From an uncultured Acidobacteriia bacterium (lineage in GTDB: Bacteria > Acidobacteriota > Terriglobia > Bryobacterales > Bryobacteraceae), in NCBI GenBank assembly GCA_903851195.1, contig CAINNJ010000025.1, positions 248,001 to 312,000 of the forward strand: a stretch of 64,000 nt of DNA, given 5' to 3'. Each line of letters begins with the position of its first letter. Position 1 is the first letter of the stretch. Shown piece after piece: positions 1 to 64,000 of the stretch. The notes under the pieces are model-generated. The model was not told the DNA's origin, did not search any database, and saw only the letters and a list, made by a program, of their open reading frames with translations. Both the position numbers and the translations under genes were made by a program.

Positions 1-254
1 ATGCGCGGGAAATCGCGGGTCGCCTCGCAAAGATGGATGGTGTTCGCGTGAACCCCGTCGAGACGAATATCGTGATCTTCGACGTGTCGGGCACCGGGGG
101 GACGTCGGGCGAGATCAGCGCAGCCCTGAAACAACGGGGCGTGCTGATGAACGGCGTGGGCGAAAAGATGCTGCGCGCCGTGACCCACTACGACGTCACG
201 GCACAGCAGTGCAGCACGGCAGTGGACGCACTGGAAGAAGTTCTGAAGAGTTAA
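1..254 (+). CDS. ltaE: Low-specificity L-threonine aldolase, C-terminal part (5' end outside window)
   Basis: The reading frame is open from base 3 and ends at TAA 252-254, giving about 83 residues. The sequence (AREIAGRLAKMDGVRVNP, then ETNIVIFDV, then LRAVTHYDVT) matches the C-terminal small domain of PLP-dependent threonine aldolases, which cleave L-threonine or allo-threonine to glycine and acetaldehyde in the cytoplasm. The PLP lysine lies outside the window. It converges on the D-aminoacylase gene with a 4-base overlap. Family assignment rests on this tail only, so it is good but not certain. Confidence 0.75.
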   Translation, partial: AREIAGRLAKMDGVRVNPVETNIVIFDVSGTGGTSGEISAALKQRGVLMNGVGEKMLRAVTHYDVTAQQCSTAVDALEEVLKS

Positions 255-1924
255 TTGCGGCGCAGGGCGGGTCCGTAGAGAACCCGCCCGGGGCGCTCAC
301 TGGTGACGGCGCTGTTTCGCAGCACGAATTTGCCGTTCACCATCACGTCCCGGAAGCCTGCGGAATACTGGTGCGGCTTCACGAAATCCGCGCGGTCGCC
401 GACTGTCGCGGGATCGAAGATCACCAGGTCGGCGCGCATGCCGGGGCGCAGCAGGCCGCGATCCCAGAGCTTCAGACGCTCGGCCGGATAGCCGGACATG
501 CGGCGAATGGCCTCTTCGAGTGACAGCACTTTTTTCTCCCGCACGTACACGCCAAGCACGCGGGCGAAAGTGCCGTAGCTGCGCGGGTGCGGCGCCGCCT
601 GGCCGAACACGGGAATCTCGCCGTCCGACGCAATCATGGTGAAGGGCGACTGCATGATGCGCACCACGTCTTCTTCGCCGATGGCATGATAGATCGCCGA
701 ACAGCCGCCTTTGGACTGCAGCTCGATCGCGGTCTCGGCCGCGTTTTCGAACGTGGGTTCCGCGCCGCGGCGGCGTGTGATGTCCGCGAGATTCTGACCG
801 GCCAGGGAAGCGTCGAAAGAGCAGTTCGCGATGCCAACGTTCTTCGGATCGCCGCCGCCACGATCGATACGCAGATTGTTGACGATCACGCCTTTGATGC
901 GGGCGCGCTGTTCGGGCGCGCCGAGCCGTTCCAGCAAAGACTTCTGGCCGCCTTCCAGCGCCCACTGCGGAAACAGCGCCGCGATACCCGTGCTGGACGC
1001 GGTGTAGGGATATGCGTCGATCGTGACATCGACCCCGCGCGCCCTCGCCGCTTCCACCAGTTGCAGGGTCTCTTTGCTCTTGCCCCAGTTGGCGAGGCCG
1101 ATGATTTTGTGGTGCGTCACCTGGGTGGGCAGGCCGCCCTCTTCACCGATCCGGATGGTCTCGCGCACGCTGTCGAGTGAGTGGCCGGCCTCCTCCCGCA
1201 TGTGGGAGATGTGCATGCCGCCCATGGAACCGACTACCTTCGCGAGTTCGATAATCTCCTCGACGGGCGTGAAATTTCCGGGCACGTAGTAGAGCCCGGT
1301 GGACATGCCGAAAGCGCCGTCCCGCATGGCCTGCGCGGTCAACTGCTTCATCTTTTCGATTTCGTCCGGCGTGGCGTTCCGGTTCGCCAGACCGAGCACC
1401 TGTTGGCGGATGGTGCCCTGCCCCACGAACGTGGCGTAGTTGATGGTGACGGGCGTTTTCGCGATACGGTCGAGAAAAGGCGCAAGCGGCAGCGCGGAAC
1501 TGCCGTCGGGTCCGCTGATGATGGTCGTGACACCTTCGCGGAGATAGTTTTCAGCGGTGGGGACACGCAGGAGCCCGCGGTCGCCGTGGGAGTGGATATC
1601 GATAAAACCCGGCGCGACCACAAGTCCTTTCGCGTCGATCTTCACGGGCGCGGTCGCGCCGGGCAGGTGGCCAACCGCGGCGATCGCATCGCCCCGAATT
1701 CCGATGTCGCCGTAAAACCAGGCGCTGCCGGTGCCATCGATCACGCGGGCTCCGGTGATGAGCACGTCGAAAGCTCGGGAGCCGCCGGGCGCGGCGCCAT
1801 CAGGCCGTGGAACCTCCCGTTCAGCCGTGTTCGGCGGCTGCAACCCGAGCGGTTTCTCGGAAGAAGGGGGTTGTGCTTGCAGCAGCCAGGCCGCCGCGGC
1901 GAAAAGGCAAAAAAGACGGCGCAT
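251..1924 (-). CDS. Secreted D-aminoacylase / N-acyl-D-amino-acid deacylase (amidohydrolase superfamily)
   Basis: The 557-residue protein begins with a signal peptide (hydrophobic run to about residue 18, AQ cleavage region). A composite beta domain (ITGARVIDGTG, about 56-66) is followed by the metal motif GFIDIHSHGD with His111 and His113, then MHISHMREE (His238, His241), THHKIIG (His271/272) and a late catalytic Asp in IASDGE. This is the classic pattern of D-aminoacylases, which hydrolyse N-acyl-D-amino acids to the free D-amino acid and a carboxylate. It is the last gene of a minus-strand operon with the binding protein (3-base gap) and the SDR, so it may process an imported or periplasmic acylated substrate; that role is inference. 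Confidence 0.85.
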   Translation of the reverse strand: MRRLFCLFAAAAWLLQAQPPSSEKPLGLQPPNTAEREVPRPDGAAPGGSRAFDVLITGARVIDGTGSAWFYGDIGIRGDAIAAVGHLPGATAPVKIDAKGLVVAPGFIDIHSHGDRGLLRVPTAENYLREGVTTIISGPDGSSALPLAPFLDRIAKTPVTINYATFVGQGTIRQQVLGLANRNATPDEIEKMKQLTAQAMRDGAFGMSTGLYYVPGNFTPVEEIIELAKVVGSMGGMHISHMREEAGHSLDSVRETIRIGEEGGLPTQVTHHKIIGLANWGKSKETLQLVEAARARGVDVTIDAYPYTASSTGIAALFPQWALEGGQKSLLERLGAPEQRARIKGVIVNNLRIDRGGGDPKNVGIANCSFDASLAGQNLADITRRRGAEPTFENAAETAIELQSKGGCSAIYHAIGEEDVVRIMQSPFTMIASDGEIPVFGQAAPHPRSYGTFARVLGVYVREKKVLSLEEAIRRMSGYPAERLKLWDRGLLRPGMRADLVIFDPATVGDRADFVKPHQYSAGFRDVMVNGKFVLRNSAVTSERPGRVLYGPALRRN

Positions 1925-1927
1925 GTT

Positions 1928-2896
1928 TTATTTCCCGAGGTATTTTTCGAGATCGGGATGCAACAGGGCCTTGATCTCCGGTTTGTCGAGATCCGCCTTC
2001 GTAATTACGGCGGCGCTCAGGTCGATTTGTTTACCGGGTGTCTTGCCGTCCAGCTTTTCCGCGACGGCATGCACGGCCTCATAGCCCATTTTGAAAGGAT
2101 CCTGCGCCACCAGAGCGTCGATCACGCCGGCATTCAGGTCTTCAATCAGTCCATCGCTCGAATCGAACGCGACGAATTTCAGCTTGCCTTGCAGAGCGCG
2201 GGACTTGATCGCCTGCGAAGCGCCCACGGAACTCGGCTCTGAAGAGGCGAAAATTCCGTCCAGCTGCGGGTGCGCCGTAAGAATATTCTCCGCGGCGGAC
2301 ATGGCTTTTGCGCGGTTCGACATACTGTATTGCTCGGCCACCAGCTGAATGCCGGGGGATTCCTTCAGCGCCTCTTTAAAGCCGCGTTCCCGGTCCATGG
2401 TGGAAGCGCTGCCCGGCGCGTTCTGAATCATGGCGACGGTGCCTTTGCCATTCAGCAGCGCGGCCAGTTTGCGCCCGCCCAGTTTCCCCGCTTCGAAGTT
2501 GTTGGTCGCGACGAAAGAAACGTAATTAGTGGAATCCACGCCGGAATCGAAGACCACCACCGGGATTTTCGCGGCGGCGGCGCGGTCGAGCGAGGCATTC
2601 AGAATCGTACGGTCCGCGGCGGCAACCACCACGCCGTCCACGTGCCGGTTCAGCATGGAATCGAGAATTTCGAGTTGCCGGCTGTAGTCGGTCTCGTTCG
2701 GCGGCCCGTCCCACAGAATCTCGGCGTGAAACTCCCGTCCGCCGGCAACCGCGCCCGCGTGGACGGATTGCCAGAAGACGTGCGCCGTTCCTTTGGGGAC
2801 CACGGCGATACGGCGTTGCTGCTGCCGGTTGCAGGAGATGCCGCTCACCAGTATGAGCAGCGCGGCGGCAAGGAGTGCCGCCTGCCTACATCGCAC
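1928..2896 (-). CDS. Sugar ABC-type substrate-binding lipoprotein (ribose-binding-like, Peripla_BP_4)
   Basis: 322 residues, GTG start overlapping the end of the SDR by 11 bases. The N-terminus is a lipoprotein signal with lipobox SGIS-C and Cys22. The mature part has the type I periplasmic-binding fold: RIAVVPKGTAHVFWQSV, the motif HVDGVVVAAAD and a late VAFDSSDG segment typical of RbsB-like proteins that bind sugars or autoinducer-like ligands. No permease or ATPase gene lies nearby, so it is either served by a transporter elsewhere or acts as a sensor. Its ligand cannot be deduced. Confidence 0.8.
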   Translation of the reverse strand: MRCRQAALLAAALLILVSGISCNRQQQRRIAVVPKGTAHVFWQSVHAGAVAGGREFHAEILWDGPPNETDYSRQLEILDSMLNRHVDGVVVAAADRTILNASLDRAAAAKIPVVVFDSGVDSTNYVSFVATNNFEAGKLGGRKLAALLNGKGTVAMIQNAPGSASTMDRERGFKEALKESPGIQLVAEQYSMSNRAKAMSAAENILTAHPQLDGIFASSEPSSVGASQAIKSRALQGKLKFVAFDSSDGLIEDLNAGVIDALVAQDPFKMGYEAVHAVAEKLDGKTPGKQIDLSAAVITKADLDKPEIKALLHPDLEKYLGK

Positions 2897-3644
2897 ACCA
2901 GCCCCCGTCGATCAGAATGTCGGTGCCGGTGATGAAGCCCGCGTCGTCGCCGCACAGGAACGCGGCCAGCGCGCCGATTTCTTCCACCTTGCCCCAGCGT
3001 CCCACCGGGATTTTCGACACAAACTGCGCATTCAGCTCGGGATTCTGCAAAATCGGCGTATTCATTTCCGTGGCGAACGGTCCGGGACTGATGCCGTTGA
3101 CCGTGATCCCTTCGGAAGCGAGTTCCAGCGCCAGAGCTTTCGTGAGACCCAGCAGCGCGAATTTCGTCGACGAATACAGCGTGCGCTGCGGCATGGAAAC
3201 GTGCGCCATGATGGACGTCATATTAATGATGCGCCCGTAACCCGTGCCTTTCATATGCGGCACGAAGGAGCGGCACATCAGAAAGACGCTGTTCAGGTTC
3301 GTGTTCTGCACGCCCATCCACTCGTCGAGCGTGAAATCCGTGATATTCTTCCGCAAATTCGTGCCGGCATTATTAATGAGGATCTGAATTTTCCCCGTTT
3401 TCGCCGTGACGGCGGCCTCAAGGGCGAGAACTTCGGATTCGTTGGCGATATCGGCCGTGAAAATGTCGGAGGTGCCGCCCGCGTCGGCCACTTCCTGGGC
3501 CACGCTTTCCAGCTTCCCTTTGTCACGCGCCGTCAGGACGAGGTGAGCCCCGTTCTTCGCCAGTGCGATGGCCATGGCGCGGCCCAGACCCTTGCTCGCT
3601 CCGGTGATCAGAGCATTGCGACCTTTTAATGCGGTATTGTTCAC
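2886..3644 (-). CDS. SDR-family NAD(P)-dependent oxidoreductase
   Basis: 252 residues with the cofactor motif TGASKGLG near residues 14-21, the NNAG motif, the active-site YSSTK and the C-terminal DGGWCAM ending. These identify a classical short-chain dehydrogenase resembling gluconate 5-dehydrogenase and 3-oxoacyl-ACP reductase-like enzymes; the substrate is not predictable. The start is GTG at 3644; an extended -10 box ends 6 bases upstream and there is no Shine-Dalgarno, so the mRNA may be leaderless. First gene of the operon with the sugar-binding lipoprotein and D-aminoacylase. Confidence 0.85.
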   Translation of the reverse strand: MNNTALKGRNALITGASKGLGRAMAIALAKNGAHLVLTARDKGKLESVAQEVADAGGTSDIFTADIANESEVLALEAAVTAKTGKIQILINNAGTNLRKNITDFTLDEWMGVQNTNLNSVFLMCRSFVPHMKGTGYGRIINMTSIMAHVSMPQRTLYSSTKFALLGLTKALALELASEGITVNGISPGPFATEMNTPILQNPELNAQFVSKIPVGRWGKVEEIGALAAFLCGDDAGFITGTDILIDGGWCAM

Positions 3645-3650
3645 AGCGGC

Positions 3651-3659
3651 ATTGTAACA
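3651..3659 (-). promoter_or_regulatory. Extended -10 promoter placed for a leaderless SDR mRNA
   Basis: On the minus strand TG-T-TACAAT is followed by 6 bases and then the GTG start of the SDR. A transcript starting about 7 bases after the -10 box would begin at the start codon. No start site has been measured. Confidence 0.55.
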
Positions 3660-3663
3660 ACTG

Positions 3664-3696
3664 CCCGCCGCCCCGCGCGCGTAATCGGGCGGCGGG
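3664..3696. repeat. 10-bp perfect inverted repeat between divergent genes
   Basis: CCCGCCGCCC (3664-3673) and GGGCGGCGGG (3687-3696) flank a 13-base spacer. It lies between the SDR promoter and the FHA phosphatase gene. There is no T-run on either side, so it is more likely an operator or structural element than a terminator. GC-rich chance complementarity is possible. Confidence 0.4.
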
Positions 3697-3762
3697 AAGA
3701 ACGCCTGTGTCCGGTTTCACCCAAACTCACCCTTCGGGTAGCATAGGACCAAGCGGAATCCG

Positions 3763-5400
3763 ATGAGAGAATTGCAGATTTTATCCCCCGACGGCAAGAG
3801 CCGCACCATTCACCTGGAAGGCGAGCGGATTACGCTGGGGCGCTCCAGTGCGGCGGAACTCTGTTTTCCCGACGATAACGGCCTGTCCCGTCAGCATCTG
3901 GCCTTTGAACGCGATGGCGAGAGCTGGCTGCTGCACGATCTGAACAGTAAGAACGGCACCATTCTCAACGGGGCGCGGGTGCTGGAGCGCATGCCGCTGA
4001 AATCGGGCGACCGCGTGATGGCGGGCCACCTGATTCTGGTCTACGACAGCACGGCGACCCGCGCCACGAAGCCCGTGGTGATCTTCGATCCGCACGAGGA
4101 AGAGGAAGTCCACACCAGTTCTTCCACGGTGATGACCAACCTTGAAGACGTCATCAAGCCGGACCGGACGGAAAGCTCGGGCATCGCGGCGGCGCAGGTT
4201 TCCGCGCTCATTCGGGCCGGCAACGAACTCTCGCTGCACCGGCCGCTGCCGGAACTTTTCCCGTTCATTCTGGATCTCGCGATCCAGTCGGCGAAGGCCG
4301 ACCGAGGCGTGCTGATGCTGCTGGAAGACGGGGAACTGGTCGTCCGCGCCAACAAAGGCGAAGGTTTCCGGATCAGTTCCGCGGTCCGGGACCGGGTGCT
4401 CAACAGCGGAGCGTCCGTGCTGGTTCGCGACACGTCGATCGACGACGCTTTCCGCGAGCGCCGCAGCATTGTCGAGCAGAATATCCGCACGCTGATGGCG
4501 GTCCCTTTGCAAACGCAGGATCAGATCATCGGCATCATTTATGTGGATTCGCCTTCCCTGACCCGCGAGTTCACCAAAGACGACCTGAGCGTGCTGACGG
4601 TGATGGCCAACGTGGCGGCCATCCGGATTGAACAGACCCGCTTCGCCGAACTGGAACAGGCGCGGCAGTTGCTCGCCCGGGATCTGGAACAGGCGGCGGA
4701 AATTCAGAAACTTTTCCTCCCGGGTGTCGCGCCGAAAGTGCGCGGGCTGGATCTGGCGGGACACAACGCGGCCTGCCGCACGGTGGGCGGCGACTATTAC
4801 GACTTCTTCCCGTACGAAGGCGGCCGCGTCGCCATGGTGCTGGGCGATGTTTCGGGCAAGGGAATGCCCGCGTCGTTGCTGATGATGGGCCTCCAGGCGC
4901 GCGTGGAAGTGCTGATCGAAGAGCCGAAAAATCTGGCCGAGGTGATGACCAAGCTGAACCGGATCACCTCCGCCAACTGCCCTTCGAACCGGTTTATCAG
5001 CCTTTTCTTCTGCATCCTCGACGGCGACACGGGCGAACTGACGTTCTGTAACGCCGGCCACAATCCGCCTCTGATCATTCGCGGAAATGGCGAGTGGGAA
5101 CAGCTGAGCGGCGGCGGCCCGGTGATCGGAATTCTGCCCAGCATCGAGTACCGGGAGTTCAAAGTGCAGCTCGAAACCGGGGACACGCTGGTGATTTATT
5201 CCGATGGCGTGACGGAAGCGGCGGATCCGCAGAACGAAGAGTTCGAAGTGGAGCGGCTGGCCGAAGCGGTGTCGAAAAGCCGTCATCTGCCGGCCGCCGC
5301 CATCGTCGCGAACGTCAACAAAGCCGTGGCGGATTTCACCAGTGGCGCGCCGCAATCCGACGATATTACGCTGGTTATCGCAAAGCGTGTGGCGCAATGA
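3763..5400 (+). CDS. FHA-GAF-PP2C (SpoIIE/RsbU-type) serine/threonine phosphatase
   Basis: 545 residues. Residues about 1-96 form an FHA phosphothreonine-binding domain (LGRSS, SRQHL, NSKNGTI). About 150-300 is a GAF domain, a short coiled coil follows, and about 330-540 is a PPM/SpoIIE phosphatase with the metal motifs GGDYYDF, GDVSGKGMPA, NAGHNPP, SDGVTEA and DDITLVI. Such proteins normally dephosphorylate anti-anti-sigma factors or other phosphoproteins in partner-switching pathways. No anti-sigma partner is nearby. The stop overlaps the next gene's start (ATGA), so it is translationally coupled to a sugar-type oxidoreductase, which is unusual. A TAGCAT box at 3739-3744 may be its -10. Confidence 0.9.
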   Translation: MRELQILSPDGKSRTIHLEGERITLGRSSAAELCFPDDNGLSRQHLAFERDGESWLLHDLNSKNGTILNGARVLERMPLKSGDRVMAGHLILVYDSTATRATKPVVIFDPHEEEEVHTSSSTVMTNLEDVIKPDRTESSGIAAAQVSALIRAGNELSLHRPLPELFPFILDLAIQSAKADRGVLMLLEDGELVVRANKGEGFRISSAVRDRVLNSGASVLVRDTSIDDAFRERRSIVEQNIRTLMAVPLQTQDQIIGIIYVDSPSLTREFTKDDLSVLTVMANVAAIRIEQTRFAELEQARQLLARDLEQAAEIQKLFLPGVAPKVRGLDLAGHNAACRTVGGDYYDFFPYEGGRVAMVLGDVSGKGMPASLLMMGLQARVEVLIEEPKNLAEVMTKLNRITSANCPSNRFISLFFCILDGDTGELTFCNAGHNPPLIIRGNGEWEQLSGGGPVIGILPSIEYREFKVQLETGDTLVIYSDGVTEAADPQNEEFEVERLAEAVSKSRHLPAAAIVANVNKAVADFTSGAPQSDDITLVIAKRVAQ

Positions 5401-6401
5401 AAATTGCCGTATTAGGGCTGGGCTATATGGGATCCACGCACGTCAGCGCGTGGAAGCAGTTGCCGGGCGTGACGCTGGCGGCGGTGATGAGTTCCGACGA
5501 GCGAAAGCTTGCGGGAGATCTGACGGCCATTGAAGGAAACCTGGGGAATTCCGGCGAAATGCTGGATTTTTCCGCCGTGCGCAAACACCGGACCGTGGAA
5601 GCCGCGCTGGCCGACACCGAAATCGACGCAGTGGATATCTGTCTGCCCACGGACCTGCATTCCGAAGTGGCCATCGCCGCTCTGCGCGCCGGTAAACACG
5701 TTCTGGTGGAAAAGCCCATCGCGCTCGACGGCGCCCAGGCCAGGGCCGTGGTGCGCGAGGGTCGGAAAAGCGGCCGCATCCTGATGGCCGGGCAGGTCCT
5801 TCGCTTCATCCCCGCCTACCAGGCTCTGAAACAAAAGCTCGAAACGGCCGGGCCGCTGCGTTCGGCCTTCTTCCGGCGGCGCTGTTCCGCTCCGGCATGG
5901 AGCCGCTGGCTGGCCGATCCGGCTCGCAGCGGCGGCGGCGTTTTCGACCTGCTGATCCACGACGTCGATTACTGCATTTCGGTCTGGGGAATGCCGCAGT
6001 CCGTCCGCGCCACGGGCTTTGAGGATCTGGCGGCCGGCGTGGATATCCTGCATGCCGAGCTCACGTACCCCGGTCTGGGACCGGTGGTGATCACGGGCGG
6101 CTGGCACCATCCGAAATCGTATCCGTTTTCCATGGAATTCACCGTGGTCGCGGAGAAAGCCACATTCGAATGGCCGTTCGGCGCGCCGGAGCTGCGGGAA
6201 TACCGCGCCGACGGCTCCGCGCATCCGCAGACACTGCCCGCGGGCGATGCCTTCGCGGCCGAACTCGCCTACTTCGCCGAATGCGTGCGGGAAGGGCGGC
6301 AGCCCGTGTTGTGTCCCCCCGAACAATCCGCCCAGGCCGTCGCGCTGATGCGGTTTATGCTGGAATCTCGCAGCCGAAAAGGAGAAATGATCTTTGTCTG
6401 A
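5397..6401 (+). CDS. Gfo/Idh/MocA family NAD(P)-dependent oxidoreductase
   Basis: 334 residues from the ATG that overlaps the preceding stop (ATGA). The N-terminal Rossmann fold shows GLGYMG (residues 7-12); the family motif HVLVEKPIALD carries the cofactor/catalytic lysine; the C-terminal half has the RSGGGVFDLLIHDVDY segment typical of the family. Members oxidise or reduce sugars, inositols and related compounds. It runs directly into a sugar-phosphate-isomerase-like gene (8-base overlap), supporting a sugar or polyol pathway. The precise substrate is unknown. Confidence 0.88.
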   Translation: MKIAVLGLGYMGSTHVSAWKQLPGVTLAAVMSSDERKLAGDLTAIEGNLGNSGEMLDFSAVRKHRTVEAALADTEIDAVDICLPTDLHSEVAIAALRAGKHVLVEKPIALDGAQARAVVREGRKSGRILMAGQVLRFIPAYQALKQKLETAGPLRSAFFRRRCSAPAWSRWLADPARSGGGVFDLLIHDVDYCISVWGMPQSVRATGFEDLAAGVDILHAELTYPGLGPVVITGGWHHPKSYPFSMEFTVVAEKATFEWPFGAPELREYRADGSAHPQTLPAGDAFAAELAYFAECVREGRQPVLCPPEQSAQAVALMRFMLESRSRKGEMIFV

Positions 6402-7278
6402 TACAAGACCGTCCGATACAAGACCGTCTGATACACGGCCGTTTGAGGTGCTGGAAACCGGTGTGATGTTCTGGGCGGGCCGCGACCCCGGCGAGACCAT
6501 TGAGGAGATGAAAGCTCTCGGCGTGCGCTGCGGTCAACTGGCCTTGCCGGGCGATCTGGATCTGAGTTGCGCGCCGGCCTGGAAGGAAGCGCTGCAGGCC
6601 GCGGACTTTACCGTATACACGGTGTTCGCCACGTTCCAGGGCGAGAGCTACGCGGATAAACCGACGGTCTACGAAACGGTCGGCTTCATCCCCCCGGCGA
6701 CCCGCGCGGAACGCGAGCGACGAACCTGCCGGGTCAGCGATTTCGCGGCCGTCATCGGCGCGCCGGCCATCGCCACGCATGTCGGCTGCGTCCCCGACGA
6801 CGACACCAGCGCCGACCACATCGCGGTCCGCGAAATGGTGCGGCGCATCTGCGATCATGCCGAAACGCACGGGCAGAAATTCGCCCTGGAGACCGGACAG
6901 GAAACCGCTCCCGTGCTGCTCGATTTCATGCTTGGAGTGAACCGGCCGAATCTGGGCATCAATTTCGACCCGGCCAATCTGATCCTGTACGGCACGGGCG
7001 ACCCGATCGAAGCGCTGGGTCTGCTGGGCGAACATGTGCTGACGGTCCACTGCAAAGACGGCGACTGGCCGCCTGCGGACCAGCCGAACGCCCTGGGAAC
7101 GGAGCGCCCTCTCGGACACGGTTCCGTCGGTATGGAACGATTCTTGCGCCAGTTGCTGAAGATGGGCTATCGTGGCCCTCTCGCCGTGGAACGCGAGGCG
7201 CAGGACCCGGCCGAACGCCTGCGCGATCTGGCGTCCGGCATTGAATTACTGCGCAAACTGAAAGCCGAACTGCTTTAA
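6394..7278 (+). CDS. Sugar phosphate isomerase/epimerase family protein (TIM barrel, AP_endonuc_2)
   Basis: 294 residues from a TTG start at 6394, about 9 bases after AAGGAG and overlapping the upstream stop by 8 bases. The TIM-barrel fold of xylose-isomerase-like proteins is visible: LALPGDLDL, FAAVIGAPAIATHVG, KFALETGQET (metal Glu), LGINFDPANLILY (metal Asp) and VHCKDGDWP (metal His/Asp). It probably isomerises or epimerises a keto-sugar made by the oxidoreductase before it. The N-terminus consists of three tandem SDTRP units (residues 2-16) coded by a 15-base repeat that looks recently expanded. Confidence 0.85.
   Translation: MSDTRPSDTRPSDTRPFEVLETGVMFWAGRDPGETIEEMKALGVRCGQLALPGDLDLSCAPAWKEALQAADFTVYTVFATFQGESYADKPTVYETVGFIPPATRAERERRTCRVSDFAAVIGAPAIATHVGCVPDDDTSADHIAVREMVRRICDHAETHGQKFALETGQETAPVLLDFMLGVNRPNLGINFDPANLILYGTGDPIEALGLLGEHVLTVHCKDGDWPPADQPNALGTERPLGHGSVGMERFLRQLLKMGYRGPLAVEREAQDPAERLRDLASGIELLRKLKAELL
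6397..6441 (+). repeat. 15-bp tandem repeat, 3 copies, coding SDTRP x3
   Basis: Copies TCTGATACAAGACCG (6397-6411), TCCGATACAAGACCG (6412-6426) and TCTGATACACGGCCG (6427-6441) sit at the stop/start junction of the oxidoreductase and isomerase genes. The first copy also contains the upstream TGA. Each copy adds five residues, so copy number can vary without breaking the frame. Confidence 0.95.
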
Positions 7279-7302
7279 GCCGAGCTGCCTTAAGCCGAAC
7301 TA
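7262..7302 (+). repeat. 15-bp tandem repeat (about 2.7 copies) at a convergent junction
   Basis: AAGCCGAACTGCTTT (7262-7276), AAGCCGAGCTGCCTT (7277-7291) and AAGCCGAACTA (7292-7302). The isomerase stop TAA lies at the first copy border and the same TTAA recurs in the next; the minus-strand stop of the transglutaminase gene is at the end of copy three. It looks like duplication of the gene's last codons. Confidence 0.9.
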
Positions 7303-8175
7303 CTCGCCGTCCTGCATCACCGAACTGTACCCCGCCGCCTGCACCTTCGTGTAAGGCTGCGGGACTTCGTTCGCGAGTTCGTCCGTCACCACGACGAATT
7401 TCTTGAGCCAGGACTGGCCGAAGGTCGTCGTGATGGCGACGTCGGCGGCGTCCCGGCCCGTGGCCATCAGCACGCGGGCGATGCGGGGATGATTGTGACG
7501 GGCGTCGAAGGTCCACCAGCGCCCGCCCAGGTAGGCCTCGAACCACGCGCTGAAGTCCATCGGAGTATCCGAGAGCGGCACGCCGATGTCGCCCAGATAG
7601 CCGGTCGCGTAACGGGCGGGAATGTGCATGGCCCGGCACAGCGAAATCGCGAGATGCTGAAAATCCCGGCAGACGCCCTGGCGTTCCACCGAGACGTCGA
7701 GGGCCGATTTCGTGGATCGCGCAAAATTGTAACCGAACGTGACATTTTGATGCACCCAGTCGCAGATGGCGTGCACGGTCGGCCAGCCGGGCGCCGTGTT
7801 GCCGAACAGGTTCCACGCCAGATCGGACAGTTTGTCGACTTCGCAATAGCGGCTGGCCAGCAGAAACTGAAGAATCTGCGGGGGCATTTGACTGATCGAC
7901 GGCGCCTGTGCATACCAGTCGATGGGGTCGGGTTCACCGGAGTCGCGAATCAGGGTGGAGTTCGAGAGGCGAAGCGGTCCGCCCTGGGCGAAGATGCGGA
8001 TGCAGCGGTTTCCGAAACTGTCGAGATACTCGTCGCGCGGAGCGTCCGGCGAAATCTGAATCTCATCGGGCTCCAGCAGATCCGCGGTTCTCGACGGATG
8101 GACGTTCAGCATGGCAACTACCGTCATCGGCTTCGAAAGCTGGAGTTCGATGTCATAACCCAAACGAATTAACAT
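7300..8175 (-). CDS. Transglutaminase-like superfamily protein
   Basis: 291 residues. Residues about 1-110 resemble the bacterial transglutaminase-like N-terminal beta domain; about 150-260 is the core with the catalytic cysteine in QGVCRDFQH and the following RYATGYLGD and EAYLGGRWWTFDARHNHPR segments. At the position where many members have His (HAWFE) this protein has Ser (FSAWFEAYL), while Asp is kept in TFDARH; members of this subfamily may differ here, so catalysis is unproven. The family includes cysteine proteases and cross-linking enzymes. No signal peptide is visible. It converges on the isomerase gene. Confidence 0.85.
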   Translation of the reverse strand: MLIRLGYDIELQLSKPMTVVAMLNVHPSRTADLLEPDEIQISPDAPRDEYLDSFGNRCIRIFAQGGPLRLSNSTLIRDSGEPDPIDWYAQAPSISQMPPQILQFLLASRYCEVDKLSDLAWNLFGNTAPGWPTVHAICDWVHQNVTFGYNFARSTKSALDVSVERQGVCRDFQHLAISLCRAMHIPARYATGYLGDIGVPLSDTPMDFSAWFEAYLGGRWWTFDARHNHPRIARVLMATGRDAADVAITTTFGQSWLKKFVVVTDELANEVPQPYTKVQAAGYSSVMQDGE

Positions 8176-8361
8176 AAGCTTTCCAAATAAGAAGTTTTCC
8201 GGTGCAGAAATCGGACGGCCGGGAAAGAACGACGCACAACGGGGTATTCTCGGGTCGTCCCGGCCGAATTCCCGTCGATGGGTGCACGCGAAGGGCCGTG
8301 CAAGGGGTCCGACAACGTACCATCCGGGTGTTCCCTGTACTCGTTTTCACGCCGCAGGCGT

Positions 8362-8367
8362 TATACT
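8362..8367 (+). promoter_or_regulatory. -10 box (TATACT) just upstream of the beta-propeller gene
   Basis: TATACT is followed by 10 bases and the ATG at 8378; no Shine-Dalgarno is present. The 202-base intergenic region before the gene shows no clear -35 and no other feature. A start at the ATG or a 3-4-base leader is implied. Confidence 0.5.
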
Positions 8368-8377
8368 GAAGAGCTTC

Positions 8378-11300
8378 ATGCGTCTTTTCCGCACGGTCTT
8401 CGCGTTCCCGTTTCTGATGGCTGCTCCCTTGTTCGCCGCGACCTTCGGGACCGTGGTGGCTCCTCCCGGGGGCGCGTCCTACGCGGACATCGTGCTGGAC
8501 GAGGCTCGCACGCGCCTGTATCTGGTGAACAACGCGCTGAGCCGTGTGGACGTTTACAACTACAAAACCAGAGCGTTCCTGCCCTCGATTCCGACGGATG
8601 CGCAGCCGGTGTCGGCGGCGCTTTCGCGCGATGGCCGGTTCCTCTACGTTACCGCCTATCAGCCTCCGATTCTCGATATCGTCGATTTAAATGCCGGTCA
8701 GATCCAGGGAACCGGGCGCATTCCCCTGCCGGCGAATCCGGAAGGGGTGGCGGTGGGCGCCGATGGCCGGGTTCTGATCACGGCCGTGCCGACCACCGGA
8801 ACGGCGAACAGCCTGCTGATTTACGACCCCTCGCCCGCGGCGGCGAACACAATCGCCAACGTTCCGGTTGTGCCTCCCGCCTCCACGCCACCTGTGCTGC
8901 CCGCTCCCTCGGGACGCATCTATGCGTCGTACCGCAGCCGCTTGCTCGCCACGCCCGATGGCAAGTGGATCGTAGGCGTCAACGGAACCAGCGCCACGGC
9001 CAAAGTGGTTTTCTTATATGAATCCGCCTCGGGGACCGTTTTAAGAAGCCGTTCGGTGACGAATTTGTCCACGTCGCTTGCCATCACGGCGGACGGCTCG
9101 AAATTCATGGCGGGCTCCACGCTGTTCGACTCCCAGACCCTGCAGGTGCTCGCGCAGGAGAACACGTCGAACGCGCCGTTTACGTTTCTCGCCATCGGCC
9201 CGGCGGCCACCGGAACCGCTGTATTCAACACCCAACTCAATCAGGGCGGCAGCGTTTTCGCGCCGGACGGCTCGGCGCTCTACGCGGCCTTCAACACGGC
9301 GCCCCTGCTTTCCACCAACCCCAACGTCCGCGAATTCATGGTGAACGATCCGGACAATCTGCTGATCACCATGGGGCTGCAGCTCCCGGAAAATCTGGCC
9401 GGCAAGATGGTGATCGACGGAGCCGGCGCCAATGTGTACGCCATCTCCGATTCCGGGTTCATTATTCTGCCGGTAGGCGCGATCAGCCAGTCGCCTCTCG
9501 CGGTTCCGCAGAGCTCGTCCGTGCTGCTGATTAACGATATCTGCGGCGTTTTCAAGGGAAGTTCGGCGGTGGATGGTTTCGACAACGCCGGACGAGGCAG
9601 GTTCACGGTCGGTCTGACGGTTCTTCCAAACGTGGGCGGGGGCGGCGGCTTCCCCGGCCAGCCCGGACAACCCGCGGTCAATGTGCCGGCGCCTGCTTTC
9701 ACGGTCGCCAACACGGGCAACACGCCGTCCGTGACATTCCGGTACAACACCGCGAACGCCACCAGTCCCGGCACCGCCGGACCGACGAATTACATCGTGA
9801 GTTCGCCGGAGGCCGTGAATATTCCGGCCACCATTCACGTCTACCAGAACAACCGGGACTCCATCTCGTCCGGCACCCTGCTGCCGGTTCCGATCAACGC
9901 GACCACCACCGAAGGTCTGACCGATATCCTGCTCGATTCGGCGCGCCAGCGGATCTATATCGCGAACTCCGGGCTGAACCGCCTGGAAGTTTTCGATATC
10001 AGGACCCAGAAGTTTCTCGCGCCCATCAAAGTGGGCCAGTTGCCGCACGCCATGGCTCTTGCGTCGGACGGCAACACCCTCTACGTCGCCAATTCCGGCG
10101 GCGAATCGGTCTCCATCGTCGATCTGAGCCGGGGAGTCCTGTCCGGGCGCGTCGCGTTTCCCGCCTTTCCGTTTAACGCGGCGGTCAATATCGCCAATCC
10201 GGTTTCCATCGCGATGAGCGGTCGGGGTCCCCTGTTCGTCATGTCGGACGGCTCATTCTGGAAGATTTCGGGCAATCTGGCCCTGCCGAAAACGCTGAGT
10301 TCCACCATTTTCGGGACTTCGAAGACGATTCCGGGCGGGAATCCGACCCAGTGGTCGATGGCGGCGACTCCCGGCGGCGAGTACGTCCTGGTCGTCAACG
10401 GCGCCGGAACCGAGTACCTTTACGACTACACGGTGGACGATTTCACGATCACCAAAAGCCTCGGCCTCACCGGCTACATCGGGGCGGTCACGGCGGGTCC
10501 ACAGGGTCGCTATTACTCGGTCGGCGGTACCATTCTGAACGCCTCACTCACGCCGGTTTCGACGAGCACCAGCGGGCTTTCCCCGACAAATCGCCTGGTT
10601 CCGGCCGTCACGGCCATTTCCGCCAATCAGGTGGCGATGTTCACCGTGCCGGTCCGGACCAACTCGAACACGCCCGCGACGGATGCGGGACTGGTCGAAA
10701 TCTACGACACGAACACCGGGGCCTCGGCGGGGAGCGCCGCCACGCTGGAAGGTCCCTCCACTGCGGTCACGGGCGCCGCGCGGGCTTCCGTCTTCAGCCG
10801 CACGATCGCGTACGACTCCACCGCCTCGACGGCATACGTTCTCACCGACACCGGTTTATCGATCGTCAAAGTAACTCCCGCGGCCAGCAACGCGGCGCTG
10901 CGTCCGACCATCAACACCGGCGGGATCGTCAGCGCGGGGGACAATTCCCCCGGCATCGCACCCGGAGAAATCGTCTCTATTTTCGGGAAGAATTTCGGCT
11001 CCGGCCAGACCGCCACCGTGCCGCTGCCGACTTTGCTGGGCGGTGTCTGCGTCACCCTGAACAACGTTCCCCTGCCCCTCAGCATGGCGTCCACGGGCCA
11101 GATTAATGCCCAGATTCCGGTCACCCTCGCGGCGGGCAAGTATCCCCTGCTGATCCGCTCCATCGATAATCAGGCGATTTCCGCGAGCACCACTGTCACG
11201 ATTTCGAAATATGCGCCGGCGGTGATGGTGGGCGCCGACGGGCAAGCCGCGATCCTGCACGCGAACGGGCAGTTCGTGAACCGGAACAAGCCCGCCAACC

Positions 11301-11620
11301 GCGACGAGACGCTGCTGATCTACGCGACCGGGCTCGGCGTGACCCACGGCGGAACGGTAACTACCGGCAATGCCGCGCCGGCGAATCCCCTGGCCGTCAC
11401 GGATGCCGTGCAGGTCTTTTTCGGGAATCCGCTCTACAAACAGGCCGCTATGATCGTGCATTCCAGCACACTTGTGCCCGGCATGATCGGCATCGCCCAG
11501 ATCTCCATCACGGTTCCGGGATTTCACGAAAAAGGCTCGGCGCTTCCGGTGACCATTAAAATCGGCGGCGTGAGCAGTTCCGTTACGGGAGCGCTGGCTC
11601 CCTATGTTTCGGTCAACTGA
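8378..11620 (+). CDS. Secreted YVTN/NHL-type beta-propeller protein with Solibacter C-terminal domain (TIGR03437)
   Basis: 1080 residues. The chosen ATG gives a proper signal peptide (MRLFRTVFAFPFLMAAPLFA); the longer upstream frame does not. Two blocks of YVTN-like propeller repeats (ARTRLYLVNNALSRVDVYN near the start; ARQRIYIANSGLNRLEVFD and GNTLYVANSGGESVSIVDL in the middle) are followed, over the last ~240 residues, by the Solibacter-specific C-terminal module: SPGIAPGEIVSIFGKNFG, GQINAQIPV, LLIYATGLG and QISITVPG. Probably extracellular or surface-attached and involved in binding; no catalytic motif is seen. TIGR03437 is a strong lineage marker. Confidence 0.88.
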   Translation: MRLFRTVFAFPFLMAAPLFAATFGTVVAPPGGASYADIVLDEARTRLYLVNNALSRVDVYNYKTRAFLPSIPTDAQPVSAALSRDGRFLYVTAYQPPILDIVDLNAGQIQGTGRIPLPANPEGVAVGADGRVLITAVPTTGTANSLLIYDPSPAAANTIANVPVVPPASTPPVLPAPSGRIYASYRSRLLATPDGKWIVGVNGTSATAKVVFLYESASGTVLRSRSVTNLSTSLAITADGSKFMAGSTLFDSQTLQVLAQENTSNAPFTFLAIGPAATGTAVFNTQLNQGGSVFAPDGSALYAAFNTAPLLSTNPNVREFMVNDPDNLLITMGLQLPENLAGKMVIDGAGANVYAISDSGFIILPVGAISQSPLAVPQSSSVLLINDICGVFKGSSAVDGFDNAGRGRFTVGLTVLPNVGGGGGFPGQPGQPAVNVPAPAFTVANTGNTPSVTFRYNTANATSPGTAGPTNYIVSSPEAVNIPATIHVYQNNRDSISSGTLLPVPINATTTEGLTDILLDSARQRIYIANSGLNRLEVFDIRTQKFLAPIKVGQLPHAMALASDGNTLYVANSGGESVSIVDLSRGVLSGRVAFPAFPFNAAVNIANPVSIAMSGRGPLFVMSDGSFWKISGNLALPKTLSSTIFGTSKTIPGGNPTQWSMAATPGGEYVLVVNGAGTEYLYDYTVDDFTITKSLGLTGYIGAVTAGPQGRYYSVGGTILNASLTPVSTSTSGLSPTNRLVPAVTAISANQVAMFTVPVRTNSNTPATDAGLVEIYDTNTGASAGSAATLEGPSTAVTGAARASVFSRTIAYDSTASTAYVLTDTGLSIVKVTPAASNAALRPTINTGGIVSAGDNSPGIAPGEIVSIFGKNFGSGQTATVPLPTLLGGVCVTLNNVPLPLSMASTGQINAQIPVTLAAGKYPLLIRSIDNQAISASTTVTISKYAPAVMVGADGQAAILHANGQFVNRNKPANRDETLLIYATGLGVTHGGTVTTGNAAPANPLAVTDAVQVFFGNPLYKQAAMIVHSSTLVPGMIGIAQISITVPGFHEKGSALPVTIKIGGVSSSVTGALAPYVSVN

Positions 11621-11732
11621 ACCGGTTTGACGGCGCGTTTTAATCTGTTTCAAAGCGGTGCTATTTCGGACTTTTTCGGGTAGAATGCCCCGTTCCTCGT
11701 GATTTTGTAGCACAATATAGAAGGTCAAAAGT

Positions 11733-14081
11733 ATGCGATTTCTGGCAGTTGCGCTCGCCGCCCTCACCCTTGTCTCGTGCAATCGGGATCCCAATTATCT
11801 GAAACAGAGGTACCTGGAAAGCGGAAAGAAGTACTACGATGCAGGCCGCTACCGCGAAGCATCGATTATGTTCCGCAAGGCGATCGACAAAGATCGCCGG
11901 TACGGCGACGCCTACTACAACTGGGCTCTGACGAACCTGAAAACGAATCAGATTGCCAATGCGGTTCCCGCGCTGCGTCGCGCCGTGGAACTTCTGAAGC
12001 CGGGCACGGCCGATTCCGACGATGCCATTCTGAAACTTTCGGAAATCATGGTGGTCGCCGCGCAGTCGCAGGAACGCAACGAACAGATCGTAAAAGAAGT
12101 TACCGATTACACCGCGGGCCTGCTCAAGCGCAACCCCAAATCGTGGCAGGGCCTCAAGCTTTCGGGCGATCTGGACATGCTCGACACGGTGGCCAAATAC
12201 CGGAAAGCGCAGACGGTCGAGGCCAAGGCGGCTCTCGGGAAAGCGGTGATGGACTACCGGTCCGCCCTGTCTTCCAAACCGGGCGACTACATCATTACGC
12301 TCGCGCTAGGCCGGACTCTTGTCCTCGACGGAGAAACGGCAGAAGCGGAGAACCTGTTCCGGAGCCTGGTCGCGAAAGACAAGACGAATCTCAGCGGCGT
12401 CTACGATCTCTACAGACTGTACATCGGCATGCGGCGGTTCCCCGAAGCCGAAACGCTGCTGAAGACCAGCGTTAAGGATAATCCCAAAGACACCTCGCTC
12501 CGCCTCGAACTGGCGCGGTTTTACTTCGGCACCAACAACCGGGACAGCCTGATTGCGCTGCTGAACCAGATGAAGGCGAATCTGAAAGACTTCCCCGAAG
12601 CCTACATGCAGGCCGGCGACTTCTTCCTTCGCGTGAATCAGTTCGATGAGGCGATCCGTCAGTACGAAGAAGGCGTCCAAAAAGATCCGAAGCAGAAGAA
12701 CACCTATCTGAAGCACGAGATCGAAGCGTATGTGCGCCAGAACAAACTCGACCTTGCCCGCGCCAAGAACGACGAGATTCTCAAGTCGGATCCGAAAGAT
12801 CCGGAAGCGCGTGGCCTGAAAGCGACCTTCCTGCTCGATAAGGGCGAGGTGACGCAGGCCATGACGGAACTGCAATCCGTGGTGACCGCCAAACCGAACA
12901 ACTTCGTGGCGCGTTTCAACCTGGGACGAGCCCACTTTGCCCGCGGCGAGTATGAGCAGGCCCGGCAGGAGTTCGACAAAGCGATCGAACTGCGCCCGGA
13001 CTATCTCCCCGCCCGCCTGGCACAGACGCAGGTGGCGTTGCTGCGCGGCGATTTCGACTCGGCCGTTCGCTATTCGGACGAAATTCTCCGCGTCAATCCG
13101 AACAACGTGCAGGGCCGCGTGATGAAGGCCGCGGCCTTCCAGCGCCTGAATAAATTCGCGGAAGCCCGCGCGCTGCTGACTCCGGTGATTGAAAAGAACC
13201 CCACGCAGGTGGAAGCGCTGCTGGAACTGGCCGTTCTCGATCTGAACGAGAAGAAGAACAAAGAAGCGATCGAATACTTCCAGAGAGCCTACGCCGCCGC
13301 GCCGGGAAATATCCGGGGACTGCTCGGAATTTCGAAAGCGTACCTCGCCGATGGCCAGATCGAGAAATCGGTCGAAATCGTGCGGGCGGAAGCCGCGAAG
13401 AACCCGGAGAGAGCCGATCTCCTTCGCGAACTCGGCAATTCGCAGATGTCGGCCGGGCACTTCGACGAGGCCGTTTCGAGCTATCAGAATCTGCTCTCGA
13501 AATCGAAGGATCCCCGTCTGCAGGCGGACGTGTGGAGCCGCATCGCGCAGTCCTATCGCTATAAGGGCGACGTGCAGCATGCCGTGGAAGCGCTCGAAAA
13601 GGCGCACCAGGGAATGCCCGACAACAGCAACATTCTGACGAATCTGGCAATGCTCTATGAAGAGATCGGCAGAAACGACATCGCCAAAAAAGACTACGAA
13701 CTGGCCATCAAGCTCGACGCGAACAACGCCTACGCGCTGAACAACCTGGCTTATCTGATCTCGGAGAGCAACGGCGACCTGAATCTCGCGCTGTCCTACG
13801 CGCAGACGGCCAAGCAGAAACTGCCGAACTTCAACGAAATCACCGATACCCTCGGCTGGATTCTGCTGAAGAAGAACCTCACCGACAGCGCGATCGACAA
13901 CTTCCGGAGTCTGGTTGTGCAGGCCCCGCAGAACCCGGTCTACCATTACCATTACGCCATGGCGCTGAATCAGAAGGGCGAGCGGGACAACGCGCGCAAG
14001 GAATGCCAGGCCGCGCTCGCGAACCGGCCCACGAAGACGCAGGAGTCGGATATCCGGCAGTTGATGTCGAAAATCGGCTAA
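11733..14081 (+). CDS. TPR-repeat lipoprotein
   Basis: 782 residues with a lipoprotein signal (LTLVS-C, Cys16) and at least a dozen tetratricopeptide repeats covering nearly the whole chain, for example AGRYREASIMFRKAIDKD, NFVARFNLGRAHFARGEYEQ and NAYALNNLAYLISESNGDL. TPR lipoproteins of this size act as periplasmic or outer-membrane scaffolds, often in polysaccharide export or envelope assembly; no partner gene is adjacent. A TAGAAT box (11681-11686) 46 bases upstream is a plausible -10. The gene ends at a strong terminator. Confidence 0.88.
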   Translation: MRFLAVALAALTLVSCNRDPNYLKQRYLESGKKYYDAGRYREASIMFRKAIDKDRRYGDAYYNWALTNLKTNQIANAVPALRRAVELLKPGTADSDDAILKLSEIMVVAAQSQERNEQIVKEVTDYTAGLLKRNPKSWQGLKLSGDLDMLDTVAKYRKAQTVEAKAALGKAVMDYRSALSSKPGDYIITLALGRTLVLDGETAEAENLFRSLVAKDKTNLSGVYDLYRLYIGMRRFPEAETLLKTSVKDNPKDTSLRLELARFYFGTNNRDSLIALLNQMKANLKDFPEAYMQAGDFFLRVNQFDEAIRQYEEGVQKDPKQKNTYLKHEIEAYVRQNKLDLARAKNDEILKSDPKDPEARGLKATFLLDKGEVTQAMTELQSVVTAKPNNFVARFNLGRAHFARGEYEQARQEFDKAIELRPDYLPARLAQTQVALLRGDFDSAVRYSDEILRVNPNNVQGRVMKAAAFQRLNKFAEARALLTPVIEKNPTQVEALLELAVLDLNEKKNKEAIEYFQRAYAAAPGNIRGLLGISKAYLADGQIEKSVEIVRAEAAKNPERADLLRELGNSQMSAGHFDEAVSSYQNLLSKSKDPRLQADVWSRIAQSYRYKGDVQHAVEALEKAHQGMPDNSNILTNLAMLYEEIGRNDIAKKDYELAIKLDANNAYALNNLAYLISESNGDLNLALSYAQTAKQKLPNFNEITDTLGWILLKKNLTDSAIDNFRSLVVQAPQNPVYHYHYAMALNQKGERDNARKECQAALANRPTKTQESDIRQLMSKIG

Positions 14082-14101
14082 CCCCGCTCACAACGGAAAA
14101 C

Positions 14102-14142
14102 GGGGAGGTTCCGGCCATTGGCGGTCGGAACCTCCCCTTTTT
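14102..14142 (+). terminator. Strong intrinsic terminator, probably bidirectional
   Basis: A 12-bp stem GGGGAGGTTCCG / CGGAACCTCCCC (14102-14113, 14126-14137) with a 12-base loop is followed by TTTTT. It ends the TPR gene and, read on the minus strand with a weaker T-run, also the sodA transcript. Confidence 0.88.
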
Positions 14143-14187
14143 GTTTGTGGCCTTTATATTTGTGCCGTGCCTGGCGCCGGCGAAGCT

Positions 14188-14799
14188 CTACGCTGCCGCG
14201 AAGCGCTTTTCGACTTCCGCCCAGTTCACGACACTCCAGAACGCGCCGATGTACTCGGGCCGGCGATTCTGGTACTTCAGGTAATAGGCGTGCTCCCAGA
14301 CGTCCAGACCCATCACGACGCTCTTGCCTTCCATGATCGGGCTGTCCTGGTTCGCGCTCGAGGTGATTTCCAGTTTCCCGCCGCTCTTCAGCAGCCAGGC
14401 CCAGCCGGAGCCGAAACGCGTGGTGGCCGCGGCATTGAACTTCTCTTTGAACGCATCGAAACTGCCGAAGGTGGCGTCGATCTCTTCCGCCAGTTTCCCG
14501 GACGGCTTGCCGCCTTCCGTCGCCGGAGCGAGAATCGTCCAGAACATGGAGTGATTCGCGTGGCCGCCGCCGTTGTTCCGAACCGCGGTCTTGATCGCAT
14601 CCGGAACGATCGCCAGATTATTGGCCAGCAGTTCCTCGATCGTCTTGTCGGCCAGTTCGGGCGCGGATTCCAGAGCCTTGTTCAGGTTCGTGACATACGC
14701 GTTGTGGTGTTTGCCGTGGTGGATCTCCATCGTCGCTTTGTCGATGTACGGTTCAAGGGCGTCAGTCGCGTAGGGCAGTGCGGGTAAAGTAAAAGCCAT
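14188..14799 (-). CDS. sodA: Superoxide dismutase, Mn-type (Fe/Mn family)
   Basis: 203 residues, start preceded by AAAAGGAG. The enzyme dismutes superoxide to hydrogen peroxide and oxygen. Metal ligands are seen in MEIHHGKHH (His27), [10 protein letters not shown] (His near 82) and [11 protein letters not shown] (Asp and His). The residues that separate the subtypes, [10 protein letters not shown] and SANQDSP, are of the manganese type; a cambialistic enzyme cannot be excluded. There is no signal peptide. It follows gatA by 61 bases and may be co-transcribed or have its own promoter. Confidence 0.95.
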
Positions 14800-14860
14800 T
14801 GTTTCTCCTTTTGTGTTGATGAATGAAGTCGCTGGTCCGATGCCGGCCTTTTTTGAAATG

Positions 14861-16291
14861 CTATCGTCTTTCGAAAGCGTCGGCGAGGCGGAACATTTTC
14901 TGCTCGTCGAAATGATTACAAAGAATCTGGAGGCCGACCGGCAAGCCCTCTCCGGTAGTCCCGCAGGGTACGCTCATGCACGGAATCCCGGCCAGGCTGC
15001 CGGTGATTGTGTAAATGTCGGACAGGTACATTTCCACCGGGTCGCTCATCTTTTCCCCGAGCCGGAAAGCCGGAAACGGAGAAACCGGCGCGATGATCGC
15101 GTCCAGAGATTCGAACGCCCGCGTGAAATCCTTCGAAATCAGGGCGCGCACCTTCTGGGCTTTGACGTAGTAGGCATCGTAATACCCGTGGCTCAGCACG
15201 TAGGTACCCAGCATGATGCGGCGCTTGACCTCGGCGCCGAAACCTTCGCCCCGGGTGTTCTGGTACATGCCGCTCAGGGTGTCGGATTTCGCGGACCGGC
15301 CCGTATAGCGTACGCCGTCGTACCGCGCCAGGTTGGAACTCGCTTCCGCGCAGCAGATGATGTAGTACGTGGCGATGGCGTAATCGGTGGCGGGCAGGCT
15401 GATCTCGCGGACCTCGCAGCCGAGCCCTTCCAGTTCCGTCACGGACCGGTTGATCAGCGCCGCCGTCTCCCCGCTGGCATGCTTCATGTACTCGACCGGG
15501 ATGCCCAGTTTCATGCCCCGAACCTCGCCGGTCAGGTGCGCCGCGTAGTTCGGCACCGGCGCGGCGGCACAGGTGGAATCGAGCGGATCCCGCCCGGCCA
15601 TCACCTCCAGCACGGTGGCCGCGTCCCTCACATTCCGGGCGAACGGCGCCACGTGATCGAGAGAACTGGCATAGGCGACCAGACCGTAGCGCGAAACACG
15701 GCCGTAAGTCGGCGTCACGCCCACAATGCCGCAGAAGGAAGCCGGCTGGCGGACCGAACCGCCGGTATCCGAACCTAACGAAACCACAGCCGTTCCCTGC
15801 GCCACCACGGCAGCCGAACCGCCGCTGGACCCGCCGGGCACGCGATCGGGAGCCACCGGATTTCGCACCGGACCGTAAGCGCTGTTTTCGTTCGACGACC
15901 CCATCGCGAACTCGTCGCAGTTGGTCTTGCCGATCAGGATGCCGCCCGCCGCTTCAATCCGCTCCACCGCCGTGGCGTCGTAAGGCGGAATGTAGTTCTC
16001 CAGCATCTTCGAGCCGCAGGTGGTGCGAACGCCTTTGGTGAGAATCACGTCCTTGACGCCGATCGGCACGCCGCCCAGCGGTCCGGGATCCTCTCCCGCC
16101 GCCAGTTGCCGGTCCACGTTTTCCGCGGCAGCCAGCGCCCGTTCCGGACAGAGGAGCAGATAAGCGTTGGTTTTCGGATTTTCGGCGGCGGCGAAATCGA
16201 GCGCGGCGCGGGTGAGTTCCACCGCCGTGAACTCTTTGTTCTTCAGTCCTTCGCGAACCGACGAAATGGTAAGCTGTGCCACCGGAATCAT
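14861..16291 (-). CDS. gatA: Asp-tRNA(Asn)/Glu-tRNA(Gln) amidotransferase subunit A
   Basis: 476 residues, the usual GatA length. The amidase-signature triad is visible as Lys80 (GVPIGVKD), cis-Ser155 ([11 protein letters not shown]) and the nucleophile Ser179 ([10 protein letters not shown]). GatA releases ammonia from glutamine and passes it to GatB to amidate Glu-tRNA(Gln) or Asp-tRNA(Asn). It is coupled to gatC by a 4-base overlap; gatB is not in the window. Confidence 0.95.
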
Positions 16292-16587
16292 CGTTCGATC
16301 ACCTTCGGCACCTTGTAATAGCCGCCTGCCGTGACCGGAGCGTTCGCGACGGCGAGTTCGCTGCCGAGCGGCGCGCGCTCCACATCGGGACGCAGCGTGG
16401 CCGTGTCGCTCGCTTCATACAGCACCTGCGCCATGGGAGCGACGCCTTCCGTGTCGATCTCGGCCAGACGGTCCATCTGTTCGAGGATGCCGCCCAGATC
16501 GTGCACCATGCGGCCAATCTCTTCTTCGGTGAGTGTCAGATTCGCGAGATTCGCGACATATCGGACGTCGGTTTCGGTCAGCTTCAA
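16288..16587 (-). CDS. gatC: Asp/Glu-tRNA amidotransferase subunit C
   Basis: 99 residues, TTG start at 16587 with GAGGAA about 9 bases upstream. The N-terminus (VRYVANLANLTLTEEE) and the Asp-rich middle (LAEIDTEGVAPM) are typical of GatC, the small belt subunit that stabilises GatA and links it to GatB. Overlaps gatA by ATGA. Confidence 0.92.
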   Translation of the reverse strand: MKLTETDVRYVANLANLTLTEEEIGRMVHDLGGILEQMDRLAEIDTEGVAPMAQVLYEASDTATLRPDVERAPLGSELAVANAPVTAGGYYKVPKVIER

Positions 16588-16605
16588 AGTCTTGAGTTCC
16601 TCAGC

Positions 16606-16646
16606 GGGTTTGTCTCAGTGGGTTGTCTCAGTGTGGGTTTGTCTCA
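16606..16646 (-). repeat. Imperfect tandem repeat of GGGTT(T)GTCTCA, 3 copies
   Basis: Plus-strand units begin at 16606, 16620 and 16635. On the minus strand each reads TGAGACAA(A)CCC and the first is the stop codon of the DUF721 gene. The last coding codons (GAG ACG GCC) resemble the unit, so the array looks like a duplicated gene end placed between this gene and gatC. Confidence 0.85.
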
Positions 16647-17045
16647 GGCCGTCTCGCGGCGGCGCGCGTTGCGATAAATGCGGCGCATGCCGGGATCCCG
16701 AATATCGCGCGAGTCGTCGGAAAGATCCACCAGAGCCGGCAGCGTTTCCCGCTGCGGTTCGCGGCGCGGCGGCATGACGCGGAATTCCAGTTCACCCACG
16801 ATATCGGGGCCAATCGCCTTCCGCACGTTTTGCAGAATCTGAAACCGCAGACCCCAGAGATTCTTGCGCCACGTCTCGTCTTCCACTTCCACCACGAGTT
16901 TATTGCGAACCAGTTTCACCGCGCGCGTGCGCTCCGCCAGCCGCTTGCCCACCGCCTTCTTCCAGGCTCCGCAGGCAATGCGCTCTCCCGTGATGAGGTC
17001 GGACGCGCCACTCCACTGGGCGATGATGCGGCTGGCCTGATCCAT
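16644..17045 (-). CDS. DUF721 (DciA-like) protein
   Basis: 133 residues. The N-terminal 95 residues have the DUF721 pattern: a helix before ACGAWKKAVGKRLAERT, then KLVVEVEDETWRKNL and LQNVRKAIG. DciA proteins load the replicative helicase DnaB in bacteria without DnaC; orthologs often lack a long C-terminal tail, whereas here the tail is charged and low in complexity. It lies upstream of gatC and downstream of the atp genes, from which a terminator separates it. Confidence 0.75.
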   Translation of the reverse strand: MDQASRIIAQWSGASDLITGERIACGAWKKAVGKRLAERTRAVKLVRNKLVVEVEDETWRKNLWGLRFQILQNVRKAIGPDIVGELEFRVMPPRREPQRETLPALVDLSDDSRDIRDPGMRRIYRNARRRETA

Positions 17046-17058
17046 AGGGTCGAAGGGG

Positions 17059-17088
17059 TAGGTGAACGCTAACTAGGTGAACGCTATC
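17059..17088. repeat. 15-bp tandem duplication in the DUF721 gene leader
   Basis: TAGGTGAACGCTAAC (17059-17073) and TAGGTGAACGCTATC (17074-17088) lie just before the DUF721 start codon (17045, minus). No binding site is recognised in it. Confidence 0.9.
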
Positions 17089-17110
17089 GATGATACCAAA
17101 GGCGGGACGC

Positions 17111-17152
17111 AAAAATGGCGCGGCGGCGAACGGAAAGCTCGCGACCGCGCCA
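17111..17152 (-). terminator. Intrinsic terminator of the atp F0 operon
   Basis: On the minus strand TGGCGCGG pairs with CCGCGCCA, with an inner stem GCGAGC/GTTCGC, and TTTTTG follows. It lies 23 bases after the atpE stop. Confidence 0.82.
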
Positions 17153-17174
17153 CTCCGGAATCACAACGCCAAGA

Positions 17175-17486
17175 CTACTGGACTTTAACGAAGATGATGG
17201 CGAACGTGTAGAGCGCCAGGGATTCGATCAGAACCAGACCAAGGATAAGCGCAAAACGGATAGCCGGGGCAGCCGCGGGATTGCGCGCCATGCCTTCGGC
17301 GGCGCCGGAAACGGCTTTGCCCTGACCGAGGGCGCAGAGGCCGGAAGCGATCGCCATGGAGAAGCCGGCGGTCACGGGAACCCACGGATTGCCGCCGCCC
17401 GAAGTGGTCGCGGCGCCGCCCTGGGCGAACATCGGAATCGCGAGGAACATCATCGCGATCATCAGGAAAAACATCTTTGTCTTCAT
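17175..17486 (-). CDS. atpE: F0F1 ATP synthase subunit c with cleavable-looking N-terminus
   Basis: 103 residues, AAGGAG 9 bases before ATG. Residues 1-22 look like a signal peptide (cut near FAQ), then a Gly-rich linker and the two helices of the c-ring hairpin. Helix 1 has the GxGxG-type stretch ending GAAEGMARNP; helix 2 holds the ion-carrying Glu88 in VLIESLALYT. Gln55, Glu88, Ser89 and Tyr93 fall at the same spacing as the sodium ligands Q32, E65, S66 and Y70 of Ilyobacter tartaricus, although T67 is replaced by Leu90. Last gene of the F0 operon. Confidence 0.93.
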   Translation of the reverse strand: MKTKMFFLMIAMMFLAIPMFAQGGAATTSGGGNPWVPVTAGFSMAIASGLCALGQGKAVSGAAEGMARNPAAAPAIRFALILGLVLIESLALYTFAIIFVKVQ

Positions 17487-17588
17487 TTTTGTTGCTCCTT
17501 ATGAGAATCGTTTTCCGGAGGTGGTTGCGTTCCTCGCCTGGGGGCGGGAGGCCTCACGCGGAAAACGGCATTAAGCCGGATAAAAAAT

Positions 17589-18323
17589 CTAGTGTTCTTC
17601 GGCAACCGCGCCGGCCACGTACATCATCGTCAGCAGCACGAAAATGTAGGCCTGGAGCAGCGACACGAACACGTGCAGCCCCATGAAAACGGCGGGTCCG
17701 AATAAATAGGTCAGACTCAGAAACACCAGCGTCACCTGCTCGCCCGCATACATATTGGCGAACAGACGAATGGTGAGCGAGAGCGGCCGGGCCAGGTGGC
17801 TGATGATTTCAATCGGAATCATCAGCGGCGCCATCACCGGGATGGGCCCGAGGAACTGCTTCAGATACTTGCCGGGGTGCTTGGTCAGACCCACGATGTT
17901 GTAGTAAAGGAACGCAATCAGCGCGCATCCGGCGGGCACGTAAACGGCCTGCGTCGGGCTCATGAAGCCCGGAATGATGCCGATCAGATTCGCCAGCAGC
18001 AGGAACACGAAAAGGGTTTCGAACAGCACCACGTGATGGTGGCCGTCGTGGCCCACCTGATCCTCGGCCTGATCTTTCACAAAGCCATGCACCAGCTCCA
18101 TGGAGTGCTGCAGCGTGCCGGGCTTATCGACCGAAAGCCGGCTGCGCAGAATCAGAAACAGGACAATCATGATGACCGCGACCAACAGCTGCATCACAAT
18201 GTAATCGGCCCACGGTTCTTTCGGATCTTCCGCCGTGAGGTGGAAAAGCGCGAGTATCGCATTGCCGAGTCCGGCGAAATAAGTATTGAAAAGGTGTGCC
18301 AGCCAGGTTTCGTGCGTAATCAT
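17589..18323 (-). CDS. atpB: F0F1 ATP synthase subunit a
   Basis: 244 residues, five to six membrane helices. The essential arginine is in LTIRLFANMYAGEQV, and FKMP-like loops typical of subunit a are present (ELVHGFVKDQ, NLIGIIPGF). It forms the ion half-channels against the c-ring. Starts 6 bases after the atpI stop; 102 bases separate it from atpE. Confidence 0.95.
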   Translation of the reverse strand: MITHETWLAHLFNTYFAGLGNAILALFHLTAEDPKEPWADYIVMQLLVAVIMIVLFLILRSRLSVDKPGTLQHSMELVHGFVKDQAEDQVGHDGHHHVVLFETLFVFLLLANLIGIIPGFMSPTQAVYVPAGCALIAFLYYNIVGLTKHPGKYLKQFLGPIPVMAPLMIPIEIISHLARPLSLTIRLFANMYAGEQVTLVFLSLTYLFGPAVFMGLHVFVSLLQAYIFVLLTMMYVAGAVAEEH

Positions 18324-18329
18324 TGCGGG

Positions 18330-18728
18330 TTATTGTTTAAGCGTAACCAGTTCGTAAAGTATTTCCAGAATCGCAGCGGCCGGACAAACCAGAAAGCCGC
18401 AGAACGCGGCGGGACGGCTGAAACCCGAAAAGCTCAGTATAACAATGGCCCCGAACACGATGGCCGTGAACTGGATGAACACCCATAACCCGGTGCCTCG
18501 CCCTGGCCGGTCGTCCTCCGGTGTCCGCGTGTCCGTCGCCAGGCGGGAGACCCGGTTGGCGGCGCGTTCAATCAGCCGGAGATTCAGATACGCCGCCACC
18601 GACCCCAGCAGGAAGCCGCCCGCCGTCGCGATTCCGCTGACCAGAGCCGCGGCGACGGTCCCGGCGGCGGCCAGCAGCAGAATCCAGCGGGGCAGCCTCG
18701 CGACAGCCTGTTCGAACTCCTGCGACAT
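18330..18728 (-). CDS. AtpI-like ATP synthase subunit I (small membrane protein)
   Basis: 132 residues from ATG 18728; the longer upstream frame is not credible because it would run through atpZ in another frame. Four predicted membrane segments with the central GGFLLGSVAAYLNLRLIERA stretch resemble the AtpI/ATP-synthase-I family, which assists c-ring assembly or magnesium handling. It lies between atpZ and atpB with 1-base and 6-base gaps, which fits. Name by position and shape rather than strong motif. Confidence 0.7.
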   Translation of the reverse strand: MSQEFEQAVARLPRWILLLAAAGTVAAALVSGIATAGGFLLGSVAAYLNLRLIERAANRVSRLATDTRTPEDDRPGRGTGLWVFIQFTAIVFGAIVILSFSGFSRPAAFCGFLVCPAAAILEILYELVTLKQ

Positions 18729-18729
18729 C

Positions 18730-18930
18730 TTACTTGTCTTTATCCAGTTCACGAATAAGCGACACGAAGCCGGAAATGGTGCCGAGGCCAAGAAAAATGT
18801 AGCGGAGCCAGGTCGTGTGAAACAGCAGATCGAGCCCGTGGCCCATCGCGTAGCCGACGAAAGTGGAAATCGGCAGCAGCAGCGCCAGCGACGCATATTT
18901 CCCGATACCGCGTGTCGAGGAGGGATCCAT
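18730..18930 (-). CDS. AtpZ-like small ATP synthase accessory protein
   Basis: 66 residues with two membrane helices (ASLALLLPISTFVGYAMGHG and YIFLGLGTISGFVSLI). The pattern of a Gly-rich first helix, an LD linker and a short charged end matches the AtpZ family found as the first gene of ATP synthase operons. It begins the F0 operon, divergent from the TonB receptor gene. Confidence 0.78.
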   Translation of the reverse strand: MDPSSTRGIGKYASLALLLPISTFVGYAMGHGLDLLFHTTWLRYIFLGLGTISGFVSLIRELDKDK

Positions 18931-18986
18931 CGGTCTGATCCAACTTTACCTTGTTCTGATCTGGACTTTCCGGAGATGGCCCCCCT

Positions 18987-19013
18987 TTGACAAAAACTCC
19001 GGACAGATAGAAA
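18987..19013 (+). promoter_or_regulatory. Possible sigma-70 promoter of the TonB-receptor gene
   Basis: TTGACA (18987-18992) and TAGAAA (19008-19013) are separated by 15 bases, 28 bases before the ATG at 19042. TCCGGAG and CTCCGGA copies flank the -35 and could be an operator. The spacer is short, so confidence is limited. Confidence 0.4.
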
Positions 19014-19041
19014 CTGATGAACGGCCGATAACAGGATTGTC

Positions 19042-22000
19042 ATGAAATACACCACGTTGTTGTTGCTTTACTTAGCGGTCTTCCCGATGGCTGCAATGGC
19101 GCAGTCGAACAGCACCGCGACATTGAGCGGCACGGCCACGGATGCCACCGAATCGGTGATTCCGAACGTCGCGGTCTCCGCCACCAACGCGGACACCCAG
19201 CAGACGCGACGCACGGTGACCGACGTCAACGGCGTCTATCGTTTCGACCTTCTGCCCCCTGGCAATTACGATCTGAAAGCCGAGCACACGGGATTCAGCC
19301 CGGTATTGCGGAAGGCCGTCCCGCTGACCGTGGGCGCGGCGGCGACTCTCGACTTTCGCCTCCAGGTAAGCAGCGGCGCGGAAACCGTGGAAATCATCTC
19401 CGAAGCCCCGCCGGTCGAGACCACCCGCACCCAGCAGGCCAACGTCATCGAGCAGCGCGCCATTGCGGATCTTCCCATCGACCGCCGCGACTATCTGACC
19501 TTCAGCCTCCTCGCCCCCGGCGTCTCGGACTCCAAAGCGCACGCGGATTCCGACACCTACCGGGTCAAACAGACGCCCGATTCCGGCCTGTCCTTTTACG
19601 GCAGCAACGGCCGCGGCAACACCATCAACGTGGATGGCGGCGAATCGAACGATGGCGGCGGCGGCGTGCGGCCCACCATCGGGCAGGAAGCGGTGCGGGA
19701 GTTTCAGGTGAACCGTTCGAATTACACCGCGGAGTACGGCGGCTCGCGCGGCGGCGTGGTGAACATCGTCAGCAAGGGCGGCACCAACGCAATCCACGGC
19801 AGCGTGTTCGGCTTCTTCCGCAACAAGGGGCTGGACGCGACCAATCCCTTCAACGTGGTGCTGGATTCGGCCTCGAATACGCTCACCCGCGTGAAGCCGG
19901 ATTCCTCCCGGCAACAGTTCGGCGCCACCGTCGGCGGCCCCGTCCGCAAAGACAAGACGTTTTTCTTCCTCGATTACGAACAGGAACGGCGCCGCGAATC
20001 CACCGCCGTGCCGATCCTGACGGACACGTCCGTATTCGGCCCCACGCCCGCCCAGAAGGCGATTCTGGCCCAGTTGCCGGCGGCCGCGGCGGCGCAGTTG
20101 ACGGCGGCGCTTTCCACCCCGGCGGCCGTGCAGCAGATGTTCCAGATCAACAGCGGCATCTTCCCGTTCCAGACCGACCGGCATCAGGGTCTGGCCCGGC
20201 TGGACCACCAGTTCAACCGCGACAACCAGTTTTCCCTCCGGCTGAATACCAGCAAGGTTTACGACACCAATCCGAACGTCAGCGCGCTGACGGGAATTTC
20301 CCGAGGATTTCTGCAGGACACCTTCGATGCCACCGTGGCCATGTCGTGGATCCACGTCTTCACGCCGCGTTTGATCAATGAAACCCACGCGCAATTCAAT
20401 TACTTCGATCAGCTCACCGGAACCAACGACAAGTTCGGCCCGGCCCTGGAACTGGCCGGTTTCGGCAACTTCAACCGGGACCGCTTCCTGCCGAGCGAGA
20501 GCATTTCGCGGCGTCCCGAACTTTCCGACAATCTGACGTTCAGCCTGGGACGGCACACACTGCGCACCGGCGCTTATGCCCTGATCCGCAACGAACATTC
20601 CGATTCCGCCACGTTCTTCAGCGGCCGTTTTACCTTCGGGCCTCTGCCCGGAGGACTGGTCAATGCCGCTCTGGCCTCCACCACCATCAACTCGCTGCAG
20701 GCGTTCAATCTGGGGCTGGCGCAGAGCTATCAGCAGGGCTTTGGCGACGGCGCGGTGCGTGCCACGTATCCGCTGTTTGCCGGCTTCGTGCAGGATGAAT
20801 GGCGCGCCACGCCGTCCCTCACCATCAACGCGGGCCTCCGGTACGAAGTGGACAACCGGCGTTCGCCGCTGCCGACGGATCACAAGGAAATCGGCCCGCG
20901 CTTCGGCTTCGCATGGAGTCCCAACGGCAAGACGGTGGTTCGCGGCGGCTACGGGATTTACTACGCCACCATCGACTACCAGATCGATTACAGTGTCTAC
21001 GCCCTGGGCGTCACGCCGAGCGGCTTCCGGCCGATCGCGCAGGTGCTGACCACCATCCAGACGGCGGGAGCGCAAAGCGCGGCGAACATCTTCAGCACCC
21101 TGCGGGCAAAAGGGGTGATCGGCATTCCAACCCCAGGCCGTTCCATCACGCCGGCCGACCTGACGCAGTTCGGCATCAATATCAGCCAGACGGGACCTCT
21201 GCCGCCGCTTTCCGTGGTCTTCAGCGCCGCGCCCGATTACAAGAACCCGCAAACGCAGCAGGCGAGCCTCGGGATTCAGCACGAATTCACGCAGGGCTTC
21301 ACCGCTTCGGCCAGCGGCGTCTTCGTGCGCGGGTCGCACCTGACCGATGCGTACGACAACAATCTGCTTTCCACGGCGCCTTTCGATAAAACCCTCGGCA
21401 CCCAGAACTACGCGCCGGACGCCACCCACCCCGGCGGGTATTTCGTCAATCCGCTGATCTACCAGAGCAACGTCTATGAGTCGAATTCGAACTCGTTTTA
21501 CAGCGGCCTGATTCTGGAAGCCGGCAAGCGGATGGGACGCGCCGTGCAACTCAACGCCAACTACACCTGGAGCCATGCGACCGATGAGACCACCGACTAC
21601 AACAGCGATTTCGAGCCGAACAACCAGTTCTGCCGCCGCTGCGACCGGTCTTCTTCATCGTTCGACGAACGTCACAAAATCGTGGCCTACGCGGTGCTGC
21701 AGTCGCCGTCTTCCCGCGATGCCTGGACGCGCGACTGGATTTTCTCCCCCATCTATCAGTTCCACAGCGGCCAGCCGTTCAATCTGCTGGTGGGCGGCAC
21801 CGATCTGAATAACGACCGTCACAATACGACGGACCGGCCGGCGTTCGCGGGCCGGAATACCGGCCTCGGACCGAGTTTCTGGACCTTCGACACGCGCCTG
21901 CAGCGGGGCTTTGCGCTGCGGGAAAAGATGCGGATGGACATCATGTTCGAAGCCTTCAATTTTTTCAACAAGCTGAACTACCAGAGCGTGAACAATACCG

Positions 22001-22128
22001 TGGGCGCGACATTCACAGGACCGTTCAACGTCACGGGGCGGGATGACCGGAAGCCGACCGATCCTCTCGGTTTCACTTCGGCGTTCGAGTCGCGTCGCCT
22101 GCAACTGGGTTTCCGGTTGACGTTCTAA
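19042..22128 (+). CDS. Oar-like TonB-dependent outer-membrane receptor with N-terminal carboxypeptidase-regulatory-like domain
   Basis: 1028 residues: signal peptide to about 21 (AMAQ), a CarboxypepD_reg-like beta domain (about 25-110, DVNGVYRFDLLPPGNYDL), a plug domain with the EFQVNRSNYTAEYGG segment, then a long beta-barrel ending in aromatic LGFRLTF. Acidobacteria carry many such receptors, thought to import or bind complex glycans or oligomers. No SusD-like partner or substrate gene is adjacent. Divergent from the atp operon. Confidence 0.92.
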   Translation: MKYTTLLLLYLAVFPMAAMAQSNSTATLSGTATDATESVIPNVAVSATNADTQQTRRTVTDVNGVYRFDLLPPGNYDLKAEHTGFSPVLRKAVPLTVGAAATLDFRLQVSSGAETVEIISEAPPVETTRTQQANVIEQRAIADLPIDRRDYLTFSLLAPGVSDSKAHADSDTYRVKQTPDSGLSFYGSNGRGNTINVDGGESNDGGGGVRPTIGQEAVREFQVNRSNYTAEYGGSRGGVVNIVSKGGTNAIHGSVFGFFRNKGLDATNPFNVVLDSASNTLTRVKPDSSRQQFGATVGGPVRKDKTFFFLDYEQERRRESTAVPILTDTSVFGPTPAQKAILAQLPAAAAAQLTAALSTPAAVQQMFQINSGIFPFQTDRHQGLARLDHQFNRDNQFSLRLNTSKVYDTNPNVSALTGISRGFLQDTFDATVAMSWIHVFTPRLINETHAQFNYFDQLTGTNDKFGPALELAGFGNFNRDRFLPSESISRRPELSDNLTFSLGRHTLRTGAYALIRNEHSDSATFFSGRFTFGPLPGGLVNAALASTTINSLQAFNLGLAQSYQQGFGDGAVRATYPLFAGFVQDEWRATPSLTINAGLRYEVDNRRSPLPTDHKEIGPRFGFAWSPNGKTVVRGGYGIYYATIDYQIDYSVYALGVTPSGFRPIAQVLTTIQTAGAQSAANIFSTLRAKGVIGIPTPGRSITPADLTQFGINISQTGPLPPLSVVFSAAPDYKNPQTQQASLGIQHEFTQGFTASASGVFVRGSHLTDAYDNNLLSTAPFDKTLGTQNYAPDATHPGGYFVNPLIYQSNVYESNSNSFYSGLILEAGKRMGRAVQLNANYTWSHATDETTDYNSDFEPNNQFCRRCDRSSSSFDERHKIVAYAVLQSPSSRDAWTRDWIFSPIYQFHSGQPFNLLVGGTDLNNDRHNTTDRPAFAGRNTGLGPSFWTFDTRLQRGFALREKMRMDIMFEAFNFFNKLNYQSVNNTVGATFTGPFNVTGRDDRKPTDPLGFTSAFESRRLQLGFRLTF

Positions 22129-22142
22129 CGGGCATTGCCCGC

Positions 22143-22171
22143 GATTCCGGCATTTTTTCGCTCGCGGAATC
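22143..22171. repeat. Inverted repeat after the TonB-receptor gene
   Basis: GATTCCG (22143-22149) and CGGAATC (22165-22171) enclose a loop containing TTTTTT; a small CGGGC-ATT-GCCCG hairpin precedes it. This may be a weak terminator, but the T-run is in the loop rather than after the stem. Confidence 0.35.
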
Positions 22172-22241
22172 AGTGATTTGCGGTTCCGCCAGGCATACCG
22201 TCAAGGTCGCGCGTGTTCACCATGAAGCCAGGGAGAACACC

Positions 22242-22877
22242 ATGGCGGAGACAGCGGAACTGCAGAAGAACGTGGCGGCAGGAGTGGCGCATGACCTGAA
22301 TAACCAGGTGATGCTGATTCTGAATCACCTGGAAGCATCGGATCTCGACGGCGCGAAACGGGCGGCGGCGCGATGCTCCGAACTGACCAAGGGCTTGTTG
22401 TCGTGGTGTCGTGGCGATTCGCCGGACCTTTGCGCCCTGGATCCCGTTCGCTGGCTGACGGATTTTGGAAACTCGCTGCGCCTGCCGGAGCGCGTTGCCC
22501 TGCGGATGACTCTGCCACAAGCGCTTCCGGAGATCCTGGCGGACTCCGCCGCGCTCTCGCGGATCTTCACCAACCTCATCGGGAACGCGCTCGAAGCCAT
22601 GGGTGATACCGGCCGGATCCGGATCACGGCAGGCGCCGGGTTCGTTCAGTTGCAGGATTCCGGCCCCGGAATTCCACTATCCAACCGGGACCGGATCTTC
22701 GAGCCGTTCTTCACCACCAAGGGCGCCCGCGGCACCGGACTCGGTCTCTGCATCGTGCAGGACCTCATGCGTCAAATGGGCGGCAGTGTTCAGTTCCTCG
22801 AAACAACGGAGCGCGGCGCCTGTTTCGAGCTGCGCTTCCGTCTCGCGGATCAGCGGCGATCGCGGTCCCGGTCGTGA
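22242..22877 (+). CDS. Minimal soluble histidine kinase (HATPase_c) without sensor domain
   Basis: 211 residues from ATG 22242, with GGGAG 6 bases upstream. It contains the H-box [10 protein letters not shown], the N-box [10 protein letters not shown], the G1 box DSGPGIP, the F-box [10 protein letters not shown] and the G2 box GTGLGLCIV, so all ATP-binding motifs of a two-component kinase are present. There is no sensor, PAS or membrane segment and no receiver gene next to it; the signal must come from a partner protein. The C-terminus (RRSRSRS) overlaps the end of the next gene on the other strand by 28 bases. Confidence 0.85.
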
Positions 22878-23230
22878 TCGTCGCGGTCATGATGATCCCG
22901 CTCGCGGTCGCGGTCCCAGCGATGATCGTGATCGCGGCGCCCCCGGTCTCCCTCCCAGTGCCCCTCGAAAAAGCGCTGGCCATCGTGACGAGGCCCCACC
23001 CAGGTGGCGCCTTCATAGGGCGGCCTTGTCCAGTAGCCGTTGTGCCACCGGTAGCGGCCACCTTCCGGATACCAGTAGCCATCCACCCAGACGAAACCCG
23101 GCCCGGGCGCCCGAGGCCGCGCATGCATCACCCGCGGCGGAGGAGGGGGACCAATCTGAATACCGAACGAAACCTGACCGAACATCGCACTGCACCCCAA
23201 CAGAAACAGGGTGAACATCCGCTTTTGCAT
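22850..23230 (-). CDS. Secreted WXXGXW-repeat protein with His/Asp/Arg-rich tail
   Basis: 126 residues: signal peptide to about residue 23, a proline stretch, then YXXWV/WXXGXW-type repeats (VWVDGYWYPEG, YRWHNGYWTRPP, FFEGHW), and a tail of about 35 residues made almost entirely of D, H and R. WXXGXW proteins are small envelope proteins of unknown function; the tail could bind metal or polyanion. The tail-coding repeats also encode the end of the opposite kinase gene. CAGGAG precedes the start. Confidence 0.75.
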   Translation of the reverse strand: MQKRMFTLFLLGCSAMFGQVSFGIQIGPPPPPRVMHARPRAPGPGFVWVDGYWYPEGGRYRWHNGYWTRPPYEGATWVGPRHDGQRFFEGHWEGDRGRRDHDHRWDRDRERDHHDRDDHDRDRDRR

Positions 23231-23254
23231 GGCTGACTCTCCTGCCTTATCCAG

Positions 23255-23271
23255 AGCATGCGCAGTGCCAC
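23255..23271 (-). promoter_or_regulatory. Weak sigma-54-like promoter candidate
   Basis: The minus strand reads GTGGCACTGCGCATGCT: GG and GC separated by exactly 10 bases, with TGGCAC matching the -24 element but TGCT a poor -12. It lies 25 bases before the WXXGXW start codon. Confidence 0.3.
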
Positions 23272-23329
23272 TTCCGGATGATCTTGTTGTTTTCCCAGTG
23301 ATATCATTTTCCGAACAGGTGCAATTGCC

Positions 23330-23761
23330 ATGAAGGTTTCAAATCGTTCTCTGTTCTGCTTACTGATCAACGGAATCGGACTGCTCGGGCTGGCGATTCC
23401 GGCCGTCGCGCACCACTCCTTCGTCGCGGAATTCGATGAGTCGAAGCCCGTCAAGGTCACGGGAACCGTAACAAAAGTGGAGTGGCAGAATCCTCACGTC
23501 TGGTTTTACGTGGATGTGAAGGATGAAACAACAGGCAAAGTCGCGAACTGGGGCTTTTCGGGCGGGGCGCCGGGCCAGTTGATGCGCCGCGGTGTCACCC
23601 GCGACGTGATCAAACCCGGCATGGTGATCAAGGTGGAGGGCTACCGGGCGCGCGACGGCTCCAACAACAGTTCCGGCGGCAAGGTGACCTTCCAGGATGG
23701 CCGCATGGTGTTCACCGCATCCGCCGAAGACCGGATTCCCGGCGAGAAGGACAAAAAATGA
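23330..23761 (+). CDS. DUF6152 secreted protein
   Basis: 143 residues with a signal peptide (to about AVA-HH). The core HHSFVAEFDESKPVKVTG, VEWQNPHVWFYVDV and VIKPGMVIKVEGYRARDG matches the DUF6152 family, a beta-barrel OB-like secreted domain common in Acidobacteria and Proteobacteria. Function unknown. It overlaps the next secreted protein by ATGA, suggesting the two act together. Confidence 0.8.
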   Translation: MKVSNRSLFCLLINGIGLLGLAIPAVAHHSFVAEFDESKPVKVTGTVTKVEWQNPHVWFYVDVKDETTGKVANWGFSGGAPGQLMRRGVTRDVIKPGMVIKVEGYRARDGSNNSSGGKVTFQDGRMVFTASAEDRIPGEKDKK

Positions 23762-24516
23762 ATTGGCTTCGCATTTTCATTTTGCCCTTAATCGCTATTC
23801 CGATGCTGGCGCAGAGTTCGGGCGCGCAGAAATCCGTCCCCCGGATGCCGGACGGCAAACCGGATTTCAGCGGCATCTTCGAATGGCCGAAGAGTCCGAA
23901 TGGCGAGCACGGCAAAGGCTCGGCGACCATCTTCGACCGGAAGAACTTCGCCCCGCTGAAGCCGGGCGGCGAAGCATTCCTGGAGCCGCGCACCGGCGAC
24001 ATGCGGCACGATGAACCGCGCGATTTCTGCATGCCCGCGGGCTTCCCCGGCGGCATGCTCTCCGCCAACGCCGTCCGCCTGGTGCAAAACAGGAATTTCC
24101 TCGTGATCGCGCATGAGTTCCAGAACAACACGCGCCTGATTCCGCTGGACGGCCGTCCCCACCGCGAAGGGCTGGAGCCCATGTTCTACGGCGACCCCGT
24201 GGGGCACTGGGAGGGCGACACCCTGGTCATCGACACCACGCAGTTCAAGCGCTGGGCTCTGGACGATTACTTCTACACGAATCCCAAAGAGTTCCGCATG
24301 CACAGCGATGCGTTGCACACCACCGAGCGCATGAAATGGAAAGACGCGGCGACCATCTCCTACCAGCTCACCATCGACGATCCGAAGATTTTCTCCGCCG
24401 CCTGGTCGCAGGATTTCGAAATGAAAGCGCGGCCCGACTGGGAGAAGATGGGCATCTTCGAGTACGTGTGCGAAGAGAACAACCGCTGCCCCGGCGGCAA
24501 GTGCGAAAAGCACTAA
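23758..24516 (+). CDS. Conserved secreted protein of unknown function (DUF6152 partner)
   Basis: 252 residues with a signal peptide (LIAIPMLAQ). The sequence has family-like blocks: RMPDGKPDFSGIFEWP, FCMPAGFPG, DPVGHWEGDTLVIDTTQF and DAATISYQLTIDDP, followed by a Cys-containing tail (CEENNRCPGGKCEKH). Proteins with the WEGDTLVIDT block often follow DUF6152 genes in Acidobacteria. No enzyme motif is recognised. Confidence 0.7.
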   Translation: MNWLRIFILPLIAIPMLAQSSGAQKSVPRMPDGKPDFSGIFEWPKSPNGEHGKGSATIFDRKNFAPLKPGGEAFLEPRTGDMRHDEPRDFCMPAGFPGGMLSANAVRLVQNRNFLVIAHEFQNNTRLIPLDGRPHREGLEPMFYGDPVGHWEGDTLVIDTTQFKRWALDDYFYTNPKEFRMHSDALHTTERMKWKDAATISYQLTIDDPKIFSAAWSQDFEMKARPDWEKMGIFEYVCEENNRCPGGKCEKH

Positions 24517-24551
24517 AACGGCACGGCCGGACATTCCGCGGCCGGTCCGGT

Positions 24552-24557
24552 TAAACT
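24552..24557 (+). promoter_or_regulatory. -10 box (TAAACT) for a possibly leaderless carboxylase mRNA
   Basis: TAAACT is followed by 8 bases and the ATG at 24566, with no Shine-Dalgarno before it. Confidence 0.45.
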
Positions 24558-24565
24558 CGAATCGG

Positions 24566-26158
24566 ATGCAGGAAGACCGGATGCAGGCTCGCGTCGCGCA
24601 CATGCGGCATCTCGTGGAGACGCTGCGGCATTTAGAGGACCGGCTGCGGGAGGGCGGCGGTCCGCAGAAGATCGAAAAGCAGCATCGCGCCGGAAAACTG
24701 ACCGCGCGCGAGCGGATTCAGCAACTGCTCGACCCGCAGTCCCGGCTGGTTGAAATCGGCCTGCTGGTGGCTTATGACAAGTACGACGGGCAGGCTCCGG
24801 CCGCCGGTGTGGTGACCGGTATCGGCCGTATCGAAGGCCGTCCCGCGGTGGTGGTCGCGAACGATGCCACCGTGAAAGCCGGGGCCTGGTGGCCGGAGAC
24901 GATCACCAAGATCCTGCGCGCCCAGGAGATCGCCATGCGGAACCGCGTGCCGATCGTCTATCTGGTGGATTCGGCGGGTGTCAACCTGCCCTATCAGGAC
25001 GGCATTTTTCCGGGCCAGTACGGCGCGGGCCGGATCTTCTACTACAACTCGCTCATGCGGCGCAAACTGCATGTGCCGCAGATCGCGGCCGTCATGGGGC
25101 CCTGTATCGCGGGCGGCGCTTATTTGCCGGCGCTGAGCGACGTGATCCTGATGGTGGAGAAGACGAGTTTCATGGGGCTGGGCGGGCCGAATCTGGTGAA
25201 GGGCGCGACCGGCCAGTCCATCGATCAGGAGAGTCTCGGCGGCGCGCACCTGCACAACGCCACCAGCGGCGTGGCCCATTACGTCGCCAAAGACGATGGG
25301 GAGTGTCTGCGGATGATCCGGGCGCGTTTTCGTTCCCTGCCCGCTCCGGTGAGCGCGGCGGCGGGCGCGGAACCGGCCAAGTCCGTCGACGAACTTTACG
25401 GCATCCTGCCGGCGGATCATCGCCTGCCGTACGCCGTGGAAGACCTGCTCGTGCGGATCTTCGACGCGGGCGATTTCGTCGAGTTCCAGCCGGAATTCGC
25501 GCCGGAGATGCTCTGCGCCAACGCGCGTCTGAACGGGCACCCGGTGGCGGTGATCGCGAACCGGCGGGGCTTTCTGAAGCCTCGCATCGGCGGGATTATC
25601 TATACGGAAACGGCCCGCAAGGTCGCGTACTTCGTGGAACTGGCGGAGCGCGAAGGTACGCCGATTGTGTACGTGCAGGATGTTTCCGGCTTCATGGTGG
25701 GCCTGCAGGCGGAAAGCGAGGGCATCATCCGCGCGGGCGCCGAGATGGTGGAAACGATGTCCTGCGCCAGCGTGCCCCGCATCGTGCTGACCACCAATCA
25801 CGCGAGCGGCGCGGGCTATTACGCGATGGCCGGGCAGGGCTTCGATCCGAACTTTACGTTTAGCTGGCCGACGGCGCGCATCGGCGTGATGGAAGGCGAT
25901 TCGGCGGTGCAGGCGATGTTCTCGGCGGAACTGGAAAAGCTCAAAAAATCCGGCGAAACCGTTCCGGCGGAACTGCAGGAATCGATCGACCGCACGCGGG
26001 CGGATTACGAACGCTGGCTCGACGCGAAGTATGCCGCGGCGCGCGGGCATTGCGACGCGCTGATCGATCCGAAAGACACGCGCGAGGTGCTGACCCTCGC
26101 GCTCGAAGTGGCGCTGAACCGCCCGCGCGCGACGGCGCTGGCACTGGAGACTCTGTAG
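24566..26158 (+). CDS. Acyl-CoA carboxylase, carboxyltransferase (beta) subunit
   Basis: 530 residues. The two crotonase-like halves of biotin-dependent carboxyltransferases are clear: KLTARERIQQLLDP, AGVVTGIGRIEGRPAVVVAND, PIVYLVDSAGVNLPYQDG, GPCIAGGAYLPAL, then the second half with GRKVAYF-like and ASGAGYYAMAG segments. It is closest in look to methylcrotonyl-/geranyl-CoA carboxylase beta chains rather than AccD. It should pair with a biotin carboxylase alpha chain, which is not present here. First gene of a five-gene operon with AtuA-like proteins; next start is immediate. Confidence 0.9.
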   Translation: MQEDRMQARVAHMRHLVETLRHLEDRLREGGGPQKIEKQHRAGKLTARERIQQLLDPQSRLVEIGLLVAYDKYDGQAPAAGVVTGIGRIEGRPAVVVANDATVKAGAWWPETITKILRAQEIAMRNRVPIVYLVDSAGVNLPYQDGIFPGQYGAGRIFYYNSLMRRKLHVPQIAAVMGPCIAGGAYLPALSDVILMVEKTSFMGLGGPNLVKGATGQSIDQESLGGAHLHNATSGVAHYVAKDDGECLRMIRARFRSLPAPVSAAAGAEPAKSVDELYGILPADHRLPYAVEDLLVRIFDAGDFVEFQPEFAPEMLCANARLNGHPVAVIANRRGFLKPRIGGIIYTETARKVAYFVELAEREGTPIVYVQDVSGFMVGLQAESEGIIRAGAEMVETMSCASVPRIVLTTNHASGAGYYAMAGQGFDPNFTFSWPTARIGVMEGDSAVQAMFSAELEKLKKSGETVPAELQESIDRTRADYERWLDAKYAAARGHCDALIDPKDTREVLTLALEVALNRPRATALALETL

Positions 26159-27493
26159 ATGATTCGAATTGCAAATGGCCAGGGCTTCTGGGGAGACTGG
26201 CTGGAAGCCCCCGTCCGGCTGGTGGACGAAGGGCCCATCGACTTCCTGGTGCTGGACTATCTGGCCGAAGTCACCATGTCGATCCTGCAGAAGCAGAAGG
26301 AAGAAAACCCCGCCCTCGGTTACGCGCGCGACTTCCCTCCCCTGATCGGGCGGTTGGCGCGGAAGCTGAAGGAGCGGAACATCAAGGTCATCGCCAACGC
26401 GGGCGGCGTGAACCCTTCGGCCTGCGCGCGCGCCGTTTTGCAACTGGCGCCGGAACTAAAGGTCGCGGTGGTGCACGGGGACGACGTGTTCGACCGCATC
26501 GACTCGTTCCTCGAAAAAGGGTATGAGCTGCGCGACATGGATACGGATGAGCCGATCCGCTCCATCCGGCCGCGCATTCTTTCCGCGAACGCTTATATCG
26601 GGGCGTTCCCGCTGGCGGAGGCGCTCGATTCGGGGGCGGATGTGGTGATCGCCGGGCGGTCCACCGATACCGCGCTGACACTCGCGCCCATGGTGCACCG
26701 CTTCGGCTGGAAGGCCGACGACTGGGACAAGCTCGCGGCGGGCACCATCGCCGGACACATCATCGAGTGCGGCGCGCAGTGTACCGGCGGCAACTGTCAG
26801 GTGGACTGGGAAAATATCCCGGATATGGCGAACATCGGCTACCCGATTATCGAGGCGGAGCCGGACGGGACGTTCACGGTGACGAAGCACGGCAGCGCGG
26901 GCGGACGCGTTCATTCCGACACGGTGAAAGAGCAACTGCTCTACGAATTGGGCGATCCGAAGCGGTACATCACGCCGGACTGCATTGCCGATTTCACGTC
27001 GATTCAGTTGGCGGATTCCGGGGAGAATCGAGTGCACGTGAGCGGGATCCGGGGCGGTCCGCGCCCCCCGACGCTGAAGCTGTCCATCAGTTACACGAAC
27101 GGGTGGAAATCGATCGGGACGCTGGTTTACAGCTGGCCGCAGGCGCTCGCGAAGGCGCGGGCGGCGGACCGGATCGTCCGGGCGCGTCTGGAGGCGCTCG
27201 GGCTGCGGTTCGACGAGATTTACACGGAGTTTTTCGGGTACAACGCCTGCTTTGGAGCGGCGGCGCCCCCCAACCCGGATCCGCCGGAGATCCAGTTGCG
27301 CATTGGGGTTCGCGGGCAGGACCGGAAGGCGGTGGACCGGTTCACGCGGGAGCTGATTCCGCTGGTGCTGAATGGCCCGCCGGGCGCGACGGGATTCGGC
27401 GAAGGGCGTCCGCCGGTGCGGGAGATTGTGGCGTACTGGTCCGCGCTGCTGCCGCGCGAGGAAATCGAAACCACGGTCGAGGTGATCTCTTGA
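26159..27493 (+). CDS. Acyclic terpene utilisation AtuA-family protein (DUF1446), main part
   Basis: 444 residues, starting directly after the carboxylase stop. N-terminal IRIANGQGFWGDW, then IKVIANAGGVNPSAC, DVVIAGRSTDTALTLAP, ECGAQCTGGNCQ and GTLVYSWPQ are AtuA/DUF1446 hallmarks. In Pseudomonas AtuA is part of citronellol/geraniol degradation but its reaction is not settled. Here the usual C-terminal portion is a separate gene right after it. The neighbours suggest branched acyl-CoA catabolism. Confidence 0.87.
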   Translation: MIRIANGQGFWGDWLEAPVRLVDEGPIDFLVLDYLAEVTMSILQKQKEENPALGYARDFPPLIGRLARKLKERNIKVIANAGGVNPSACARAVLQLAPELKVAVVHGDDVFDRIDSFLEKGYELRDMDTDEPIRSIRPRILSANAYIGAFPLAEALDSGADVVIAGRSTDTALTLAPMVHRFGWKADDWDKLAAGTIAGHIIECGAQCTGGNCQVDWENIPDMANIGYPIIEAEPDGTFTVTKHGSAGGRVHSDTVKEQLLYELGDPKRYITPDCIADFTSIQLADSGENRVHVSGIRGGPRPPTLKLSISYTNGWKSIGTLVYSWPQALAKARAADRIVRARLEALGLRFDEIYTEFFGYNACFGAAAPPNPDPPEIQLRIGVRGQDRKAVDRFTRELIPLVLNGPPGATGFGEGRPPVREIVAYWSALLPREEIETTVEVIS

Positions 27494-27804
27494 AAAAGCC
27501 GCTCAGCGCGATTGCGCACACCCGGTCCGGAGACAAGGGCGATACGTCGAACATCGGCGTGATCGCGTTCCGGCCGGAGGACTATCCCATTGTATTGCGC
27601 GAAGTTACAGCCGAACGTGTAAAGAACTTCTTTGGGGATTTGGTAAAGGGTGAAGTGAAGCGTTTCGAGCTGCCGAACCTGGGCGCGATCAACCTGTTGC
27701 TGCACGAGGCGCTGGGCGGCGGCGGGACGGTGTCGTTGCGGGTAGACGCGCAGGGGAAGACCTGCGGCGCGGCCCTGCTGGGCATGGAGATCGAGGTTGA
27801 TTGA
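27490..27804 (+). CDS. AtuA-related small protein (C-terminal AtuA domain as separate gene)
   Basis: 104 residues from a TTG that overlaps the AtuA stop (TTGA). The motif AHTRSGDKGDTSNIG and the LPNLGAINLLLHEALGGG block match the C-terminal ~100 residues of long AtuA proteins. It is therefore likely a subunit of the same complex. Overlaps the following enoyl-CoA hydratase by 8 bases. Confidence 0.8.
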   Translation: MKKPLSAIAHTRSGDKGDTSNIGVIAFRPEDYPIVLREVTAERVKNFFGDLVKGEVKRFELPNLGAINLLLHEALGGGGTVSLRVDAQGKTCGAALLGMEIEVD

Positions 27805-28528
27805 GGTCACGCGGTCCGGGCGCGTGGCGGCGATTGCGCTGCACCGTCCGGAGAAGCGAAACGCCCTGAATGCAGAGCTTTGCCGGGCTTTGGTTCAGGC
27901 GATTGATGAGGCAGATGCCGACGCCGAAGTGGGTTCGATTTTGCTGCGGGGCCATGGCGCGGCGTTCTGTGCCGGCATGGACTTGCGGGAGGCGGTCGAG
28001 ACGGGCTCCGGGGAACTGGCCGGCATCCATGAGCGACTCTTCACGACGATCGTCAGGGTGAGAAAGCCGATTGTGGCGGCGGTGCACGGAGCGGCCTTGG
28101 CGGGCGGCACGGGTCTGGCGGCCAACGCACATGTGGTGGTGGCCGCGGCGGACGCGCGGTTTGGCCTGACCGAGATCCGGATCGGGCTGTGGCCCGTGCT
28201 GGTGTTTCGGGCCTGCGCGCTGGCGATGGGCGAACGGCGCGCCACCGAACTGAGCATCACCGGGCGCGTGATCACGGCCGCCGAGGCGCAGAACTACGGC
28301 TTGGTGACCGAGGTTGCGGAAGACCCGTTGGCCCGGGCGCGGGAGATCGCGGCGACAGTGTCGGCGTATAGTACGTTCGCACTCCGGACCGGTCTGGACT
28401 ACGTGCAGCGGATCCGGGGACTCGGGTGGTCTGAGGCCGGCGCGATCGGCCGGGAGGCGCGAGAACAATTGATGGGCCATGCGGATTTCGCGGCAGGCGT
28501 CCAGGCGTTCCTGGGGAAGAACCTGTGA
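27797..28528 (+). CDS. Enoyl-CoA hydratase/isomerase family protein
   Basis: 243 residues, TTG start at 27797. Crotonase fold: LHRPEKRNALNAEL, the oxyanion/CoA segment GAAFCAGMDLRE, HGAALAGGTGLAAN and FGLTEIRIGLWP. Of the two catalytic glutamates of classical hydratases, the first position is Gly (AGGTG) and the second is kept (GLTEI), so the enzyme may be an isomerase, hydratase of unusual substrates or lyase. Coupled to AtuA-like genes and, by GTGA, to the thioesterase. Confidence 0.85.
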   Translation: MIEVTRSGRVAAIALHRPEKRNALNAELCRALVQAIDEADADAEVGSILLRGHGAAFCAGMDLREAVETGSGELAGIHERLFTTIVRVRKPIVAAVHGAALAGGTGLAANAHVVVAAADARFGLTEIRIGLWPVLVFRACALAMGERRATELSITGRVITAAEAQNYGLVTEVAEDPLARAREIAATVSAYSTFALRTGLDYVQRIRGLGWSEAGAIGREAREQLMGHADFAAGVQAFLGKNL

Positions 28529-29265
28529 GCCACGTATTCCGGGATACCGACAGGATCCGGTACTTCGATGCCGAAGCCAGCGGGCGGGCCAGGGTATTGA
28601 CGATGTGCCGCATGTTGCAGCAGGCGGCGCACGGCCAGATGCACGGGATGGGGCTGTCCATCTCACAGGTCCGGGAACTGAACCGCATGTGGGTGCTGAC
28701 GCGGTTCGCGGTCAACGTGTTCGCTTTCCCGCAGGTGGGGGACGAGGTTTCGGTCGAGACCTGGGCCACCGACCGCACCGGCGGCGTGCGCGCGTATCGC
28801 GACTTCCGGATGCGGGATGCGGAAGGCCAGATTCTCGCGGAGTGCGCGAGTCTTTGGCTGCTGCTGGATCTGAAGAGCCGGCGCCTGGTGCGTCTGCCGG
28901 ATGCCGTGCTGCAGATTCGCGAACCGGAGCGCGTGAGCGCGGACACGGTGGACTCGACGACGCTGGACCCGCCCGAGGCCGTCACGGGCGTAGACGAGTT
29001 CCGCGTCCGCTGGAGCGATCTGGACGAGAACGGGCATGCGAACAACACCCGGTATATCGAATGGCTGCTCGAAACCGTGCCGGATGCGGTGCGGGCGGGC
29101 GGCGGGCTGTCGTCACTGGATATCCAGTTCGTCAGCGAAGCACGGCCCGGCGAGACGATCCTCGCGGTATCGGATGAAGCGAATGGCGCCTACCGGCATC
29201 GATTGACGGCGGGCGACGGGCGTGTGCTCGGAATCGCGCGAACGGTCTGGCGTCAGGAGGGGTGA
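28525..29265 (+). CDS. Acyl-ACP thioesterase-like hot-dog protein (FatA/B family)
   Basis: 246 residues, GTG start overlapping the previous stop. Two hot-dog domains: the first with RIRYFDAEASGRARV and FPQVGDEVSVETWA, the second with VRWSDLDENGHANNTRYIEW, which holds the family catalytic Asn/His region. It would release acyl groups from ACP or CoA in the cytoplasm. Its place as last gene of the Atu-like operon suggests CoA recycling. It ends inside a 14-base triple repeat. Confidence 0.82.
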   Translation: MSHVFRDTDRIRYFDAEASGRARVLTMCRMLQQAAHGQMHGMGLSISQVRELNRMWVLTRFAVNVFAFPQVGDEVSVETWATDRTGGVRAYRDFRMRDAEGQILAECASLWLLLDLKSRRLVRLPDAVLQIREPERVSADTVDSTTLDPPEAVTGVDEFRVRWSDLDENGHANNTRYIEWLLETVPDAVRAGGGLSSLDIQFVSEARPGETILAVSDEANGAYRHRLTAGDGRVLGIARTVWRQEG

Positions 29266-29293
29266 GTCAGGAGGGGTGAGTCAGGAGGGGTAA
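29252..29293. repeat. 14-bp tandem repeat, 3 perfect copies across two convergent stops
   Basis: GTCAGGAGGGGTGA at 29252-29265 and 29266-29279, with GTCAGGAGGGGTAA at 29280-29293. The plus stop TGA ends copy 1; the minus gene's TGA (from TCA 29281-29283) is in copy 3, and copy 2 carries a spare of each. Confidence 0.97.
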
Positions 29294-29730
29294 GTTTCGG
29301 CTTCGGCCGCTTCGGCCTGTGCCGCCAGTTCCTCTTCGGAGATCTCTCCGGCCAGCACCTCCAGCGCTTCCTGTTCGAAGCTGGCGGGCACCATCAGGTG
29401 CAGCACGCCGAGGTTCTCCTTGTCGTTGACCAGACCGCACGGGATTTCCGCGCTGCGCAGAAGGCCGTTGGCCATGCGCGCGTCATCCACGATGGTGAAG
29501 GATCCGACGGCCACCAGGGCTTCGGCAACCTCGCCTTCGGGCTGAGGTTCGGCATCAGCGGCAACAGGAGCGTCATCGGCCGGCTCCTCTTCGTTCAGGC
29601 CGCGGCTCGCGAGTTCTTCGTCGTAAATCGCTTTGGCCGCGTCCACCAGATCGTCGCGATTGGTGGCGAGCAGCGACTCGTCCGAAAGCAGGCTGAAATG
29701 GCTGCGGATCTCATCCAGGTCGATGGGCAT
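29281..29730 (-). CDS. DUF2007-like (putative signal-transducing) protein with acidic linkers
   Basis: 149 residues. An N-terminal helix (SLLSDESLLATNRDDLVDAA) and an acidic Pro/Ala linker precede a DUF2007-type alpha/beta domain (about 83-130: FTIVDDARMANGLLRSAEIP, LVNDKENLGVLHLMVP, FEQEALEVL). DUF2007 domains resemble ACT/PII-like folds, of unknown ligand. It overlaps the membrane glycosyltransferase gene upstream by 20 bases, so the pair is co-transcribed. Family call from pattern, moderate. Confidence 0.6.
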   Translation of the reverse strand: MPIDLDEIRSHFSLLSDESLLATNRDDLVDAAKAIYDEELASRGLNEEEPADDAPVAADAEPQPEGEVAEALVAVGSFTIVDDARMANGLLRSAEIPCGLVNDKENLGVLHLMVPASFEQEALEVLAGEISEEELAAQAEAAEAETYPS

Positions 29731-31171
29731 CTTTTGTCTCCCCCTCGTAGTCTGTCATGGCGGCGACGACGACAATGCCGAGGGTCGCAAGCACCCAGGC
29801 CACCGGCAGAGCGGGCGGGATTCCGAGCCGCGCCAGGGCGGCCGGGAACTGTCCGGCGGCGGCGTGATTGCGCTCCGCCAGACCCGCATAGTACGGGGTG
29901 AGTAAAGCGATGACGCCATATAAATCCACGGCGGCGAGGGCGGCGATGAACAGCAAAGAGTAGCGGCGCAAACCGGCCACAACGATCATCGCAATGCCGC
30001 CGCCCAGCGACCAGAGATACCAGCCGGGCATGTTCGGAACATTCTGGGTGACGAAGGTCGCAAGGACGCCATAGGCGATGCCGGCAACGAAGAACGCCAG
30101 CAGAACCGCCGGCGTCTTCAGGGCGGTGTTGCGGGTTCTGGCGGCCGATAAAAGGGCGATCAACGCGATCAGTTCGAGGACCCCATACATCCACGACTTC
30201 AGCGTCAGGAAGCTCCACGCGCCGAACCAAAGGAACGATTTAGCAGCCACGTGCGCGGCGCTGAACCAGTTGATCTGCACGATGGAGCGAAGCATCGCGG
30301 CGCGGTCCGGACGCAGCAGCCAGCCGCTGAACGTGTGTCCCACAAAGAGATTCCGCACGTACCACCAGCCACCGACGAGCAGAGCGAGCGCCAGGATCCG
30401 GATCAGGTCCGGCTTGCGACGCCACAGCAGGATCACGAGCGCCGGCAAAAACGTCAGCAGATACGCCTTGGAGAGCAGGCAGGCGCCGAGGATCAGACCT
30501 GGCCAGAGCCAGCCAGGCCGGGAGCCGGTCAGAAGCAACACCAGAGCGGACACGAGAGCGATTGCGAGGGAGTCGTTCGCGATGCGGGAGACGTCGATGG
30601 CGAAGCCGGGCGCTGTCGCGAGCAAAGCGGCGCAAAGCAGGGCCGGACCGCTGCCGAAGATGCGGCGCGCGGCGAGCCACGTCAGCGGAATCGTAAGCGA
30701 CGCGAGCAGCAGGCTGAGGAGACGAATCAACAGGACCCGTGAAGCCAGCGGCCAGGCGCCGGTAAACCGCAGCGGCTCGGAAAGCAGCCAGTAGTAGAGA
30801 GGCGGCTGCTGCGCTTCGTAGAACTCGAAGGTATGAAGCGCGGGCTGGTGCGCGAAGGCGGTCGGCAACGTCGCCAGGCTCTGCCGGCGAGCGGCGCGTT
30901 CCGCTGCAGGAAGCGCCCACCAGTCCGGATGGATCAAATACGGCGGGCCAATCCACTTCAGCTCATTCGCCAGCGGCGTGAGACGCATGGACTCATCGAT
31001 CTCGCGCGAGACGGGATCGTGAAAGTCCGGAATGGTGCCTTTGTCGAGCCAGTGCTGCAGCCAGGCGAAGTGGGCGTACTCGTCCCAGCCCTCCCAAAGG
31101 GGCATCAGGACGCAGTAGAAGCTGCCGCGCACCAGAAAGAGCGCCCAAATGAGCAGGACCCGCCAGGACAT
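29711..31171 (-). CDS. Polytopic membrane protein, GT-C glycosyltransferase-like
   Basis: 486 residues with about 10-11 membrane helices and an N-terminal periplasmic loop containing WDEYAHFAWLQHW, an acidic motif typical of GT-C enzymes (PMT/ArnT/GT39-like) that move sugars from lipid-linked donors. The loop LHTFEFYEAQQPPLYYWLL fits the same class. Acceptor unknown. ATG at 31171 is preceded by TATGCT 6 bases away. Confidence 0.7.
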   Translation of the reverse strand: MSWRVLLIWALFLVRGSFYCVLMPLWEGWDEYAHFAWLQHWLDKGTIPDFHDPVSREIDESMRLTPLANELKWIGPPYLIHPDWWALPAAERAARRQSLATLPTAFAHQPALHTFEFYEAQQPPLYYWLLSEPLRFTGAWPLASRVLLIRLLSLLLASLTIPLTWLAARRIFGSGPALLCAALLATAPGFAIDVSRIANDSLAIALVSALVLLLTGSRPGWLWPGLILGACLLSKAYLLTFLPALVILLWRRKPDLIRILALALLVGGWWYVRNLFVGHTFSGWLLRPDRAAMLRSIVQINWFSAAHVAAKSFLWFGAWSFLTLKSWMYGVLELIALIALLSAARTRNTALKTPAVLLAFFVAGIAYGVLATFVTQNVPNMPGWYLWSLGGGIAMIVVAGLRRYSLLFIAALAAVDLYGVIALLTPYYAGLAERNHAAAGQFPAALARLGIPPALPVAWVLATLGIVVVAAMTDYEGETKDAHRPG

Positions 31172-31177
31172 CCTGCC

Positions 31178-31183
31178 AGCATA
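31178..31183 (-). promoter_or_regulatory. -10 box (TATGCT) 6 bases before the GT-C gene start
   Basis: TATGCT on the minus strand, six bases, then ATG. No Shine-Dalgarno, compatible with a leaderless mRNA. Confidence 0.4.
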
Positions 31184-31215
31184 CCTGCATGGGATGATGG
31201 GCTTGAAGATCGCCC

Positions 31216-31512
31216 ATGAAGACTGTCATCCTCCTCCTGGCCTCGTTGCTGCTGGCGGGTTGCGCGGGCAAGCCCGCGGAACCGATTCATAAATATCCGA
31301 TGCGCGGCGTGGTGACGCAACTCGACCCGGAGCATCAGGTGGCGACGATCAAACACGAGGACATTCCCGGCTTCATGCACGCCATGACCATGGAATACGG
31401 GCTGCGCGACAAGCAGGATTTCGCCAAACTGCACAGCGGCGACAAGATTCAGGCGACCGTGTTCGTGCAGGGCGACGATTACTGGGTCGGGGAAGTCAAG
31501 CCGGCGAAATGA
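31216..31512 (+). CDS. CusF-like copper-binding lipoprotein
   Basis: 98 residues. Lipobox LLAG-C (Cys16) puts the mature protein on a membrane. The OB-like CusF/copper-binding domain is recognisable in MRGVVTQLDPEHQVATIKHE, IPGFMHAMTMEYGL (Met/His ligands) and LHSGDKIQATVF. It probably buffers or delivers periplasmic copper; in many bacteria such domains accompany efflux pumps, absent here. Stop overlaps the next start by ATGA. Confidence 0.82.
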   Translation: MKTVILLLASLLLAGCAGKPAEPIHKYPMRGVVTQLDPEHQVATIKHEDIPGFMHAMTMEYGLRDKQDFAKLHSGDKIQATVFVQGDDYWVGEVKPAK

Positions 31513-33914
31513 GTGAAGCGGAAGTCCGGCAGCAAATGCGGGAGGAGTGGAACGAGCGCGCCCGCGAGGACGCTCACTACTTCGTCGCTTTCGGACGCCG
31601 CGATCAGGATGACGAGGAGTTCTTCGCGACGGCCGCGGATCTGGTTCGGGAACTCGAAACCGAACTGAAGCGGCTGCCTCCGGCGGTCCCGGGGGAAACG
31701 CGGCGGGCGCTGGAAATCGGTTGCGGGCCGGGCCGTCTGATGCGGCCGATGAGCCGCCATTTCGACGAGATCCATGGCATCGACGTGTCCGACGAGATGA
31801 TCGCGAAGGCGCGGCAGAAACTACGGCAGGTTCCGCATGCGCAGCCGCACCATGCATCGGGGAGCGATCTGTCGATGTTTCCCGACCGGCACTTCGACTT
31901 CGTGTACTCGTACGCGGTCTTCCAGCACATTCCGAGCGGTGAGGTGGTGTTCTCGTATCTGCGCGAAACGGTGCGCGTACTGAAGCCCGGCGGGGTGGCG
32001 CGGCTGCATATTAACGGGCTGCCGAAAACGTCGAAAGCCTACACCACGTGGGCCGGCGTGCGCATCAGCGGGGATGAGGTTCGCGCGTTTGCACGGGAGC
32101 ACAATATCCGGCTGCTCTGCCTGACCGGCGAGGACACGCAGTATATGTGGACGACGTGGCAGAAAGACGGCGCGCTGATGGAACCCTCCGGCGCGCCGTC
32201 GATCCGGGCCATCAGCAACGCGTTTTCGAGCGAGCAGGCGGTGCCGTCGAGCGGACGGCTCGCGTGCGCGGCGCTGTCCATTGAGAACCTGCCGCGGGAG
32301 TGCGACCTCAACTCGCTCGCCGCGATGGTGGATGGCGTTCCCTGCAAGGTCTGCTATATCGGGCCGCGCAGCCACAACCGGTTGAGCCAGGTCAACGTGT
32401 TCCTGCCCGCGGGGGTGCGCACGGGTCTGCTGCCGGTGCGACTCGAATTCCGCGGCGAACGGCTGTGTCCGGAGAAGTACGTCCGCGTCATCGGGCCCGG
32501 TCCCGCGGTGCCGCGACTGACCGCTTTGAGCGACGCCGTCAACCTGCTCTCGCCGCAACGAATCGAGAGCGGCCTGATCAAAGCGACCATCGAAGAAGTG
32601 GACGATATCGAAACTTTCCGCGCCACGGTGGACGGTCTGCCGGTTCAGGAGATCGACACCTTCCGCACCGATCCTCTGGCGGAGCGCTGGGAAGTGAACT
32701 TCCGGGTGCCTCGTCTACCGGCGGGCGGTCACGTGCTCGAAGTGTTTCTGGGGAGACGTATGCTCACGCGAATGGGAATTCTGCTGACGCTGCTGGTTGG
32801 TTGTCTGATGGCCGCGGATTCGCCGGAGACGCTGTTGCGCAAAGCGCTCGAAACGAAGACAGGCACGGTGACGCTGCCGGCGGGAGAGATCGTGGTGGGC
32901 CGGGAAGTGCAACTGCCGCCCGACGCGCACGATCTGGACATTCGCGGCGCCAATACAACGATCAAAGCCTCGGAATACTTTCGCGGACGCGCGCTGCTGG
33001 TCATCCCCGGCGGCCGGAATATCCGCGTCCACGACCTGACGCTGGACGGGAACCGGGATGCCCTCGGCCGGATGTTGTCCCTGCCCGCGGGCGGCGCGCC
33101 GTATTCGCGTTTACTGCCCGGCAACGGGATCGTAGCCGAAGCGGTGACCGGGCTTGAGATCTTCAACGTGAAGGCCGGTCACGTCCCGACGTTTGCGGTT
33201 CTGGTGAACGGCGGGCACAACGTGAAACTGCATGACATCGAAGTGTCCGATTCCGGCTTCTTTACTCCGCAGCGGAAGAACAATGCGACCGGCGGCATTG
33301 CGCTGGAAAACGGCTCGACGGATTTCGAGATTCGCCACTGCCGTTTCGGCGGTCTGCGGGGCACCGGCATTACGGTTCGGGGTTCCGAACGCGGCCTTGT
33401 CGCGGAGAACGAGTTTGCCGTGATCGCGCGGGACGGCGTGCAGGTCTTCGATTCGAAGACCGTCACGGTGGAAGGGAACAGTATCCGGCAGATTGGTTTT
33501 CCTCTGGAAGAGGTGGACGGACGCGCTACGTGCGTCACCTTGACGCGTGTGACCGGCGGAGAAGTCCGGGGGAATATCTGCGCGGAGACGCTGCTGGGCG
33601 CCATCACAATCGGCGGCATCGGGATCAAGGTGACCGGCAATCACCTGACGGCGCTGAACATCGCGCATCGCGATACGTCCGGAATCTACCTCGAAGCGGG
33701 GACGCTGAACGCGACTGTGGAAGGCAATGAGATATCCGGGTCCGGGATGGGCAATCACTGCGTGGGCGCCGCGCCGGAGGTGGTGCTGAAGTCGAGCCGG
33801 ATTCTCAGGAATGAGTGTTCGGATGAGGCGTCGGTGGCCCGGCTGTGGTTTCCGGATTCGCCGGAGTGGCCGGCTTTGCCGCGGGACCTTTGGCCACACG
33901 CGATACGGCATTGA
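31509..33914 (+). CDS. Fused SAM-dependent methyltransferase and secreted right-handed beta-helix protein
   Basis: 801 residues in one open frame. Residues 1-250: class I methyltransferase with ALEIGCGPGRLMRPMS and VLKPGGVARLHING. About 255-420: two Ig-like repeats (each ending in GERLCPEKYVRV-like strands). Then, in frame, ATG at 32760 or 32772 (residue 418/422) begins a lipoprotein signal (RMGILLTLLVG-C, Cys432), and residues 435-801 form a pectate-lyase-like beta-helix (VHDLTLDGNRD, VKLHDIEVSDSG, TVTVEGNSI). Cytoplasmic enzyme and exported protein are unlikely to work as one chain, so either these are two genes that lost the stop between them or an internal start is used. Confidence 0.75.
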   Translation: MSEAEVRQQMREEWNERAREDAHYFVAFGRRDQDDEEFFATAADLVRELETELKRLPPAVPGETRRALEIGCGPGRLMRPMSRHFDEIHGIDVSDEMIAKARQKLRQVPHAQPHHASGSDLSMFPDRHFDFVYSYAVFQHIPSGEVVFSYLRETVRVLKPGGVARLHINGLPKTSKAYTTWAGVRISGDEVRAFAREHNIRLLCLTGEDTQYMWTTWQKDGALMEPSGAPSIRAISNAFSSEQAVPSSGRLACAALSIENLPRECDLNSLAAMVDGVPCKVCYIGPRSHNRLSQVNVFLPAGVRTGLLPVRLEFRGERLCPEKYVRVIGPGPAVPRLTALSDAVNLLSPQRIESGLIKATIEEVDDIETFRATVDGLPVQEIDTFRTDPLAERWEVNFRVPRLPAGGHVLEVFLGRRMLTRMGILLTLLVGCLMAADSPETLLRKALETKTGTVTLPAGEIVVGREVQLPPDAHDLDIRGANTTIKASEYFRGRALLVIPGGRNIRVHDLTLDGNRDALGRMLSLPAGGAPYSRLLPGNGIVAEAVTGLEIFNVKAGHVPTFAVLVNGGHNVKLHDIEVSDSGFFTPQRKNNATGGIALENGSTDFEIRHCRFGGLRGTGITVRGSERGLVAENEFAVIARDGVQVFDSKTVTVEGNSIRQIGFPLEEVDGRATCVTLTRVTGGEVRGNICAETLLGAITIGGIGIKVTGNHLTALNIAHRDTSGIYLEAGTLNATVEGNEISGSGMGNHCVGAAPEVVLKSSRILRNECSDEASVARLWFPDSPEWPALPRDLWPHAIRH

Positions 33915-34995
33915 CGAGTTTGCGGTAGGGGATTTTCGCCCAGTCGTCCACCAGCAGCAATTCGCCGTCCCGCCACGTGGAGTAGAACCAGCGCGAGAGA
34001 ATCGCGAGTTGTTCCATGCGCTCGGTGGATGGCGAGAGCGTGTCGGGAACGGCGCTGGCCATTTCGCGCAAACGGGCGTCGAGTGAGGCGACGCGGCCAT
34101 CGGCAGCGGTGAACTCCATGCGCGTGAAGCCTTGCCAGGAGCCCGCTCGGAGCCAGCCGAGTTCGATCGCTTCGGGGTCGGCGGAGGGCACGATGGCGAT
34201 GGCGTGTAGTCCGTCTACCTCGCGTGCCATTTCGTCGCGCAGGCTCAGAACGGATTCGATGCGGCCGATGCGCTGGTGCATCATGGCGGCGCCTTCAAAA
34301 TCCATCTCCGCGCTGAGACTCTCGCGGGCAGCGGCGGCAGGGGTCAGCAGCGATTTGCCGCCGGTCCGAAGGAATTCCGCCACGCGAGTGGCTTCTCCGC
34401 GGTATTCGTCTTTGCCGACGGCCAGTTGACAGGGGCGCAGGCAGCGGCCCATTTCGCCATACATGCAGCCGGGGTGGTCGGGGGCGGGGGCGAGATCTTC
34501 CAGGCAGCGGCGGAGCTGGAAGAGATCGAGAAATTCGGATTCGAACAGCGCGGCGGTGGAGCGGCTCCGGAAGGGTCCGAAGTAGACGGCCTCGGCGCGG
34601 CTGAGATGCGTGGTGACGTGAGTGCGCGGAAAGGCGTTGGTCAGCACCAGTTTGACGTAGGGCGGCAGGCGGAGGCGGATTTCCCGGCGATAATCGGCGC
34701 CCAGATGCCGGCGCGCGAGTTCCCAGAGAAGGAAATGGGATTCGAGCCGCGAGCCGGTGAGGCGATATTGGACCCGCTCGGCCGTATCGCGCAGGTTCAG
34801 CATACGGGAAGACTTCGCCTGGGTGCCCAAAAGACGCTGCAAACGGCGGCGCAGGACGTTGGTGCGGGCCAGATACGGCTTCCCCTGCCGCGGCCAGAGA
34901 AGAAAGACGGCAGGCTTGTTGGGAATGGCCTCGATGGCTTGGTCAAGCCCCGAATCGCCTTCCGTGACGGCGGGAATGGCCAGTTCCGAAATCAT
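33805..34995 (-). CDS. Cho/UvrC-like GIY-YIG nuclease (N-terminal half of UvrC)
   Basis: 396 residues versus about 600 for UvrC. A degenerate GIY-YIG module (about 25-110: PAVFLLW, PYLARTN, LRRRLQRL) is followed by the four-Cys region of UvrC (CLEDLAP, PGCMYGEMGRCLRPC) and an UvrB-binding UVR-type helix (SAEMDFEGAAMMHQRI). The RNase H-like and HhH C-terminal domains of UvrC are absent, as in E. coli Cho, which makes 3' incisions. The Pro/Thr-rich tail runs 110 bases into the beta-helix gene on the other strand and may reflect a lost stop. Confidence 0.75.
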   Translation of the reverse strand: MISELAIPAVTEGDSGLDQAIEAIPNKPAVFLLWPRQGKPYLARTNVLRRRLQRLLGTQAKSSRMLNLRDTAERVQYRLTGSRLESHFLLWELARRHLGADYRREIRLRLPPYVKLVLTNAFPRTHVTTHLSRAEAVYFGPFRSRSTAALFESEFLDLFQLRRCLEDLAPAPDHPGCMYGEMGRCLRPCQLAVGKDEYRGEATRVAEFLRTGGKSLLTPAAAARESLSAEMDFEGAAMMHQRIGRIESVLSLRDEMAREVDGLHAIAIVPSADPEAIELGWLRAGSWQGFTRMEFTAADGRVASLDARLREMASAVPDTLSPSTERMEQLAILSRWFYSTWRDGELLLVDDWAKIPYRKLVNAVSRVAKGPAAKPATPANPETTAGPPTPHPNTHS

Positions 34996-35027
34996 CGTCC
35001 TGATTGTCCTCCAGAGTACAACGGGCG

Positions 35028-35036
35028 TGTTACGAT
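35028..35036 (+). promoter_or_regulatory. Extended -10 (TG-T-TACGAT) upstream of the DUF5995 gene
   Basis: The box ends 9 bases before ATG 35046; no Shine-Dalgarno. Part of the recurrent short-leader pattern. Confidence 0.45.
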
Positions 35037-35045
35037 GACCGTCGC

Positions 35046-35789
35046 ATGTCGACCATCAACGAAGCGCTCCTTCAAACAGCATCGCAGCCTGTTCAATCCA
35101 TAGCAGACGTGATTGCGGCGTTCGAAGGGATCGACCGGATTCTGCCGGAATCGGACGGGCTGAAGTGGTTCAACGGCCTGTATCTGAACGTGACGAAGGC
35201 GGTGGATGCGAGCGTGGGAAATCGGCACTGGAACAATCCGGCGTGGCTGACGGTGCTGGACGTGCGTTTCGCGCGACTCTATCTGGGGGCGATTGCGGCT
35301 TCGCTGACGCCCGGCCAACAGGCGCCCGGCTGCTGGCAGGTCTTCTTCAACGCGCGCCATGACGCCGCGCTGGCCCGGGTGCAGTTCGCGCTGGCCGGGA
35401 TGAATGCGCACATCGATCACGACCTTTCGATCGCGGTGGTGGAATCGTGCCGGCAACTGGGGCTGACGCCCGCGCATTTCGGGCCTCTTCATGAAGACTA
35501 TTGTCAGGTGAACGGACTGCTGGACACGCTCATCGACCAGACGAAACGGCAGTTGATGGTGGGCTTGCTGGGGAATCCGCTGCCCGCGTTCGGGATGGTG
35601 GAAGATCTGGTTGCCGGATTCGGCATCCGTGCTGCCCGCGAGGTGGCGTGGGACAACGCCGAGTTGCTCTATCAGGCGCAGGCGATTCCGGGGGCGGCGG
35701 AGCAGTTCCTCAACGGCCTGGACCGCCTCACGACAGCCGAGGGCGCGGCGCTTCTCGCGCCCTGTCTGGCGGTTCCGCTTAGTCTTTGA
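35046..35789 (+). CDS. DUF5995 family protein
   Basis: 247 residues from ATG 35046 (the longer frame has no support). The sequence has the family blocks GLKWFNGLYLNVTKAVD, FFNARHDAALARVQFALAGMNAHIDHDLSIAV and HEDYCQVNGLLD. The conserved His/Asp residues in NAHIDHD suggest metal binding, but no function is known. Cytoplasmic, mostly helical. Converges on the PepSY-like gene with an 11-base overlap. Confidence 0.75.
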   Translation: MSTINEALLQTASQPVQSIADVIAAFEGIDRILPESDGLKWFNGLYLNVTKAVDASVGNRHWNNPAWLTVLDVRFARLYLGAIAASLTPGQQAPGCWQVFFNARHDAALARVQFALAGMNAHIDHDLSIAVVESCRQLGLTPAHFGPLHEDYCQVNGLLDTLIDQTKRQLMVGLLGNPLPAFGMVEDLVAGFGIRAAREVAWDNAELLYQAQAIPGAAEQFLNGLDRLTTAEGAALLAPCLAVPLSL

Positions 35790-36225
35790 ACGGTTTGCCT
35801 TCGGGAGTCACCAGAACTTCCGAAGCCTTTCGGCCTTTTTTGATGGCCGCTTCATAAGCGAAGATCGTGCCGCCTTTGGAGAGGGCTTCAATTTTCGTGA
35901 TGGTGGCGCCGGCGGTTCGCTTGTCCAGTGCGGCTCGGGCAGCGGCGGGGACGGCGGCGAGATCGATTTCCTGTTCCACTTCCGTCACGGCGCCGGAAGC
36001 GTCCAGCAGGATGTCGCGGGTTTTCCCGTTCCGTTTGGTCTCGACCTCGTAGCTGGTCTTCCCCTTTTCCTTTTCTTTGGTGAGCCCGACAAGCTCCGCG
36101 CCTTTCAGTTGCTCCTGCACGGAGGTCCGCACGGGACCGGGAAGGTCTTCGAGTTTCACCTTTGTTTCCGCGGCAAAGGCGACGATGCAACACAGCAGGG
36201 CCGTGAGAAGTTTCATGAGTTTCAT
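35779..36225 (-). CDS. Secreted PepSY-like (putative beta-lactamase-inhibitor-like) protein
   Basis: 148 residues with a signal peptide (to about AFAAE). Two PepSY-like alpha/beta units: VKLEDLPGPVRTSVQEQLKG ... YEVETKRNGKTRDILLDASG and LAAVPAAARAALDKRTAGA ... YEAAIKKGRKASEVLVTPEG. Such domains are thought to bind or inhibit periplasmic enzymes. Begins 8 bases after the membrane GT-C gene stops, likely its operon partner. Confidence 0.7.
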   Translation of the reverse strand: MKLMKLLTALLCCIVAFAAETKVKLEDLPGPVRTSVQEQLKGAELVGLTKEKEKGKTSYEVETKRNGKTRDILLDASGAVTEVEQEIDLAAVPAAARAALDKRTAGATITKIEALSKGGTIFAYEAAIKKGRKASEVLVTPEGKPFKD

Positions 36226-36233
36226 GGTGAATC

Positions 36234-38009
36234 TTATCGCACCTGTTCCAGTTCGAGCAGAGGTTTTTTGTTCGGACCGTTCGCGGGAGGCGGCGTCTCG
36301 GACGGCGCGGGCGCGACCACCTGCTCGGGCTGTTCCGGAGGCGCATAGGCGGTCAGGCGAGGCGGACGGGCGTCGGGCTCGAGCAGCAGGACCTGGCGGT
36401 CGCCGTAATAGCGGATCAGCCTTTCGTTGTCGGGCCCCAGGTCGCGAGCCCAGACGACGCGCTGACTGTCGATATCGGCGCCGTTATAGACCCACTCTTC
36501 CTGGAACTGGTGCTGCGGCCAGTACTGGACGAAGATCAGGAGCTTGCCGGGCAGGGCGGCGATCTGGCCGGCAACGTCGCGGCGGCGTTCGGCATTGCGG
36601 TGATTCACGGAATCCCACATGTCGAACGCGCGGGTCTGGCGGGCGAAATCGGCGTTATCGGGCAGGTGAAGGCAGTACCAGAAGGTGAACTGCGCGATGC
36701 AGAGACCGAGAATGGCGCGGGCGAGCAGTGGTCCCTGCGGAAGTCTGGTGAGGCGTTCCAGCCCCCGGACGCTGATGAGGACGAACAGACAGACCACCGC
36801 GGCCAGATAGTGGAACTGAAACGCCGGGAACAGGTTGATGCCGAGCGCGAACAGAGCGCAGGTGAGCGCGACCCAGGCCCAGCGGTAGCTTCGGATGGTT
36901 ACGAGAAAGGCCAGCAGCGCGAGATAGAGCGGCGGGTAGAAGTAGAAGCGATAATAACGGGTCCGGAAGGCGAGACGCTGCAGGTAGCTCGAAACGGTGT
37001 CGCGGCCGGGGTGAAAGGCCCGTTGCATCCGGAAGTCGAGTTCCTGTTCACGCGTGAGCGTGATGTGGGGAGTGAGACTCGGCTGCAGGGTGAGGGGCGC
37101 CGGAACTCCGTACTGGTATTGACTGAGCTGGTAGGGGAGAGTGAACCAGGCTCCCGTAGCGCGTTGGTTCTGCAGCAGGGTGACGCCGATAGCCGGGAGC
37201 ACCACCAATCCCGCGATGGCTGCCGCGCGCCAGGGGACACGGCGCGCGCGTAGTTCCGGCAGAAAATACAGAGCGGCGCTCAACACCAGAAAGACCGATT
37301 CATAGGGCCGGGTGAGAAGGTGAATGGCGATGCCGAGGCCGAGCAGAAGGGCGTTTCGAACACGAGCTTCCGGGTAGTTCCGCAGCCGGGGCAGCGCGCC
37401 GAAGACCAGGCATCCGGCGGCGGCGGAAAGCGCTCCGCCCCAATAGTTATTGGTCCACTGGTTGAGCGGGCCGAATTCGAAGACGGCCAGCAGACCGCCG
37501 GTGAAAGCCCAGGCGGGAGTCGTCCAGCCCCGCAGCATCCAGTAGCAAAGCGAGCAGAACGCGGCGGCGCCGAGCAGGACACCAGCCCACGGGTTGCCGA
37601 ATAGGTTCCACGCCATCGCGAGCAGCAGGCCGTTGCCGATGGGATAGATGGCGCCGTAAGCCGGTTGCTGCAGGACGAAGAAGGTCTCGAAAAACTGGTG
37701 CAGAGGATGCGCCGGATTCGCGAGGCGCCCGTGGCGCAGCGTGTCGGCCACCAGCAGATGTCCGAACTCATCGTAGATATCGGGCACGGGAACGGGGTGA
37801 TTCGGCAGAAGCAGCAGGCGCAACAAGACGGGCAAGACAGCGAACAGGAGCAGGCACCAGCCGGTGTGGCGCGCGAAGCGGGCCGTGAGCGGGGCCAGCC
37901 ACGGCCGCCAGAAGAGCGTCAGAGCGACCAGGAAAAGGGCGACGTAAAGAACGACGAAGTCCGCGGCGCCGAAGCCGATGGGGTTTCGCAGCGGGACGAA
38001 GGAAAACAT
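36234..38009 (-). CDS. Polytopic membrane protein, GT-C glycosyltransferase-like
   Basis: 591 residues, about 11-12 membrane helices, with the acidic N-terminal loop PDIYDEFGHLLVADTL and GPLNQWTNNYWGG, as in GT39-like mannosyl/arabinosyltransferases. The C-terminal soluble part ends in a Pro-rich tail. Donor and acceptor unknown. The start codon lies only about 12 bases after an intrinsic terminator, so expression probably depends on read-through of that terminator. Confidence 0.72.
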   Translation of the reverse strand: MFSFVPLRNPIGFGAADFVVLYVALFLVALTLFWRPWLAPLTARFARHTGWCLLLFAVLPVLLRLLLLPNHPVPVPDIYDEFGHLLVADTLRHGRLANPAHPLHQFFETFFVLQQPAYGAIYPIGNGLLLAMAWNLFGNPWAGVLLGAAAFCSLCYWMLRGWTTPAWAFTGGLLAVFEFGPLNQWTNNYWGGALSAAAGCLVFGALPRLRNYPEARVRNALLLGLGIAIHLLTRPYESVFLVLSAALYFLPELRARRVPWRAAAIAGLVVLPAIGVTLLQNQRATGAWFTLPYQLSQYQYGVPAPLTLQPSLTPHITLTREQELDFRMQRAFHPGRDTVSSYLQRLAFRTRYYRFYFYPPLYLALLAFLVTIRSYRWAWVALTCALFALGINLFPAFQFHYLAAVVCLFVLISVRGLERLTRLPQGPLLARAILGLCIAQFTFWYCLHLPDNADFARQTRAFDMWDSVNHRNAERRRDVAGQIAALPGKLLIFVQYWPQHQFQEEWVYNGADIDSQRVVWARDLGPDNERLIRYYGDRQVLLLEPDARPPRLTAYAPPEQPEQVVAPAPSETPPPANGPNKKPLLELEQVR

Positions 38010-38021
38010 GCGGAGAGGGAG

Positions 38022-38052
38022 AATAAAAAACCGGGACCCGAAGGCCCCGGTT
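38022..38052 (-). terminator. Intrinsic terminator with UUCG loop directly before a start codon
   Basis: On the minus strand AACCGGGGCC-TTCG-GGTCCCGGTT (10 bp including one G.T pair) is followed by TTTTATT. The T-run ends about 12 bases before the ATG at 38009. Confidence 0.9.
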
Positions 38053-38151
38053 CAGGGAGTGGAGGCATGCTCCACGCCGCGTCGATCAGGTTTGACCCTA
38101 TTGTTCGAATTTCTTTGTCCCCTTCGAATCGGGGTGTTCCAAGAATAACAT
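38053..38151 (-). promoter_or_regulatory. Structured leader or small RNA upstream of the membrane GT-C gene (candidate)
   Basis: Extended -10 TG-T-TATTCT (38142-38150) would start RNA near 38135. The RNA then holds a CCCC-GATTCGAA-GGGG hairpin (38119-38134), a second ATTCGAA, AGGGTCAAACCT, and a GTGGAG/CTCCAC hairpin (38059-38075) before the terminator. The segment CCCCGATT can also pair, 7 of 8, with the terminator arm AACCGGGG, an antiterminator-like option. I recognise no known riboswitch or RNA family in it. Confidence 0.5.
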
Positions 38152-38176
38152 GGGCCGCTGGAGTTTCTCCGCGCCG

Positions 38177-39751
38177 CTAGACTTTCTCTGCGATGGATTT
38201 GGCCTGCAGGAAGAGCAGCAGATAATCCGGGCCGCCGGCTTTGGAATCGGTGCCCGACATATTGAAGCCGCCGAACGGATGCGCGCCCACCATGGCTCCG
38301 GTGCACTTGCGGTTGATGTACATGTTGCCGACGAAGAACTCCTCGCGCGCCCGCTGCACGTGCTCCGGATTGTTCGAATAGATCGCGCCGGTGAGGCCGT
38401 AAACGGAGTCGTTGGCCATGGTCATCAGTTCGTCGAAGTCGCGCGCTTTGGCGACGGCGAGGACGGGTCCGAAGATCTCTTCCTGGAAGAGACGGGATCT
38501 CGAATCGACGTCGACGAAGACCGTCGGCGGGACGTAGTAGCCGAGTTCGGAGCTTTCCTCGCCGCCCGTGAGCAGACGGCCTTCGCCGCGGCCGATTTCG
38601 ATGTAAGAAAGAATGGTCCGCCGCGCGCCGGCGCTGATGACCGGTCCCATGTAGTGCGCGGGGTCGTCGGGAGCGCCCACGCGGATTTTTTCCGTGCGGG
38701 CTTTCAGCTTTTCGACGAACGCGTCGTAGACATCCGCATGCACAATGGCGCGGGAACAGGCCGAACATTTCTGGCCCTGATAGCCGAAGGCGGAGACCGC
38801 GACGCCTTCGACGGCGGCTTCGAGATCGCAATCGCTGTCGACCAGAATGGCGTCTTTGCCGCCCATTTCGGCGACCACGCGCTTGATCCAGATCTGGCCC
38901 GGCTGAGCTTTCGCGGCCAGTTCGTTGATATGCAGGCCGACGTCGCGGGAGCCGGTGAAGGAAGTAAAGCGGGTCTTCGGATGCGCTACCAGAGCGTCCC
39001 CTATTTTGCCGCCGCTGCCGGTAAGGAAACAGAACGACTCGGGCGGGAAACCGGCTTCGAGCAGCGCTTCGGCGAAGACCGCCGCGATGGTGGGCGTTTC
39101 GCTGGAAGGCTTGATCACGACAGTGTTGCCGGCGACCAGCGCCGCGACCGTCATGCCGCAAAGGATGGCGAGGGCGAAATTCCACGGCGGGATCACGACG
39201 CCCACGCCGAGCGGCAGATAACGCATCTCATCGCGCTCGCCGGGCAACTGCACCACGGTTTGCGGACCGGCCAGACGAGCCATCTCCCGTGCGTAGTATT
39301 CGCAGAAATCGACGGCCTCGGCGACTTCGGCTTCCGCTTCGGGCCAGGTCTTACCGGCCTCAAAGACCAGCCAGGCATCGAACTCGAGCTTGCGTTCGCG
39401 AATGATGGCGGCCAGACGCAGCGCCATGCCGATGCGAGCTTCGGCCGGAGTTTTGCTCCAGCGGGGAAAGTTGCTCCAGGCCAGATCGATCGCCCGCGCG
39501 GCCTGTTCCACGGTGGCTTTCTGCAGCACGCCCACCACTTCATCGGGACGAGCGGGATTGACGGAGGTCAGTTTCTCATCCGCGCGGACGCGCTCACCGC
39601 ACAGCAGCAGGTCGTATTCACGGCCCAGCAGCGCGCGAACCTTCTGCTGCGCCGCTTCCATGCGCGCGCGGTTTTCGGGCGCGGTGAAATCGGTGTACGG
39701 CTCGTTGCGAAATTCCGGCAGACTTAAGCCAAGCGTTCCTTCAATCGCCAT
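38177..39751 (-). CDS. pruA: L-glutamate gamma-semialdehyde (1-pyrroline-5-carboxylate) dehydrogenase
   Basis: 524 residues, as in RocA/PruA single-domain enzymes. It oxidises glutamate semialdehyde to glutamate with NAD(P), the second step of proline breakdown. Visible motifs: PPWNFALAI, KPSSETP, FTGSRDVG, the general base Glu in EMGGKD and nucleophile Cys in GQKCSACSR. Proline dehydrogenase is not adjacent. Follows the MBL gene with a 28-base overlap. Confidence 0.92.
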   Translation of the reverse strand: MAIEGTLGLSLPEFRNEPYTDFTAPENRARMEAAQQKVRALLGREYDLLLCGERVRADEKLTSVNPARPDEVVGVLQKATVEQAARAIDLAWSNFPRWSKTPAEARIGMALRLAAIIRERKLEFDAWLVFEAGKTWPEAEAEVAEAVDFCEYYAREMARLAGPQTVVQLPGERDEMRYLPLGVGVVIPPWNFALAILCGMTVAALVAGNTVVIKPSSETPTIAAVFAEALLEAGFPPESFCFLTGSGGKIGDALVAHPKTRFTSFTGSRDVGLHINELAAKAQPGQIWIKRVVAEMGGKDAILVDSDCDLEAAVEGVAVSAFGYQGQKCSACSRAIVHADVYDAFVEKLKARTEKIRVGAPDDPAHYMGPVISAGARRTILSYIEIGRGEGRLLTGGEESSELGYYVPPTVFVDVDSRSRLFQEEIFGPVLAVAKARDFDELMTMANDSVYGLTGAIYSNNPEHVQRAREEFFVGNMYINRKCTGAMVGAHPFGGFNMSGTDSKAGGPDYLLLFLQAKSIAEKV

Positions 39752-40569
39752 TTCCCCTCCTGCACTTCGATTTTGCCAAATGCGCAGGCCGGGTCATGTC
39801 CGAAACTGCACCACCAGTCTTCGGCGGCGGCCTGCGTCAGGAGGCGGGTTTTGTTGTCGATGCCTTCAAGTGGGTACAGATCGAAGCCCGAAACCCACGT
39901 GGGAGTGATGTTGGCCGCGAACTGGATCAGATCCGCGAAGTGGCACCAGGTGACGCCCTTCGACCGCAGCACGACAATCATCATGGAGCGATTGTGGCCG
40001 GGCGTGACGATGAGTTCCAAACCGGGCAAAACCTCACTATCGCCATCCAGCAGATACATCCGGCCGGATTCAATGAGCGGTTCGTAGTTGACCGGGCGGT
40101 AGCTGACGGCATCGCGGGGATGCCGTTCCCGGGCATGTTCGAGTTCCGCGCGCTGGGTGAGGAAGCGGGCATTCGGCAGGGCCGGCACAACGCCGCCGCC
40201 TTCGTCCACCGTGTTGCCGCCCGCATGATCCCAGTGGAGGTGCGTATTGATCACCAGATCGAAAGACGCGGGATCGAAACCGTGCGCCGAGAGCACTTCG
40301 CGCAACCGGGGTGGATCCGGGGTCTTCATGCGCTCTTTGGCGCGTTCATCGTGACGGACGCCGCCACCGGTTTCGACCAGTATGCGGTGGACGGCGTCCT
40401 CGATCACGAAGCAGTTGAAACCGGCTTCAATCAGGTTCAGTTCATCGACGGGCTGCGATTTTGCCCAGAGAGTTTTCGGCACCACGCCGAAAAACGTTCC
40501 GCCATCCCACCAGTACGAGCCGGCGCGCACCAGCGTGACGCGGAAATCACCAACTTCGATGGACGACAA
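39724..40569 (-). CDS. MBL-fold metallo-hydrolase
   Basis: 281 residues, TTG start immediately after the YtxH stop. The zinc motifs THLHWDHAGG (HxHxDH), the later TPGHNRS histidine, HFADL aspartate and a final FGHDP histidine are those of beta-lactamase-fold hydrolases, resembling lactonase-like members. Substrate unknown. Its position between ytxH and pruA gives no clear hint. Confidence 0.85.
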   Translation of the reverse strand: MSSIEVGDFRVTLVRAGSYWWDGGTFFGVVPKTLWAKSQPVDELNLIEAGFNCFVIEDAVHRILVETGGGVRHDERAKERMKTPDPPRLREVLSAHGFDPASFDLVINTHLHWDHAGGNTVDEGGGVVPALPNARFLTQRAELEHARERHPRDAVSYRPVNYEPLIESGRMYLLDGDSEVLPGLELIVTPGHNRSMMIVVLRSKGVTWCHFADLIQFAANITPTWVSGFDLYPLEGIDNKTRLLTQAAAEDWWCSFGHDPACAFGKIEVQEGKWRLKERLA

Positions 40570-40833
40570 TCAGCCCTGGACCAACTTCTTTCCGCGTTCG
40601 AAGAGTTCGGCGGCCTCGTCGGCAATCTGCCGGCCGCGGTCATAGAGCTCTTTGCCGCGCTCCATCAGCTCTTTCCCGCTCAGCTCCATGGCTTCGCGGC
40701 TTTCTTTGGTTGTTTTACCGATGTATTTTCGGGTGTCCTGGCCCGATTGAGGAGCGTACAGGATAGCGGCGGTTGCACCCACAGCCACGCCCGCGAGGAA
40801 CCAGCCTATTGTGTTGCCGTTGTTTTCGTCCAT
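40570..40833 (-). CDS. YtxH-like small membrane protein
   Basis: 87 residues: one N-terminal membrane helix with the typical Gly/Ala pattern (GWFLAGVAVGATAAILYAP), the SGQDTRKYI motif, then a charged amphipathic helix. YtxH proteins are general-stress associated and of unknown mechanism. A TAGAAT box lies 8 bases before the start codon, indicating a possible leaderless mRNA. Confidence 0.85.
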   Translation of the reverse strand: MDENNGNTIGWFLAGVAVGATAAILYAPQSGQDTRKYIGKTTKESREAMELSGKELMERGKELYDRGRQIADEAAELFERGKKLVQG

Positions 40834-40841
40834 ACGATTTC

Positions 40842-40847
40842 ATTCTA
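40842..40847 (-). promoter_or_regulatory. -10 box (TAGAAT) before ytxH-like gene
   Basis: TAGAAT on the minus strand, 8 bases, then ATG 40833. No Shine-Dalgarno. Confidence 0.45.
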
Positions 40848-40909
40848 ATGGACAATCACGTGCTTCACCAACTGTAGCTTTGAGACAGTTTGAGGAGTAT
40901 TGTGAAGCC

Positions 40910-41197
40910 ATGACCAGTTCCGATCCGCAGTCCGAAGAATCCATGAACGAGGAATCGTTCGTTCCGGTTTTCAGCTCTTCCAATCACGACGCGGAAATGG
41001 AGGCGATGACTATCAAGAGCATTCTGGAGGCCAGCGATATTCCGACCATGCTGGTCGGTCCGCACATGATTCCCAGCCTCGATTTTCAGGTGCACGTGCC
41101 CGAGCATCTGCTGGGGCAGGCGCAACAGATTATTGACGACGCGCGTCTGGCCGGGCCGCGCGCGGCGGAAGAAGCGGAAGCCGAATCCGAAAGATAA
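40910..41197 (+). CDS. DUF2007 family protein
   Basis: 95 residues from ATG 40910 with GAGGAG 12 bases upstream; ATG 40943 is an alternative. The DUF2007 fold shows in FVPVFSSSNHDAEMEAMTIK, ILEASDIPTMLVG and FQVHVPEHLLGQAQQIID. Small cytoplasmic proteins of this family are called putative signal-transducing, with no proven ligand. Relates in pattern to the protein at 29281-29730. The acidic tail is low in complexity. Confidence 0.72.
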   Translation: MTSSDPQSEESMNEESFVPVFSSSNHDAEMEAMTIKSILEASDIPTMLVGPHMIPSLDFQVHVPEHLLGQAQQIIDDARLAGPRAAEEAEAESER

Positions 41198-41200
41198 AGG

Positions 41201-41761
41201 TCAGCGCAGGCGGATCCCCTGTTCGGAATTCCGGATCAGGATTTCGAGCCGGCGACGGCGCGTGTCGTCCTTTTTCGCGCTCACAACCCACCAGATGAGG
41301 GTTTTCCGGTAGCCCGGAGGCTGCGCTGCAAAGAATGTCCAGGCTGCGGGATTCGCGCGAAACCGATTCTGTTCCTCAGCGGTAAATGCGGCGGTTTCTT
41401 TCTGTTCGTAGGAATAGATGGAAGAACGCTTTTCGGTGCGGGCGGCGAACGCTTCCAGACCCGCGGGCAGCATGCGATTCGCGGCAGTCAGTTCCGCGAC
41501 GCGCCGGATGTTGACCGCGCTCCAGATGCTTCCCCGACGGCGCGGCGTAAAGCGAATGGTGTAGCGAGTGGTGTCGAGATTCCTGCGAACGCCGTCGATC
41601 CAGCCGACGCACAGCGCTTCATCGACCGATTCCGGCCAGGTGATGCAGGCTTCTCCGGAGCCGCGGGTGTGAAATCCGACGAGCAGTTCTTTCGCGGTCG
41701 CATGGTGCCGGTGCAGCCAGGCCCGGAATTCCTCCGGCGTACGGAAGAAAACGGGCTCCAT
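41201..41761 (-). CDS. YdeI/OmpD-associated (bacteriocin-protection-like) family protein
   Basis: 186 residues from ATG 41761. The order FRAWLHRHHATAKELLVGFH, ITWPESVDEALCVGWIDGVR, YTIRFTPRRRGSIWSAVN and YRKTLIWWVVSAKKDDTRRRR is that of COG4430, a cytoplasmic family of unclear role linked to stress or bacteriocin tolerance. It starts 2 bases after the tannase gene ends, so it belongs to that operon. Confidence 0.85.
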   Translation of the reverse strand: MEPVFFRTPEEFRAWLHRHHATAKELLVGFHTRGSGEACITWPESVDEALCVGWIDGVRRNLDTTRYTIRFTPRRRGSIWSAVNIRRVAELTAANRMLPAGLEAFAARTEKRSSIYSYEQKETAAFTAEEQNRFRANPAAWTFFAAQPPGYRKTLIWWVVSAKKDDTRRRRLEILIRNSEQGIRLR

Positions 41762-41763
41762 GC

Positions 41764-43317
41764 TCAAAAACGACCGGGGAGAACGCAAGTGAAATTCGCC
41801 TCCTGGTCCGTGCTGCCGGCACCGTTCCACTTCGCTTCCTGCGGATAGGGACAGAGCGGGCGCGTGCGGTCCACGGCTCCGTTGGTCAGATGGCTGGCGG
41901 TGACGCGCTCCGGCGCGACTCCTTTTTCCACCCAGTTTTCGAGAGGCTCGATCATGTCGAAAGCGGTCGCGCCCGGACCGCCGCTGCAGTGCTGCATGCC
42001 GGGAACCATAAAGAGCCGGTAGAACTCTTTGGTGTCGCGCAGACCGTGATTGCCGCCCCGGCTCATGAACTGCGCAACGCTTTCGTAGTACTGAATGCTG
42101 TTGAGCGGTGTGATGTCGGGGTCGCTCCAGCCGTGGTATTGAATCAGCTTACCTCCGCGGGCGCGGAAGGCGGTGATGTCCGGGCTGTTGGCATTGAACA
42201 GAGCGCCGAGTTTGGCATCGGTGAAATCGACGTCGCTGTCGAAGCCGTCGGCGGCTTCAAAACGGAATGTCTTGTAGTCCCAGGCGGGATCTTCGAAGAC
42301 CATGTAGCGGTAGAAGGGGATGCCGAGGTTGGCGTGCGCGCTTTTCCCGGGCATGAGGCCGGTGATCCAGTTGGCCCAGCCGCCCGGGCCCGCCTCGCCG
42401 CCGGGCATGATGCCGGGATAGATCTGATCGCCATGGGAGTCGCGCAAGCCGGTCCAGATTTTGGTGACGGCGTCCACCTGGGCCGAAGTCAGGCAGGTAG
42501 GGCTGTCGGGGCCGTTGCAGAGCAGTTTGGCGGGGTTGAAGTGGCAGCGGCGGGGGTCGCTGAGGACGCCGTCTTTCACGCCGTCCAGCGCGTCGCATTC
42601 GTTGTTCACGGCGTCCGCGAGCAGGGGAATTTTTGAGGCGGGGATGTAGCCGTCGCCTTCCATGGCCATGGCGGTCCAGAGGTGGCCACCGGCGTAGTGC
42701 CGGGTCCAGTTGTTGGCGGGGTCGCCCGCGATGATGCCGTCGAAATCGGCCGGATAGCGCTGGGCTTCGATGAGCGCTTCATGGCCGCCTTGGGAACAAC
42801 CGTTGAAGTAGGAATGCGCGGGGGCGTTGCCGTAGAAGGCGTTGAGGATGACCTTGTCGGCTTCCGCCATGACGTGCACGCCGCGATCGGCAAAGTCGGC
42901 GACTCTCTGCGGGTGGCCCAGAGCCCAGGCGCCATCGTTGGTGTTGGCGCCGACGTGACCGGTATCCGTGCTGCTGGTCGCGTAACCTCTCTGGAGAGGC
43001 TTCAGCATGGGGGCATAGCTGATGGTCCCGGCCAGCCCGCCGTTTCCGACGGCGAGCAGTTTGTGGTTCCATTGCGCCGGCATCCACAACTCGAAGCGCA
43101 CTTCCGGAGGAACCACTGCGACGACGCGGCAGAAAGCGGGGACCTCACCCGCGAAGAGGCGGGACTGATCGCCCTTGATTTCGAACGGACCCGCGGCCAC
43201 CGGCGCGGCGGAAACGATTCTGACTCCGGGCAGGTTCACGCTCCCGAGGTCTTCGCATTTCCGCTGCGCGTGCAGAGCGGTGACAAGGGTAAGAGCAAAA
43301 AAAATACGGAGCCTCAT
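41764..43317 (-). CDS. Secreted tannase/feruloyl esterase family alpha/beta-hydrolase
   Basis: 517 residues with a signal peptide (to HAQ). The nucleophile is in FNGCSQGGHEAL; HGWSDPDITP and VPGMQHCSGGPGA supply the acid and His regions with the neighbouring paired cysteines typical of tannases; WMPAQWNHKLLAVGNGG is a family block. It hydrolyses ester links of gallic or ferulic acid to plant polymers or similar. Follows DUF5670 by 12 bases. Confidence 0.9.
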   Translation of the reverse strand: MRLRIFFALTLVTALHAQRKCEDLGSVNLPGVRIVSAAPVAAGPFEIKGDQSRLFAGEVPAFCRVVAVVPPEVRFELWMPAQWNHKLLAVGNGGLAGTISYAPMLKPLQRGYATSSTDTGHVGANTNDGAWALGHPQRVADFADRGVHVMAEADKVILNAFYGNAPAHSYFNGCSQGGHEALIEAQRYPADFDGIIAGDPANNWTRHYAGGHLWTAMAMEGDGYIPASKIPLLADAVNNECDALDGVKDGVLSDPRRCHFNPAKLLCNGPDSPTCLTSAQVDAVTKIWTGLRDSHGDQIYPGIMPGGEAGPGGWANWITGLMPGKSAHANLGIPFYRYMVFEDPAWDYKTFRFEAADGFDSDVDFTDAKLGALFNANSPDITAFRARGGKLIQYHGWSDPDITPLNSIQYYESVAQFMSRGGNHGLRDTKEFYRLFMVPGMQHCSGGPGATAFDMIEPLENWVEKGVAPERVTASHLTNGAVDRTRPLCPYPQEAKWNGAGSTDQEANFTCVLPGRF

Positions 43318-43329
43318 GGCTCCGTATTC

Positions 43330-43500
43330 TTACACAGCGGCGCGGCCGCGCATAAAATGCGCGATCAGGGCAACTACCGCCAGGACCAGCAGCAGGTGGA
43401 TGCCACCCGATGCCACATGCATCGCCGCCCACGCGAAAAACCAGACCGCGAGCAGGACGAAGAAAATACCAAGGAAAAGGAAATCCGATAATACTCTCAT
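43330..43500 (-). CDS. DUF5670 (lmo0937-type) small membrane protein
   Basis: 56 residues, translated by hand from ATG 43500, with AGGAGG 5 bases upstream. Two membrane helices separated by a short loop and ending in MRGR: the second reads GGIHLLLVLAVVALIAHFM, as in the lmo0937 family (GGFIHILLVIAIVVVLI type). Function unknown. It lies between the OmpA-family gene and the tannase gene with about 12-base gaps, so it appears co-transcribed. Confidence 0.8.
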   Translation of the reverse strand: MRVLSDFLFLGIFFVLLAVWFFAWAAMHVASGGIHLLLVLAVVALIAHFMRGRAAV

Positions 43501-43512
43501 ACTGGCCTCCTG

Positions 43513-45165
43513 TTATTTGATATTGCTGTCGGACGATACCGCCGGCTTGTTGTTGATCGCGTCGCCGCTTACCACCAGTTCCACGCGGCGATTGCTCTGC
43601 CGCCCCTCGGCAGTATCGTTGGATGCAACGGGCCGGGTCTTCCCGAAACCTTTGGCCGTTACCGAATCCGATGTGATGCCCTGGCCTACGAGGTAATCCC
43701 GAACGGACTCCGCGCGGTGTTCGGAGAGGGTCTGGTTGTATTCGTCGCTGCCGACGCTGTCCGTGTGGCCTTCGACTTCCAGCTTCAGGCCGGGATGCGC
43801 GAGAAGAATTCCCGACACCTTGGCGAGTTTCTCTTTGGTCCCGGCCCGCAGTGAGTATTTACCGGTATCGAACAGGACGTCCGACATGTTCACGATAAGA
43901 CCACGAGCGCTGTCGCGGGTTTCGAGAACCTTGTTCAACTGATCGCGCAGCTGCTCGCGAAGCGCCGCGCGCTCCTTTTCAGCCTGGTCGCGCATCCGGT
44001 TGGCCTGCTCCATGGCGGCGCGGGCGCTGGCGGTTTCGGTTTCGAGGCGCTTCTGCTGCTCGATGGCGGCCTGACGCGCGGCTTCGGCGGCCGCACGATC
44101 CTTTTCAGCCTGCAGAGAGGCTGCCTCGGCGGCCTTGCGGGCGGCTTCGGCGGCGGTTCTGGCAGTGTCGGACTTTTCACGCTCCAGATCGGCAGCGGCG
44201 CGCTGGCGAGCCTGATTTTCGGCTTCGAGAGTGGCCTGGCGTTCCCGTTCGGCGGCGGCCGCGCGGGCTTCTTCATCCATCTTCTTCAGACTGATGATTC
44301 GGGCGTCTTCCGACATCTGCACGGATTGGCGAGCCACGGTCTGCAGCATTTTTTTGTCGCCCTTGCCGCGGTAGTAACCTTCCGCGTTCTGCAGTTCCAC
44401 TGCGGCCTTTTGCAGCGTATCGGCAGCATATTTCTCGGCGCCGGCGTTGCGGGCGACCGTGATGGCGTTACGCGCTTCCTGTAAGTCGAGCGGGATCGTC
44501 TTATCCGGTTTCAGCCTGGCGACCGTGGTGGCATCCATGTTGCGCGTGTAGATACCGCGCTGCAGAAGCTGCACTTTCGCGTCGACTTCTTCAATGGTTC
44601 CGGTGGTGTCTTTGCGGATGGTGTTCTCCATTACGACTACGTCGCTCGGTTGTGAGACCGCGAAGTAAGGCTCGGCGGTCACCATCAGACCAAATGCCTG
44701 CAGGTCGGTGGAAGCCTGAATGGAACTGCTGGAGCTGTCCACGAAGACTTCGCCGAGGTTATCGGCGCGGCCTTCCGGAGTAATTGCCCAGAGTACATAA
44801 GTAACGAACTCGGGACCGAAGCGGGCCGCGGGTTCCAGATGCGTGAAGCGGGCGGAGACCTTCGTCGCGCCGGTCTTGCTGTCGACTGTGGCTTCGCCGC
44901 GAGCATCCGGCTCGAGTTGGGTGCCGACAAAATCGACCTTCGTGGATCCCTGGCGGTGGTGATAGTTGATCGCCTTCATGGTGCGGGAGACGACTTCTAC
45001 TTTGAAAGTAGAGATCGGCTGGCTTCCGCCGGGCTGATCGGAGATTTGCTTTTGTGTGGGGTTAGGAACCTGTCCGGGAGCCGAAACGATCGACAGAAGA
45101 AAGACCGGTAAAGTCCAGTAAGCGTGTTTGATGCTGATTTTTCGAGTTATTCCGAAGCAGGGCAT
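43513..45165 (-). CDS. OmpA-family outer-membrane protein with long coiled coil
   Basis: 550 residues from ATG 45165 (GGAGG 5 bases upstream; an upstream in-frame extension is not credible). Signal peptide to about 33, an unknown beta-rich domain (about 40-270), an Ala/Arg/Glu-rich coiled coil (about 280-425, such as ERERQATLEAENQARQRAA), then a peptidoglycan-binding OmpA domain (FDTGKYSLRAGTKEKLAKV, EGHTDSVGSDEYNQ, NRRVELVV). It likely bridges outer membrane and cell wall. A sigma-54-type promoter is upstream. Confidence 0.9.
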   Translation of the reverse strand: MPCFGITRKISIKHAYWTLPVFLLSIVSAPGQVPNPTQKQISDQPGGSQPISTFKVEVVSRTMKAINYHHRQGSTKVDFVGTQLEPDARGEATVDSKTGATKVSARFTHLEPAARFGPEFVTYVLWAITPEGRADNLGEVFVDSSSSSIQASTDLQAFGLMVTAEPYFAVSQPSDVVVMENTIRKDTTGTIEEVDAKVQLLQRGIYTRNMDATTVARLKPDKTIPLDLQEARNAITVARNAGAEKYAADTLQKAAVELQNAEGYYRGKGDKKMLQTVARQSVQMSEDARIISLKKMDEEARAAAAERERQATLEAENQARQRAAADLEREKSDTARTAAEAARKAAEAASLQAEKDRAAAEAARQAAIEQQKRLETETASARAAMEQANRMRDQAEKERAALREQLRDQLNKVLETRDSARGLIVNMSDVLFDTGKYSLRAGTKEKLAKVSGILLAHPGLKLEVEGHTDSVGSDEYNQTLSEHRAESVRDYLVGQGITSDSVTAKGFGKTRPVASNDTAEGRQSNRRVELVVSGDAINNKPAVSSDSNIK

Positions 45166-45208
45166 TCCAGCCTCCGTGATGTTAAGTGCATTTACGGAGA
45201 CATATAAG

Positions 45209-45225
45209 TGCAATCCGCTGGCCAA
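45209..45225 (-). promoter_or_regulatory. Sigma-54 (-24/-12) promoter of the OmpA-family gene
   Basis: The minus strand reads TTGGCCAGCGGATTGCA: GG and GC 10 bases apart, with TTGGC at -24 and TTGCA at -12. A start about 45198 gives a 33-base leader with GGAGG. Match to the consensus TTGGCACG-N4-TTGCA is high; an enhancer-binding regulator is not in the window. Confidence 0.6.
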
Positions 45226-45331
45226 ACCCTGTATGTGGCCGCTTTCCAAGTGAATCAGCGAGATGCGCGCGGGCTCATTCGTGAGTTCCCGAACCAAACG
45301 GGCAGTTTCTTCGCAGTCCGCCTCGCGCGGG

Positions 45332-46717
45332 TTAGGGATACCAGCGCGCGGGGGTGATGACGGGCTTCGGTTCGCCGTTTTCGACGATGCGCGCAATCAG
45401 CTTCGCGCGCAGTTTCGCGGCGATCTCCTTCGTGTCGGCGCGTCCTGCAAGATTCACGATCTCATTCGGGTCGTTGCGGAGATCGTATAAGTGACGCTCG
45501 ACGTAATGCTCGCTCCAGGGCTGTTTCGGATCCGTTGCGGTGGGATCGAACACGCAGTATTTCCACTGCTCGGTGCGAATGGCGCGGCCCAGAGCTTCCT
45601 CGCGCATCTGTATGTAGACTTCGTTCCGCCAGCCCGCGGTCCTGCCGCGAACCAGGCTCATCAGGCTTTTGCCCTGCATGGCGGCGGGGACTTCCGCGCC
45701 GGAGGCTTCCAGCAGGGTGGCAGGCAGATCCACGGTGCTCACCAGCTGACTGACCGTTTTACCCGCTTCGAAGCCGGGGCCGCGCACGATCAGCGGAATG
45801 CGGGTGGAGGCTTCATGACAGCTCCGCTTGTATTCGGCGTTGCGGGTGCGGAAGTGGCAACCGTGATCCGTGGTCATCGCGATGATGGTGTTATCAAGCT
45901 GGCCCTGGGCTTTCAGTTCGGCCAGGATGCGGCCAAACTGCTCATCGATGCGGGCGACGATGCCGTAGTATTCGGGCAGTTGCGATTTCCAGTCGCCGGG
46001 GAAGGGCGCGAGATCCGGCGGGATGTAGAAGTTGTTCCGGTAACGGTCCGCGTAGCCTTTCGGCGCGATGAAAGTGTTCGTGGAGTTCTGGAAATGCGGT
46101 TCCAGATGCGAGACGAAGAGGAAGAAGGGCTTCTGGCGCTTCTGGCGGAGGAAGCCGATCGTCTGGTCGGTCAGGGCGTCCACGCGGTACTGATCTTTGA
46201 ACTCGACGGGCTGGTTGTTGCGGTCCCACATGCGGCCTTCCATGGGAACCGAGGAATGCTCCAGCGCATTGGACGCAACCCAGAACTGGTCGTAACCACC
46301 GCGGCGTTCCGGCGGAACGATGTCCCCGGTAGGTCCCGTGCTGAGGTGCCATTTCCCGATATAACCGGTCTCATAGCCGCGCTTCGCGAAGAGCATCGGC
46401 AGAGTGGTTTCGTTGTCTTTGAGCACCAGCCCGTTTCGCACCACGCCGGTGGTGGAAGGGTATTTGCCGGTCTGCATCGAACTGCGGGCCGGGGCGCACA
46501 CGGGCTGGGGCGTGAAGGCGTATTCGAAACGCACGCCTTCGGCCGCGAACTGATCCAGGTTCGGCGTAATGCCCATGGGATTCCCGTAGGCACCGATGGA
46601 ATCCCAGCGCTGCTGATCCGTGAAGAAGACGAGCACGTTCGGAGGCGCGGGGGATTGGGCTCCGGCGAGGCCGGCAAGGGCGGAGGCACCGAGGAATTCG
46701 CGTCGGTTCAGAGGCAT
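45332..46717 (-). CDS. Secreted sulfatase (formylglycine type)
   Basis: 461 residues with a Tat-like signal (RREFLGASALAGLAGA). The sulfatase signature C-x-P-x-R is present as VCAPARSSM, the cysteine to be converted to formylglycine; metal ligands in FFTDQQRWDS and TTDHGCHFR. It removes sulfate esters, probably from glycans. A TATATT box (46730-46735) lies 12 bases upstream. The 166 bases between it and the OmpA gene contain the sigma-54 element. Confidence 0.9.
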   Translation of the reverse strand: MPLNRREFLGASALAGLAGAQSPAPPNVLVFFTDQQRWDSIGAYGNPMGITPNLDQFAAEGVRFEYAFTPQPVCAPARSSMQTGKYPSTTGVVRNGLVLKDNETTLPMLFAKRGYETGYIGKWHLSTGPTGDIVPPERRGGYDQFWVASNALEHSSVPMEGRMWDRNNQPVEFKDQYRVDALTDQTIGFLRQKRQKPFFLFVSHLEPHFQNSTNTFIAPKGYADRYRNNFYIPPDLAPFPGDWKSQLPEYYGIVARIDEQFGRILAELKAQGQLDNTIIAMTTDHGCHFRTRNAEYKRSCHEASTRIPLIVRGPGFEAGKTVSQLVSTVDLPATLLEASGAEVPAAMQGKSLMSLVRGRTAGWRNEVYIQMREEALGRAIRTEQWKYCVFDPTATDPKQPWSEHYVERHLYDLRNDPNEIVNLAGRADTKEIAAKLRAKLIARIVENGEPKPVITPARWYP

Positions 46718-46761
46718 GGGATCTGTCTGAATATATACCGGCGCCCGAAGAGAACCGGCGG

Positions 46762-49071
46762 TCAGGTCAGAACAGGCGCTTCGAGCACTTTGTCCAGCGT
46801 GATGGGCAGTTCCCGAATGCGCTTCCCGCTAGCGTGATAGACCGCGTTGGCCAGTGCCGCCGCCACGCCGGTGATGCCGATCTCGCCAATGCCGCGCGCG
46901 CCCATCGGCGTTCGCGGATCGGGGATATCGAGAAAGTACACTTCCATATTCGGCACATCCGCATGCACCGGGACGTGATACTCGGCAAGGCTGGGGTTCA
47001 TGATGCGGCCGGTGCGATCGTCAAACAGCGTTTCTTCCGTGAGGCCCATGCCGATGCCCATCACGATACCGCCCAGGAACTGCGAGCTGGCGGTCTTCGG
47101 ATTGAGGATACGGCCGGTGTCGAACGCGCCTACCCAGCGGGTGACGCGCACTTCGCCGGTGAATTCATTGACGCGCACTTCGCAGAACTGCGCGCCGTAA
47201 GAGCCCATGGAGTATTTCAGCGTTTCGAACGGCTGGCCGGTTTTGACTTCAGCCTCGACAAAACCGCGGCCGGCGCGTTCCAGGATCGCGGTGTAGGTCT
47301 CGCCCACGTCGGACTTGTCGCGGCGAAACAGACCGCCGTTGGTGGCACGCACGTCGTCGAAATGCGCGCCGGCCAGGGGCGAAGAGGAATCCTCGCGGGC
47401 CAGCTTCAGCAGTTCGGTGTGAACCTTGTCCGACGCGAGTTGAATGGCGAGCCCGATGCTGATGGTCTGGCTGGAACCGCCCGCCACGGAGGCTTCCGCC
47501 ATGTCCGTATCGCCGTATTCGAAGCGGACGGCGGTGAGCGGCAGGCCCAGGCGTTCGGCCAGATGCTGCGACTGCACCGTGGAGGTGCCCATGCCCATTT
47601 CCTGCGCGGAACTCTGCGCGACCGCCGTGCCATCCGCGTTGATGCGAACCTTCGCGGCGGAGGGGAAGCGATAGGCCGGATAGAAGGCGGTCGCGACGCC
47701 CTGGCCGATCCACCAATCGCCTTGGCGCGTGGCCCGGGGCTTCGGCGCGCGGTTGTGCCAGCCGAACTTCTCCGCGCCCATGCGGTAGACCTCTTTGAAG
47801 TTGCGGCCGGAGAAAGGAGTGCCCTTTTCGGGGTCCTTATCGGGGTCGTTGCGGAGACGGATCTCGACAGGATCCATCCCGAGCCTGGCGGCTACTTCGT
47901 CGATGGCGGATTCGAGCGCGAAGGTGCCAATGGATTCTCCTGGCGCGCGCATGAACGTATTCGGAACCGTGTCGAGCGTAATGACTTTTTGGCCGAAATA
48001 GAGGTTGTCGGCGGCGTACAGATGCCGCGCGGGAAACGAAAACTGTTCGGCGTATTCGTTCGTGGTGGAAGTGGCGGTGACACCGGTGTGGATCAGCGAG
48101 GTGAAGTGGCCGGTCTTATCGACGCCGATCGCGACACGCTGTTCAGAGGCGGTCCGTCCGCCCACGATGCGGAAGACGCCCTCGCGGGAAAGGGGCAGTT
48201 TGACAGGTCGTTTGGTGACTTTCGCCGCGAGCGCGCAGAGTTGCACGTGGCTCCACATGGGGCCCTTGCCGCCAAAGCCGCCGCCGACGAAGGGCGCGAG
48301 AACGCGAACGTTTTCCTTCGACAGAGAGAACATTTTGGCCAGCGAGTGGCGCACGCCCTGGACGAACTGCGACGTGTCGTAAACCGTAAGGTGATCGCCG
48401 TGCCAGACCGCCGTGGTGGCGTGCATTTCGATGGCATTGTGGTTGTAGCGGGGCGTGACATAGATCTGGTCGGTCTGATACGGCGCTTTGGTAAAGGCTG
48501 CTTCCGCATCGCCCCGGCGAACCTCGGGATCCTGCCGCATCACGTCTTTCGGCACGGTTGCGTGGACCTTTTCGTCCATGAACGAGACGTGGGCGGACTC
48601 CTGTTGGTACTCGATGCGGATCAGACTGCAGGCGTGTTCGGCGCGTTCCAGCGTGTCGGCGACGACCATGGCGACCGGTTGGCCATTCCAGTAAATCGTG
48701 TCGGTATTGAGAACGTTCGCTTTGCTGCCGGCGGCTTCGCTGCCGCCCTCCATGCTGAAGAGCGGCGGATTCACCATCTTCGGCGCGTTCTCATGCGTCA
48801 GCACGGCGATTACGCCGCGGGCGCGTTCGGCCTGGCCGATGTCAATGCTTTTGATGGCGCCCTTCGCGATGCTGCTGTAGACGAGCGCGGCGTACGCGAG
48901 GTTGTCCAGCGGGTACTCGGCCGAGAAGCGGGCGTGACCGGTGACCTTTTCCACCGCGTCGAGGCGGTCGATCGGCTTTCCCATGACACGCTCCGCATCG
49001 CTCAGCTCATCGCGATTGCGATCGGGGACGAAGCGGACGATGGCTTCAGTGACTTTGGAAACGATACTCAT
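46762..49071 (-). CDS. Xanthine dehydrogenase/aldehyde oxidase family molybdopterin-binding subunit
   Basis: 769 residues from ATG 49071; the longer frame overlaps the FAD gene and is rejected. The molybdenum-cofactor signature GGGFGGKGPMWSH and the active-site Glu in ARGIGEIGITG are present, with VMGKPIDRLDAVEKVTGHA at the N-terminus, as in PaoC/XdhA-type subunits. It hydroxylates aldehydes or heterocycles. Third gene of a PaoABC-like operon, ATGA overlap with the FAD subunit. Confidence 0.92.
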   Translation of the reverse strand: MSIVSKVTEAIVRFVPDRNRDELSDAERVMGKPIDRLDAVEKVTGHARFSAEYPLDNLAYAALVYSSIAKGAIKSIDIGQAERARGVIAVLTHENAPKMVNPPLFSMEGGSEAAGSKANVLNTDTIYWNGQPVAMVVADTLERAEHACSLIRIEYQQESAHVSFMDEKVHATVPKDVMRQDPEVRRGDAEAAFTKAPYQTDQIYVTPRYNHNAIEMHATTAVWHGDHLTVYDTSQFVQGVRHSLAKMFSLSKENVRVLAPFVGGGFGGKGPMWSHVQLCALAAKVTKRPVKLPLSREGVFRIVGGRTASEQRVAIGVDKTGHFTSLIHTGVTATSTTNEYAEQFSFPARHLYAADNLYFGQKVITLDTVPNTFMRAPGESIGTFALESAIDEVAARLGMDPVEIRLRNDPDKDPEKGTPFSGRNFKEVYRMGAEKFGWHNRAPKPRATRQGDWWIGQGVATAFYPAYRFPSAAKVRINADGTAVAQSSAQEMGMGTSTVQSQHLAERLGLPLTAVRFEYGDTDMAEASVAGGSSQTISIGLAIQLASDKVHTELLKLAREDSSSPLAGAHFDDVRATNGGLFRRDKSDVGETYTAILERAGRGFVEAEVKTGQPFETLKYSMGSYGAQFCEVRVNEFTGEVRVTRWVGAFDTGRILNPKTASSQFLGGIVMGIGMGLTEETLFDDRTGRIMNPSLAEYHVPVHADVPNMEVYFLDIPDPRTPMGARGIGEIGITGVAAALANAVYHASGKRIRELPITLDKVLEAPVLT

Positions 49072-50063
49072 TGAGCGGTTCCTTTCCGCGACAGTTCGCT
49101 CAGGACACTGACGATCAGGCGCTTCGCCAGTTCGATTTTGAAGCCGTTGTGCTTGCGGGCGCGGGCCGGGGCCAGTTCCGCTTCGGCGGCGCGGCGAAAG
49201 GATTCCTCCGTCGCCGGTTCGCCGTGGAGTTGCTTCTCGGCGATAGCAGCGCGCCAGGGCTTGTGCGCGACGCCTCCCAGGGCCAGCCGCACGTTGCCGA
49301 TCCGGCCGTTTTCCGTTTCGAGTACGGCGGCTACCGAGACGATCGCGAAGGCGTAGCTGGCCCGATCCCGCACTTTGCGATAGAGAGAATTCGTCGCGAA
49401 GGCAAGAGGCGGCAGATCGACCGCGGTGATCAGTTCGTCCGGGCGAAGATTCGTGTCCGTGTCTGGTCTGTCGCCGGGCAGGCGGTGGAAATCGACGATC
49501 GGGATGCTGCGCGGGCCTTCGGTTCCGGTCACCTGAACCACGGCATCGAGAGCCGACATCGCGACACACATGTCCGAGGGGTGCGTGGCGATGCAGGCAT
49601 CGGAACTGCCGAGTATGGCGTGAATCCGGTTGTGGCCTTCGAGGGCGTCGCAACCCGCGCCAGGCTGACGTTTGTTGCAGCGCGCGGCGGAGTCATAGAA
49701 GTAATAGCATCGGGTGCGCTGCATCAGGTTCCCGCCCGTGGTGGCCATGTTGCGCAGTTGCGCCGAGGCGCCCATCAGGATGGCCTGGGAGAGCACCGGG
49801 AAGCGTTCGCGCACGTGCTGGTGAGCGGCTAACTGGCTGTTTCGGACCAGCGCTCCGACACGCAGGCCACCCTCGGGCAGGTCGGTGATTTCGGCGAGAG
49901 GCAGACGCGTGATGTCGATCAGCCCGCCGGGCTGTTCGATGTTCTCGCGCATCAGGTCCACCAGATTGGTGCCGCCGCCCAGGATTTTGTTGCGCGGTCC
50001 GCTGGTCAGCAGACCGGGCACGGCGGCGACGGATTCCGCTCTGGTGTAAGCGAAATTGTTCAT
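49068..50063 (-). CDS. FAD-binding subunit of a molybdenum hydroxylase (PaoB/XdhB-like)
   Basis: 331 residues. FAD-binding motifs: ILGGGTNLVDLMRE, MATTGGNLMQRTRC and LASHPSDM-like AIHPSDMCVA region. Cysteines between about 128 and 150 (CYYF, RCNKR, GCD) resemble the [4Fe-4S] loop of PaoB-type subunits. It passes electrons from iron-sulfur centres to FAD. Overlaps both partner genes by ATGA. Confidence 0.9.
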   Translation of the reverse strand: MNNFAYTRAESVAAVPGLLTSGPRNKILGGGTNLVDLMRENIEQPGGLIDITRLPLAEITDLPEGGLRVGALVRNSQLAAHQHVRERFPVLSQAILMGASAQLRNMATTGGNLMQRTRCYYFYDSAARCNKRQPGAGCDALEGHNRIHAILGSSDACIATHPSDMCVAMSALDAVVQVTGTEGPRSIPIVDFHRLPGDRPDTDTNLRPDELITAVDLPPLAFATNSLYRKVRDRASYAFAIVSVAAVLETENGRIGNVRLALGGVAHKPWRAAIAEKQLHGEPATEESFRRAAEAELAPARARKHNGFKIELAKRLIVSVLSELSRKGTAQ

Positions 50064-50611
50064 TGGGGGCGCGCCTCGCTTTCGCTGGTTGCAGCCGTTT
50101 CGCGGATGGCATCGAAGATGCCTTTATACGCGCCGCAGCGGCAGACGTTGCCGCTCATCCGTTCCCGGATTTCCTCGTCGGACAAGGTCAGAGACGAGTC
50201 TTCCGTGACCGCGCTGGGACAGCCGTTCCGGAACTCGGCGAGCATGCCGATGGCGGAACAGATCTGACCCGGCGTGCAGTAGCCGCATTGGAAACCATCG
50301 TGTTTCACGAAAGCGGCCTGCACGGGGTGAAGCCCTTCTGAACTCACCAGGCCTTCGATGGTCGTGATGCGCAGCCCGGCGTATTGCACCGCGAGCGCCA
50401 GGCAGGAGTTGATGCGCTGGCCGTCGGCAAGAACGGTGCACGCCCCGCAGGCGCCCTGGTTGCAGCCCTTTTTGGTTCCCGTCAGCCCGATGGTTTCGCG
50501 CAGAACGTCCAGCAGAGACACGCGCGGTTCGAGTTGCAGGTTATGGAGAATACCGTTGACGTGAAGAGATACCGGCACCGCGGCGACGGCGACGTTCGAG
50601 CCTGAAGACAT
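50060..50611 (-). CDS. [2Fe-2S] subunit of a molybdenum hydroxylase (PaoA-like)
   Basis: 183 residues, with AGAGGGAA before the start. The first cluster motif is CNQGACGAC and a further Cys in NSCLAL; the second has CGYCTPGQ and CRCG near the end. PaoA of E. coli carries a Tat signal; none is visible here, so the complex may be cytoplasmic or the start may be elsewhere. First gene of the three-subunit operon. Confidence 0.9.
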   Translation of the reverse strand: MSSGSNVAVAAVPVSLHVNGILHNLQLEPRVSLLDVLRETIGLTGTKKGCNQGACGACTVLADGQRINSCLALAVQYAGLRITTIEGLVSSEGLHPVQAAFVKHDGFQCGYCTPGQICSAIGMLAEFRNGCPSAVTEDSSLTLSDEEIRERMSGNVCRCGAYKGIFDAIRETAATSESEARPQ

Positions 50612-50649
50612 ACGTAGTTCCCTCTGGATTCCGACGCCTTCATTTTGCG

Positions 50650-50672
50650 GATTGCGGCGGGTTGCCGCAATC
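50650..50672. repeat. 9-bp inverted repeat upstream of the molybdenum hydroxylase operon
   Basis: GATTGCGGC (50650-50658) and GCCGCAATC (50664-50672), loop GGGTT, 39 bases before the PaoA-like start. No T-run follows, so it may be a regulatory site or mRNA hairpin. Confidence 0.4.
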
Positions 50673-50717
50673 GCGGAGGGGTCGATTCCTTACGGGAAGG
50701 GCCGGCCGGATTATTTA

Positions 50718-52118
50718 TTACTTCGAGAAATAACGTTCCGCAAAAGTAATAAACGTCGGCCAGTTCGGAGCCGGCGTGTGTCCGCCGGTGTGCTGGCGGA
50801 ACGACACGTCGCCGTCCATCAGAGGCGTTTCGATAGCCGGGAACTCCGTGGTGCCCATGTCCTTCCTGCCAAGGAGTTTGTAAACGGGGCCGGCGCCGGC
50901 GGCCGCTTCGAACATGCCTTTCGCGTCCACCCAGCCGTCCCCTTGTGTTGCGCCGGCGCTGATGAAGACGGGCCGGGGCGCGCACAGCGCGACCAGTTCA
51001 TGGGAATCCACCGGCAGGTCATTCCAGTTCAAAGGACCGGCATATTTCAGGAAATTCCCGGCCATCCAGTGATATTCGCTGGTGGCCGCGACATTTTCCA
51101 CCAGTTCACCCCAGTTGCGGCGATGAATTTTCACTCCGCCTTCGCCGGAAGAACTCACGAACGCGATGGCGAAGCGGGAGTCATAGGCCATCGCGACGGC
51201 GGTCGCTTTGCCGTAACGCGAGTGGCCTTCCACGCCGACGCGCTTTGCGTCCACCGCCTTGTCCGTCTCGAAATAATCGAGCGCCCGGCTGGCGCCCCAG
51301 GCCCAGGCGCGCAGCGCGCCCCAATCGTCGGGCTTGCGGGGCTGGCCTTTGTTGACCAGGCCGATAATGCCTTTGGTGAGTCCCGCGCCGTTATCCGCCT
51401 GAATGCTGCCGGGCACCAGCACCGCGTAGCCCCAGCCTTTGGCGAGAACCTGCTGCTGCCATGTGGGACCGGTTGGCGGAGGAGGTCCGCCGGCGCGCGC
51501 GGGTCCGGGACCACGTCCGGGAAAGGGTCCGATAAAGCCGAACTCCATGATCACGGGAACCGGCCTTGTGGCACTGGCGGGAGTGCTGAGGTTGAGCTGG
51601 ATGTCCACCGAGATCTGCGGGTAAGCGGAATTATCCACGTGGCCGATCAGCTTTTTCGTGATTACCGGGACGCCGCCATTAGTTTCGTTCAGCGTTTCCG
51701 TCACTTCCCACTTCACGGCGGGCGTGACTTTCGGCATGCGGCCGTAGATCTCGCGATCGAAATCTTCCACGATTTCCGGGCGGCGTTTATCCCACCAGTC
51801 TTTCGCGGTCTTCACTTTTTTGCCGTTCTTCAGCAGCATGACGTCCGGCAGAACCGGATAAGGGTTGGCCTTCGACTCGTCGTAATTGGCGTAGTTCGGG
51901 GCCTGCGGATTGCTGCCGTTCGCGCCGGGCCGCAGCGAAGAAATATGCAGCAGATCCATCATCTTCTGCCGGTCTTCCTGCGAGGCGATCTGGGTGGGAT
52001 TCGGAGGCGGCGGAGCTGGGGGCGTGGCCGGAGCCGGCGGCTGGAAGCCGAACGCGGCAAAGCCGGATATCAAGACGATGCCGAACAGCGGGACGCGAAG
52101 GGATCGCGTTAGGAACAT
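50718..52118 (-). CDS. Secreted CE15-like glucuronoyl esterase
   Basis: 466 residues with a signal peptide (to GFQ), then a Pro-rich linker. The nucleophile motif is GHSRYGKATAVA, the catalytic His is in RQHTGGHTPAP, and the family block ALCAPRPVFISAG is present. Such esterases split lignin-glucuronoxylan esters, although some accept other uronate esters. A TATAAT box sits 20 bases upstream, inside the end of the VWFA gene. Confidence 0.85.
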   Translation of the reverse strand: MFLTRSLRVPLFGIVLISGFAAFGFQPPAPATPPAPPPPNPTQIASQEDRQKMMDLLHISSLRPGANGSNPQAPNYANYDESKANPYPVLPDVMLLKNGKKVKTAKDWWDKRRPEIVEDFDREIYGRMPKVTPAVKWEVTETLNETNGGVPVITKKLIGHVDNSAYPQISVDIQLNLSTPASATRPVPVIMEFGFIGPFPGRGPGPARAGGPPPPTGPTWQQQVLAKGWGYAVLVPGSIQADNGAGLTKGIIGLVNKGQPRKPDDWGALRAWAWGASRALDYFETDKAVDAKRVGVEGHSRYGKATAVAMAYDSRFAIAFVSSSGEGGVKIHRRNWGELVENVAATSEYHWMAGNFLKYAGPLNWNDLPVDSHELVALCAPRPVFISAGATQGDGWVDAKGMFEAAAGAGPVYKLLGRKDMGTTEFPAIETPLMDGDVSFRQHTGGHTPAPNWPTFITFAERYFSK

Positions 52119-52138
52119 GCAGGAACCTCTCGGGCTCG

Positions 52139-52144
52139 ATTATA
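52139..52144 (-). promoter_or_regulatory. Consensus -10 (TATAAT) of the CE15-like gene
   Basis: Perfect TATAAT on the minus strand, 20 bases before ATG 52118, with GAGAGG in the short leader. The -35 (GACGGC) is weak. Confidence 0.5.
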
Positions 52145-52146
52145 TT

Positions 52147-53475
52147 TCAGTTCGCCCAGTAGCCGTCTTTGGCGCGCGCGGTGAGGTTGTGATCCACCAG
52201 TTCCACGGTGATTTTATGGAATTTGCCGTCCGCCGCGGCATTGCGGGGCGTGTAAGTCACCAGATAATATTCGCGTCCATCGGCGAGCGCGGTCCGGAAA
52301 TTCTTCAGCATGTCGTTGGAATCGTGGAAATAGACGCCGCCGGTCGCCGCGGCCAGTTGCGCCATGCCGCTGCCGTTCTGGAAGGAAATGGAACTCTGGC
52401 GGCGGTCGAGTTCGGTGAGGAAAGACCCGCCGCGGTTCCGGGCGCCACTGGATCCGGCCCCGGAAGTAGTGGCGTCGGAGGCATTGCCGGCGGCGAAGGA
52501 CGGTGAGTTGATTCCCCGGGAATCGATGGAATAAATCGTGATATTGCTCTTCGAAGCCACGCTGAGCGACTTCTGCAGAAGCGGCTCCATCTGCTGATCC
52601 GGCGGGAATTTGAACTCACTGTAGTTCGGCAGATAGGCGCTGACCACGCCGAAGAATTCGCTGCCGGGCACCAGACTGAAGCCGTCGGAAACCAGAATCA
52701 GGGAGCGGTCGGTGGGCACGTTGGCGAGTTCCGAGATCAGGCTGTTCAGACTTTCCAGAAAGCTGCGGGTCATCAGGCCGGAGCGCTCGGAAAGCGCGCC
52801 GATTTCCTGGCGAAGCGTCTGGCGTTCGGGGTAGCAAGCCTGCGATTTCGCCGCCGGGCCGCAGGGGCAGGTGCGGCAGAAGCGTTCCATGCGAATTTTG
52901 ACGTCGTTGACTTCGATAGCGAGCGCCTGGGCGTCGACTCCGCTCAGGCTGGAGAGGAACGAGTTCGCGCGCAGCTTCGAGAGGATGAGGCCGGAATCCG
53001 CGGTCGCGGGCTGGATCATGCGCAACTGGCGGCCGAGCGCGATGAGCACGTATTGCGCGTTGCCGCCGCTCTGGTCCTGTTTAAAGAGTTGCTCCAAGGC
53101 GTCGCGGACGTGGCCAAAATTGGCAAAAGACGAATGGAGCGTATCGAAGCAGATAACGTAGGTGCGGCGGGCGGGCGGCTTCGCCGGTGAGGGCGAGGAG
53201 GATGCAGGAACGACCGTGCGCCCCGGCGCATCCGGCACAATGCCCCCCATGCTTGCGGCTGCCTCGGTCTGGAAGTTGGAAATCTCCTGCAGCACGCCAT
53301 CCTCATAAATATGGACGTCGCCGGCCTTCAGACCCGTGACGTGGTGACCCTTTTTATCCGTCACGATCAGAGGAACAAGAACCTGGCGGACATTGGACTC
53401 GAAGCGGACTTCCGGAGTTTGCGGGTACGCCAGGGCACAACAAATCCAGAGCAGGATGCCAGCGCGCAGGCTCAT
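52147..53475 (-). CDS. Secreted VWFA-related acidobacterial protein (TIGR03436)
   Basis: 442 residues from ATG 53475; a TTG six bases earlier (53481) is an alternative that would be exactly leaderless with the TATACT box. Signal peptide to about AYPQ; the N-terminal VPLIVTDKKGHHVTGLKAGD block and the later LILVSDGFSLVPGSE and LAAATGGVYFHDSNDML are the acidobacterial VWFA pattern. Likely a secreted binding/adhesion protein. Divergent from the TauE/SafE gene. Confidence 0.85.
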   Translation of the reverse strand: MSLRAGILLWICCALAYPQTPEVRFESNVRQVLVPLIVTDKKGHHVTGLKAGDVHIYEDGVLQEISNFQTEAAASMGGIVPDAPGRTVVPASSSPSPAKPPARRTYVICFDTLHSSFANFGHVRDALEQLFKQDQSGGNAQYVLIALGRQLRMIQPATADSGLILSKLRANSFLSSLSGVDAQALAIEVNDVKIRMERFCRTCPCGPAAKSQACYPERQTLRQEIGALSERSGLMTRSFLESLNSLISELANVPTDRSLILVSDGFSLVPGSEFFGVVSAYLPNYSEFKFPPDQQMEPLLQKSLSVASKSNITIYSIDSRGINSPSFAAGNASDATTSGAGSSGARNRGGSFLTELDRRQSSISFQNGSGMAQLAAATGGVYFHDSNDMLKNFRTALADGREYYLVTYTPRNAAADGKFHKITVELVDHNLTARAKDGYWAN

Positions 53476-53487
53476 CTTCAATCTGAA

Positions 53488-53547
53488 AGTATAACGCCGG
53501 CGAAAAAAGAGCGTTCCCTCCTATTCCCATCGGGAAGAGGGTATACT
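53488..53547. promoter_or_regulatory. Divergent pair of TATACT -10 boxes
   Basis: TATACT on the minus strand at 53488-53493 serves the VWFA gene; TATACT on the plus strand at 53542-53547 is 6 bases before the GTG of the TauE/SafE gene. Both leaders are near zero. Confidence 0.5.
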
Positions 53548-53553
53548 GGCTTA

Positions 53554-54351
53554 GTGGAAATTCTTGCGGGCTTTCTGATCGCCCTTGCAATCGGCATTAC
53601 GGGAGTTGGAGCGGGCAGCATTACGGCCCCGATCCTGATTCTGTTCTTTCATCAGTCCGCCTCGGACGCGGTGACGACGGCGCTGGTGTTCGGGACGGTT
53701 GTGAAGCTGATCGCGACGCCGATCTACCTCGCCCGCGGCCATGTGAACCTGCGGGTGCTGAAGTTCATGGCGTTGGGAGGGCTGCCGGCGGTGATCATTG
53801 GCAGCGTGCTGCTCAGTTTCTTCGATAAGAACGCCGCGACCAGGCCGATTCTGATCATCGTCGGCATTACGGTCGTGATCTCGGCGTTGGGCACGTTCTG
53901 GCGCAGCATGTCGCCGGCGGGAGTCGCCTCGAAGCCCGTGCCGGTCAAGTGGTTGCCATGGATCGTCGCGCCGATCGGATTCGAGGTAGGCTTTTCCTCC
54001 GCGGGCGCGGGCGCCCTGGGCACCGTGGCGCTGATGCGGTTCACCAGTCTGCTGCCCGCGGAAGTGGTGGGCACCGATCTGGCGTTCGGGCTGCTGCTTT
54101 CCGTCTTCGCGGGCGGGATTCACGCGAGCATGACCGGTGTGCCTTGGTCCATCCTGATCAAACTGTTAATGGGTGGCATTCCAGCCGTGCTGATCGGCAC
54201 GCAACTGACAACTGTCGTTTCGCCCCGTAAGATGCGACTGGCGCTTTGCGTGTGGCTGATCTATATCGGCGGACAACTTTCGTGGCGGGCGATTCAAACG
54301 CCTGCCGCCGCCCCGGCGCACGTCACGCCCGCTGTCGCGCGGAAGGGCTGA
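53554..54351 (+). CDS. TauE/SafE family sulfite-exporter-like membrane protein
   Basis: 265 residues from GTG 53554, with eight membrane helices in two similar halves. The family pattern is visible: GFLIALAIGITGVGAGSITAP at the start and its repeat GFEVGFSSAGAGALGTVALM. It probably exports small anions such as sulfite or sulfonates, but substrates vary widely. The GTG sits where the transcript from TATACT would start. Confidence 0.85.
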   Translation: MEILAGFLIALAIGITGVGAGSITAPILILFFHQSASDAVTTALVFGTVVKLIATPIYLARGHVNLRVLKFMALGGLPAVIIGSVLLSFFDKNAATRPILIIVGITVVISALGTFWRSMSPAGVASKPVPVKWLPWIVAPIGFEVGFSSAGAGALGTVALMRFTSLLPAEVVGTDLAFGLLLSVFAGGIHASMTGVPWSILIKLLMGGIPAVLIGTQLTTVVSPRKMRLALCVWLIYIGGQLSWRAIQTPAAAPAHVTPAVARKG

Positions 54352-54412
54352 TTCCGCAGTGCTATTCTGAAGGCGGTTCGGCGTTGACCACACGCAGCAA
54401 CGCACGGTCTTC

Positions 54413-55261
54413 ATGCGGCTACGCACAGTTTTACTTGTCGCTTCACTGGGGTTGGCGGCCGGCTCTGCGGTAATCGCGCAAAGGCCGTTCAAGGAATATC
54501 CCGGCATCGAATACGACCATTTCCCCCTCCCTTCCGGCTGGGAGCAGAAAGCGGAATGGACGAGGGCGCGCCTTCGTTATCCCGATATCGTCGGCTATCC
54601 GTTCCGGCAATTAACCCTGCAGGACGGCCGCGATTTTCCGGGGTACTGGACTTTCGATTATCCGCGTTCCGACCGCCATTTGCTGGAGGGCGTGCGGCGG
54701 CTCACCAGAATTGAGACTCGTTCCGTGGAGCAGGTGGTTTCGCTCGACAGCACCAGCGACATCTACAACTGGCCGGTCCTATACGGCGTGGAAGTGGGCC
54801 ACTGGCTCCTGCCGGACGAGCAGGCGAAACAACTTCGCGAGTACTTGCTGCGCGGGGGCTTCCTGATGGTGGACGACTTTCACGGCCTGCGCGAGTGGCA
54901 GATCTTCACCGCGAGTATGAACAAAGTGTTTCCGGACCGGCAAATCGAGGATCTGGAGAGCAATAATCCGGTGTTCCACACGATTTACGATCTGGACCGC
55001 CGGTTTCAGATTCCTGGCGCGCAGTATTTTGACAGCGGCCTCACCTATGAGAAGGGGTCCGATCCCGACTACCGCAACGGTAAAGAACCGCACTGGCGCG
55101 GCATTTACGACGACAAGGGCAGGCTCATGGTGGTGATTTGCCACAACATGGATCTGGGCGATGCGTGGGAGCATTCCGACGAACCGGAATACAAGGAAGA
55201 GTGGGCCGGTCTTGCCTACAAGATCGCGATGAACTATTTTATTTACGACCTGACCCACTAA
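54413..55261 (+). CDS. Secreted DUF4159 protein
   Basis: 282 residues with a signal peptide (to about VIAQ). Core blocks RLRYPDIVGYPFRQ, LDSTSDIYNWPVLYGVEVGHW and LREYLLRGGFLMVDDFHG belong to DUF4159, a glutamine-amidotransferase-like fold common in Acidobacteria and gliding bacteria; no catalytic Cys is evident. A possible extended -10 (TGC-TATTCT) lies about 45 bases upstream. The CNB-DUF1003 gene begins 34 bases later. Confidence 0.8.
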   Translation: MRLRTVLLVASLGLAAGSAVIAQRPFKEYPGIEYDHFPLPSGWEQKAEWTRARLRYPDIVGYPFRQLTLQDGRDFPGYWTFDYPRSDRHLLEGVRRLTRIETRSVEQVVSLDSTSDIYNWPVLYGVEVGHWLLPDEQAKQLREYLLRGGFLMVDDFHGLREWQIFTASMNKVFPDRQIEDLESNNPVFHTIYDLDRRFQIPGAQYFDSGLTYEKGSDPDYRNGKEPHWRGIYDDKGRLMVVICHNMDLGDAWEHSDEPEYKEEWAGLAYKIAMNYFIYDLTH

Positions 55262-55295
55262 CGGTCATAATGTGAGAGCCTCCAGAGGCTTCCTT

Positions 55296-56135
55296 ATGCC
55301 ATGTAGCCCCGAAATCCTCAAAAATGTTTCGCTTTTCGCCCTGCTGGACGACGACGAGGCCGCCATCCTCGCCGCGCAGGTGGAGGAGCGCCGTTTTGCC
55401 CCGCGCCAGCGAATTTATAAGATGGGAGACGCCGGCGAGCGCGCGTATGTCATGGTGTCCGGCCGGGTTCAGGTCACAACCGTGGACGGCGACCAGCAGG
55501 AAGTGCTGGTGGACGAGCCGGGTCCGGGCGATTTCTTCGGCTTCGCGTCGATGATGGATGAGACGCCGCACCAGACGGCGGCGCTGGCGCTCGAAGACAC
55601 GGTGTGCGTCGAGGTGGACCGGAACGACATTCTGGCGCTGCTGCAGCAGAAGCCGCATTCCGGAATCGACATGCTGTCCGTGCTGGGCAGGCAGTTTCAC
55701 GCCTCCCAACAACTGGTCCGGCTGCGCGCCGCCAAGAACCCCAATGACGTGATCGAAGAGGAAGCTACGTGGGGGGACCACATCGCCGATGAAGTGGCCC
55801 GCTTCGGCGGTTCCTGGCGCTTCATTATTACCTTCGGCGTGGTGCTGGTGGTGTACACGGTGGTGAACGTCGTGATGGGCAAGTCCGCGTGGGACCCCTA
55901 CCCGTTCATTCTCCTGAACCTGTTTCTTTCCATGCTGGCGGCGATCCAGGCGCCGGTTATCATGATGAGCCAGAACCGGCAGGACCAGAAAGACCGGTTA
56001 CGGGGTGAGCTCGATTTCGACGTGAACCGGCGTTCGGAAGCCGAGATCCAGGGCCTCTCGCGAAAGCTGCATCTGCTGGACGAGAAGGTGGACGACCTCA
56101 CCGACTTGCTGCGGGAAATGCGGCAGAGCCGCTAA
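55296..56135 (+). CDS. Cyclic-nucleotide-binding-like domain fused to DUF1003 membrane protein
   Basis: 279 residues from ATG 55296; GTG 55272 is an alternative. Residues about 1-125 form a CNB beta-roll (YKMGDAGERAYVMVSGRVQV), then a DUF1003 part with helices FGVVLVVYTVVNVVMG and FILLNLFLSMLAAIQAPVIM and a charged coiled coil. In the phosphate-binding cassette FGFASMMDETPHQTAAL, the usual Glu after FG and the Arg before TA are missing, so cAMP binding is doubtful. Kir channel gene follows 12 bases later. Confidence 0.85.
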   Translation: MPCSPEILKNVSLFALLDDDEAAILAAQVEERRFAPRQRIYKMGDAGERAYVMVSGRVQVTTVDGDQQEVLVDEPGPGDFFGFASMMDETPHQTAALALEDTVCVEVDRNDILALLQQKPHSGIDMLSVLGRQFHASQQLVRLRAAKNPNDVIEEEATWGDHIADEVARFGGSWRFIITFGVVLVVYTVVNVVMGKSAWDPYPFILLNLFLSMLAAIQAPVIMMSQNRQDQKDRLRGELDFDVNRRSEAEIQGLSRKLHLLDEKVDDLTDLLREMRQSR

Positions 56136-56138
56136 ACT
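56133..56138 (+). promoter_or_regulatory. -10 box (TAAACT) before the Kir channel gene
   Basis: TAAACT overlaps the CNB-DUF1003 stop codon and ends 9 bases before GTG 56148, so the channel could also be transcribed alone as a leaderless mRNA. Confidence 0.4.
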
Positions 56139-56147
56139 GTCCGGTAA

Positions 56148-57068
56148 GTGCAGAAGCCGTCTTTCGATCCCGGTTTAACACAGCAGTTCGGAGCGCCGCT
56201 GCGGCGGGCCATCAATTACGACGGCTCGTTCAATGTGCGGCGGAGCGGCGTGAGCTGGCGCGCCTTCCATCCGTGGCTGCATATCGTCAGCATGAGCTGG
56301 GCCGGTTTCGCGATGCTGGTGGCGTGTTTCTACTTCGGCATCAACCTGGCGTTTGCCTGCGCCTATTTCGCGCTGGGTCCGGACGCCGTCCATGGCTCCG
56401 CGGCGCCCACGGAAACGGGCCGGTTTCTCAACTGCTTTTTCTTCAGCGGCCACACGCTGACCACGGTGGGCTATGGAAATCTGGTGCCGCGGGGCATAGC
56501 GGCGAATCTGGCCGCGACCATGGAGGCGCTGGTCGGGCTGCTGGGCTTCGCGGTGATCACCGGGCTGCTGGTCGCGCGGGTGGCGCGGCCCTCCGCGCGC
56601 ATCCAGTTCAGCGGTAACGCGCTGGTGGCTCCCTACCAGAACGGCTCCGCGCTGATGTTCCGGATCGCCAATGAACGTTCCAACAATCTGATGGAACTGG
56701 AGGCGAAGGTGTTGCTGATGCAGGTGACCGGGACGGCCGGTAATCTGGAACGGAAGTTCGACCTGCTGACGCTGGAGCGGCCTTCCGTGCTGCTCTTCCC
56801 GCTGACGTGGACGGTGGTGCATCCGATCGACGAGAGCAGTCCGCTGTTCGGCAAAAGCGCCGAGGATCTGAAGGCGCTGCAGGCGGAGATTCTGATCCTG
56901 GTGAAAGGCTTCGACGAGACCTTCAGCCAGGTGGTGCACACGCGGTTTTCCTACCGCGCGGACGAGATTGTGTGGGGCGCGAAATTTCTGCCCGCCTTCC
57001 GCGTGGAGCCGAGCGGCGACATTCTGCTGGAACTCGATAAGGTCGGCGAGTTCCGCAATGTTTCTTAA
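56148..57068 (+). CDS. KirBac-type inward-rectifier potassium channel
   Basis: 306 residues, GTG start. N-terminal slide helix (VSWRAFHPWLHI), outer helix, pore loop with the potassium filter TTVGYGNLVP, inner helix with GFAVITGLLVARVARP, then the cytoplasmic IRK immunoglobulin-like domain (ARIQFSGNALVAPYQNGSAL, VVHPIDESSPLFG). It forms a tetrameric K+ channel. It sits directly behind the CNB-DUF1003 gene, suggesting linked function. Ends in a 19-base tandem duplication. Confidence 0.93.
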   Translation: MQKPSFDPGLTQQFGAPLRRAINYDGSFNVRRSGVSWRAFHPWLHIVSMSWAGFAMLVACFYFGINLAFACAYFALGPDAVHGSAAPTETGRFLNCFFFSGHTLTTVGYGNLVPRGIAANLAATMEALVGLLGFAVITGLLVARVARPSARIQFSGNALVAPYQNGSALMFRIANERSNNLMELEAKVLLMQVTGTAGNLERKFDLLTLERPSVLLFPLTWTVVHPIDESSPLFGKSAEDLKALQAEILILVKGFDETFSQVVHTRFSYRADEIVWGAKFLPAFRVEPSGDILLELDKVGEFRNVS

Positions 57069-57098
57069 TACTGCAAAGCTTCTCTAATACTGCAAAGC
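57066..57098. repeat. 19-bp-period tandem duplication at a convergent junction
   Basis: TAATACTGCAAAGC occurs at 57066-57079 and 57085-57098. The plus stop (TAA 57066-57068) opens copy 1 and the minus stop of the MmcQ gene (CTA 57084-57086) opens copy 2, so each gene end repeats. Confidence 0.95.
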
Positions 57099-57410
57099 GA
57101 GGCGCGGCCCCGCGGCGCGCCGCCAGGCTTTCCAGACGAGGTCCAGAAATTCTTCTTCGTCGATCAGCCCGAGTTTGACGCTGATCCAGCCATTGCTGTC
57201 GATGCCTTTGGGAATGCTGAACGTTTTGCTCTGGCTGGATAACATGATCTGTTCCTCCGGGCCGACTTTGAGGTTGGCGAAGCCCGCGCCGTGCCAGAGT
57301 TTGGCAAAAAGTTTTCCGTTAACACGGAAATCGGGGTAACCCGGATTCAGTTTCTCCTGCACCAGTGGCATGGCGAGAAGAACTTCTTGAGCCCGTGCTG
57401 CGCTGATCAT
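57084..57410 (-). CDS. MmcQ/YjbR family protein
   Basis: 108 residues from ATG 57410, overlapping the GH3 stop by 4 bases. The CyaY-like fold blocks YPDFRVNGKLFAKLWHG, LKVGPEEQIMLSS and WISVKLGLIDEEEFLDLVWKAW fit the YjbR family of small cytoplasmic proteins, sometimes called DNA-binding, with no settled role. Extending upstream would enter the GH3 gene, so this start is chosen. Confidence 0.85.
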   Translation of the reverse strand: MISAARAQEVLLAMPLVQEKLNPGYPDFRVNGKLFAKLWHGAGFANLKVGPEEQIMLSSQSKTFSIPKGIDSNGWISVKLGLIDEEEFLDLVWKAWRRAAGPRLALQY

Positions 57411-59575
57411 TCGAATAATTCGAAGCTGCCTTTTAAACGGATATCGCGAGAGGATGAGCCCACGAACACCTCGAATTCTCCGGGTTCCGTGGCCCATTCC
57501 TTCACAATAGGATCATAAAAAGAGAGCGCCCGCTGGTCAAGCGTGATCAGCACGTCTTTCGTTTCACCGGGCCGGAACTCCACGCGTTTAAACCCCTTCA
57601 GTTCCTGGCGCGGCCTTTCCACGCTGCATTTCACGTCGTGTACGTAGCACTGAATCACCTCGGCGCCGGCGCGCGGGCCGGTGTTCCGGACCTTCAGCAT
57701 GACCTCGATCAGTTGCCCGTAGCGCGGCGTGCGCGGATAAATGCGGAGATCGCTGTATTCGAAGGTGGTGTAAGAGAGGCCGTGGCCGAAGGGGAAAAGG
57801 GGCTCGATCGCGGCCTTGTCGAAGTGGCGATAGCCGACAAAGATGCCTTCGTCGTAGGAGACCTGGTCGTTCTCGCCGGGGTAGTGTCCGAAGGCCGAAG
57901 TGTCTTCCGCACGGCGGGGGAAGGTGACGGGAAGCTTGCCGGACGGAGTGGCATCGCCGAAGAGCACATCCGCGATGGCGTGACCGCCTTCCTGTCCGGG
58001 AAACCAGGCCATCAGGACCGCGGGGACCTGCTGCAGCCATTTGCTCATGGTGACGGGGGCGCCGGCATTGAGAACCACAATCGTGCGCGGATTCGCCTTC
58101 ACCACGTTTTCGATCAGTTCGTCCTGGCCGGGCGGCAGATCGAGCGTCTTTCGATCCGTGAATTCGGTCTCGATTTTCCCATTATTCCCGGCGAAAATGA
58201 TAGCGATGTCGGCGCGCGCGGCAAGGTCGACCGCTTCCCTGCCCTCCCGCGCGTATTCCACTTTGAAGGCCGCGCCGGCGCGTTCCCGAATGGCGTCGAG
58301 CGGTTTCGATGAGTAGGCGGGCGTGACTTCGGAACTGCCGCCTCCACCAGTCTGGTTCACATCGGCGTTGGGGCCGAGGACGGCAAGCGTCCGAATGTGG
58401 TCTTTGCCGATGGGCAGCAGTGCCCGTTCGTTCTTCAGCAAGACCAGGCTCTGGACGGCCACGGTGCGAGCCAACGCGCGGTCTGCCGGGGTATCGATCC
58501 TGCCATCGGTCTGGCGCTGTCTTTCGAACAGGCCCATGGCGAACGTCGCGCGAAGGATCCGGCGGACGCTCTCGTCAACGGCATCCTGGCTAATCTTGCC
58601 GGAAGCCAGCAGCGGCTTGAGTTTGTCCCGCGTGAGATAGCCGCCGTCGAAGCCCGGATTGCCGCCGGGCTGGTCTTTGAAGTAACCCACCAGGCCGGTT
58701 ATGGACGAGGCGGACGGCATTTCCAGATCCAGCCCGGCATTAACGGAGTTTTCCGTGTTGTGCGTGCCGGCCCAGTCCGAAATCACGAAGCCTTTAAAAC
58801 CCCATTTTTTCCTGAGAATGTCCGTCAGCAGGTGCGGGTTCTCCGCGCAGAACGCGCCGTTCACCTTGTTGTAGGCCGACATTACACACCAGATTCCCGC
58901 CTCTTCCACGGCGGCCTGAAACGCGGGAAGATAGATTTCCTGCAGAGCGCGCTCGTCGATGCGCACGTCGACCGAGTTGCGGCGAAACTCCTGGTTATTG
59001 ACCGCGAAATGCTTGATGGTGGCGATCACGCCGCGCTCCTGCACGCCGCTGATCCAGGCGACGGCAATGCGTGAGGTGAGCCACGGATCTTCCCCAAACC
59101 CTTCGAAATTGCGGCCCCAAAAGGGCGTCCGCTGGATGTTGACCGTGGGACCGAGGATCTGGTCGCGACCGAGCGCGAGAGCCTGTTGCCCGAGAGCGCG
59201 CCCCTGCTGCGTCGCAAGGTCCGGATTCCAGGTGGCGGCGAGCGCTATGCCCGCGGGAAAGGCGGTGGCGTGCAGAGCCGCCGGCGCGAGCGGCGATTCC
59301 GGATCTCCCGGACCGGCCCAGTTCCGGATGCCAACCGGTCCGTCGGTCATGCGGATGGGAGGGACTCCCAGACGGGCGTTGCCCCGGCTGGTCATCCAGC
59401 CGGCTCCGTTCAGGAAGCCGAGCCGTTCCTCCAACGTCAGGCGCGCGAGCAGGTCTTCCACGCGTTTGTCGATCGCGAGTTTCGGATTTTGATAGGGCAG
59501 CATGGACTTCAGCCGGGAGCATCCGGTGGCGGCTCCCGCGGCGGCGGCGGCCAGAAAGCTTCTGCGCAGTAGCAT
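57407..59575 (-). CDS. GH3 beta-glucosidase lipoprotein
   Basis: 722 residues with a lipoprotein signal (AATG-C, Cys19). GH3 N-terminal barrel: RLGVPPIRMTDGPVGIR, KHFAVNNQE and nucleophile Asp in GFVISDWAGTHN; then the alpha/beta sandwich (LALAVLGPNADV-like) and a C-terminal fibronectin III-like domain (RNTGPRAGAEVIQCYV). It would cleave beta-linked glucose or xylose from oligosaccharides at the cell surface. Confidence 0.93.
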   Translation of the reverse strand: MLLRRSFLAAAAAGAATGCSRLKSMLPYQNPKLAIDKRVEDLLARLTLEERLGFLNGAGWMTSRGNARLGVPPIRMTDGPVGIRNWAGPGDPESPLAPAALHATAFPAGIALAATWNPDLATQQGRALGQQALALGRDQILGPTVNIQRTPFWGRNFEGFGEDPWLTSRIAVAWISGVQERGVIATIKHFAVNNQEFRRNSVDVRIDERALQEIYLPAFQAAVEEAGIWCVMSAYNKVNGAFCAENPHLLTDILRKKWGFKGFVISDWAGTHNTENSVNAGLDLEMPSASSITGLVGYFKDQPGGNPGFDGGYLTRDKLKPLLASGKISQDAVDESVRRILRATFAMGLFERQRQTDGRIDTPADRALARTVAVQSLVLLKNERALLPIGKDHIRTLAVLGPNADVNQTGGGGSSEVTPAYSSKPLDAIRERAGAAFKVEYAREGREAVDLAARADIAIIFAGNNGKIETEFTDRKTLDLPPGQDELIENVVKANPRTIVVLNAGAPVTMSKWLQQVPAVLMAWFPGQEGGHAIADVLFGDATPSGKLPVTFPRRAEDTSAFGHYPGENDQVSYDEGIFVGYRHFDKAAIEPLFPFGHGLSYTTFEYSDLRIYPRTPRYGQLIEVMLKVRNTGPRAGAEVIQCYVHDVKCSVERPRQELKGFKRVEFRPGETKDVLITLDQRALSFYDPIVKEWATEPGEFEVFVGSSSRDIRLKGSFELFE

Positions 59576-59588
59576 GGAATTCTACAGG

Positions 59589-59617
59589 TTAGCGCCTTCT
59601 TTGCGCCAGGCTATAAT
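59589..59617 (+). promoter_or_regulatory. Sigma-70-like promoter of the response-regulator gene
   Basis: TTAGCG (59589-59594), 17-base spacer, perfect TATAAT (59612-59617); predicted start near 59624, leader about 56 bases before ATG 59680. Confidence 0.55.
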
Positions 59618-59679
59618 CAGCGATAACGCCTGCAACCCATGCACTTCGGTATCGAAACACACACGCGACGACTGCCGGA

Positions 59680-60126
59680 ATGAGCGGAGACCGAGCGCAA
59701 ACGTCTCTGCGGATCTTTCTGGCGGAGGACAATCCCGGCGATGTGGAACTGGTGCGGGTGGCACTCCGTGAGCATGCCATCGTCTGCCATTTGTCGCTCG
59801 CGACGGACGGCTTCGAGGCGAAGCGGTTCATTGAGCGGATGGGATCCGATCCGGACGCCCCTTGTCCCGATCTGTTGCTGCTCGATCTGAATCTGCCGAA
59901 AGCGGACGGACATGAAGTCTTCGCGATGTTCCGCGCGCATCCGCTCTGTGTTCATACACCGGTGATTGTGGTGACGTCGTCCGACGCGCAGACGGACCGC
60001 GAGCGCGCGGCGGCACTGGGCGCGGCACATTTCTTCCGAAAACCCTCCGATTTGGGGGAATTTCTGAAACTGGGCGGGGTCATCCGGCAGGTTGCAGCCT
60101 CGCACGGACTCCTGCCGCCCGGCTGA
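59680..60126 (+). CDS. Single-domain response regulator (CheY-like, Rcp1-type)
   Basis: 148 residues. Acidic pocket LAEDNPGD, phosphoacceptor Asp in LLLLDLNLPKADG, then Thr/Ser in VVTSS and the Lys in FFRKPSD are all present. No output domain. The NPGDVELVR pattern is typical of regulators paired with hybrid or phytochrome-type kinases. No kinase is adjacent; the minimal kinase at 22242 is too far to pair by position. Confidence 0.92.
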   Translation: MSGDRAQTSLRIFLAEDNPGDVELVRVALREHAIVCHLSLATDGFEAKRFIERMGSDPDAPCPDLLLLDLNLPKADGHEVFAMFRAHPLCVHTPVIVVTSSDAQTDRERAAALGAAHFFRKPSDLGEFLKLGGVIRQVAASHGLLPPG

Positions 60127-61389
60127 TTATTCGCGATTCAGCTGCACCACGCGCCACATCGGCTTGTCTTTCTCGCCGGCTTCCTGGGTGAACTCCTGCG
60201 AGGTTTTCGCGGGGTCGTAATCTCTCCATAACCAGACCAGGGAATCCGGCAGTTCGGCCGAACCCTGGCGCTGGCTGTGCGTGCCGACTCCGAACGAGAA
60301 GTGGTAATCGTAGCCCTTCAGTTTCAGCGAATTGGCCAGGTGAATATTGGCGAGCGGCCAGCTTCCGGCGCGGGGATTTTCCTGATCCTCGGCGCCATCC
60401 TGCAGCCAGACACGGATGTTCTTCTTATCCGTGCGCCGCACAAGGATCGGGTAGGCGGCCCCGCCCGTGGGCTGCTGGTCCGAGGTCTGCAGCGCCGCGA
60501 AACTGCCGATCCAGCTCAGCACGCGCGAGAACTGGTCCGGCTTCAGAAAAGCGGCGTTAAAGGCGCAGATGCCGCCCGAGCTTTCGCCCACCATGGCGCG
60601 GCTGTAACCGTCTTTGCGCAGCGGCACATGCTTTTCCACCTCGGGCAGGACTTCGTCAAGGACGTAGCGGGCAAATTTGTCGTCCACGGTGTCGTATTCG
60701 ATGGACCGGATGTTCCGCTGCGGCGCTGTGCCGGGTTCCACGAAGATGTTGGCCATGAGCGGGATACGCTTCTCGGCGAACAGGTTGTCGAAGGTGTCGA
60801 GCAGATGGTAAGCGTCGTTGCGGCTGGCTGTGTAGAACTGTCCATCGCCCCAGAACTGCACGGGCAGCGGCGTGCGGCCGTCCCACTGCGCGGGCGTGTA
60901 GTACCACATGCGGGCCTTGAGACCTGGATAGAGTTTGCTCTCGATGTTGATGGCTTCGGAAAGCTTGCCCTGCGGGACGCCGGGCTGCGGGTACGATTCC
61001 TCAGTGAACGACGCGACGTCGTTCGCGCCGCCGATAACCTTGCCATCCACCAGCCAGGAGTAGCGGTAGGAAGTGCCCTGTTTGAGGGGACCCTGAAAGA
61101 TCCAGAGGCTGCCCGCGCGGGTGGCCGGCTCGGGCTTTGTCTGATTCACCTGCAGGAACGGCTGTTTTTCGGAGGCGACGGCGAAGAGGAACTGGCCGTG
61201 CTCGCCGGCGTACGCCGTGCCCTTTGCGAGTTTGTCGTCTTTGGGATCGGCAAAGGTGTCCCGCAGCGCCTGTTCGAGTTCCGGCGAATGCAGTTGGGCC
61301 ATGCGGAGAAGTTTGTCGGCGGGGACCTTTTCCGCGAAAACGGCGGAGGCGGAAAGAACAAGCAGAGAGGTGATGTGGACGCGACGCAT
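60127..61389 (-). CDS. Secreted Fes/esterase-D family hydrolase
   Basis: 420 residues with a signal peptide (to FAE). An N-terminal Ig-like carbohydrate-binding-like region (IFQGPLKQGTSYRYSWLVDG) precedes an alpha/beta-hydrolase domain with the nucleophile in MVGESSGGICAF and the His in GVGTHSQRQG; FWGDGQFYTA fits the family. Such enzymes act on feruloyl, acetyl or other ester links. A TAGAAT box lies 12 bases before ATG 61389. Confidence 0.85.
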   Translation of the reverse strand: MRRVHITSLLVLSASAVFAEKVPADKLLRMAQLHSPELEQALRDTFADPKDDKLAKGTAYAGEHGQFLFAVASEKQPFLQVNQTKPEPATRAGSLWIFQGPLKQGTSYRYSWLVDGKVIGGANDVASFTEESYPQPGVPQGKLSEAINIESKLYPGLKARMWYYTPAQWDGRTPLPVQFWGDGQFYTASRNDAYHLLDTFDNLFAEKRIPLMANIFVEPGTAPQRNIRSIEYDTVDDKFARYVLDEVLPEVEKHVPLRKDGYSRAMVGESSGGICAFNAAFLKPDQFSRVLSWIGSFAALQTSDQQPTGGAAYPILVRRTDKKNIRVWLQDGAEDQENPRAGSWPLANIHLANSLKLKGYDYHFSFGVGTHSQRQGSAELPDSLVWLWRDYDPAKTSQEFTQEAGEKDKPMWRVVQLNRE

Positions 61390-61478
61390 GGGTTCGCGTC
61401 GATTCTATCGCAGGGGGCTTTCTTTATCCGGAGCGGGCGTGAGACGCCGCGCCACGCTCCGGACGAAAGCGGAACGGA

Positions 61479-61994
61479 TTAGCGGCCTTCGCTCGATGGC
61501 GGAACCAGGCCCTTCACGCGCATGTAGACACCCATGGCGCCGTACACTTCGTTGGCGTGAACCACGATGCCGTAAAGCGCGTTGATGCGGGGCTGCATGC
61601 CGCGGCCGGCGGACACGGACTCCATGGCGTTGGCATCCGTCAGAGCGTCGAAAGCCTTGTCACATTCCGCGAACGATTCGGAGAGCGCGGCCACCAGGTC
61701 GGCCTTGCTGGTCTTGCCGGCGGCGCTGCTGGGCTTGCGCTGGCCGTTCAGAGCCGAACAGGTGCCCATCTGGTTGGCGATGTGGGCGACGCGCTGGCCG
61801 AAAGTTTCGACGCCATCGGCCGGCCTGAAGTTGTAGTTCTCTTCCGGCATCTTTTCGGCGGCTTTCTGGAAATTGGTTTTGATTCGGGCGTAAGCAGCCT
61901 TCAGAATCTGGGACGACGACGGAGCCGCTTTATCCTGCGCGAACAGCGAACATGCCACGGCGAGCGCCAGCACGGATACGATTTTGGTTTTCAC
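61479..61994 (-). CDS. Secreted DinB-like four-helix protein
   Basis: 171 residues, GTG start with CAGGAG upstream and a signal peptide (to FAQ). The DinB-like metal-site histidines are in RVAHIANQ and GIVVHANEVYG; the MPEENYNFRPADGVETFG block is typical. DinB folds include thiol-dependent enzymes and damage-inducible proteins; exported members are common in Acidobacteria. Role unknown. Confidence 0.8.
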   Translation of the reverse strand: MKTKIVSVLALAVACSLFAQDKAAPSSSQILKAAYARIKTNFQKAAEKMPEENYNFRPADGVETFGQRVAHIANQMGTCSALNGQRKPSSAAGKTSKADLVAALSESFAECDKAFDALTDANAMESVSAGRGMQPRINALYGIVVHANEVYGAMGVYMRVKGLVPPSSEGR

Positions 61995-62056
61995 TTGATT
62001 TCTCCTGACGTAAGGGACTTCTCGTCCAGCTTACCTTGTTTCGAAGATCCGGCCGC

Positions 62057-62062
62057 TACACT
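62057..62062 (+). promoter_or_regulatory. -10 box (TACACT) before xseA
   Basis: TACACT ends 8 bases before ATG 62071; no Shine-Dalgarno. Part of the short-leader pattern. Confidence 0.4.
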
Positions 62063-62070
62063 CAAGACGG

Positions 62071-63474
62071 ATGGAACAGTTCGCCCTCAGCTTCACCTCC
62101 GAGCCGGTGATACCGGAACGCCGCGTCTTCAGCCTGCGCGAGCTGAGCGATGCAATCCGCGGCACGCTGGAGCGGGGCTTCACGAATATCTGGCTTTCGG
62201 GCGAAATCTCCGGCACCAGACTGCTGCCCAGCGGACATTGTTACTTCACGCTGAAAGATTCCGAAGCCCAGATCAAGTGTGTCTGCTGGAAGCTCTCGTA
62301 CTGGCGCCTGAAGTTCAAACCGAAGGACGGCGTCGAGGTTCTGGTGCGCGGCCGGGTGGATATCTACGAGCAGCGCAGCGAGTACCAGTTCGTGGTGGAG
62401 ACCATCGAGCCGCAGGGGCATGGCGCGCTGCAGATCGCGTTCGATCAGCTGAAGTCGCGATTACTGAAAGAGGGCCTGTTCGAAGCGTCTGGCAAACGCC
62501 CGCTGCCGCGATTTCCGCTCCGGATCGGTATTGTGACGGCTCCCCAGGGCGCCGTGATCCGGGACTTCGTCGAGATCCTGTCACGCCGCTTCCCGGGCCT
62601 GCATGTCCGCCTGTTTCCGGCGCGCGTGCAGGGCGTGGGGTCGATCGAGGATGTCTGCCGGGGGATCCAGTACTTTGGCCGCACCGGCTGGGCGCAGGTA
62701 GTGGTGATCGCGCGGGGCGGCGGCTCGCTCGAAGACCTCTGGACATTCAACGAAGAGGCGGTGGCGCGCGCGATTGCCGATTCGCCGGTGCCCGTGGTCT
62801 CCGCCATCGGGCATGAGACGGACGTCACCATCGCGGACTTCGTGGCGGATCTGCGGGCGCCCACGCCCTCGGCGGCCGCGGAGATGGTGGTCTGCACGCG
62901 GCAGGAGGTGCTGGACCGCGTCGCTTCGCTGCAGGCGCGTATGACACAACTGCTTCGTTACCGGCTGGCCACGCTCGCCCGCCGGCTGCACGAACAGGCC
63001 ATCGACCGGGCCACCACGCTGCTGCACCGCAGTCTTTCCCGCCGGCTGCAGCGGGTGGACGACGCGGAGGAACGCCTCCGCAACGCCATGCGCCGCCAGT
63101 TGGCCGGGGAAGAAAAGAAACGGCGCGCGCTCGAAGAAAAGCTGCGCTATTTCGATCTGCGCCCGCGCCTGCGCCGGGACCGGGAACGCCTGACTTACGG
63201 GACGGCGCTGCTGGAATCCCTGATCAAAGCTTCCCTCAACAAACGCTGCCAGCGCTATGAAACGCTGGACGCGAAGCTGAGCCAGCTGAATCCTCGTCTG
63301 GTGCTGGCGCGGGGTTATGCGATTGTGCTCAACCCAGGCGGCGAGATTTTGAAAACAGCAGCCCAGGCGCCCGTTGGCACGGACCTGAAACTGCTGTTCG
63401 AAAAAGACGCCCTTACTGCTCGTGTGCTGGAGGCAGAGCTTCAGCAACGCGATCCGCGAAGCGCTGCAGAATGA
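62071..63474 (+). CDS. xseA: Exodeoxyribonuclease VII large subunit
   Basis: 467 residues. N-terminal OB fold (IWLSGEISGTRLLPSGHCYF), then the nuclease core with RIGIVTAPQGAVIRD, ARGGGSLEDLWTFNEE and IGHETDVTIADFVADLRAPT, and a C-terminal coiled coil typical of XseA. The enzyme degrades single-stranded DNA with XseB in the cytoplasm. xseB is not in the remaining window. It overlaps the AHSA1 gene end by 62 bases. Confidence 0.96.
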   Translation: MEQFALSFTSEPVIPERRVFSLRELSDAIRGTLERGFTNIWLSGEISGTRLLPSGHCYFTLKDSEAQIKCVCWKLSYWRLKFKPKDGVEVLVRGRVDIYEQRSEYQFVVETIEPQGHGALQIAFDQLKSRLLKEGLFEASGKRPLPRFPLRIGIVTAPQGAVIRDFVEILSRRFPGLHVRLFPARVQGVGSIEDVCRGIQYFGRTGWAQVVVIARGGGSLEDLWTFNEEAVARAIADSPVPVVSAIGHETDVTIADFVADLRAPTPSAAAEMVVCTRQEVLDRVASLQARMTQLLRYRLATLARRLHEQAIDRATTLLHRSLSRRLQRVDDAEERLRNAMRRQLAGEEKKRRALEEKLRYFDLRPRLRRDRERLTYGTALLESLIKASLNKRCQRYETLDAKLSQLNPRLVLARGYAIVLNPGGEILKTAAQAPVGTDLKLLFEKDALTARVLEAELQQRDPRSAAE

Positions 63475-63940
63475 GACTCCAGCCGCCCGGGGAATCGACG
63501 GCGTTCCGCATCGGTTCGAAGCCCGCGCCCTGGCGGCCGAAGTGGCGATGCTCCAGATCCACGCGCGTCGAGCCGTCCGGCTCCGAGGTGAAGCTTACTT
63601 CCACTTCGCTCGATTTGGCGACGTCCGGCTGGTACTTCCATTCTTTGTAATCGATCTGCCAGGCCATCACGAAACGGGCGGGCGGTTCCCAGGCCAGAAT
63701 GCTGCCCCAGTCGCAATCGGTGCCGTCCTCCTGTTCGGTGTAACAGCGGCCGCCGAGGCGGCATTCCATGATGCCGCGTTTCATGGGCGATTTTCCGATG
63801 TGATGCGTGCGGGGCCACCAGGAATCGAGGTCGGCGGTGAACACCTGAAAGGCGAGTTCACGGCTGGCTTTCACGGTGATGCTTTTGCGCACGGGCTGGT
63901 CTGTGTCAACGGGCGTTGCGGGCATTTCCTGAGTCGTCAT
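63413..63940 (-). CDS. AHSA1/SRPBCC domain protein
   Basis: 175 residues. The START-like ligand-binding fold of the activator-of-Hsp90 family is visible in ASRELAFQVFTADLDSWWP, WGSILAWEPPARFVMAW and VEVSFTSEPDGSTRVDLEHR, ending in GGWSLILQRFA. Its start overlaps the upstream partial gene by ATGA. In many bacteria such genes follow an ArsR-type regulator. Confidence 0.85.
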   Translation of the reverse strand: MTTQEMPATPVDTDQPVRKSITVKASRELAFQVFTADLDSWWPRTHHIGKSPMKRGIMECRLGGRCYTEQEDGTDCDWGSILAWEPPARFVMAWQIDYKEWKYQPDVAKSSEVEVSFTSEPDGSTRVDLEHRHFGRQGAGFEPMRNAVDSPGGWSLILQRFADRVAEALPPAHEQ

Positions 63941-64000
63941 TGCAGTTCCTTTTTAGCGCGTTTTTCAACCTCTCTGGCGAATGCGGAGAGGGCCTGCGAC
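63937..64000 (-). CDS. C-terminal fragment of an unidentified protein (start outside window)
   Basis: Only 20 residues are present (SQALSAFAREVEKRAKKELQ), Lys/Arg-rich, stop TGA overlapping the AHSA1 start (ATGA). An ArsR-type regulator would fit the context, but nothing in this tail proves it. Confidence 0.4.
   Translation of the reverse strand, partial: SQALSAFAREVEKRAKKELQ

Follow-up and report, generated by a model that had tools for sequence, protein, structure and literature searches.

The window analysed here, the whole stretch of 64,000 nucleotides, holds on its minus strand a gap of 167 bases (38010-38176) between pruA and an open reading frame (ORF) for a protein of 591 residues. 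An extended -10 promoter element, two hairpins and a strong terminator with a UUCG loop had been reported in this gap by a preliminary description, and all of them were located on the minus strand between 38150 and 38020. The features of the locus are as follows:

38177..39751, minus strand: pruA (L-glutamate gamma-semialdehyde dehydrogenase), the upstream neighbour; TIGR01237, 714.5 bits against a cut-off of 659.65
38142..38150, minus strand: extended -10 promoter element TGTTATTCT; conservation assessed position by position in 55 loci and against shuffles
38020..38135, minus strand: whole predicted small RNA of about 115 bases; its start is placed by the -10 and its end by the terminator
About 38135 and about 38024-38020, minus strand: predicted ends of the small RNA, the first base being an A (a purine) and the 3' end falling in the T-run/TTCT
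38075..38134, minus strand: family-wide conserved core of 60 nt; alignment A1, model R1
38119..38134, minus strand: 5' hairpin P1, CCCC-GATTCGAA-GGGG; stem invariant in A1
38059..38075, minus strand: middle hairpin P2, GTGGAGCATGCCTCCAC, that is, GTGGAG-CATGC-CTCCAC; present in the majority of sequences from the window's genus and in a small number of others
38029..38052, minus strand: intrinsic terminator stem-loop with a UUCG loop, AACCGGGGCC-TTCG-GGTCCCGGTT; 7 of 10 pairs changed on both sides
38025..38030, minus strand: six-T run of the terminator
36234..38009, minus strand: ORF of 591 aa, an incidental downstream neighbour; no family match

The downstream gene had been labelled as a membrane protein of the GT-C type, a label not confirmed by the family searches, in which its product had no match in Pfam up to E 1 or in NCBIfam at E 0.001. 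Its ATG (38009) lies 15 bases from the six-T run, and not about 12 as originally estimated. Between P1 and P2, the element contains an A-rich stretch.

Taken on its own, the signal in the window is modest. The folding z-score is -2.0 for the 167 nt of the gap and -2.5 for a segment of 123 nt, and a terminator scan of 2 kb gives two sites against 2.1 expected, the site of the element having 11 pairs and the other one 6. The promoter is absent from the list returned by a sigma-70 scan of the window, which missed it because it has no -35. What places the element beyond chance is its conservation among relatives, both in the placement of the -10 and in the invariant columns of the core.

A blast search with the element of a relative (G011) gave matches in 55 of 121 relatives. 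Alignment A1, on which the covariance model R1 is based, comprises 54 cores in 60 gapless columns, and leaves out L090 (the second blast match of G075, judged a non-member) and L094 (which has a one-base insertion). Fourteen of the 60 columns are invariant among the 54 sequences and, over the 55 loci, the core is much better conserved than the DNA immediately upstream. A covariance search of relatives' loci, proposed in the preliminary description as a check, finds the core in 212 of 237 Bryobacteraceae genomes (~90%; R1 at E <= 0.01), three of which are marginal (G172, G188, and G191, with E 0.003-0.01); conservation is accompanied by covariation, which is seen in P2 and the terminator. The matches span 73 of the 76 genera of the family and 139 of its 148 good-quality genomes, and 204 of the 212 positive genomes, by our count, have one match only.

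Homologues beyond the Bryobacteraceae were considered and rejected, the class, order and phylum samples yielding only marginal matches outside the family. The class sample (399 genomes, E <= 5e-4) contains 94 genomes that match R1, 93 of them in Bryobacteraceae, and the order sample (250 genomes, E <= 0.001) contains 205, with one outside. The sole outside match in both samples is that of G038, from family f3, which has an E of 2.1e-4 and covers positions 1-29 only, with the remainder of the element not seen beyond them. In the phylum sample (396 genomes, E <= 0.01), 3 of the 15 matches come from Bryobacteraceae (E <= 1e-15), and the 12 others (E 0.001-0.009) are read as chance. A pattern with 22 fixed bases returned 82 stretches from a named genome collection; all 80 listed bear acidobacterial titles, and Bryobacteraceae, Paludibaculum, Candidatus Solibacter, and Candidatus Sulfopaludibacter appear among the matches listed. 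On the basis of these titles, the family covered by the searches is taken to be Bryobacteraceae or a close equivalent of it.

When the 55 loci are aligned at the CCCC of P1, upstream conservation is limited to a TG at -16/-15, a TA at -13/-12, a T at -8, and a purine at -1; a weaker purine bias is seen between these positions. Information upstream of -16 does not exceed about 0.2 bits, and no conserved -35 is found across the aligned loci. The motif TAnnnT occupies exactly -13 to -8 in 36 of the 55 loci, where shuffling gives 0.64, and falls within one base of this placement in 45 (1.9 by shuffling). On the other side of the core, the best hairpin reaches 10 pairs or more in 53 of the 55 loci and 9 in the remaining two (L057 and L093), as counted without a shuffle control by a scorer that always returns a best hairpin. 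Outside the window's genus, the T-runs are frequently short or interrupted. The length predicted for the RNA across relatives ranges from 86 to 131 nt. By these comparisons, the two features that mark the gene of a small RNA (sRNA), a promoter and an intrinsic terminator of its own, are both predicted for the element.

The structure of the RNA was evaluated in A2, an alignment of 16 selected RNAs with P2, which comprises 14 of the 18 same-genus sequences together with L062 and L088. These were drawn from 19 prepared RNAs, leaving out three with long terminators (L049, L057, and L076); A2 also omits L070, a member of the same genus that lacks P2. All six pairs of P2 exhibit compensatory changes on both sides, as do most of those of the terminator, and 99.4% of the helix cells are paired. 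None of 500 shuffles equals A2 in pairing percentage, double changes or covariation score, statistics that ignore kinship and use a structure derived from the same 16 sequences, while 85 of the 500 have at least as many further pair types. RNAalifold predicts the same helices for this alignment.

P1 is the only helix predicted inside the core, the remainder of which looks unpaired. The stem of P1 is the same throughout A1 and, because it never varies, it provides no evidence from covariation; no convincing covariation was found inside the 60-nt core. Two further core helices were tried and rejected: a GUC/GAC helix (39-41 with 52-54), where one pair has two double changes and the score is equalled by 31 of 500 shuffles, and a GACC/GGUC helix (16-19 with 38-41), with zero double changes. 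In L231 (G092), P1 is replaced by another 5' hairpin, and it is apparently missing from L232 (G091) and L233 (G219). All three loci nevertheless retain their terminator, the core beyond P1 and a sequence resembling a -10, from which we infer that P1 can be separated from the rest of the RNA as a 5' module.

No RNA family had been recognised in the element, and this holds for the catalogue: at gathering scores, Rfam 15 gives no matches in the window or in the loci of 20 relatives, the best sub-threshold match in the window having an E of 0.21 at a lax threshold. Several RNA candidates from Acidobacteria or soil have been reported (Acido-1, RF01686; Acido-Lenti-1, RF01687; Solibacter-1; and Soil-1), all four of which are marked 'n' for cis-regulatory in the table of that report (Weinberg et al. 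2010, PMC2864571). Acido-1 and Acido-Lenti-1 are in Rfam, and the release scanned is assumed to include both, yet no family matched the element. Solibacter-1 and Soil-1 stand in the same table without an Rfam accession; Solibacter-1 is listed there for a single species, Solibacter usitatus, whereas the element is family-wide. No published description of this RNA turned up in searches of open-licence papers.

It is extremely improbable that the element is a short coding sequence or an overlooked housekeeping RNA, such as 6S or SRP RNA. A gapless core alignment would suit a coding sequence, as would the fact that one frame is free of stops in 38 of the 54 sequences (stops occur in 18, 36, and 16 of them in the three frames). 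However, the core exhibits no codon periodicity, with variability even over the codon positions in the 54 sequences, and no start codon is common to most of them. As for the housekeeping RNAs, which are conserved and non-coding like the element and to one of which, SRP RNA, it is close in size, they were found at other genomic positions. SRP RNA (RF00169) has one match per genome, away from the element, in 10 of 10 genomes; in G001, both RNAs lie on the same contig (C107), about 8.5 kb apart, the new RNA at 7018-7133 and SRP RNA at 15583-15680. Matches to 6S RNA (RF00013) were obtained in 16 of 41 genomes, three of them over the cut-off and always on a contig other than that of the element, although RF00013, run with stricter filters, detected no 6S RNA in the genome of the window (G000). 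Several genomes of the same genus do match, and the missing 6S match in G000 is perhaps a limit of sensitivity.

The gene context was compared on both sides of the RNA, by means of open frames, in 114 loci with distinct cores. These loci, which include L214 and L215 from the named collection, were chosen by a pattern that requires P1, so members without P1 are absent from them. On the upstream side, pruA is found on the same strand in 32 of the 114 loci (tblastn), and it ends within 150 nt of the RNA in 27, which makes it the commonest assigned upstream neighbour. This arrangement could suggest that the element is the 3' end of the pruA transcript, made up of a conserved 3' UTR and a terminator of the usual kind. 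This is very unlikely, considering that pruA is not so placed in the other 87 loci, that a cyclophilin-like protein (judged by reading its sequence) is assigned upstream in 21, and that a -10 is conserved between pruA and the core. Moreover, in G011 the element is preceded by ~570 bases of contig, in which no pruA is found; conservation therefore tracks the element and not its neighbours.

On the downstream side, the preliminary description had favoured a riboswitch or attenuator in the leader of the membrane-protein gene, where the 5' sequence CCCCGATT would toggle between a local GGGG and the terminator arm. In the window, the terminator does stand immediately ahead of the ATG, and the pairing of CCCCGATT with the terminator arm was reproduced at 7 of 8 pairs. 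However, a 7 of 8 match between the 5' octamer and the region 3' of the core is reached in 6 of 55 sequences, against 4.96 for shuffled targets, so the alternative pairing is no commoner than in shuffles and the attenuation logic built on it falls away. Furthermore, 13 of the 18 same-genus members lack a GGGG in the 5' arm of the terminator. That such a pairing is available in the window and in a small number of other sequences looks coincidental.

The genes themselves also speak against such a leader. The 591-aa gene follows the RNA in just 3 of the 114 loci (tblastn). Relatives of its product occur in 33 of 61 genomes, often in multiple copies; in the 330 bases upstream of 15 such genes, that of the window included, the element is present in 3 (G000, G009, and G011) and absent in 12. 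Where an assigned conserved ORF starts within 400 nt downstream (46 loci), 26 of them face the RNA and 20 point away, the latter co-directional count being too low because ORFs that overlap the RNA, as in G011, were excluded. The assigned downstream ORFs fall into 15 clusters and both orientations, and their variation excludes the leader of one gene as a general explanation. With no Rfam match added to this, an attenuator or riboswitch of the downstream gene is highly improbable. The remaining proposal of the preliminary description, an independent small RNA, fares better, as promoter, core and terminator are conserved in changing gene contexts; the neighbours differ between loci, as would be expected of an sRNA that is not tied to a neighbouring gene.

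A different origin for P1 is suggested by its resemblance to the repeats of a CRISPR array in the same genome. The array holds at least six repeats (GTCGGAAACCATGCCCCCATGCGAAGGGGATTGAGAC), whose stem-loop, CCCC-CATGCGAA-GGGG, has 14 of 16 bases in common with the CCCC-GATTCGAA-GGGG of P1. It is located beside a type III-B operon, and a Cas6 gene (PF10040, E 3.2e-13) is found about 7 kb beyond it:

G000:C60 (L262 12003-19300, L263 6315-7442; also L007): type III-B system of the window's own genome, with Cmr1, Cas10/Cmr2, and Cmr3-6

An ORF for a SAVED/TIR-like effector is also present beside these Cmr genes. In other genomes, reached through partial matches to the model (positions 1-17), the sequence CCCCGATNNGAAGGGGATTGARAC appears in two CRISPR arrays of G208 and in a two-copy repeat of G270. 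Together with the invariance of P1, which would suggest recognition, these findings raise the idea that P1 is an ectopic copy or a mimic of the repeat stem-loop, recognised by Cas6 or by a type III effector in a role other than defence.

Several observations argue against it. The likeness ends one base past the stem, where the repeat continues into ATTGARAC and the RNA into ACCANGAA or similar, and the RNA contains neither this repeat-type 5' handle nor a second copy of the repeat. The sample of arrays is biased, because they were found through resemblance to P1, and four other partial P1-like matches (G270:C165, G270:C12, G178:C11, and G028:C9) yielded, in the stretches examined, no array with as many as three copies. 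Agreement between the loop letters and those of the host repeats is incomplete: the G208 RNA reads GCA against GAA in both repeats of that genome, and the two variable letters of the loop differ between RNA and repeat in G270. Finally, some members have no P1 (L232 and L233) or carry another hairpin (L231). The known CreA and other ectopic CRISPR-repeat RNAs share with the element a repeat-like stem-loop outside an array, as described in their reports (PMC9458426, PMC8501985, PMC10097628); compared with CreA, the element has the stem-loop only, and not the repeat-type 5' handle or the second repeat. A family-wide RNA in which Cas6 or the Cmr complex binds a P1 that is a fixed copy or mimic of the type III repeat stem-loop is accordingly considered unlikely. 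If true, it would mean that CRISPR components process or use a conserved RNA outside defence, or that this RNA restrains them.

Weighing these lines of comparison, the element is most probably the gene of a small non-coding RNA that is transcribed independently, from its own promoter to its own terminator (a probability of about 0.85). As for its action, the best reading is a lineage-specific sRNA acting in trans, possibly with the use of Hfq, and an RNA that acts in trans by base pairing would be the most economical one. The comparison supports a model where the extended -10 promoter starts the RNA at the purine just before CCCC and the intrinsic terminator would end it at about 86-131 nt. 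P1 may protect the 5' end or be bound by a protein. The largely unpaired part of the core (approximately positions 17-60) would do the work, base-pairing in trans with other RNAs, possibly with the help of Hfq.

Trans-acting sRNAs of the Hfq type are short, with their own promoter, a Rho-independent terminator and a largely unpaired conserved core, and they are found in hosts that encode Hfq. The element resembles them in each of these respects, including the presence of Hfq, which is encoded in 23 of 23 tested Bryobacteraceae genomes (91-96 bits). It differs from them in that no Rfam family matched it and in its T-runs outside the genus, since short or interrupted T-runs are unlike typical Hfq-type terminators. 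The RNA is present in 16 of these 23 genomes; the seven others encode Hfq with no convincing match to the RNA, and therefore Hfq does not predict the RNA. In the sister family f3 of the same order, four of the five tested genomes have no Hfq match (G038, G040, G041, and G047). No CsrA match was found in three of the 16 tested genomes that bear the RNA (G026, G208, and G092, whose assemblies are 91-97% complete, so that a missed gene is possible), which speaks against a CsrB-like role as a sponge that sequesters CsrA.

With no catalogued RNA family matched, the element would represent a new conserved small RNA of the Bryobacteraceae. Very few small RNAs have been charted in Acidobacteriota: a 2022 survey based on Rfam-derived annotation gives 4 distinct sRNAs for this phylum, compared to 345 for Proteobacteria (PMC9029176). 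The present analysis corrects a tempting mis-annotation of the element as a riboswitch, and its model and alignments allow direct testing in cultured members of the family. An RNA that is held by about 90% of Bryobacteraceae genomes offers an entry point to post-transcriptional control in these bacteria.
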